Positions 1-33,646 of a stretch of 33,646 bases of DNA are shown in pieces. The notes beneath the pieces were generated by a model that saw only the letters and a program-made list of their open reading frames with translations, searched no databases and was not told where the DNA came from. This DNA is from Candidatus Yanofskyibacteriota bacterium (GTDB lineage: Bacteria > Patescibacteriota > Minisyncoccia > 2-02-FULL-40-12 > GWA2-44-9). The stretch's first letter is position 1; each line of letters starts with the position of its first letter. The translations under genes were made by a program, and so were the position numbers. The DNA is taken from contig JADZAY010000016.1 of the NCBI GenBank assembly GCA_020852375.1, positions 1-33,646 on the forward strand, in the 5' to 3' direction.

Positions 1-405
1 CCCTCCGTCAGCACTCGCGCAGGGAGCGGCATCCGGGCGATGCTGACGGCGCTCCGGCTTTGGAGACGGAGCGCCTGAGGCATCGCCAACGGATGCCAGT
101 GATTCCTTCCGCTCGGAAGCCTCCGGAGGGCGCAGCGGCGATGCGGTAGGGTCTTTCCTCCACGACCGAACGCCTCGGCACCCCAGCGAGGCTTCGCGGA
201 CCGGGAGGCAGAGTCACTGCCGAGCGGGAGGGGAGGGTCAGCCGCGCAGGGGCGGCAAGCGTGTCCGAGGGGGATGTGTCGGGCATGGGAGGCCGGTGCC
301 GACGGAGGGCATGGCGGAGAGGCGGGGGGGTGCCGAGGGGAGCGGGAGTGGAGGGCCAGCCGCGCAGGAACGGCAAGTGCATCTGAGGAAGAGCGTGCGG
401 AGTAG

Positions 406-2427
406 CTACTCGCTGTGCTTGAGCTTTTGGATCTGCTCGCGAAGGAGAAGCGCCTGTTCGTAATCGAGCTTCCGGATCGCCCGCTCCATAAGTTTGTTAA
501 GCTGCGCGATCTGATTCGCCTTGCGCCCCACCCCGATGATAGCCGGACCGCCATCATCGCCACGCGACGAGCGTGACCGCGAGGACGCTGCGGAGGAGCT
601 GCTTACCGGCAAACTGAAGCTGTTCCCGATGGCCTTCTTGATGGTCTTCGGCACAATGCCGCGCTCCTTGTTGTACAGCTCCTGCTTCGCGCGGCGGCGA
701 TTCGTTTCGTCCACGGCGGCTCGGATGCTCCGTGTCGCCTTGTCGGCATACAGAATGACGTGGCCATTCTCGTTGCGCGCCGCACGACCCATCGTCTGAA
801 TGAGCGTGGTCGTATTGCGCAGGAAGCCCTCTTTATCGGCGTCCATGATCGCAATGAGCGACACCTCCGGCATATCCAACCCCTCTCGCAACAGGTTCAC
901 ACCCACCAGTACCTCGTGATGGCCAAGCCGGAAATCTTTCAGGATCTTCAAGCGATCGAGTGTTTTGATCTCGGAGTGCAGATAGTTCACTTTGATGCCG
1001 TTGGCGGCCAAGTGCTCGGCAAGATCTTCCGCCATGCGTTTGGTCAGCGTGGTCACGATAACCCGCTCCCCTACGGCGATGCGGCGGTGGATCTGCTCAA
1101 GCAAGTGCTCGATCTGGTCATCGGTTGGATGGATCTCGACCGTCGGATCCAGGAGCCCGGTGGGCCGAACCACCTGCTCGGCAATATTGCTCTTCCCCGC
1201 CGCCTTCAGCTCATACGCCCCCGGCGTCGCGGACACGTAGATGGTCTTCTGAAGCAGTCGCTTGAACTCATCGAAGCGCAGTGGACGATTATCGATCGCC
1301 GAAGGCAGGCGCCAGCCATACTCGACCAGCGTCGTCTTGCGGGCGTGATCGCCATTGAACATCCCCTGCAACTGCGGGAGCGAGATGTGAGATTCATCAA
1401 TGATGGTGAGAAACTCCCCCTTGCTCTTGAAATAGTCAACGAGCGTGAACGGCGGCTGTCCGGGCTTGCGAAAATCGAGATGCCGCGAATAGTTCTCGAT
1501 ACCGAAGCAGTATCCCGTCTGTCGCATCATATCCAGATCGTAGAGCGTCCGCTCGCGCAGGCGCGCCAACTCATCGAACTTCTTTTTCTTTTTCAAAACC
1601 TTGAGATGCTTCTCCAGTTCGCTCTTGATGTTCTCGGCAGCAAGCCCCACCTTCGCGTCGCTCGTGGTCCAGTACTTCGCGGGGAAAATGGTCGTTTCGA
1701 CGACCTTTTCGAACCGCGGGTTTCCCGTTTCCAGCTCCTCGGGATCGGCAATATCCGCCAGCGACATACCGATGATCTTGTCGCCCTTGAACTTCACGCG
1801 GCGCACTTCGGTCGCCGACGGGCTCACGATCTCGATCTCATCATGCGTCTTACGAAAACAGGCGCGCTTCAGCTCGATCTCGTGTCCGTACTGCAAGCGC
1901 GACAGATGCCGCACCAGCTCGCTCGGCGAGATCTTTTTTCCTTCGAACAGCTCCAGCCCCATTTGCCGGTAGTCTTCAGGGTTTCCCAGGTTGTAGATAC
2001 ACGAAACCGACGCGATGATGATCACATCATCACGACTCATGAGCGCCTGCGTCGCCGCGTGACGCAGGCGGTCGATCTCTTCGTTCACCTTCGAGTCCTT
2101 TTCGATGAAGGTATCCGTGGATGGCAGGTACGCTTCGGGCTGATAATAGTCGAAGTACGAGACGAAATAATGCACCGCATTGTTCGGGAAGAACTCTTTG
2201 AACTCGCGGTACAGCTGAGCGGCGAGCGTCTTATTGTGAGAGATGATGAGCGTCGGCCGCCCGTAATTGGCGATGACATTCGCCATGGTATATGTCTTCC
2301 CGCTCCCCGTGACCCCCAAGAGCACTTGGTTTTTAGCGCCACGTTTCAGCCCACTCGTGAGCTGTTCGATCGCCTCGGGCTGGTCTCCCGACGGCTGGAA
2401 GGTTGATGCAAGTTTGAACGTGGCCAT
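406..2427 (-). CDS. uvrB: UvrABC system protein B (excinuclease subunit B)
   Basis: 673 aa; Walker A GVTGSGKTYT, YFVSYFDYYQPEAYLP, helicase motifs and C-terminal UVR-like segment (MERAIRKLDYEQALLLREQIQKLK). Confidence 0.98.
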   Translation of the reverse strand: MATFKLASTFQPSGDQPEAIEQLTSGLKRGAKNQVLLGVTGSGKTYTMANVIANYGRPTLIISHNKTLAAQLYREFKEFFPNNAVHYFVSYFDYYQPEAYLPSTDTFIEKDSKVNEEIDRLRHAATQALMSRDDVIIIASVSCIYNLGNPEDYRQMGLELFEGKKISPSELVRHLSRLQYGHEIELKRACFRKTHDEIEIVSPSATEVRRVKFKGDKIIGMSLADIADPEELETGNPRFEKVVETTIFPAKYWTTSDAKVGLAAENIKSELEKHLKVLKKKKKFDELARLRERTLYDLDMMRQTGYCFGIENYSRHLDFRKPGQPPFTLVDYFKSKGEFLTIIDESHISLPQLQGMFNGDHARKTTLVEYGWRLPSAIDNRPLRFDEFKRLLQKTIYVSATPGAYELKAAGKSNIAEQVVRPTGLLDPTVEIHPTDDQIEHLLEQIHRRIAVGERVIVTTLTKRMAEDLAEHLAANGIKVNYLHSEIKTLDRLKILKDFRLGHHEVLVGVNLLREGLDMPEVSLIAIMDADKEGFLRNTTTLIQTMGRAARNENGHVILYADKATRSIRAAVDETNRRRAKQELYNKERGIVPKTIKKAIGNSFSLPVSSSSAASSRSRSSRGDDGGPAIIGVGRKANQIAQLNKLMERAIRKLDYEQALLLREQIQKLKHSE

Positions 2428-2458
2428 AGTGGCAGAATATGCTATCGTGGCGGTATCT

Positions 2459-3043
2459 ATGATCGGCTACATCGAAGGAACGGTCGTCCATATCGGCGAA
2501 AAACAAGCGATCGTGAGCGCCGGGGGCATAGGGTACCCCCTTACACTGCTCCCGAAAATACTGGCCAGTTTATCAGAGAATCAAGAGGGAGTCAAGGTGT
2601 TCGTGTACTCAAAGCTCAACCTCCGCGAGGGCACCTACGACTTCTACGGATTCACCCGTATCGACGACCTCGAACTCTTCCGCCTGCTCACCTCGATCAG
2701 CGGGCTCGGCCCGAAAACGGCGCTCCAGATCATGAGCACCGTTGAACCGCGCCACCTGAAAGAGGCGGTCGCCGCGGAAGACCCACAGGCGCTCCGCAAG
2801 ATCTCCGGGCTCGGCCTGAAGACCGCTCAACGCCTCGTCGTGGAGCTCCAGGGCAAACTCGACTACATCGACGCTACCGGAACCGACCTCGGAGCCCTGG
2901 ATATGGAGGCGCAGGCGCTCGAAGCGCTCGTCTCGCTCGGATACTCGCAAACCCAGGCCAAGGAGGCGCTCAAGCAGGTCAAAGACGCCACAGACCTTGG
3001 CGACCGCGTCCGCAAAGCGCTCCAGATGCTCGCCAAAAAATAG
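2459..3043 (+). CDS. ruvA: Holliday junction branch migration protein RuvA
   Basis: 194 aa from MIGYIEGTV; GLGPKTALQIM and GLGLKTAQRLVVEL helix-hairpin-helix motifs, C-terminal UBA-like domain. Confidence 0.96.
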   Translation: MIGYIEGTVVHIGEKQAIVSAGGIGYPLTLLPKILASLSENQEGVKVFVYSKLNLREGTYDFYGFTRIDDLELFRLLTSISGLGPKTALQIMSTVEPRHLKEAVAAEDPQALRKISGLGLKTAQRLVVELQGKLDYIDATGTDLGALDMEAQALEALVSLGYSQTQAKEALKQVKDATDLGDRVRKALQMLAKK

Positions 3044-3047
3044 AGGC

Positions 3048-3830
3048 CTACGGGCAGTCCCCCTCCAACGCCGTCGGATCGATGCGTTCGATATACACGG
3101 CGGCAAGATCCCCCATTCCCATCGACTGCTTCGAGTCGTAGCTCATATCGATGATGCGGCCGCCAACATAGGGGCCGCGGTCGTTTATGCGCACCACGGT
3201 GCTTCGCCCCGTGCGCTGGCTCACCACGCGCACCACCGACTGGAGCGGCAGCGTTCGATGCGCAGCAGTGCGAGCATACATGTTGTAGATCTCTCCCGAC
3301 GCGGCAAGGCGTCCATGAAATCCGGGACCGTACCACGATGCGATACCGTACTGATACGGATCGGCTTGCACCAACAGCGGCTCTCCCTCACGGAGCGTAT
3401 CCAGCGAGCGACACGGCTGCAGCATGCGCGCCTGCTGCGCAGTCAGCGGAATGCCGAACCACCGGATGACATCGCCCACCGTGCGAACGCCTCCGCGGGT
3501 AACAAAGTTCGCAAACCCGAGCATCCGTGACCGATGGACGGTGCCATGATCCACGAGCGGGATCACGCGATCAAGGTCGCGCGCAAGGGAAAAAAGATTT
3601 TGCCGAGGAGCGGTCACGTCGAATCCCACCACCTGATCGCCCCACCACGACCAGCGAAGCGTGGCATCGTTGAGGGCCGCATGTGCATGCTCGTCATAGG
3701 TAAGCGGGCCAACAAGTGCGACCGCCGCCGCAACGAACGCGCTCACGAACAGTGCGCGCGCCAGAACACGCCGCGCCCTTCGGCTTTTCCCGTACAACTG
3801 CGCGACCAATTGAGAAAATGAAGTGGCCAT
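3048..3830 (-). CDS. RlpA-like double-psi beta-barrel protein, membrane anchored
   Basis: N-terminal TM; C-terminal GIASWYGPGFHGRLAASGEIYNMYARTAAHRTLPLQSVVRVV...INDRGPYVGGRIIDMS is the RlpA signature. Confidence 0.9.
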   Translation of the reverse strand: MATSFSQLVAQLYGKSRRARRVLARALFVSAFVAAAVALVGPLTYDEHAHAALNDATLRWSWWGDQVVGFDVTAPRQNLFSLARDLDRVIPLVDHGTVHRSRMLGFANFVTRGGVRTVGDVIRWFGIPLTAQQARMLQPCRSLDTLREGEPLLVQADPYQYGIASWYGPGFHGRLAASGEIYNMYARTAAHRTLPLQSVVRVVSQRTGRSTVVRINDRGPYVGGRIIDMSYDSKQSMGMGDLAAVYIERIDPTALEGDCP

Positions 3831-3848
3831 ATGGGCAGGGCACCGCGC

Positions 3849-4520
3849 TCACCGCGAGAAGCGGTCGATCCAAGCACCGAGCACTGCCGCAAGCACAATG
3901 AGGAGGGCGCCGAGCGCTAGCGCAACGGTCCACTCGAGAGCGGCATACTCCCGCCACGCAGACCATACTACCAGGGCTCCCATCATGAGGGCTCCGGCGG
4001 TACAACACGTTGCCATCTTCGCAGAACGGTGACGCATTGCGACGAGACCCCCAAGAAGCACGACGAGCGCGATCGCCGACGCAACGATCGCGGCGTCGCG
4101 CGGCATCAGCGAGCCGTGCGCGACAAGATTCGCCCCGAACCGCGCCGCACCAACGGCACTCGCCACACCAACCATCCCCGCCAACAAGCGCCCCGGCCAT
4201 TGCCGAGACGGCGCGGCCGGCAACGCACCCTGTGTCGACAGTTCACGCTGCATCGGAAGCGACGCGACCGATGAAAGGGCCGCCTCGATACCCCGCACCC
4301 GGGCGGCCAGATGCGCAACCATACCGCGGACCTGGGCAAGGTCTTCGTGAATGGATGCACCCGGCGTTGCCGGATGTAGTCCTGCGGCGACATCATGAAG
4401 CGCATTCTCGATATCCGTCTCGTGCCACCCGGCCTCTAGGAGCGATTCGCGCAGGAGTTGCGCGCTTATCCCCTGTTGAGTCTGCTCTTGTATATAGGAA
4501 ACGAGCTCGTTTGATTGCAT
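3849..4520 (-). CDS. Hypothetical membrane protein with N-terminal short helical (UBA-like) module
   Basis: 223 aa; N-term LVSYIQEQTQQGISAQLLRESLLEAGWHETDIENAL followed by four or so hydrophobic segments; -10 TATACT 8 nt before ATG. Confidence 0.75.
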   Translation of the reverse strand: MQSNELVSYIQEQTQQGISAQLLRESLLEAGWHETDIENALHDVAAGLHPATPGASIHEDLAQVRGMVAHLAARVRGIEAALSSVASLPMQRELSTQGALPAAPSRQWPGRLLAGMVGVASAVGAARFGANLVAHGSLMPRDAAIVASAIALVVLLGGLVAMRHRSAKMATCCTAGALMMGALVVWSAWREYAALEWTVALALGALLIVLAAVLGAWIDRFSR

Positions 4521-4572
4521 ACCTTTCTAGTATACGATATCCAAAGCCGTCACGGCATGATGTTGTACACAC

Positions 4573-5382
4573 TCACTCCCCCGCAAGCATGAGGCGACCA
4601 CCGGTTCGCGCAATGAATCCCTCACGCTCGAGGGCGCCGAGGGCGTCCGCTAGGCGCGGATCGCGAATGCGCCGTGTGAGCGCCGCTGCCGTCACATTCT
4701 TCCGCTCTATGAGGAATCGGATCACCTCCCCGCGAATCTGACGCATCGATCCGGTGAATGACGACTGGCGAACATACCGACGGCTCCGCCGATTCGGATT
4801 CTCGACCATCCCTGCGAGGTGCGTTCCGTAATCCATGAGCGCGCCATACCATTCCCGCGCGGATACCACCCGCGCAACGTCCCACGTAACAAGCGGGAGA
4901 ATCTCATCATCGCCGACATTCGTGCGCCCCGGAAAAAAGTGATGAAGATACACCCGCCGGATGTTCGTCTCGATGACGGGGCGTGGAGCATCAAATGCGA
5001 ACGCCAGCACCGCACCGGCAGTATACGGACCGATGCCCGGAAGCCTGCGGAGAGCATCGTAGTCAGCAGGCAACGCGCCGCTCTGCTCGCGCACGATCAC
5101 CTGCGCGCACCGCTGCAGCATGAGGGCCCGCCGATTATATCCCAAACCCTGCCACACCTTCAGTACGTCCGCCGTCGACGCGCCAGCAAGCGCGCGAAAC
5201 GTGGGAAACGCGCGAAGAAACGCTCGATATTTTTCAATAACCCTTGGTACCTGCGTCTGCTGGAGCATGATTTCACTCACCAGGACACGATAGGGATTGA
5301 TACGCTTCCGCCACGGCAAATCATGCCGCCCATGCCGGCGGTAATAGCGCATCACCATGCTTCGGAATGTTGCAGAATTCAT
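4573..5382 (-). CDS. MutY-like A/G-specific adenine glycosylase (HhH-GPD), lacking Fe-S cysteines
   Basis: LPWRKRINPYRVLVSEIMLQQTQV, RLPGIGPYTAGAVLAFAF, PVIETNIRRV; no C-x6-C-x2-C-x5-C motif. Confidence 0.88.
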   Translation of the reverse strand: MNSATFRSMVMRYYRRHGRHDLPWRKRINPYRVLVSEIMLQQTQVPRVIEKYRAFLRAFPTFRALAGASTADVLKVWQGLGYNRRALMLQRCAQVIVREQSGALPADYDALRRLPGIGPYTAGAVLAFAFDAPRPVIETNIRRVYLHHFFPGRTNVGDDEILPLVTWDVARVVSAREWYGALMDYGTHLAGMVENPNRRSRRYVRQSSFTGSMRQIRGEVIRFLIERKNVTAAALTRRIRDPRLADALGALEREGFIARTGGRLMLAGE

Positions 5383-6119
5383 GCCGGCGTCCCCTCCAGA
5401 ATGGCATCGAGAACGCTATTGCTCGGCACCGTAAGTTCGGGCGCGATATCCTCGTGATGCCGCACGTATTCGTCTCGGGCTTTTTTCCATGCTAGGTATC
5501 CCTGCTCAAGAGCGCGCTGGACGGCATGCAGATACCGGCCACGGGTTCGAAGAAATTCACGACGCACCGTTTGCGCAGCGTCCGTCGCATCCAGCAGCTG
5601 CTTGATAAGATCGTACGCCGACCGCATTTGATGGATCAGCTGCTCATAGAGCTGTCCGCCGATATCGCTGTAGCGAAGGCGTTCCAGCGCCTCCGCTTTG
5701 GTGACGGCCGAGCCGACTGCGCTATGACGCCGCCATTGACCGTACACCCGAGCGGCGCGCGTGATGGCATGGAAAGATGCCCCGAGAACCACCCGCGGCA
5801 CCGCCACCCGCCCTCGCGGCCGCTCGTCATCGGTATCTGACATAAAATACTCGACAAAATGGAACCGGCCACGCCTGAACTCTTCGATGGCGTCCCTCAA
5901 TTGTCGATGGACTTTCTGGAGATCCGCGTCGATCTTATCTCGAGGGTATACGGAGGCAAAGCGCTCACGAATTTCATCATCGGAGCCGCGCTCGTGCTCG
6001 AACCGCTGGAGCGCCGGTGCAAGCGCCTTGATGGTCTCGGGAACATCGCGCTCGAACACCCACGGCTCAATGCCGAAGGTCTCGGAATACGCCCCCTCCT
6101 GCGCCGGCTTCTTCTCCAT
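5379..6119 (-). CDS. Hypothetical protein, alpha-helical
   Basis: 246 aa from MEKKPAQEG; ATGA overlap with the MutY-like start; TACAAT 6 nt before ATG. Confidence 0.75.
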   Translation of the reverse strand: MEKKPAQEGAYSETFGIEPWVFERDVPETIKALAPALQRFEHERGSDDEIRERFASVYPRDKIDADLQKVHRQLRDAIEEFRRGRFHFVEYFMSDTDDERPRGRVAVPRVVLGASFHAITRAARVYGQWRRHSAVGSAVTKAEALERLRYSDIGGQLYEQLIHQMRSAYDLIKQLLDATDAAQTVRREFLRTRGRYLHAVQRALEQGYLAWKKARDEYVRHHEDIAPELTVPSNSVLDAILEGTPA

Positions 6120-6145
6120 GCCAGCATTGTACCACGGCGCCACAC

Positions 6146-6784
6146 TCAGCGACCCACGTAGAACGCCGCGAGCGGCTCGTCGGAATGGTCCTTTTTCTTT
6201 GCCGGAGAGTGCTTCCGCCCGTATTCGATGATGCGGTAGGTCAGCGGGAACCACTCCCTTCTTGGGAACAGCTCCATCAGATCACGCTCGATCTTGACCG
6301 GATCCGTGTGGCGCGTCAGCCCCCATTGCCGCGCCAACCGCTTCACATGAGTATCGACTGCGATCCCCTCAACAATGCCGTACACGCTCCCGAGGACGAC
6401 ATTCGCGGTCTTCCGCGCAACACCCGGGATCTCGAGCATCTCCTGCATCGTCCGCGGAACCCGTCCCCGCCACCGCGCGTGTACCAGCTTCGCCGCAGCA
6501 AGGATATTTTTGGTCTTATTTCGATAGAATCCTGTCTGAAAAATGTCCCGCTCGAACTCAGCAGGAGTCGCGCGAAGATAATCGTTGAGCGTCCGATATT
6601 TCTTGAAAAGCTTGGCGGTCACCTCGTTCACCTTTTTATCCGTGCACTGCGCAGACAGCTGCACCGCGACAAGGCACTCCCATGGAGTTCGATATCGCAG
6701 CATGATGCCAGCCTTTGGGAAGAGCCTTGCTAATGCTCGAGCAATACGACGCGCCTTCTTGACCTTTTCTTCATTTTGTGCCAT
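6146..6784 (-). CDS. nth: Endonuclease III-like DNA glycosylase lacking Fe-S cysteines
   Basis: MAQNEEKV start; LSAQCTDKKVN, IPGVARKTANVVLGSVYG, AVDTHVKRLARQWGL. Confidence 0.93.
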   Translation of the reverse strand: MAQNEEKVKKARRIARALARLFPKAGIMLRYRTPWECLVAVQLSAQCTDKKVNEVTAKLFKKYRTLNDYLRATPAEFERDIFQTGFYRNKTKNILAAAKLVHARWRGRVPRTMQEMLEIPGVARKTANVVLGSVYGIVEGIAVDTHVKRLARQWGLTRHTDPVKIERDLMELFPRREWFPLTYRIIEYGRKHSPAKKKDHSDEPLAAFYVGR

Positions 6785-6817
6785 ACATATATTGTACCAC
6801 CCGCAAGGAGGTTGCCA

Positions 6818-7051
6818 ATGTCGACCTGCACGGTTCGCCCGTCGTTCGGGGACCGCATCGCTGAACGGGACCGCGTCCGCCGCATCATCATGAAGGCCGC
6901 GGAGGAGCTCGTCGAGCATGTGCTCGCCGGGAATGCCAACACCCCGATCCCTGGCCTCTACCAGAGGCTCTACGCCGACACCAGCCCCACGGTCCAGGAG
7001 TACCTCAGCCGCCAGCCGCTCGCCCCGCTCCGCGCTCCGGGATCCGAGTAG
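6818..7051 (+). CDS. Small hypothetical protein
   Basis: 77 aa from MSTCTVRPSF; strong SD AAGGAGG before ATG and intrinsic terminator immediately downstream. Confidence 0.75.
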   Translation: MSTCTVRPSFGDRIAERDRVRRIIMKAAEELVEHVLAGNANTPIPGLYQRLYADTSPTVQEYLSRQPLAPLRAPGSE

Positions 7052-7062
7052 TCGGAACTGCA

Positions 7063-7088
7063 AGCCCCGCCAATGGCGGGGCTTTCTT
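7063..7088 (+). terminator. Rho-independent terminator
   Basis: AGCCCCGCC-AAT-GGCGGGGCT followed by TTCTT. Confidence 0.85.
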
Positions 7089-7373
7089 CTACATATTCTG
7101 CGAGCTGTCCATGCGACTCTCGGGCGTCACGTCTTTTGGTTCCTGAGAAGACAACACCGTGTCCTGCGCAGGGTCGATCGGCATCAGCACGACCGCAACT
7201 GCATATACCAGAAGCGCCGGCCACACATGAGCCACCACTCCGAGCACGAGCCACAGCAACCGCATGAACACCGCATCCACTTCAAAATATGCCGCCATAC
7301 CGGAGGCGACTCCAAAGAGGATCCCATCAGCGGGAGAGCGGCGAAGTTTTTTCCCTTTCAGATTTTCGAACAT
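7089..7373 (-). CDS. PspC-domain protein
   Basis: KLRRSPADGILFGVASGMAAYFEVDAVFMRLLWLVLGV is a PspC domain. Confidence 0.9.
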   Translation of the reverse strand: MFENLKGKKLRRSPADGILFGVASGMAAYFEVDAVFMRLLWLVLGVVAHVWPALLVYAVAVVLMPIDPAQDTVLSSQEPKDVTPESRMDSSQNM

Positions 7374-7387
7374 AGAACAGCACTATA

Positions 7388-8098
7388 TCACGATTTCATC
7401 GAATGGGCAACGAGGTACGCGGCAACAATAACAGCCGTCTCCGCGCGCAGGACGAGGTTCCCAAGCGAGGCGACATGCATCCCCAGTTGTCCCGCGCGTT
7501 CCAGCTCGTCCTCGTCCCATCCCCCCTCCGGACCGATCCATATCCCGGCATGTCCAACACTTTTTGCGACACCGCCAAATGGTTCGCCGGAAGGATCAAA
7601 GAAAAAGTTCACATCATTTCGACTCGCTTCGGTAAGTACACGCTCGAACGCAACCGCCTCGCGCACCATAGGAACCAACCCCCTCCCCGCCTGCTCCGCC
7701 GCTTCACGGATGATCTTCTCGACTCGATCAAGTCGCAGACTCAGCTTCACGGTTCGCGCTGTCACGATCGGCACGATCTCGGAAACTCCCACCTCGGTCG
7801 CCTTCTGTGCGGCAAGCTCGAAATGATCCGCCTTCAACACCGCGCAATACAATATCGTGCGCCCCGGCAGCTCGTTCGCATTCCGACCGATCGCGATACC
7901 TTCCACGATGACCGCATCGCGATCATACCGAAGGATGCGCCCCTGCACTTCCGTGCCCGTCCCATCGCCCAGCACGATCTGCTCGCCCGGCTCGAGCTTC
8001 AGCACCGACCGCAACTGGTGCGCAAGCGTTTCGTCGTCGATGCGGAGCGTCCCAAGCGCCAAGGGCCACGCTCCGATGAACCGATGTATCTTCTTCAT
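7388..8098 (-). CDS. rsmE: 16S rRNA (uracil(1498)-N(3))-methyltransferase
   Basis: KADHFELAAQKATEVGVSEIVPI, IWIGPEGGWDEDEL, LGNLVLRAETAVIVA. Confidence 0.93.
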   Translation of the reverse strand: MKKIHRFIGAWPLALGTLRIDDETLAHQLRSVLKLEPGEQIVLGDGTGTEVQGRILRYDRDAVIVEGIAIGRNANELPGRTILYCAVLKADHFELAAQKATEVGVSEIVPIVTARTVKLSLRLDRVEKIIREAAEQAGRGLVPMVREAVAFERVLTEASRNDVNFFFDPSGEPFGGVAKSVGHAGIWIGPEGGWDEDELERAGQLGMHVASLGNLVLRAETAVIVAAYLVAHSMKS

Positions 8099-8301
8099 GC
8101 GTCCAATTCCTTTTTGACCTCTTCGAATTCGTTCTCAACCTCTTTGAGACGCGCTCGAAGCTCCTTCACGAGCACCGCCCCCTCACGCACCTTCTTTAGC
8201 CCCTCCTCCACGTCGACGCGCTCTTGCTCATCAAGCCACTGAACAATACCTCCCAAGCGTTCGAGTGAATCGGAGATCGTTTCTTTTTTCTTTGTCGTCA
8301 T
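8095..8301 (-). CDS. xseB: Exodeoxyribonuclease VII small subunit
   Basis: 68 aa; SLERLGGIVQWLDEQERVDVEEGLKKVREGAVLVKELRARL; ATGA overlap with rsmE. Confidence 0.85.
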   Translation of the reverse strand: MTTKKKETISDSLERLGGIVQWLDEQERVDVEEGLKKVREGAVLVKELRARLKEVENEFEEVKKELDA

Positions 8302-8311
8302 GGTTTGAGTG

Positions 8312-9046
8312 TTATGGTTCGTCCGGGCTCCAGGTGAGCACTACACCGAGTTCCTGCGCATCTGCAACGAGCTTATTTAGCGCATCGGCCCGCTCTTGCG
8401 GTTCCAGCTGCTCCCATAACGTCAGCTCAGCTTTTCCGACGAACTGCATAAGCGGATCGTCCTCATCATCGCCGAACTCATCTGCTGCCTCACTGTATGC
8501 CTTGCTGATGGCAGCCCCCGCCTCCGCAAGTGCGCCGCTTTCCGTGTCAAAACCAGTATTATTGCGGACCAGCGCTTCGCGCTCCGACTGCGGTAATTTT
8601 GCAGCTTCGGCAAGCGCAATCGCGTGCACCTTCTTGCCAACCACAATCCACCGATCAGCGGCTGCGTGGAAAGCCCTATCGTTTGCGATCTCCATGTGCC
8701 ACGTCCCCGAATCAGTCCCCTGGCTGATGCCGGAGCCATTCATGAGAGCCTCGACGACCATGGCAGTGCTTGGCATCTCCGTAGGAAGATTTTCTGCGGT
8801 GAACACTCGCAACCCCTCCTCTTCGATCGCGGACCCCGCTCGCTCTTGCGCCGCGGCACCTGCGGCAAGCCCGAGCATGCACACGGTAGCAGCAATGCGA
8901 AGCTTTCGGGCAAGTCGCTCCAGTAGCGAATGCTTCCGCTCAACGGCCGCCTCTCGGAACGCTTCCGCAATAAAACCCGGGAGGGCTGGCGCCTCTTTTT
9001 GCTCGATCTTCTGCGAGAATGCGGGAGCCGATTCAAAGCTCGCCAT
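8312..9046 (-). CDS. Hypothetical protein with a single predicted TM segment
   Basis: 244 aa; TM-like RIAATVCMLGLAAGAAA; lies between the exoVII subunit genes. Confidence 0.7.
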   Translation of the reverse strand: MASFESAPAFSQKIEQKEAPALPGFIAEAFREAAVERKHSLLERLARKLRIAATVCMLGLAAGAAAQERAGSAIEEEGLRVFTAENLPTEMPSTAMVVEALMNGSGISQGTDSGTWHMEIANDRAFHAAADRWIVVGKKVHAIALAEAAKLPQSEREALVRNNTGFDTESGALAEAGAAISKAYSEAADEFGDDEDDPLMQFVGKAELTLWEQLEPQERADALNKLVADAQELGVVLTWSPDEP

Positions 9047-9167
9047 GTTCGGAAGATGATTGCTCAGTACTGCCTTGCACCGCTTCGCGGAATTCTTTCA
9101 GCCGCTCGGCAAGCCACAGCATCAGGAGCCGCTCTGCGATCTGTTCGTCAGAAAGCTCGATGTTCAT
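9033..9167 (-). CDS. Small hypothetical protein
   Basis: 44 aa, MNIELSDEQIAERLLMLWLAERLKEFREAVQGSTEQSSSEHGEL; ATGA overlap with xseA stop and overlap with the downstream gene start. Confidence 0.6.
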   Translation of the reverse strand: MNIELSDEQIAERLLMLWLAERLKEFREAVQGSTEQSSSEHGEL

Positions 9168-10384
9168 GATTCAGATCGTACCTCTTTTACCTCCGCCGTA
9201 AAAGACCCGTCCGTCACGCGAATACCGATCTCCTGCCCGGGATGGAGCTGCCGGATGCCGCGCACTACAGTCCCCGCATGATCGGTCACAATGCTGTATC
9301 CGAGACGAAGGAGGCGGTCCGGACTTGCGGCATCGATATGGCGTCCATGCGCGCCGATGATCTCGTGGAGCTCGGCGATCCGCGCGCCAACACGCTCACA
9401 TCCATGGCGAAGCCGTTGCTCGAGAAGGCGCCCGTGATTCACGATGCGCCCCACATGCACAACGCACCGTTGCTGGAGAGCCTCGACATCAGCACGCGTA
9501 CCCGAGAGCGCGCCGTCGTAGGCGTATGCGAGTTGTTGCGCGATACGCGGGAGCTGTTGGGTCAGCGGTGCCCAGGTGTCGTTAACGATATGCGCGGTGG
9601 CGGTCGGCGTTGAACCCGACGCGTCCGCGACCATTTGCGCAAGCGGCACATCACGGTCGTGGCCAATGCTTACGATCGTTGGAACTCGGGAACCGAACAC
9701 GCCGCGCACGACCCATTCATCATTGAAAGGCTGAAGGTCTTCGAGCGAGCCGCCGCCGCGGATCACGACGAGCACGTCGATGCGTTCGGCATTGGCATTG
9801 AACCACTCCAATGCCCGCCGTATCTGCCCCGCCGCTTGCGCCCCCTCGACACGCACGTCATGGTGCAGCACCTGCATCCCAAGTCGCGCGAGATTACGTC
9901 GAAAATCATCGATGACCGCACCGGTCCGTGACGTGATGAGTCCGATGCGGCCAATGAACTCGGGTAATGGGCGCTTCCGCTCAAAAAGCCCCTCCTCTGC
10001 GAGCTTCCGCTTCAGCGCTTCATACGCCTTCTTCAGCGACCCTTCCCCGGCAAGTTCGAGCGTTTCTACGCGGAAACTGAACCGCCCCTTTGGTTTGTAG
10101 ACCGATGCGATGCCGCCAACTTTCACCAGCATTCCGTCCTCAAGCGAAACACCCAGACCACGGTACGCGTACGGACTCATATAGCAATCCATGAGTGCCG
10201 CAGCGGCAGGATCCTTCAGTGAAAAATAGAACCCGGTCGGATGAGGCTTCGCTCCAACGATCTCGCCCTGAACACGAACGTCACGAGCGGCTAACAGCTC
10301 GTTTGTGACGTCCAAGAATTCGGACACCGAGAAAACGGCCTCCTCGGGAAGCCCGTCGAATAGCGAGGGAGCGCGAGCGGTCAT
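9164..10384 (-). CDS. xseA: Exodeoxyribonuclease VII large subunit
   Basis: OB-fold N-term and IGLITSRTGAVIDDFRRNLARLG, VVIRGGGSLEDLQPFNDEWVVR, SIGHDRDVPLAQMVAD. Confidence 0.97.
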   Translation of the reverse strand: MTARAPSLFDGLPEEAVFSVSEFLDVTNELLAARDVRVQGEIVGAKPHPTGFYFSLKDPAAAALMDCYMSPYAYRGLGVSLEDGMLVKVGGIASVYKPKGRFSFRVETLELAGEGSLKKAYEALKRKLAEEGLFERKRPLPEFIGRIGLITSRTGAVIDDFRRNLARLGMQVLHHDVRVEGAQAAGQIRRALEWFNANAERIDVLVVIRGGGSLEDLQPFNDEWVVRGVFGSRVPTIVSIGHDRDVPLAQMVADASGSTPTATAHIVNDTWAPLTQQLPRIAQQLAYAYDGALSGTRADVEALQQRCVVHVGRIVNHGRLLEQRLRHGCERVGARIAELHEIIGAHGRHIDAASPDRLLRLGYSIVTDHAGTVVRGIRQLHPGQEIGIRVTDGSFTAEVKEVRSES

Positions 10385-10393
10385 GGCTCCATC

Positions 10394-11371
10394 CTACCGC
10401 AGAATCGGGCTGACGCGATAGTCCCGCGAGAGCATCACGGGAACCAGCTCAACCGAGCGGATCGCTCCGTCGCGCACCGTCGCCTCGAGCATTGAACCGC
10501 GCACCGTCGCCTCGGAAAACGTCTGGTCGAATACAAAATTGCCAAGGCTGTAGATGATCCACCCGGCACGATACTGTTCCATGTCTTGCACCACATGCGG
10601 ATGGTGTCCGACCACGAGATTCGCCCCCGCATCGATCGCCGCTCGATAGACACGCTCCTGAAACGCATTGTGCTGCGGCTCATATTCAGTGCCGGTATGG
10701 AATGATACCGCGACCACATCGGCCGCTTCGCGTGCTCGAGCGATATCTGCGCGCATCCGTTCGTTGTCAAAACAATTCGCTCCCGCTTTCGTATCGGTCG
10801 CGCATACCGATGCGGGCAGCAGATTCGTGTAGGCCAGATACGCGACGCGGGTATTCCCCACCGTTCGAACTATCGGCGCTCGCGCCTCGGAAAGGTCTCG
10901 GCCGCCGCCTGCAACGCTGATATCGCTCGCTGCGAGATATTGCAGCGTATCGACAAACGCATCGGGACCGTAATCCCCAATGTGGTTGTTGGCGACCGAG
11001 AGCACGTCGAACCCCGCCCACGACAATCCTTCGACCACTCGGGGATCGGCGCGGAAGCAGTAGCCGCACCCGTTCGCGGAACCGCGTTTCGAAATGGTCG
11101 TCTCAAGATTCCCAAACGCAAGGTCGGCGCTCCGAGTCGTTGAGGCGATCGCCGTGAACGGCCACTGCCAATCGTCCAACGCCGCCATTTTTGCCCCGAC
11201 AGAGCGAGACAGCATGATGTCCCCCGTGAACAGAAGCGTCGCTTCGGATGCCGCCCGAGCAGCCGGAACATACTGACGCATCTCGCCACGAGGAACAGGC
11301 GGGTATGCACGAACAACCCCCGCCGCAACAGCGAGGAGAGCGCTTAAGATCGCGATGTGCCACAGCTTCAT
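10394..11371 (-). CDS. CapA family (PGA_cap) metallophosphoesterase-like protein
   Basis: LLFTGDIMLSRSVG, GNLETTIS, SVANNHIGDYGPDAF, VSFHTGTEYE, VVGHHPHVVQ. Confidence 0.93.
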   Translation of the reverse strand: MKLWHIAILSALLAVAAGVVRAYPPVPRGEMRQYVPAARAASEATLLFTGDIMLSRSVGAKMAALDDWQWPFTAIASTTRSADLAFGNLETTISKRGSANGCGYCFRADPRVVEGLSWAGFDVLSVANNHIGDYGPDAFVDTLQYLAASDISVAGGGRDLSEARAPIVRTVGNTRVAYLAYTNLLPASVCATDTKAGANCFDNERMRADIARAREAADVVAVSFHTGTEYEPQHNAFQERVYRAAIDAGANLVVGHHPHVVQDMEQYRAGWIIYSLGNFVFDQTFSEATVRGSMLEATVRDGAIRSVELVPVMLSRDYRVSPILR

Positions 11372-11380
11372 ACTGTGCCG

Positions 11381-11683
11381 CTAGTTGGCGATGATGAGAT
11401 ACCCGATAAATCCGACGGCGAACGAAATTGCCGCGACGGCGATCAGATGCGGATCATAATGCCGCGGCACGAGCCGCTCGGCAATGTTCGGCGCAGGAGC
11501 AGCGGGCGCCATATCGCACTGCATCGCCGCTTCTCGTGCAACAAGTCGCTGGTAGAGCTCAAGAGCATCCTGCACATCAACCCGATACCACCCGGCCTGG
11601 TGGAGCTGTTCGAACACCTCGTTATCGGATGCTCCGCACTCTTTTGCAGCGCGAATATACTCCAAAAGCGCACGATACGTCAT
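11381..11683 (-). CDS. Small membrane protein with N-terminal UBA-like module
   Basis: 100 aa; LLEYIRAAKECGASDNEVFEQLHQAGWYRVDVQDAL plus C-terminal TM; TATACT 6 nt before ATG. Confidence 0.75.
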   Translation of the reverse strand: MTYRALLEYIRAAKECGASDNEVFEQLHQAGWYRVDVQDALELYQRLVAREAAMQCDMAPAAPAPNIAERLVPRHYDPHLIAVAAISFAVGFIGYLIIAN

Positions 11684-11713
11684 ACGTGTAGTATACCATG
11701 GGCTCCACGGGGA

Positions 11714-11739
11714 TAAAAAAGCCCCGCGTATGCGGGGCC
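11714..11739 (-). terminator. Rho-independent terminator of the 11745-12077 gene
   Basis: Minus strand GCCCCGC-ATAC-GCGGGGC-TTTTTT. Confidence 0.85.
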
Positions 11740-11744
11740 TGCCG

Positions 11745-12077
11745 TCACCGTCCTGATACTGCCTTCTTGGCGGGGCGAAATACGTAGCCCTGCCCGTAAT
11801 GCCCAGCCCCCATGAACCAGTCCAGATCGTCGCGGATCTCTTCCCGACTCTTCGCGAAGAACACTGTGTCGCGCACATGGAACTCTGCGGTGAAACGAAG
11901 ACTCTTGCACGCTGCGCGGACATCTTCCTCCGGCTCGCCGAGCGCCTGAGCGACCTCGGCAAAGTACCAGGCCGGGATATGCCCGACCTCCCGCCTCACC
12001 AGCCCGATGATGCGTTCGGCAAGGTCTACCATGCGACCCGCATACTGCCAGTCCTGCTCACTGTCGCGCTTTGCCAT
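11745..12077 (-). CDS. Small hypothetical protein
   Basis: 110 aa; SD GGAGGAATCG before ATG; terminator downstream. Confidence 0.7.
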   Translation of the reverse strand: MAKRDSEQDWQYAGRMVDLAERIIGLVRREVGHIPAWYFAEVAQALGEPEEDVRAACKSLRFTAEFHVRDTVFFAKSREEIRDDLDWFMGAGHYGQGYVFRPAKKAVSGR

Positions 12078-12342
12078 CGATTCCTCCGAACACCGGCATC
12101 TTCACAAGCCGGTCGCGCCACGACCCTCGTTGTTCGCGCTCGTAGCGTCGTTGGAACTCCGACTGCTTTCCTGCGAGATACTGCTCCCAGTTGAACCACC
12201 GCTCCGGTTGGGAGCGCACTCGCACAAAGTGCGCAGTGCCCCGCTCATGCGAGCTCTCGCACACCTCAACAACCTGAGCTGGTCCGCCGGAGATATAGAC
12301 CGTCTCCCCCGGCTTCGGAACCGCTCGCATCGCCTTTCCCAT
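12058..12342 (-). CDS. Small hypothetical protein
   Basis: 94 aa; SD GTGGAGG upstream; overlaps the next gene by 20 nt. Confidence 0.65.
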   Translation of the reverse strand: MGKAMRAVPKPGETVYISGGPAQVVEVCESSHERGTAHFVRVRSQPERWFNWEQYLAGKQSEFQRRYEREQRGSWRDRLVKMPVFGGIDGKARQ

Positions 12343-12399
12343 TGCCGCACCTCCACCCGCACTCTACCCCTGAACGGTCCGCCGATACAATGATACCGC

Positions 12400-12696
12400 T
12401 CACACGCCGCCAGCGGTCACGATGCGATGACGAGCCCTTTCAAGAGCCGTATGCCGACGCGTTGTATGAAACCAGAATCTCGTAAAGTCCCTTGGGCACT
12501 CAATGATGAGAATGCCGGTGGTGTCCGGGGTTCTACTCGGCCACGGCTGTTCGGGTGAAAACCCTACAACATACGGGTCCTCCTCATCGAACTCGCCGAG
12601 CTCATACTCCCAACCGCATTCAGGACATGCCCAGTCGCGGGCATACTTGATGCCCGGACTGTACGCAACTCCAAACGATTGCATCTCCTTCGGCAT
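12400..12696 (-). CDS. Small hypothetical protein with CPxCG zinc-binding motif
   Basis: 98 aa; WACPECGWEYELG; preceded by SD GAGGTGA and a canonical promoter. Confidence 0.7.
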   Translation of the reverse strand: MPKEMQSFGVAYSPGIKYARDWACPECGWEYELGEFDEEDPYVVGFSPEQPWPSRTPDTTGILIIECPRDFTRFWFHTTRRHTALERARHRIVTAGGV

Positions 12697-12712
12697 CGGT
12701 CACCTCAAAATA

Positions 12713-12740
12713 ATTCTACATAAAATATGCATAATGTCAA
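12713..12740 (-). promoter_or_regulatory. Sigma70-type promoter for the 12400-12696 gene
   Basis: Minus strand TTGACA - 16 nt - TAGAAT. Confidence 0.75.
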
Positions 12741-12801
12741 ATACTTGTCCGGCACTGTGCTGCGTGGTAAAACGCGATGTCGCCGAAAAGGAGGCCCGTA
12801 C

Positions 12802-13362
12802 ATGAACAATCGAGAGTTCGCGCTACTCCGCTCCCTGCTCGATGGGGTATGGCACGACAACCCACCCATCAAAGGCGTAGGTCCCGCAACGGTCAACCAG
12901 TGCCACGAGCACGGCTGGATCGACACAAAGCGCTTCATCGTGAGCCGACGCCACGGGGTGGAAACGTTCTTTACGCCCATCCGCCTCACCAAGCGCGGCC
13001 GCCTCGTCTACCACAACGAGTTGTACCGCCTGCACGGCGTGCTGGAGCCAAGCTTCCGTGAGCACCTGCTCCGACACCTGCGCAGGCTGGTCGGAACGGG
13101 GGTTGTCCGCTCGCTTCAGCGAGGCACGGCACTCCTCCATGTGTGGCGTCGAGCCACGCCATTTAATCAGTGGGTCGAGAATCACAGAGGCAAGCAGCTG
13201 TGGCACTCCCGCGAGCACGGCACCCCACTGGACATTCCGACCTACTTCAGACGCGTCTGGCGATCCAAAGTGCGCATCGGAGGAGGAGCCGGGGACCCTG
13301 CCACCTCCGACACAGGGATGCCCGAGGAATCCACCTACCGGCTCAAGAAGGAGTTCTGCTGA
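12802..13362 (+). CDS. Hypothetical protein
   Basis: 186 aa from MNNREFALL; SD AAAAGGAGG; terminator directly downstream. Confidence 0.75.
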   Translation: MNNREFALLRSLLDGVWHDNPPIKGVGPATVNQCHEHGWIDTKRFIVSRRHGVETFFTPIRLTKRGRLVYHNELYRLHGVLEPSFREHLLRHLRRLVGTGVVRSLQRGTALLHVWRRATPFNQWVENHRGKQLWHSREHGTPLDIPTYFRRVWRSKVRIGGGAGDPATSDTGMPEESTYRLKKEFC

Positions 13363-13369
13363 CATGACC

Positions 13370-13399
13370 GACCGCACAATCTCCTGTGCGGTCTTTTTT
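13370..13399 (+). terminator. Rho-independent terminator
   Basis: GACCGCACA-ATCTCC-TGTGCGGTC-TTTTTT. Confidence 0.9.
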
Positions 13400-13414
13400 A
13401 TGAAAACGGCGCCG

Positions 13415-13951
13415 TTAGGCGCCGAATGGGAACAACTTCTCCGTGATCCAGGCGTTGCCGACCCTCCGCAGGATGACAGCCGCATCGAACGGGAGCGCGA
13501 GTGCAGGCACCTGAATGCCCTGAACATACTCCCAGACGCGGGCCGCCTCCTCCGAAGCCAGCTGATCCGCAACGGTCACATGCGGCCGCCATGGATGCAC
13601 CGGCTCCTCCGAAGTCATCGGCGCAACCCCGCGGATCCGGGTTCGCAGATCATCAACGAACCGATACATCGCCTCTTCGGCCCTCACATCAGTAAAAACA
13701 GTGCGCTCGCCGAAGCGCCCGAACCCGACCACGCGGAACGACCCGAGACCGCGCCGCTGTCGCAGCAGCTCACCGACCACCGCCTTCACGGCGTCGATAT
13801 GCTCGGTCTCGAACGGCGGAACGAGTGTGATATGCGGCGGAACCTTCTCGTAGACCCGCCGGATATCGAACCGCCGAACGAGCTCCTCGACAACGTCGCG
13901 ATGCCAGACCGCGGCGTCTCCGGGGACCATGTACGCAATGAAGTATCGCAT
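13415..13951 (-). CDS. 2'-5' RNA ligase / LigT-like phosphoesterase
   Basis: Two HxT motifs, PPHITLVPPF and RPHVTVADQL, in a ~180 aa protein starting MRYFIAYMV. Confidence 0.85.
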   Translation of the reverse strand: MRYFIAYMVPGDAAVWHRDVVEELVRRFDIRRVYEKVPPHITLVPPFETEHIDAVKAVVGELLRQRRGLGSFRVVGFGRFGERTVFTDVRAEEAMYRFVDDLRTRIRGVAPMTSEEPVHPWRPHVTVADQLASEEAARVWEYVQGIQVPALALPFDAAVILRRVGNAWITEKLFPFGA

Positions 13952-13981
13952 CCGAAGAACCTCCGGGAGCACTCTACCAGG

Positions 13982-14224
13982 TTAGCGATGATTCTTCCAG
14001 CGAGGCGCGAAGCGGATCATGAAGGTGTAGAACTTCGCTAAAAACTTATTCGTCCCCCGCTGGATCATGCTCTCGTGGCACACTCGCTGGAACGCCTTAA
14101 GGTCGTCCCCCTCGTAGCAGAGCTTCCCGCTCTTGAAACACAGGCTGCAGTATCGCTCCGACTCTCGCAGTCCGGGATCCTTCGCGAACGGCATCATGCA
14201 GCTGTCACAGTATGTGTTTGCCAT
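13982..14224 (-). CDS. Putative zinc-ribbon protein
   Basis: 80 aa; CDSCMMPFAKDPGLRESERYCSLCFKSGKL resembles the putative zinc ribbon family. Confidence 0.8.
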   Translation of the reverse strand: MANTYCDSCMMPFAKDPGLRESERYCSLCFKSGKLCYEGDDLKAFQRVCHESMIQRGTNKFLAKFYTFMIRFAPRWKNHR

Positions 14225-14334
14225 AGTGCCTCCATCCTACTCCTGCGCGCATCAAAAACAAAGCGCCCGCGCGGACTACATCGCTCCGGACTTCTCGTCC
14301 AGCCGCATCGCGCACATGCGCGATGCTCCGCCTA

Positions 14335-14379
14335 GCAGCAAATAAAAGAGCCCCCTCTCGGGGTTCTTTTATTTGCTGC
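14335..14379 (-). terminator. Long hairpin at the 3' end of tRNA-Gln, probable terminator/3' processing structure
   Basis: 20-bp stem (one GU): GCAGCAAATAAAAGAgCCCC / GGGGtTCTTTTATTTGCTGC. Confidence 0.7.
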
Positions 14380-14446
14380 GGGGGCTGGACTCGAACCAGA
14401 ATTTTCAGGGCCAGAACCTGACGTCCTACCATTAGACGACCCCGCA
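14376..14446 (-). tRNA. tRNA-Gln (anticodon CTG)
   Basis: Minus strand TGCGGGGTCGTCTAATGGTAGGACGTCAGGTTCTGGCCCTGAAAATTCTGGTTCGAGTCCAGCCCCCGCAG; acceptor TGCGGGG/CCCCGCA, anticodon loop TTCTGGC; CCA not encoded. Confidence 0.95.
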
Positions 14447-14510
14447 ATGCCCGTGCACTATACACCGAAAATCGGCCTTTTGCAATAACCGGTGAGCAGC
14501 CGGAGGATGA

Positions 14511-15422
14511 CTACACCCGCAGGAAGCGGCGAATGGCGATGAGCGAGGAGACGACGCCGAGGCCGACCCCCGCGACTAGGACCAGGAGAACGATTTGCGG
14601 CGCGTTCCCGCTCACGTAACCAATGAGCGAGACGCCGGGCATCAAAAGCGCGACTTTCGGCGACACGCTCGCCGCCGCGATGAAGAACACGACCAGCGCG
14701 AGCAGACCCGCGACGATGCCGTAGATGGAACCCTCCACCAGGTACGGCGCACGGATGTACCAGTTCGAACCGCCGACCAATCGCATGATCTCGATCTCGG
14801 ATTTCTGGTTGTAGATGGTAAGCCGGATGGTGTTGAACGCGACCAGCACCGCGATAACCGCGAGCACGAGCGTCGCAACCAATCCCCCTTCCTGGGTAGA
14901 CTGCGCGATACGCTGGACGCGCCCGATGACCGCCTCGTTCTCGTAGTAGTTGATCTTGTCGATGGCGGTGCGCTGCTTGTTGGTCTCCAGGAAGCTCACG
15001 ATGGAAGCATACTGCCCCGCATCGGTTGCCTTGATGTTCAGCGATGACTGCAATGGATTGACCTCCAGCTCCGCGAGTGACTCTTGGATGAGCGCGTCTT
15101 GCGCGTGTCGCTCTTTGAACATCGCGAGCGCCTCTTCGCGGCTCACGTACTGTACGGAGCGGACCGTATTGAGCGATTCGAGATCGGCCTTCACCGCGCG
15201 GATCGCATCATCGGACACATCGGTCTTGAAATAAACGCTCACATCCACCTTGCTCTCGAGCCCGGACACCAACACGCCGGACAAAAAGTTCGCGGCAATA
15301 AGCCCCAGGAACATGAGCAGCACCAGCGACATGACGCCCGTCGTGCCGAACGAAACATAGCTGTTACGGCGGAAGTTCGTCCACCCAGATGTCACCACAC
15401 GCAGAAGTTTCTCCTTAAGCAT
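14511..15422 (-). CDS. ftsX: Cell division protein FtsX (permease)
   Basis: 303 aa; FtsX extracellular domain and four TM segments; adjacent to ftsE. Confidence 0.95.
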   Translation of the reverse strand: MLKEKLLRVVTSGWTNFRRNSYVSFGTTGVMSLVLLMFLGLIAANFLSGVLVSGLESKVDVSVYFKTDVSDDAIRAVKADLESLNTVRSVQYVSREEALAMFKERHAQDALIQESLAELEVNPLQSSLNIKATDAGQYASIVSFLETNKQRTAIDKINYYENEAVIGRVQRIAQSTQEGGLVATLVLAVIAVLVAFNTIRLTIYNQKSEIEIMRLVGGSNWYIRAPYLVEGSIYGIVAGLLALVVFFIAAASVSPKVALLMPGVSLIGYVSGNAPQIVLLVLVAGVGLGVVSSLIAIRRFLRV

Positions 15423-15425
15423 ATG

Positions 15426-16109
15426 CTAAATGATATATTTCCCGTTCTCCGTTTGGTCGCGCACGATCTTCCCCTTCTCCATGGTCACCACGCGGCGGCT
15501 CAATGCATCGACGATCTCTCGGTTGTGCGTGACCAGCACTACGGTAGTGCCCAGCTCGTTGATCTTTTGGAGCAATTGTATCACGTCGTGACTGTTGATC
15601 AGGTCGAGGTTCCCGGTCGGTTCGTCAGCCAAGATGATACGCGGACGATGGATGAGGGCACGGGCGATCGCCAAACGCTGCTTCTCTCCCCCGGAAAGCT
15701 GGTGCGGGAAGTTCACCGCCTTGTCGCCGAGACCGACGATTTCGAGCGCCTTCGGGACATCTTCCTGGATACGAGCCGTCGATGCCCCGACTACTTCGAG
15801 CGCAAATGCCACATTCTCGAATGCGTTCTTTCCCGAGAGCAGCTTGAAGTCCTGGAAGATCGTCCCGATCTTTCGGCGCAGTAATGGGATATCGTCGCTC
15901 GACAATGACGCGAGATTGACGTCGTCGATAACGACATCGCCCTCGGTCGGCCGCAATTCGCGGGTCAGTAAGCGAAGCAGAGTACTCTTTCCGGCTCCAG
16001 CAGGGCCGACGATCGACACCAGCTCTCCGTCCTTTATCTCAAGGTTGATCTCGTGGAGAGCGACGAAGCTGTCGTCGTATACGGTGGAAATATTCTTCAG
16101 TTCGATCAT
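15426..16109 (-). CDS. ftsE: Cell division ATP-binding protein FtsE
   Basis: ABC ATPase: [40 protein letters not shown]. Confidence 0.96.
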
Positions 16110-16124
16110 CGGAACAGCGCGAGG

Positions 16125-16847
16125 TTATTGAATGAATTTCGAGAGATCACCGTCGAGCACCTTCTCCGGCTGGGACGATCGCGCTCCCGTGCGGTGATCT
16201 TTCACAAAATGGTCGTCGAGCACGTAGGAGCGGATCTGACTACCCCGATCGATGCCACCGCTCTTGAGCTCCGGCTTCAGCTGGGACAAGTCGCTTGCCT
16301 TCGACTCCTCCATGCGCCGCGCCAGGATCGACGCGAGAAGCTGGAGGGCCTTTTCTTTGTTCTGCGCCTGACTGCGTTCGGTCTGCACCGCGACTGCGAT
16401 CCCGGTCGGCACATGCCGAGCCCGAACAGCGGTCTCGACTTTGTTGACGTTCTGTCCACCCTTTCCGGACGAGCGGAATGTATCGAACTCCAGATCGCCT
16501 GGATTGAGCTTCAGCTCATGCGCGGAGATCTCTGGAAGCACCTGCACGAGCGCGAACGACGTCATGCGCTTTCCCTGCGCATTGAACGGCGACTTCCGCA
16601 CCAACCGGTGCACGCCGGACTCCCCTTTCAGTGTAGCATACACCCCCTCCCCAATCACCTCGCACTGAGCGCTCTTGATGCCCCGCTGTTCACCGAGCGA
16701 TTCGTCGAGAACGCGAAAATCCCACCCCCGAGAGGTTGCGAATCGCATATACATCCGTCGAAGCATTGATGCCCAGTCTTGCGCATCAACCCCGCCTTCG
16801 CCGGCATAGATCGACAGCAGCGCCTTATTGGGCACATAGGTAAACAT
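16125..16847 (-). CDS. prfB: Peptide chain release factor 2, N-terminally short form
   Basis: 240 aa; [35 protein letters not shown] (SPF, RF2-type), [17 protein letters not shown] (GGQ), [20 protein letters not shown]; no domain 1. Confidence 0.9.
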
Positions 16848-16852
16848 CTCGG

Positions 16853-16925
16853 AGCCACCTCCCAGATTCGAACTGGGGACCTCCACTTTACGAAAGTGTT
16901 GCTCTACCAGCTGAGCTAAGGTGGC
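16853..16925 (-). tRNA. tRNA-Thr (anticodon CGT)
   Basis: Minus strand GCCACCTTAGCTCAGCTGGTAGAGCAACACTTTCGTAAAGTGGAGGTCCCCAGTTCGAATCTGGGAGGTGGCT; anticodon loop TTCGTAA. Confidence 0.95.
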
Positions 16926-16940
16926 CTGCTCGCAACCCGC

Positions 16941-16969
16941 ACTATAGCATCAAATCGGCGGAATATCAA
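16941..16969 (-). promoter_or_regulatory. Promoter for tRNA-Thr (and likely prfB-ftsE-ftsX)
   Basis: Minus strand TTGATA - 17 nt - TATAGT, ~16 nt before the tRNA 5' end. Confidence 0.75.
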
Positions 16970-16970
16970 T

Positions 16971-17003
16971 AAAAACACGAAGCCCCTCGCGTGAGGGGCT
17001 TCG
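16971..17003 (-). terminator. Rho-independent terminator of the small 17016-17153 gene
   Basis: Minus strand CGAAGCCCCTC-ACGC-GAGGGGCTTCG-TGTTTTT. Confidence 0.85.
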
Positions 17004-17015
17004 CTTGGATACGTA

Positions 17016-17153
17016 TTACCGGTGGATAACACCCGCATCCGTCGTGGGCGTCGGGGTCGGAGCGACCTCAGTATCGTCTGCACTGGCCGAGAACGCAAAC
17101 CCCGCAACTACGAGCACTGCAACGGCAAGGATGCCGATAAAATAGTTCTTCAT
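17016..17153 (-). CDS. 45-aa secreted/membrane-anchored peptide
   Basis: MKNYFIGILAVAVLVVAGFAFSASADDTEVAPTPTPTTDAGVIHR; TACAAT 7 nt before ATG; terminator downstream. Confidence 0.65.
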   Translation of the reverse strand: MKNYFIGILAVAVLVVAGFAFSASADDTEVAPTPTPTTDAGVIHR

Positions 17154-17207
17154 AGAATCCATTGTACTCGGGCGATCACATCGAGCAATCTTGACTACTC
17201 GCCAATA

Positions 17208-17358
17208 ATCGGTCCGGCGTTCGATTCCCGTATACCGGCTAGTGTAGCAACGGGAATCGGCTTCGTCTCTCGGCTCGCCAGTCGCTCGCCTCGGACTAGC
17301 CACCGCCTCCCGGGTGCGCCTACTGGCGCACCATCGGTCCGGCGTTCGATTCCCGTAT
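17208..17358. repeat. Direct repeat pair with tRNA T-arm-like 3' portion
   Basis: ATCGGTCCGGCGTTCGATTCCCGTAT at 17208-17233 and 17333-17358; GTTCGATTCCCGTAT is the reverse complement of the plus-strand sequence of the neighbouring tRNA-Gly T arm. Confidence 0.85.
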
Positions 17359-17370
17359 CCTTTCGGCCAC

Positions 17371-17410
17371 ACACAGCACAACAGCCCATTGATGGGCTGT
17401 TGTGCTGTGT
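17371..17410 (-). terminator. 18-bp perfect hairpin at the 3' end of tRNA-Gly
   Basis: ACACAGCACAACAGCCCA-TTGA-TGGGCTGTTGTGCTGTGT; no T tract on the minus strand, so terminator function is uncertain. Confidence 0.6.
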
Positions 17411-17413
17411 TGA

Positions 17414-17484
17414 GCGGGATACGGGAATCGAACCCGTGTCTTAACCTTGGGAAGGTCACGTATTGCCACTATACGAATCCCGCA
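17414..17484 (-). tRNA. tRNA-Gly (anticodon CCC)
   Basis: Minus strand GCGGGATTCGTATAGTGGCAATACGTGACCTTCCCAAGGTTAAGACACGGGTTCGATTCCCGTATCCCGCT; anticodon loop TTCCCAA. Confidence 0.95.
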
Positions 17485-17492
17485 TCGCTCCA

Positions 17493-17864
17493 CTATCGCT
17501 CATCCCCAACGAGCCAGTTCCACCACGCCCGCCATTGAGAACGACTGCTTGAGGTGGTCGACGGCGGAGATATTGTAGCCGATTTCTCCGATTTGTACAC
17601 GAACACCACGGTTTCGTCGGGTTGATGATAGTTCAGCCGTTGCCGCGCCAGAAGCGCAAGCCACTGCGGCTGCCGCATCCGCTCCACTTCGCCCGCAAGC
17701 CGCTGATTTTCCCGTTGGGCATCCTGAATGCGCGTGCGCAGCCCCTGAAGCTCCTGCTCGGCGACATGGCGCCGCATTCCGGCAGCAACGGCCGCGACCA
17801 CGAGCCAGACCGCGAGTCCGGCAAGCACGACCGTCGTTAATTTCGAGCGTACGAGCGGGTGCAT
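17493..17864 (-). CDS. FtsB/DivIC-like septum formation initiator protein
   Basis: N-terminal TM, coiled coil ELQGLRTRIQDAQRENQRLAGEVERMRQ, then QRLNYHQPDETVVFVY. Confidence 0.75.
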   Translation of the reverse strand: MHPLVRSKLTTVVLAGLAVWLVVAAVAAGMRRHVAEQELQGLRTRIQDAQRENQRLAGEVERMRQPQWLALLARQRLNYHQPDETVVFVYKSEKSATISPPSTTSSSRSQWRAWWNWLVGDER

Positions 17865-17909
17865 AGAAGGGTTGCCTGAGGCGATGCGGCACGTTACACT
17901 TCCGATACT

Positions 17910-18011
17910 ATGCTCATCAGCGATACGGCAAAGCGCGTCATTTCGATCTCCATTGCGGTCATCACGATCGCAAGCATGGTTGTGTTCTTGCTCGTCCCCC
18001 TGCTCGGGTAG
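17910..18011 (+). CDS. 33-aa single-TM peptide (candidate)
   Basis: MLISDTAKRVISISIAVITIASMVVFLLVPLLG; not in the ORF track because of its size; no clear SD. Confidence 0.4.
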   Translation: MLISDTAKRVISISIAVITIASMVVFLLVPLLG

Positions 18012-18017
18012 TATACC

Positions 18018-19814
18018 CTACTTCTTCAGCATTTTGAGGAACACGTCGTGCGGAATCTGCACACGACCCTCAGTTTTCATGCGCTTTTTGCCCTCCGCCT
18101 GTTTTTTCAAAAGCTTCATCTTGCGGGTCACATCGCCTCCATAGAGATAGCCAGTCACATCCTTCCGCAAGGCACTGATAGTCTCTCGCGCGATAATCTT
18201 CCCCCCAAGCGCCGCCTGCAGAGTCACCTCGAACCACTGCTTCGGGAGCACCTCTTTCAGCTTCGTCACCATTGAACGCCCGATATGCTGCGCCTGTTCT
18301 CGCGGCACGATGCGCGAGAACGGTTCGACCAACTCTCCGGCAACGAGAATGTCCAAGCGAACCAGGTCGTACGGCTGCACACCTGCGGGCTCATAGCTCA
18401 TGGAGGCGTACCCCTGCGAAACCGACTTCAGGTGGTCATAGAATTCGGTCACGATCTCCGACAGCGGGACGGTATATTTCAGCACCGTCGTTTCGGTGCC
18501 GATATATTCGGTCGCGACATAGGTGTTCCGGATGGTTGCCACCAGCTCCATTACTGCGCCCAGATAGGTCGCTGGAAGAATGATCTCAAGCGACACGATC
18601 GGCTCGGCGATCTTCTCCCATCGGGAGGGATCCGGGAGCAATGCCGCCGAGCGCACATACTCGGTGGTGCCGTCGTTCATCAGCACCTCGTACTGCACCG
18701 ACGGCGTTGTCACGATCAACTTCAATCCGAACTCACGAGCTAATCGCTCACTGACGATCTCCACGTGCAGCATGCCCAAGAAACCCAGCCGAAATCCCCG
18801 GCCCAGACCGGCCGATGACTCCGGCTCGTACTGCAGAGCAGCATCGGTGAGCTTCAACTTTCCCAGCGCGTCTTTGAGCTCATCGTACTGCTCCGCGTTC
18901 TCGGGGAAGAAGCTGGCGAATACCATGGGGCGCATCTCGCGATATCCGGGAAGCGGTTCGAACCCCGCCGGATCCGTGCCCGCCATGGTGAGCGTGTCGC
19001 CGACCCGGATCTCGCCCGGATCTTTCAAGCCGGTCGCAACATAGCCGATCTGCCCCGCGGTCAGCGTGCGCCCCGCGGTCAATCGCGGTGCAAAATAGCC
19101 GACCTCGAGCGCATCGGCACGGCTACGCGTCGCCCATGCCAGGATCTTGTCGTTCTGACGGATAGAGCCCGAGACGATGCGCACGAATGCAATGACGCCC
19201 TTGTATGCGTCGAAGGTCGAGTCGAAAATGATGGCCCGCGTCCATGTGTCATGCCACCGCTCCGATGGTGCGGGCACCTTCCGAATGACACGCTCAAGCA
19301 GCTGCTGCACATTGTGCCCGGTCTTTCCGGAGATCTCGAGGATATCCGACTCCTCGACTCCGAGCAGATACGCCAGCTCCTCCTTCACCTGGGCCGTCCG
19401 CGCATTGACCATGTCCACCTTGTTGACCGCAGGAATGATGGTCAACCCCTGCCGCTGAGCAAGGTGCAGGTTCGCAAGCGTCTGCGCCTGGACGCCTTTG
19501 GTCGCATCGACGAGCAGGATCGCACCCTCAACCGCCGCGAGCGAACGGCTGACCTCGTAGGAAAAGTCCACATGTCCCGGTGTGTCGATGAGGTTCAGCT
19601 CATATTCCGTGCCGTCGAGCGCGTAGTGCATGCGCACCGGCTGGAGCTTGATGGTGATGCCGCGCTCACGCTCCAAGTCCATCGTATCCAGATACTGCTC
19701 CTTCATCTGCCGCTTCTGGACCGTTCCGGTCAGCTCCAAAAAACGGTCCGCAAGCGTGGACTTCCCGTGATCGATATGCGCGATAATACAAAAATTCCGT
19801 ATCTCTTGAGCCAT
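18018..19814 (-). CDS. lepA: Elongation factor 4 (LepA)
   Basis: 598 aa; FCIIAHIDHGKSTLADRFLE, LIDTPGHVDFSYEVSRSLAA, C-terminal GGDVTRKMKLLKKQAEGKKRMK. Confidence 0.98.
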   Translation of the reverse strand: MAQEIRNFCIIAHIDHGKSTLADRFLELTGTVQKRQMKEQYLDTMDLERERGITIKLQPVRMHYALDGTEYELNLIDTPGHVDFSYEVSRSLAAVEGAILLVDATKGVQAQTLANLHLAQRQGLTIIPAVNKVDMVNARTAQVKEELAYLLGVEESDILEISGKTGHNVQQLLERVIRKVPAPSERWHDTWTRAIIFDSTFDAYKGVIAFVRIVSGSIRQNDKILAWATRSRADALEVGYFAPRLTAGRTLTAGQIGYVATGLKDPGEIRVGDTLTMAGTDPAGFEPLPGYREMRPMVFASFFPENAEQYDELKDALGKLKLTDAALQYEPESSAGLGRGFRLGFLGMLHVEIVSERLAREFGLKLIVTTPSVQYEVLMNDGTTEYVRSAALLPDPSRWEKIAEPIVSLEIILPATYLGAVMELVATIRNTYVATEYIGTETTVLKYTVPLSEIVTEFYDHLKSVSQGYASMSYEPAGVQPYDLVRLDILVAGELVEPFSRIVPREQAQHIGRSMVTKLKEVLPKQWFEVTLQAALGGKIIARETISALRKDVTGYLYGGDVTRKMKLLKKQAEGKKRMKTEGRVQIPHDVFLKMLKK

Positions 19815-19846
19815 AACAGTTCCGCACTATACCACGTTTTTTCGCA

Positions 19847-19882
19847 GAAAAAAAGGGCCCGCCACATGTGATGCAAGCCCTT
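19847..19882 (-). terminator. Probable terminator downstream of the lipoprotein gene
   Basis: Minus strand AAGGGC...GCCCTTTTTTT. Confidence 0.55.
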
Positions 19883-19895
19883 CTGGAGCTAGTCG

Positions 19896-20375
19896 CTAAA
19901 GAATTCGGAACCGAGTGGGGACGCGCTGCTGAAAGACAACAGCATCCTGGTTGAGGCTCGTGCCGTGGTAAAGAAGCATGCCCGTATGACCCATGACCAA
20001 CAGCAGGTCAACGGTGTGCCCCTTGGCGAAGTCGTAAAACCCATTCTGTGGGCTAAGACCGAATCCTCCTTCCAGTGTGCACGACAGCCCCGCGGAACCG
20101 AACCCACCGCCTATTGTGTTGATAAAGGTAGCTCCGTCTTCGCGTATTGCAGCTACGCCCACGAACAGATTCTGTACGGGAAGTCTGCAGTTAGCCTTCA
20201 CCACAATCTGCTGGCCAAGCCGCAACGACGACCCCTCCTGCGGTGTGTATGAGATGGAGCTGAAAAATTCGCTATCGAGACTTGGTCCGGACAGCGAGGT
20301 TGACTCCGTACACGAAACCGACAGCAGCGCCGCCAGCACGACCACAACGGCCGCCGCTAATGCCTTCAAGCGCAT
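19896..20375 (-). CDS. Hypothetical lipoprotein
   Basis: Signal peptide with lipobox LLSVSC; SD GAGGAGGG before ATG. Confidence 0.75.
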   Translation of the reverse strand: MRLKALAAAVVVVLAALLSVSCTESTSLSGPSLDSEFFSSISYTPQEGSSLRLGQQIVVKANCRLPVQNLFVGVAAIREDGATFINTIGGGFGSAGLSCTLEGGFGLSPQNGFYDFAKGHTVDLLLVMGHTGMLLYHGTSLNQDAVVFQQRVPTRFRIL

Positions 20376-20418
20376 ACACCCTCCTCTCGAGGATGCGAAC
20401 TAGATACTACACAATTTA

Positions 20419-22527
20419 CTACCTGTCAATCTTCGCCGAGAGTTCAAGGTCGCGCTCAAGCTTTGTATGGAGACGCCACGAGTCGGGCCAGGTGGTCATG
20501 GGCGGCTCTGATGTCGTAACGGACACCCCGTTCGAGTTCTGAATGGTCACTTCAAGGTCGGTCACGTCGAGGCCCGGCTGTCGCTGGACCAGGAGCCGAT
20601 AGTCGCTGGCAATGTACTTCGCCGGAACGACGTATTCGAGTTGCACCGCACCGATCTCTCCCGGATCCACCGACATCCAGAAACCGAACCCGGTCTTCCC
20701 GGACTCATCGAAGATCGTCGCGCCGCCAATGCCGGCCCGATAGGACGCCTCGAGCTTGGTGAGGTCGTCATCACGGATCGCCGTTCGTTCCGTTGCATAG
20801 TTCACCAGCGGCCGATACGACGGCTGCTCATTGCCGGTGATGCCCCGCAATACGGATCCCTTCGGCACCAGGATGCGCACCCATGAGTGGTTCGGCTTGT
20901 TGTAGAAACCGTATGCGCTTGACCCGCCGTTATGCCGCCGGTTGATGGTCAGGCGGTGCACCATCGCGCCATCCTCAAGCCAGCTCTCAAGCTTCGCGGA
21001 AGTATCGGTGACCGCATCGCTCTTCGCGCCCTTCACGTTCGACACATTGATCATCAGGTAGTCCCCCGATGCCTCCTTCACCGCACCATCCCATCCTTCG
21101 TCCGTGACGAACCGCTCAAGGTTGTCGTTCTCGAAATACATCATGATGTCTCGCGCATCGAGCGCCTCTTTGAATAGCACAAGGAGCCGACCCCACTGGG
21201 CGGCCGGGGCGCGCGCGAGCCGATCCAAGATGAGCGGGGCAAGATCCACGATGACCTGCTTCGGCTGCGCGGTCTTCTTGCTTTCCACCTCAAGCTGGAG
21301 CGTCGAGAGGACATTCTCCGAGTTCAGCACAAGGTCGTATGCTGGCATAGAGATCGGTCCCGTGATCTTGAGAATGCCTGCAAGCACGTCCGGCTTGATA
21401 CTCAGCACGCCATCAACCGCCGCACCCCCTCCCCGCTCCCAGTACGACATAGTCTTCCGGGCGGACGTCGGCCAGTCGGCCCACCATCCGGCATCACGCA
21501 TACCCCAGCTCGGCGTGATGTGCTGCAATTGCAGCGGCGGCACAATGAGATCTTTGATCTGCCCGTCCGGGTTGTACACGTCATCGGCTCGGAAACTTTT
21601 CACCTTCCCATTTTCGAACGTCAGGATTCCGTAGCTTCCCGGAAATCCGCCGGTAGGTCGCAGCTCGCTCGAATTCGAGAATAAGACCAGGTAGCGCTGC
21701 GGCTGTGCAGTCCCGGTGAAATCCGAAAGAAAGACCGTCGCGGCAACGCCGCGATCAACGAGCGCGCGAAGAGCGGGCAATCGCTCTTTGAGGGAGATGA
21801 ACTGCTCGCGCTGTTCATCTGGAACCTGCGCTGCATCGATACCGTCAATGAGATGCTGCGCTTGTTCGATATCATCCTGCGCACGCTTGAGTCCCTCCTG
21901 GAGTGGGAGGAACACCTCCCCGAACGTAGTGCGGCCGGTACCTCGCTCATCCAGCAGTCCTCCGGTATTCGTTACCCCGTTCAGCGCATCAGAAAGCGCG
22001 ACACCAGCATCGGACAACAACCGTCCCGCATGGAGGAGGTCTTGCCCGATCCGCACTGAAGAAAATCCCGGAACGCGAGAGAGGAATCCAGTGAACGCCG
22101 GACCGAGAACATCAAGCTCTCGCCCGGCTCCGTCGAATGCATCGCGAGCACGCTGGAGATCTTCATGAGCGCGCTCGATATCAAAACGCTCCATACTATC
22201 CTTCGCGCTCACCAGGTATCCGATGGCTGCGCTCCCCTGCTGAACCACGCGACCCTTCACTTTCATGCCGTACTGACTCACATACAAAAGCCCCGCGATC
22301 ACGGCACCCGCACCCAAGAACCATGGCGCAAGCCCCAGAAGCGCGCGCCACCACTCTCCGCCACGCGGCGCCCGCTGCGGAAGCGGCCGCCGCTGCAGAC
22401 GAGCGAACGCATCGACCGGATCCATGCGCATTGCCGCATGATCCACGGTGTGGTCAGCGGTCAAAACAGCGCGCTCAAGTTCGCGCACGATATCATCAGA
22501 AACAACGTCGGTCAGACGCCGGGTCAT
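20419..22527 (-). CDS. DUF4012 domain-containing membrane protein
   Basis: ~702 aa; TM near N-term, YLVLFSNSSELRPTGGFPGSYGILTFENGKV is the DUF4012 signature. Confidence 0.9.
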   Translation of the reverse strand: MTRRLTDVVSDDIVRELERAVLTADHTVDHAAMRMDPVDAFARLQRRPLPQRAPRGGEWWRALLGLAPWFLGAGAVIAGLLYVSQYGMKVKGRVVQQGSAAIGYLVSAKDSMERFDIERAHEDLQRARDAFDGAGRELDVLGPAFTGFLSRVPGFSSVRIGQDLLHAGRLLSDAGVALSDALNGVTNTGGLLDERGTGRTTFGEVFLPLQEGLKRAQDDIEQAQHLIDGIDAAQVPDEQREQFISLKERLPALRALVDRGVAATVFLSDFTGTAQPQRYLVLFSNSSELRPTGGFPGSYGILTFENGKVKSFRADDVYNPDGQIKDLIVPPLQLQHITPSWGMRDAGWWADWPTSARKTMSYWERGGGAAVDGVLSIKPDVLAGILKITGPISMPAYDLVLNSENVLSTLQLEVESKKTAQPKQVIVDLAPLILDRLARAPAAQWGRLLVLFKEALDARDIMMYFENDNLERFVTDEGWDGAVKEASGDYLMINVSNVKGAKSDAVTDTSAKLESWLEDGAMVHRLTINRRHNGGSSAYGFYNKPNHSWVRILVPKGSVLRGITGNEQPSYRPLVNYATERTAIRDDDLTKLEASYRAGIGGATIFDESGKTGFGFWMSVDPGEIGAVQLEYVVPAKYIASDYRLLVQRQPGLDVTDLEVTIQNSNGVSVTTSEPPMTTWPDSWRLHTKLERDLELSAKIDR

Positions 22528-22547
22528 ACCCCTCCAGTATACCACGC

Positions 22548-23699
22548 TTACCGTCCACGCTCTGCAGATGCGATCAGGATCTTCAGTGTTTCTTCCGCCG
22601 CCCGCCGCCAGGTAAAGTGCGTGGCTCGTTCAAATCCCTTCGCTGCCAGGTGCGAGCGAAGACCGGCATCGCCAAGGACCGCCTCCAGTGCGCGAGTAAG
22701 ACTATCGACTCGGTACGGATCGACCAATATGCCCGCATCACCGACCACCTCGAACAACGAAGAGGTCGCGCCTACGACTACTGGCGTCCCGCATGCCATC
22801 GCCTCAAGTGGCGGGAACCCGAATCCCTCGAGCAGCGAGGGGTATGCGAGTACCGACGCGGCTGACAGTGCGCACGCGCGATCGTATGCATCAGCTGGAC
22901 CGATGCAGTGTACGCGACGTGGTTCTTTTGTGGCGCGAATGGCGCGCCACAGCGCATCCTCACGCCACCCGTCCGGCCCCAACAATACCAGATCAGCCCG
23001 CGGCACCGCTCCACGGCTTTGCATGGCATCCCACGCCTTCACCAAGGCAACCAAGTTCTTCCGCGGCTCGCGTGTGCCCAATGCGAGAACGAACGGCCCG
23101 TCGATCGCCTGGCGCTCGCGCCACTGAGTGATGTCTTGCTCGCTCGCCCTCCGGAGCTGAGCGTCGATGCCTGAATGGACCACCGATACGCGTTCGGATG
23201 GAATGCCGTACAGCAGGGTCATGTCATCCGCCGTTGCGCGCGACACGGCAATGAGATGATCGGATGCGAGCGCTTGCGCGCGCGGTCGCATCTGCAAATC
23301 GTGCCATCGGCGCCGATGCCACGAGAGTAGTTCGGGCATGCGCTCATACGAGAGGTCGTGCCACGTCATCACCCGCCGCGTATCACGGGATAGTGCGCCG
23401 AGAATGAAGTGCGGAAAGAAAAACACATCAGCCCCTCCGACCAGCGCATCAAGATGCGGTCGGCCGGTCAACCATGTTCGCGCCCACAGTAGACGATTCG
23501 AAATGCGCGTGTCGTAAACCCGCGCATTCGGCAGCTCCATCCACGACCTCCGCGCAAGCGGACGCGTTCCGGCAAAAAAGAATTTCCACTGGACAGCCGC
23601 GTCGAGCGGGACCATGTGGGCCAGCAACTGTTCGGTATACTCTTCGATACCGCTCATCCGCCCCGTTCCCAACACTCGAATATCAACGCCGATGATCAT
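22548..23699 (-). CDS. GT4-type glycosyltransferase
   Basis: MIIGVDIRVL start; LALGTREPRKNLVALVKAW, SLLEGFGFPPLEAMACGTPVV. Confidence 0.93.
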   Translation of the reverse strand: MIIGVDIRVLGTGRMSGIEEYTEQLLAHMVPLDAAVQWKFFFAGTRPLARRSWMELPNARVYDTRISNRLLWARTWLTGRPHLDALVGGADVFFFPHFILGALSRDTRRVMTWHDLSYERMPELLSWHRRRWHDLQMRPRAQALASDHLIAVSRATADDMTLLYGIPSERVSVVHSGIDAQLRRASEQDITQWRERQAIDGPFVLALGTREPRKNLVALVKAWDAMQSRGAVPRADLVLLGPDGWREDALWRAIRATKEPRRVHCIGPADAYDRACALSAASVLAYPSLLEGFGFPPLEAMACGTPVVVGATSSLFEVVGDAGILVDPYRVDSLTRALEAVLGDAGLRSHLAAKGFERATHFTWRRAAEETLKILIASAERGR

Positions 23700-23706
23700 A
23701 TGGCGA

Positions 23707-24789
23707 TCAACTTCCGGAAATAAGTGCGGCCTCGATCTTTCGCTGGAACACGGGAATATCAAAACGCTCGGCTTGCCCGCGACACACGGTCGGCAGCCAT
23801 TTCATGCGGCTTGAACGGTCAACCGCCGCCATTAACTCCTCGACGCTCTGCTCCTCGAAAAAGACACCGGTGATCCGGTCCACGATGGTCTCAATAGCAC
23901 CGCCGCCGCGGAATGCGATCACCGGCCTCCCCGCCGCCATCGCCTCGAGCGGCACGATGCCGAAGTCCTCTTCTTGTGGGAAGAGCACCGCTCGCGCATT
24001 CCCATACAGCTCATTGAGCCGCTCGTCAGAGACCGCTCCCAAAAATTCGATAGCAGGTCCCGCGAGCGTCCGCAGGCGCCGCTCCTCAACGCCGGTGCCC
24101 ACGATCTTCAGTGGCCACCCGAGCCGATTGAACGCCTGGATCGCAAGGTCAAAGTTCTTGTATGCAACCAAGCGCCCTACCATGAGCCAATACTCTCCGG
24201 GCGCGTGACTGACGGTAAACTTCCCCACATTCACGGGGGGATATACTACTGTCGCGTCTTTGCCGTAGTATTTGCCGATGCGACGGCGGACAAACTCCGA
24301 AATGGCGATCCACTGGTCAACGCGCTGTGCGGCTTGGACATCCCACACCCGCAGATACGAGAGCGCCAACGGGGCAAGCTTTCCGACCGGGAACGGGTAC
24401 CCGAATCGCTGCACGAAGCGTTGGCTGTCGTCCCACAAGAATCGCGGCGGCGTGAGACAATAACAGATATGCCTCGTCTGAGGCGATGGGATCACTCCTT
24501 TTGCGAACGACGCGGACACCGAGAGCACCGTGTCGAACGAACGCGTGTCGAACCCCTCGACCGCGAGCGGCATAAGCGGCGAGTATGCATGGTGCCACCG
24601 CCGCGCGAATGGAAGGTGCTGGAGAAATGATGTTCGGATGTCATGCCCCTCGAACACCCCACCGGTCAGCGTTCGATCATAGAGTGTCGTAAAGATGGGT
24701 GCCCGCGGGAACAGTGCGAGCAACACCTGAAGCACGCGTTCGGCTCCACCGTACTGGTTGAGGTATTCGTGCACAATGGCGAGCTTCAT
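23707..24789 (-). CDS. GT4-type glycosyltransferase
   Basis: MKLAIVHEYLNQYGGAERVLQ; LFPQEEDFGIVPLEAMAAGRPVIAFRGGG. Confidence 0.93.
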   Translation of the reverse strand: MKLAIVHEYLNQYGGAERVLQVLLALFPRAPIFTTLYDRTLTGGVFEGHDIRTSFLQHLPFARRWHHAYSPLMPLAVEGFDTRSFDTVLSVSASFAKGVIPSPQTRHICYCLTPPRFLWDDSQRFVQRFGYPFPVGKLAPLALSYLRVWDVQAAQRVDQWIAISEFVRRRIGKYYGKDATVVYPPVNVGKFTVSHAPGEYWLMVGRLVAYKNFDLAIQAFNRLGWPLKIVGTGVEERRLRTLAGPAIEFLGAVSDERLNELYGNARAVLFPQEEDFGIVPLEAMAAGRPVIAFRGGGAIETIVDRITGVFFEEQSVEELMAAVDRSSRMKWLPTVCRGQAERFDIPVFQRKIEAALISGS

Positions 24790-24801
24790 AGGGAGTCCTG
24801 T

Positions 24802-26193
24802 TTACACCGCCGACCGATCGCTCAGCAAACGCACTGCGGTCTTCCCGATGATACGCATATCCAGCCACCACGACCAGTTCTCGATGTAGAACGTATCAAG
24901 CGCAACCTCCTCTTCAAACGGCATATCGCTTGCGCCCGAGGATTGCACCATGCCGGTCGCCCCGGCCTTGATGGCAAGCACACGCCGATGATGGCGTTCG
25001 TACTTCGCAATCTCGTCGGGCTGATGCGGCCGCGGACCGACAAGGCTCATGTCTCCACGTAGGACGTTCCAAAATTGCGGAAACTCATCGATCCGATACT
25101 TCCGGATGAAACGCCCGACCTTCGTGATCCGAGGGTCATCTTTCATCTTCCAGAGCGGGCCGCCATCGCGACGATCATTCCCCAGTGAACGCAAATATCC
25201 GTTCAGCTCGTGCGCCCGGTCGATCATAGAACGGAACTTCAGCAGGTCGAACTCGCGGCTCCTGCTCATCCGGCGCAGACGCACCAGTGCCGGACCTTCG
25301 GTTTCCCACTTGATGGCGAATGCTACGAGCCCGAACACCGGGGCAAGCACCGCCAGCGCGAGCGCGCTTCCCGCGATATCCGTCACCCGTTTGAACACCC
25401 TTCCCCACCCGTCCAAGGCAGTGCGCCGAAGCTGGATCAGCGGAATGCGCCCGATCGAATCAACGTCGTAGTGCGTGGTAAGCGTTCGATAGATGTTCGG
25501 AACGAACTTGAAGATGACATGATGCTCGTGGCATAACTCGACCAGCTGAATGATCCGTTCCGCCGGGTACTCCGGTGATGCCAAGATGACCTCGTGTACT
25601 CCGGGATCGCTAATGGTCGCCGCAACGGCCGAGGGGTCCGGATCATCGAGCACGCGCACCACACGATACCCGAGCGCAAGGTCTTGGCACATGGTCTCCG
25701 CCAAACGTCGAGCAACATCGTCATTCCCGATCAGCAGGACCTGATGAGCGCCAAGATCATAGCGGACCGTCAAGCGGCGGTACACGGCACGCATGAGGAG
25801 GCGTCCGCACACAACGGCACCGATCGCCATCAACCAATATCCGAGCACCAGGAATCGGGAGTTGAACGCCTCGGCACGCACGAAGATGGCAAGAATCACC
25901 AGCATCATCGCCGCACTTGATGCAACAACGACGCGCGAGATCTCCTGCGGCACCGTCATACGAAGCTTCATGGCGTACAGCCCGCTGATCGCATACACCA
26001 CCACGAACAGCGCCGATACTGCGAGCACAAGCACAAAAAAGCGGCCCAACGGAAGCTGGGGACCGAAGAGCACCGGACGCCACTGGTCGAGGATCTCGGT
26101 GCGAATGGCATAGGTTGCGATTCCACCGCACACCAGCATCAAAAAGTCGGCGGGAACGCGAACGATATTGAAGACGAAATCACCCTTTTTCAC
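24802..26193 (-). CDS. Exopolysaccharide biosynthesis polyprenyl glycosylphosphotransferase
   Basis: N-terminal TM segments; FDLLKFRSMIDRAHELNG, RKYRIDEFPQFWNVLRGDMSLVGPRPHQPDE. Confidence 0.94.
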   Translation of the reverse strand: MKKGDFVFNIVRVPADFLMLVCGGIATYAIRTEILDQWRPVLFGPQLPLGRFFVLVLAVSALFVVVYAISGLYAMKLRMTVPQEISRVVVASSAAMMLVILAIFVRAEAFNSRFLVLGYWLMAIGAVVCGRLLMRAVYRRLTVRYDLGAHQVLLIGNDDVARRLAETMCQDLALGYRVVRVLDDPDPSAVAATISDPGVHEVILASPEYPAERIIQLVELCHEHHVIFKFVPNIYRTLTTHYDVDSIGRIPLIQLRRTALDGWGRVFKRVTDIAGSALALAVLAPVFGLVAFAIKWETEGPALVRLRRMSRSREFDLLKFRSMIDRAHELNGYLRSLGNDRRDGGPLWKMKDDPRITKVGRFIRKYRIDEFPQFWNVLRGDMSLVGPRPHQPDEIAKYERHHRRVLAIKAGATGMVQSSGASDMPFEEEVALDTFYIENWSWWLDMRIIGKTAVRLLSDRSAV

Positions 26194-26474
26194 CCTGACA
26201 CCAAACGAGCTTGTGCGGTGACGCCAGCACTCTCTCGGATACGAGAAAGGAGCTGGTGCAACGCGCGAGCGCGCAGCTTTAGGTTGTGTTCACGCGTCAC
26301 CGCATCCTGCTTGAAGCGATACGCTTCGTAGTAAATACACCGATATGGCATGGAAGACTTCGTCGAACGAACAAGACCCGAACGATGTTCTTTCAGGCGA
26401 CGCTGGAGATCAGCTGTGTATCCGATGTACAGCTGGTTCGTGCGGGCGCTTTTTAGGATATAGAGATAGAACAT
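26190..26474 (-). CDS. GIY-YIG nuclease family protein
   Basis: 94 aa; MFYLYILKSARTNQLYIGYTADLQRRLKEHRSG; ATGA overlap with the sugar transferase. Confidence 0.9.
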   Translation of the reverse strand: MFYLYILKSARTNQLYIGYTADLQRRLKEHRSGLVRSTKSSMPYRCIYYEAYRFKQDAVTREHNLKLRARALHQLLSRIRESAGVTAQARLVSG

Positions 26475-26575
26475 CGTTCGGGGAAGCTCGTTCTGGTGTG
26501 AGGGTTCATGCGGCCACAACCTAGCACAAAACACACTCCCCCTCAACGCAACGCCCGCCATGGAAGGCGGGCGTT

Positions 26576-27005
26576 GGTCGATGCGTGCGATAAGCCGAGT
26601 TCTGTGCCTGCGCACCTCAGGAGCGCAGGCGGCGGTCATTTATCTGCGACGTATGTTGCCATACACCTGTAGCGTACGAACTTTTCGAACGGCGGGTTGC
26701 CCCGACGAACGCTGTACTTGCACCCGGGTAAGGATTTGGCCGTTTCACTCGCAGTCTTTGACCCGCGACTGCGACTGGACTCGGTCCGTGATAGAATCAT
26801 GGACTTTGGGTTCGTCCTCCGCTCCTTTTCAAGAGCGAACGTCTCTGCTCGCACCTCTTGGCTTGCGCCATGCGGGTGTTACCCGCTACCCTTTTACAGA
26901 CCCCCCTGCTTCGCGGGGGAACCCCCGTATAAGCCGGAGTCAGGAGTGCTCGGACTTTCCTCACCGCGCCTTTACAGGCGGGCGCGACAGCCTGCACGCA
27001 CCGAC
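26576..27005 (-). ncRNA. rnpB: RNase P RNA, bacterial type
   Basis: Minus strand TGAGGAAAGTCCGAGC near the 5' end and ACAGAACTCGGCTTAT near the 3' end; P1 pairing GTCGGTGCGTGC/GCACGCATCGAC. Confidence 0.95.
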
Positions 27006-27011
27006 GAGCCC

Positions 27012-27040
27012 ATTATACCATATTTGGACGGTGTTTGGAA
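27012..27040 (-). promoter_or_regulatory. rnpB promoter
   Basis: Minus strand TTCCAA - 17 nt - TATAAT, directly upstream of the rnpB 5' end. Confidence 0.75.
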
Positions 27041-27046
27041 GACCCC

Positions 27047-27403
27047 TTACGCTGCGGCCTCGACGTCGTCCTGCGGGGGTTCCTGGTCCTCGTCCTTCAG
27101 AAGCGCTTCCTCGGCCGCATCATTCTCATCCATCTCGCGGTCGATCTGTGCAAGATCCTCCAGGTCAGATGCAATAATATCTCTCGCCTGCTTCGCCGCG
27201 GCAACCTCCACGCCATGAAGACGCGCGTCGAGATCATCGGATTCGAGCTCCTGCCGAGCCGTATCGATCTTTGGCTGAAGACCGTCCATCGCGGATCCGT
27301 ACAGCATGAGGTCCTCGCCCAATTGATCCGCGGCCTGCGCAACACGCCGTGCGAGATCGTCGCCGTCGCTGTTCGTTGTTGTGGTAGTTCGTTTCGTCTT
27401 CAT
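27047..27403 (-). CDS. Hypothetical acidic helical protein
   Basis: 118 aa, charged, predicted helical; 11 nt after the 27415-29247 CDS. Confidence 0.7.
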   Translation of the reverse strand: MKTKRTTTTTNSDGDDLARRVAQAADQLGEDLMLYGSAMDGLQPKIDTARQELESDDLDARLHGVEVAAAKQARDIIASDLEDLAQIDREMDENDAAEEALLKDEDQEPPQDDVEAAA

Positions 27404-27414
27404 ACGCAGCTACA

Positions 27415-29247
27415 TTAGGGTGCTTTCGTGAGCCGCTTCGGCATTCGGAGCCCTTCGAACTCAGGGAACTTGGTGTCGTTGAGGAATGCTGCCTTCCGGG
27501 ACTCCCCCGCATGAACGATCTGACTCGCTTCGGCAAATAGCTTCTGACACCCATCCAGGACCATCTCAGCTCGTTGGATGCGTTCATCCAGCTCCTTCAT
27601 GTGCCCCTGGAGCTGCTTGATCGCTCGCTTAGCTGCAGCGGATAGTGTGATGCGCTGAGTTTTCTCTTCCGATTCGGTCTTCGCAATAAGCGCGAGAGCC
27701 TCCCGACGCTTTTCCAAGAGCGTCTCCAGAATGCGCGACTGTACATCCATCCGCTCTTTGAGGCCTTCCATCCTGCCTCGATACGGAGCAATCTCTCGAT
27801 CGTATCGACGCGCAACTTCCTTCATAAACTCGCCGTGCCACCCGACATGCTTCTCCCGGATCGCATTCCACTTCTCGATTCGCCCCTCCAGCTCTGCGGC
27901 ATGCTTCTCCCAAGCAGCGATCCGGTTGCCATACCATAGACGCTTCAGCGGTCCTGAGCTTTGCATTTTCTTCCGATACTCCCCGATACGATCCTCTGCA
28001 TCTTCAAGCGCACCCCCGGCCCTGCCCTGGAAATACGCGCTGATCGCGGCGAACACCCGCGCACCGCGACGGTGAAGAGCAACATCGCCGCTATCGCTTT
28101 GGAACCAGAACTCCTTGAATCGATCGAAAAACCCTTCGGGCGGCCGCTCACGCGGCTCTCTCCGCTCCGGCGACGGAGCGGGCTTCGGCTCTACCGGGGC
28201 TTCGGGGAACTCCTCGTGGAAATCTTCTCGCGGCGCAACTTCAGTGGGCGTTTTTGGTGCAGCCGCTTTTTCCTCCTGTTTCTGCTCTTGCCTCTGCCGC
28301 TCTTCTTCCGCGAGCCGCTGCTGATATGCGTCTCGGAGTCCTTTTTTCTGTTCGGGTGTGATGGAGAAGACTCCCTCCTCGCCTGGCGACTTCAGGTTGA
28401 AATCAAATGTGGGAGCCGGAACGATATCCGAGGCAGCCTTCTCAGATTCCTTCGGTGCCGCGCCGCGCTCCGGCTGCTTCTCGGGTGGCGCCTCCTGCAC
28501 AGCTTGCTTCTCTCCTGCCCCGTTTTCTTCGGTCGCTGTTGTCTCCGGGGTTTGCTGAGCCGCACGCTCCGCCAGAGCCTCCCGAATACGCTTGGCCTCG
28601 GGAGAACTTGGTGCAAGCATAACCCGCTCACTGCCGACTTCCTGCGCTTTCTTCCGCTCAGGCGCCGGCTGCTTCTTTGCTTTCGGTTTCTCTGCCTGCG
28701 CGACCTCCACCTTTTGATACTTCGCGCGCTCCGCAAGCCACGATTCGTACTTTTTCACACTGTCATCGAAGGAGGTCGCCTCCCGTTCTTTTCGAGCGGC
28801 TTCGTCCCCTTTCCCAAGCGCCCGCAAGCGGGTTGCTTCGGCGCGAAGCGAAGCCTGGCGCTCCTTCACCCGATTCATCTCGATCTCGGCCTGGGTCAAT
28901 GGCGCGCGCGCCTCTTGTCGGCGAGGCTCTGCGACGGGGGCATTTCCGATCTCCTGCATGAGGCCGTCAATCCTCGCAAGAAACTCTTTTCGTTTTTCGG
29001 TAAGCGCCGTGCGCTGCTCGGGCGTCGCAGAAGATGGAAGCTCTCGACTGAGCACATGTCGTCGCGCAGCATGTGCCCGCTCGACGACCGTCGGTGCCTG
29101 CTCAGTGGGCCGAGGCGCCTCAGCGCTCGGCACTTCTGGCACAACGGCTGCCAGCGTCGCCATGGGAAGGTCAGCGCGACCCACAGACGCCCGCATCATG
29201 CGGTACGGCGGCACCGGCACGGTGAGTTTTTCAAGCACGCGCTTCAT
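27415..29247 (-). CDS. Hypothetical large coiled-coil protein
   Basis: 610 aa; Pro/Glu/Lys/Ala-rich linker and long heptad-like charged helices. Confidence 0.8.
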   Translation of the reverse strand: MKRVLEKLTVPVPPYRMMRASVGRADLPMATLAAVVPEVPSAEAPRPTEQAPTVVERAHAARRHVLSRELPSSATPEQRTALTEKRKEFLARIDGLMQEIGNAPVAEPRRQEARAPLTQAEIEMNRVKERQASLRAEATRLRALGKGDEAARKEREATSFDDSVKKYESWLAERAKYQKVEVAQAEKPKAKKQPAPERKKAQEVGSERVMLAPSSPEAKRIREALAERAAQQTPETTATEENGAGEKQAVQEAPPEKQPERGAAPKESEKAASDIVPAPTFDFNLKSPGEEGVFSITPEQKKGLRDAYQQRLAEEERQRQEQKQEEKAAAPKTPTEVAPREDFHEEFPEAPVEPKPAPSPERREPRERPPEGFFDRFKEFWFQSDSGDVALHRRGARVFAAISAYFQGRAGGALEDAEDRIGEYRKKMQSSGPLKRLWYGNRIAAWEKHAAELEGRIEKWNAIREKHVGWHGEFMKEVARRYDREIAPYRGRMEGLKERMDVQSRILETLLEKRREALALIAKTESEEKTQRITLSAAAKRAIKQLQGHMKELDERIQRAEMVLDGCQKLFAEASQIVHAGESRKAAFLNDTKFPEFEGLRMPKRLTKAP

Positions 29248-29948
29248 GTTCCGTATACAAGTCCTTTCTTGAGATCCGCGAGAAGCTCGGCGGCTTTTCG
29301 TTCGCGATCATCATCTCCCCCCTCCTCTCGAGGCGCAGTGGCTCCGGCGGTGGAGCTCATGATGTTCTCAACCTCTTTATCGAACTCTCGTTTTAATCGC
29401 TCCAACTCCTCAGCGATCTGCTGGAGCCGCTCCGCCGATGGCGAAGCCGCAGATTCCTGCTGCTCGCCAGATACCGGCGCCGCCTCGGCTGGTTGCTCCG
29501 GAACAGGAGCTGCTGAAATGGAGAGTCCTTCCAATAACCCGTTGTAGTGCACATACTCATCCCTCATGTAATCATCAAATGCCTTCAAGTCTTCGAGGGC
29601 CTTCCGAGCAACCTCAGCCGCGGCGGCTGCCTCCGAGCTCTCTTCGCCGTGACCCTCGATCGCCTGACTGAGCGCTTCATTTGCGGCGGAAAGTGCTTCG
29701 TCGTATCTCACCCGCTCATCCGCGATCATCTCCTTTGCCTGCGCAACGAGACGCTCCATCTCGGCGCGGTCCGCCGTATCAGCCGCCCGATCGATCAATG
29801 GCTCCAGGTCGTCCAATCGAGCCTGAAGCGAGCGCTCTTCGGATACATTCTCCTGCGGCAATCCGGCGCTTTGTCGTAATTCCGCAACAATATCAGAGCC
29901 CACCTGCTGGGCCTGGGCAAGAATCGCGCGCACGGGAGACATGCTCAT
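29244..29948 (-). CDS. Hypothetical coiled-coil protein
   Basis: 234 aa, charged helical; ATGA overlap with the 610-aa gene; TATACT 10 nt before ATG. Confidence 0.75.
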   Translation of the reverse strand: MSMSPVRAILAQAQQVGSDIVAELRQSAGLPQENVSEERSLQARLDDLEPLIDRAADTADRAEMERLVAQAKEMIADERVRYDEALSAANEALSQAIEGHGEESSEAAAAAEVARKALEDLKAFDDYMRDEYVHYNGLLEGLSISAAPVPEQPAEAAPVSGEQQESAASPSAERLQQIAEELERLKREFDKEVENIMSSTAGATAPREEGGDDDRERKAAELLADLKKGLVYGT

Positions 29949-30005
29949 ATACAGATGAAGTATACCCTGCCCAGCTTTTCCTGGGCGTATGCTCTGTGGA
30001 TAGCA

Positions 30006-30890
30006 TCAGCGCTTCCGAGTCGCCTCACCTGCAAGAAGTGGAGCGTGTTCTGTTGCCCGCTCGATCGCCGAGGCGATCCGCACACGCAACGGGTGTTGGA
30101 AGAGCTCTCGGTACCGAGCATCTTCCGCACGACGGACCAAAGAGGAAAGCGTGGCGATCCGAGCCCGAAGCGCGCGGCGCTGCTCCAGTGAAAGATCATG
30201 CTGCACCGCCGCGTACTGGGCCCGAACGGTGCGCTGAAGCGCATGCGCCTGTGAAAGCGTCGGAGCTGACGGCCGACGCTCCGAAACGGGATAACGGTCG
30301 TGAAGCCGCTGGAGCAGGTTGATCAGTCGGTCCCGCTCCGGCGACGGTCGGCCATCCATTCTCCGCGCATCCAGCTCCTGCAGCTGCTCATAAAAACGGT
30401 TCAGCTGGTCATGAAAATCTTCTTTCGTATCTCGATCAAATGCACCGCGCCGCTCCAGCAACTCTGCGTATGTCTCAAGGTTTGCAGCGCCTTCGAACAA
30501 GGATTCCACCTCCCCTTCGTATACGGCGAATGCCCGATCCCGCTCGAGATCACGACCTTCGTGCATACGCTGTGCAAGCCAGTCGCGAATGCGGGCGACT
30601 TCCACCGGCTCCAAGCCCGATGCGTGCTCAAGCCGTTCCCGCTCTGTCTCGTAGACATGCCGAAGATTCCGCTCCGCCTCTCGCACCTCTTCCGTGGAGC
30701 CCCCGCCGGATCGGTATCGTTCGCGAGCGGCCTCAACGGCGCTCATCGCGTCCCAGATCCTGTCCTCGACGCCCTCTTGGTATGCCGCAACGCCGCGCTC
30801 GTGAGCGCGCTGCTCATGCTCCTCGGGAGGAGTTGTGTGCACATGAAGCGGCCATTCGGCAGAGGTTCCCATATCCTCATCATACCGCAT
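30006..30890 (-). CDS. Hypothetical coiled-coil protein
   Basis: 294 aa, Arg/Glu-rich helical; start could alternatively be 30872. Confidence 0.75.
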   Translation of the reverse strand: MRYDEDMGTSAEWPLHVHTTPPEEHEQRAHERGVAAYQEGVEDRIWDAMSAVEAARERYRSGGGSTEEVREAERNLRHVYETERERLEHASGLEPVEVARIRDWLAQRMHEGRDLERDRAFAVYEGEVESLFEGAANLETYAELLERRGAFDRDTKEDFHDQLNRFYEQLQELDARRMDGRPSPERDRLINLLQRLHDRYPVSERRPSAPTLSQAHALQRTVRAQYAAVQHDLSLEQRRALRARIATLSSLVRRAEDARYRELFQHPLRVRIASAIERATEHAPLLAGEATRKR

Positions 30891-30931
30891 AACGCCGCAT
30901 GTGATGATGCGACGTGTCGATATCTTGCGGT

Positions 30932-31372
30932 CTAGATGCCTAGTCCATCTCCCGGACCATCGAGCGCGGCATTCACCATGCGGTCTGCATCCTTGTTGTA
31001 TTCGCGACGAACGTGCTCGAACGTCACTGATTTGAAATCAAGGCGCGCATTCCACACATCGAGAAAGATGCTCCGGAGGCTTGCATCGCGGACTTTGTAT
31101 TCACCGTTGAGCTGTTTCACCAAAAGCTCGCTGTCCGCTTTCACGTGGACGATCGCCGCGCCTGCATGTTCGGCTCCGATCACGGCTTTCAGCTTGCGAA
31201 GCGCCAAGAGCACCGCGGTATATTCGGCGACATTGTTCGTCGCTATCCCCAACCGCTCACCCTGTTCGATCCGCTCGATCCCGGGTCCATCGATCACAAA
31301 CCCGGACGCGGCGGGGCCGGGATTTCCCCGCGAACCACCGTCGGTATGGATTGTGTACACAGGTACGTTCAT
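30932..31372 (-). CDS. Ribonuclease H-like (RNase HI family)
   Basis: YTIHTDGGSRGNPGPAASGFVI, NVAEYTAVLLAL, VKADSELLVKQLNGEYKV, VRREYNKDADRMVNAAL. Confidence 0.92.
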   Translation of the reverse strand: MNVPVYTIHTDGGSRGNPGPAASGFVIDGPGIERIEQGERLGIATNNVAEYTAVLLALRKLKAVIGAEHAGAAIVHVKADSELLVKQLNGEYKVRDASLRSIFLDVWNARLDFKSVTFEHVRREYNKDADRMVNAALDGPGDGLGI

Positions 31373-32265
31373 GCTGTTTGCTCTGATGACGCCTCTACGG
31401 GGCGAAACGGCAGATCTTCGAGGCGATCCACCCTGAATCCAGCCGCATGCACATGCCCCCCACCGTTATATTTCAGAGCAATGCGCGAAACGTCGACGCC
31501 CTCCGGAGTGGAGCGAAGCGAAACATATGGTGTGTCTCCGCGCATCCGCCACACCACACCGAACGGCCGCCCAGTCGCAAGTGCGTTGGCAACCTCGGAA
31601 TGGAATAGCTCCGTGGTCACCGCGAGCACCCGGTGCCCCTCGAACTCGATCTCGTATGCACTATTCGTTACCAATCGCTCGACGCACTTCGCCCGGTACT
31701 CCCCCACAAGCGCGCCGTACCGCATCGCGCGACGACGCCCCGCCGCACTCTCCAGTGTCCGCGCGAGTTTTGTGTACACTTTGAAATCGAAGTCATAGAG
31801 ATCAAGCCAGTCGCTGATCACCCAGGAATCCAAAGCATCCTTCCGATAGAGATCGATGTCTTCGACAACCCGGAGTATGTATGGCACCGGAACGCCGGGG
31901 TGAAAATACTCCCACGCGATGACCGCACCCGAATGCTCGCTTGAATACCGGAAGTCGTGCGCCATTTCCGTTTCCGCACGACAGGACACATGGTGATCAA
32001 GCGCGATCACACGGTCATTCTTGCGTATAAGCCGCTCCATCACGTCACGGGTGTAGGTAAAATCGACGAGGTAAACGGTTTTTCCTGTCAGTCCCTCCGG
32101 AGCCGGAACCTGGTGCTCCACTGCAATGTATTCTGCGGACTTTCCAAGTTTTCGAAACGCGGCCCACGCGGCACCGAATCCATCGGTACAGCCCTTGTGA
32201 TAGAGAACGACGATCTTTTTCGATATCTTCCGCGTTCCGCCCCGATGTTCAATGAATTTCGTCAT
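31369..32265 (-). CDS. DHH superfamily phosphoesterase with DHHA1 domain
   Basis: YHKGCTDGFGAAWAAF, VIALDHHVS, YNGGGHVHAAGFRV. Confidence 0.88.
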   Translation of the reverse strand: MTKFIEHRGGTRKISKKIVVLYHKGCTDGFGAAWAAFRKLGKSAEYIAVEHQVPAPEGLTGKTVYLVDFTYTRDVMERLIRKNDRVIALDHHVSCRAETEMAHDFRYSSEHSGAVIAWEYFHPGVPVPYILRVVEDIDLYRKDALDSWVISDWLDLYDFDFKVYTKLARTLESAAGRRRAMRYGALVGEYRAKCVERLVTNSAYEIEFEGHRVLAVTTELFHSEVANALATGRPFGVVWRMRGDTPYVSLRSTPEGVDVSRIALKYNGGGHVHAAGFRVDRLEDLPFRPVEASSEQTA

Positions 32266-33347
32266 GAAGCGTAGTATCCGAGCGCCTGAAGCCCCGGGAG
32301 CTGTTCACCTGCAAGAAAGGCAAGCATAGCGCCGCCCCCCGTGGAAACGACGCCGAACCGGTCCAAGAGGTTCAAACGCGCGACAGCCGCAATCGTATCA
32401 CCGCCGCCCACGAGCGTCCATGCGCCGCTCGCCGCGATCGCTCGCGCGACCGCTTCGGTTCCCGCAGAGAATCGCGGATCCTCGAACTCGCCCAGCGGAC
32501 CGTTCCAGACGATCGTCGAAGCACCCGCCGCGAGCCCCACGAAGAGCGCTACTGATTCAGGTCCGATATCGACGATGCGCCCATCGTCCATGACCGAGTC
32601 GACCGGAAGCACCAGTCGCACATCATGGACGTCAAGTCCGGCGAGCAGTTCTTCGGGATGTTCGTCGACACGCGATGAACCGATGTCGCGTCCCAGCACC
32701 CGGAAGATATCGTTCGCGAGCACACCGCCGATCGCGATACGCTCTGCTGATTCCAGGAGCGCACGAATAACCGGCACCTTCGTGCTGGCCTTCGCTCCCC
32801 CCATGTAGACAATCTTCCCCTTCGCAGGCGCGCTGATGGCCCGCGCAAGTTGGGCGACCTCCTTCACGATGAGCGGCCCGGCATACGAAGAGACAAGCCC
32901 GGGGATGCGAACGACCGACGCGTGGGCCCGATGACACACCGCGAACGCGTTGTTCACGAAGAGGTCGCAGCCCTCCACAAGCCGCCGAGCGTACGCCGCA
33001 TCGTTGGCCTCCTCGCCCGGATCGCTCCGGAGGTTCTCGAAGAGCGCGACCGCCTCCGCACCGCTCCAGTACGCCTGAACATCTGCGAAATCCCTGCAGA
33101 AGCGCATCTGTACACCGAGGATGCGCTCAAGGTGGGGCACCAACGGTTCGAACGACGGCGCGCTTCCGCTATGCGCGATCATCAGCACCCGCGCACCGCG
33201 ATCAAGCAGCTGGCGCACACACTCACGCTGGGCAACAATGCGATATTCCTCTGCTATATTCCCCTGCGTATCCAACGGCACATCAAAATCGGCGCGCATG
33301 AGCACCTTCTTGCCGTTCAGATCCCCGGCTTGGTCAATCGTTTTCAT
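32262..33347 (-). CDS. pgk: Phosphoglycerate kinase (divergent)
   Basis: KKVLMRADFDVPL, ENLRSDPGEEANDAAYA, FVNNAFAVCHRAHASV, MGGAKASTKV, IVWNGPLGEFE, LVGGGDTIAAV. Confidence 0.93.
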   Translation of the reverse strand: MKTIDQAGDLNGKKVLMRADFDVPLDTQGNIAEEYRIVAQRECVRQLLDRGARVLMIAHSGSAPSFEPLVPHLERILGVQMRFCRDFADVQAYWSGAEAVALFENLRSDPGEEANDAAYARRLVEGCDLFVNNAFAVCHRAHASVVRIPGLVSSYAGPLIVKEVAQLARAISAPAKGKIVYMGGAKASTKVPVIRALLESAERIAIGGVLANDIFRVLGRDIGSSRVDEHPEELLAGLDVHDVRLVLPVDSVMDDGRIVDIGPESVALFVGLAAGASTIVWNGPLGEFEDPRFSAGTEAVARAIAASGAWTLVGGGDTIAAVARLNLLDRFGVVSTGGGAMLAFLAGEQLPGLQALGYYAS

Positions 33348-33361
33348 TCCCGTTCAGTATA

Positions 33362-33402
33362 CATAAAAACAAAACGCCGTGCAGGGTAAGTCCTGCACGG
33401 CG
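33362..33402 (-). terminator. Rho-independent terminator of the terminal partial CDS
   Basis: Minus strand CGCCGTGCAGG-ACTTAC-CCTGCACGGCG-TTTTGTTTTTAT. Confidence 0.85.
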
Positions 33403-33414
33403 GAAATGCCGGCG

Positions 33415-33646
33415 CTACTTACGGACTGCGGCGAACCGACAGCCCTCGAGCCAGACGTTGCCGTACCAGACCAGGTTCAGGCGACGCTCGCGGTCAAGCC
33501 GGTGCAGATACGCCACGCTGCGGCCGCCGTGGACCTGGACCATAGTTCCCAAGGCGATGATGGGAAACTCGAGCTGGAGGAGCGGGTGCTGGATGCCGAT
33601 CCAGAGGAGTTCCTGGAAGGTGGCGGGACGCAGCCCTTGGCGGTCC
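33415..33646 (-). CDS. Hypothetical protein, C-terminal part (5' end outside window)
   Basis: ...DRQGLRPATFQELLWIGIQHPLLQLEFPIIALGTMVQVHGGRSVAYLHRLDRERRLNLVWYGNVWLEGCRFAAVRK*; terminator downstream. Confidence 0.7.
   Translation of the reverse strand, partial: DRQGLRPATFQELLWIGIQHPLLQLEFPIIALGTMVQVHGGRSVAYLHRLDRERRLNLVWYGNVWLEGCRFAAVRK

Follow-up and report, generated by a model that had tools for sequence, protein, structure and literature searches.

Four consecutive open reading frames, here called A, B, C and D, lie on the minus strand between rnhA and rnpB in the window (the whole 33,646-nucleotide stretch that was analysed). The window corresponds to contig C16 in a genome of 744 kb (100% completeness, 1.26% contamination), designated G000; G001 and G002 are two other genomes of the same genus. 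G000 belongs to the Patescibacteria, its family contains Candidatus Yanofskybacteria, and the organism is ultra-small and probably host-dependent. The class of that family is Paceibacteria, and Yanofskybacteria have been reported as parasites of Methanothrix, to which they attach and which they harm (PMC9600506). The cassette is preceded by pgk, a DHH phosphoesterase gene and rnhA, and is followed by rnpB, a GIY-YIG gene and a sugar transferase gene. Its features, in the order in which they are read, are:

30932 to 31372, minus strand: rnhA (RNase H), upstream boundary of the cassette (PF13456, E 1.3e-12; PF00075, E 2.1e-9)
30879 to 30884, minus strand: -10-like hexamer TATGAT, 6 nt upstream of A; G002 and two contigs of G001 have TATACT in the equivalent position
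30006 to 30872, minus strand: gene A, 288 aa, helical, with homologues in G001 (two contigs) and G002 only
29959 to 29964, minus strand: -10-like hexamer TATACT, 10 nt upstream of B, conserved as GTATACTT in G000, G001 and G002
29244 to 29948, minus strand: gene B, 234 aa, acidic (pI 4.38), amphipathic helical, 52% identical to its G002 homologue
27415 to 29247, minus strand: gene C, 610 aa, overlapping B by ATGA
29201 to 29220, minus strand: N-terminal motif VPVPPYR of C, common to all C copies in the genus
28138 to 29067, minus strand: residues 61-370 of C, Pro/Ala/Glu/Lys-rich linker, with AAAEK repeats in the G002 counterpart
27418 to 28137, minus strand: residues 371-610 of C, basic (pI 9.6), soluble, amphipathic helical tail, 39% identical to G002 and not common to G001
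27047 to 27403, minus strand: gene D, 118 aa, acidic (pI 4.05), helical
26575 to 27003, minus strand: rnpB, encoding class A RNase P RNA, which bounds the cassette downstream (RF00010, 92.2 bits, E 1.1e-27)

The rnpB gene is genuine, although its score is slightly below the RF00010 gathering score (100 bits), and it has a candidate -10 element of its own (TATAAT, 27012-27017). The reading frame of A extends from 30006 to 30890, which would give the 294 aa listed in the earlier note; a start at 30872 is more likely, because it coincides with the start of the G002 homologue and has the TATGAT hexamer 6 nt upstream. The other lengths given there (234, 610 and 118 aa) stand, as does the overlap of the middle pair, in which B and C share the four bases ATGA at 29244-29247. 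C and D, both amphipathic helical, are separated by 11 nt.

The description of the four proteins as highly charged and helical holds. D, E, K and R make up 32-37% of residues in A to D, and the pI values are 6.05 for A, 4.38 for B, 9.28 for C and 4.05 for D. Hydrophobic periodicity at 3.5-3.6 residues exceeded that of block shuffles in A (z 4.4), B (z 5.4), the C tail (z 6.0) and D (z 2.7), against z values of only 0.2-1.7 for the control proteins of rnhA, pgk and the sugar transferase gene. An AlphaFold2 model of A has nine helices (mean pLDDT 76.5, pTM 0.40), and the protein carries a conserved C-terminal motif, Y..(V/I)QH.L...(Q/E)R...R..(I/L)A.L(S/A)S.V..AE. The Pro/Glu/Lys/Ala linker that had been pointed out in the 610-aa protein was located at residues 61-370 and is 11% Pro. 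The best 19-residue hydropathy of C is 0.89, and the protein has no transmembrane segment.

Coding status and transcription

Between G000 and G002, third codon positions are enriched in changes and pN lies well below pS in all four genes; on this comparison, A to D are real coding genes under purifying selection. Values of dN were 0.30 for A, 0.45 for B, 0.60 for the C tail and 0.48 for D, against only 0.11-0.18 for the neighboring rnhA, DHH, pgk and sugar transferase genes, and the corresponding dN/dS values are rough because pS is near saturation. By these measures the cassette is evolving fast, yet under constraint.

In the genomes of the genus that were compared, both A and B are preceded within about 12 nt by a -10-like hexamer, TATACT or a close variant found 6-10 nt before the gene. 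Among 108 genes of the genus, hexamers of this kind are concentrated 5-14 nt ahead of the start codon, with 12 cases in two 5-nt bins and no more than three in any other bin. A scan for the two hexamers of sigma-70 promoters found none; the signal consists of the -10 element alone. Transcription probably proceeds in two units, A and B-C-D, since both A and B are directly preceded by a -10-like hexamer, and the arrangement suggests that both transcripts are leaderless or near-leaderless. Of the "orphan operon" in the earlier note, the orphan set and its conserved order beside rnhA and rnpB are retained; a single operon is not, two promoters being likelier.

Distribution and variation within the genus

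None of the four proteins gave a match near the cut-off in Pfam, NCBIfam, PHROGs or PADLOC. PHROGs returned weak matches for B only and none for A, C or D; the weak library matches of B (adhesion factor FAF, FAM184, LeoA and endolysin) fell far below cut-offs, are typical of helical composition and were rejected. A sequence search of the PDB produced nothing for C and two chance-level matches for the A profile, A was absent from viral contigs, and the C tail was absent from phages. With the model of A, Foldseek reached a best E of 0.26 at a TM of about 0.2 (14-3-3 proteins and coiled coils), which is no fold match. A direct scan of genome contigs with C likewise gave no match. The earlier claim that these proteins contain no recognised domain is borne out across these databases and the phages searched, and no clear homology to a known system emerged.

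Single-protein searches of 58 relatives found matches only in G001 and G002, that is, in the genus. Across 384 genomes of the class, the A profile matched three genomes (one of 294 genera). The profile of the window-type C tail found G000 and G002, plus a weak match in G209 (17.5 bits over 88 positions) that we do not believe. Around rnhA in 40 relatives, tpi, pgk, rnhA, the sugar transferase gene and a glycosyltransferase gene are widely collinear. A to D are absent from the junction in all 31 relatives in which rnhA and the sugar transferase gene are both in view; there the junction is empty or holds unrelated genes, and some of this cargo resembles mobile-element genes. Judged from these genomes, the cassette is restricted to the genus and inserted between two conserved housekeeping genes. 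The synteny anticipated for a four-gene block beside rnhA and rnpB was found, but only within the genus.

G000, G001 and G002 all have A, B, C and D in this order between rnhA and rnpB. In G002, the four genes are followed by the sugar transferase gene, and C is split across two contigs at the AAAEK repeat, which probably broke the assembly there. Contig C21 of G001 carries A (434 aa), B (216 aa), C (953 aa), D (115 aa) and rnpB. A second arrangement on contig C24 of that genome, tpi-pgk-rnhA-A-X-C, is ended by the contig end. It may stem from another organism in the bin (3% contamination), because single-copy housekeeping genes are duplicated there, and is therefore weaker evidence.

Divergence between the window lineage and G001 is uneven along the cassette. 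A is conserved across the two lineages (19-25 bits against a shuffle maximum of 7.6). B and D show no detectable similarity (for D, pairwise scores within those of shuffles, hhalign P 0.34 and about 1 bit with hmmsearch), and the B position in G001 is taken by an acidic protein of similar size. The common part of C is limited to the first 25 residues, which include VPxPPYR (hhalign P 1.2e-4); the C tails gave a hhalign P of 0.06, and the G002 tail matched G001 C no better than shuffles. In the three genomes of the genus, the DNA pattern for VPxPPYR had seven matches, five of them at the N-termini of cassette C or X, and the reversed control pattern had one. The two extra VPxPPY matches are not N-termini of plausible genes and were set aside.

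On these alignments, C looks modular, with a constant N-terminal peptide, a disordered-looking linker and a tail. At the same cassette site, G001 carries one C tail and D, and G000 and G002 carry another tail and D. The tail and D may have been exchanged together between sister lineages or may have diverged beyond recognition; exchange would be the more economical explanation, given that A and the N-terminus of C are still recognisable. The long C-terminal helical part described for the 610-aa protein is thus present in the window, but it is no fixed property of C, as the different tail and D of G001 show.

C-D gene pairs in other genera

Proteins of six other genera match the C-terminal 280 residues of G001 C, and the genes for these G001-type C proteins stand immediately ahead of a G001 D homologue; in pairs of this type the C tail measures about 280 aa and D about 100 aa. 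The G001-type D profile matched 18 of the 384 class genomes, G001 among them and G000 and G002 not. C lies directly upstream of D in 16 of the 18, which represent 13 genera including this one; outside the genus, 12 genera (15 genomes) carry the pair, at several different positions in the genome. Its recurrence there speaks for C and D as a partnership of their own. This C-D gene partnership is newly recognised, and the window's own version of it is very narrow in range.

Most pairs are flanked on one side by divergent membrane glycosyltransferase-like genes and on the other by a group comprising E140, a VirD4/TraG-like ATPase gene (PF10412, E 2.4e-6), gtrA and dnaX. The remaining pairs adjoin genes that we take, from reading their sequences, to be lepA/smpB-like, ftsH-like or L19-like, and the E140/ATPase neighborhood is also absent from the true pairs of G038, G010 and G201. 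Of the 58 relatives, 56 have the VirD4-like ATPase, whether they carry C-D or not, and the ATPase loci of G000 (G000:C5:4634-7003), G001 and G002 are without C-D. In the other genera C is acidic, so the pairing of a basic C with an acidic D does not hold there.

The G001-type tail was modelled weakly overall (pLDDT 67.5, pTM 0.36), with its last 80 residues confident. A transmembrane segment in it was considered; its best hydropathy of 0.86-1.47 is marginal and below the usual 1.6. A LysM-like extracytoplasmic end was dropped, as neither Pfam nor Foldseek returned LysM, and a PDB profile search with this tail gave only designed filaments and chance matches.

Possible function and comparison with known systems

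Our tentative preference is for C as the scaffold of an envelope or host-contact assembly, in which its tail would bind the cognate acidic D and A and B would take part as well. The N-terminal peptide of C would dock on a shared partner and the linker would span a distance, while the tail and the small acidic D encoded directly downstream would form a helical assembly to which A and B serve as further helical adaptors. The assembly would most likely act at the cytoplasmic face of the envelope and would form part of a surface or host-contact apparatus with rapid change from one species to the next. We lean to this reading because the A-B-C-D order is kept, the C motif is common to the lineages, C-D pairs occur in other genera, a VirD4/TraG-like ATPase gene is close to most of these, dN is high with pN below pS, and the proteins have helical periodicity. 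The basic tail and acidic D of the window lineage (pI 9.6 and 4.05) also fit. The envelope location comes only from the G001-type relatives, because C of the window has no transmembrane segment. The ATPase neighborhood of these relatives is the only functional hint; it leans toward the envelope or secretion and reaches the window by position only. The reported attachment of Yanofskybacteria to Methanothrix and the harm that they do to it (PMC9600506) offer a plausible reason for fast-changing contact machinery, as family-level observations to which the cassette itself is not tied.

The four genes might instead be ordinary lineage-specific orphans, fast-diverging helical proteins under weak constraint that form no joint machine, their order inherited and their character compositional. 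We consider this possible but somewhat unlikely. It would account for the lack of homologues outside the genus, for B and D not being detectably similar between the two lineages and for low-complexity stretches such as the AAAEK repeats, but it sits poorly with purifying selection on all four genes, with gene order and promoter positions that are kept despite divergence, and with the conservation of A and the C motif across lineages. A polymorphic secreted effector is less probable still. Here the N-terminus of C would be an export signal, the exchangeable tail would be delivered to the host via a type IV secretion system, and D would be a chaperone or immunity protein. The constant N-terminus with a different tail and downstream partner, the acidity of D in the genus (pI 4.05-4.28), the fast evolution and the frequent proximity of G001-type pairs to a VirD4-like coupling ATPase agree with such an effector, as do the parasitism of Yanofskybacteria within the family (PMC9600506) and the presence of a type IV secretion system in Patescibacteria (PMC12102498). 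Against it, Pfam, NCBIfam and PHROGs returned no known toxin domain in C, its C-terminal part included, and no type IV secretion system family for A to D; no effector domain or signal peptide was found, and A and B are left without explanation. The G001-type tail is helical and conserved across many genera, unlike a diversifying toxin, only two tail types occur in the genus, and a single exchange does not make a polymorphic series. The VirD4-like ATPase of Patescibacteria may, moreover, be recruited for other functions (PMC12102498).

The earlier suggestion of a cytoskeletal or chromosome-organising role, with filament-forming or SMC-like coiled coils, appears highly improbable. Long amphipathic helices and the basic C tail would suit it, but Pfam and PDB returned no SMC, MukB, bactofilin or other filament-protein match, the poor Foldseek result (a fold comparison that covered A only) offers nothing in its favor, the cassette has no ATPase, and it is absent from the rest of the family. 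A mobile element or phage at the rnhA-rnpB junction, of which the cassette would be a remnant or a part, is the reading we disfavour most: the junction in relatives carries varied, partly mobile-element-like cargo, but no integrase, repeats or phage matches were noted at the cassette, its G+C (0.60) equals that of the window (0.596), and its promoters look native.

The cassette and the wider pairs could together be an undescribed modular system of Patescibacteria, with a constant docking N-terminus on C and a lineage-exchanged tail and cognate D, linked to a VirD4-like secretion ATPase and serving to meet different hosts; we regard this reading as very unlikely. Much of what Patescibacteria encode is without an assigned function. 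For the question of how these cells attach to and exploit hosts, the locus provides a concrete and testable case, with a genus-specific cassette whose boundaries are set by conserved housekeeping genes and a C-D partnership that the genomes sampled here allow to be traced across 13 genera. Should C and D build an assembly of the envelope or of secretion, the host-contact machinery would gain a newly named component; otherwise the site would illustrate cleanly how rapidly orphan genes can turn over at a fixed position.

Polymorphic toxin-immunity and effector-chaperone loci have a constant N-terminus, an exchangeable C-terminal part and a small gene directly downstream. The cassette resembles them in the constant N-terminus and differing tail of C and in the small D that follows, and differs in that no toxin domain or secretion signal was found, in its two tail types and in the extra A and B. 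The patescibacterial VirD4/T4CP locus adjoins many G001-type C-D pairs, but its ATPase is near-universal in relatives and lies apart from the cassette in this genus. Compared with the G001-type C-D pair, the tail and D of the window have no detectable homology, its C lacks a hydrophobic segment and its pair lies away from the ATPase. Both nevertheless place a small helical D directly after a large helical C, and G001, of the same genus, bears the G001-type pair within an A-B-C-D cassette with the same C N-terminal motif and the same flanks.

The rnhA and rnpB neighbourhood

Two features near the cassette genes A to D fall below their profile cut-offs in the window:

31369-32265, minus strand, DHH/DHHA1 phosphoesterase-like gene, flanked by pgk and rnhA
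26575-27003, minus strand, RNase P RNA (rnpB), 92.2 bits against the Rfam gathering score of 100

The phosphoesterase-like gene scores narrowly below both Pfam cut-offs and was found in 10 of the 22 relatives tested. Default annotation would overlook this rnpB copy because of its score; the copy in G001, a genome of the same genus, reaches 117.3 bits and lies above the gathering score.

In relatives, the gap between rnhA and a sugar-transferase gene looks like a permissive insertion site, since very different cargo lies between these conserved flanking genes from genus to genus (loci L060, L067, L069, L077, L079, L088 and L093). From reading the sequences, we take the cargo to include acyl-CoA dehydrogenase-like, aminotransferase-like, laminin-G-like, transposase-like and PaaX-like proteins.

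Start-proximal hexamers and related assemblies

Across 108 genes, taken from the window and from loci related to it within the genus, TAYRMT (-10-like) hexamers are concentrated 5-14 nt upstream of start codons, a clustering that suggests widespread leaderless or near-leaderless transcription in the genus.

The G001 bin holds two distinct tpi-pgk-rnhA-A loci, L013 (G001:C24) and L014 (G001:C21), and probably represents two organisms. In G002, another genome of the genus, the AAAEK repeat of C coincides exactly with two contig ends (L006 1-100, L005 1-120); the repeat thus probably broke the assembly.

A VirD4-like ATPase locus

Paceibacteria keep a conserved locus with the following content:

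L102-L107, L138-L157: divergent membrane glycosyltransferase-like pair, optional C-D (the G001-type gene pair), E140, VirD4-like ATPase, gtrA, dnaX

E140, a helical protein of 130-150 aa with no match in Pfam, accompanies the VirD4-like ATPase nearly everywhere.
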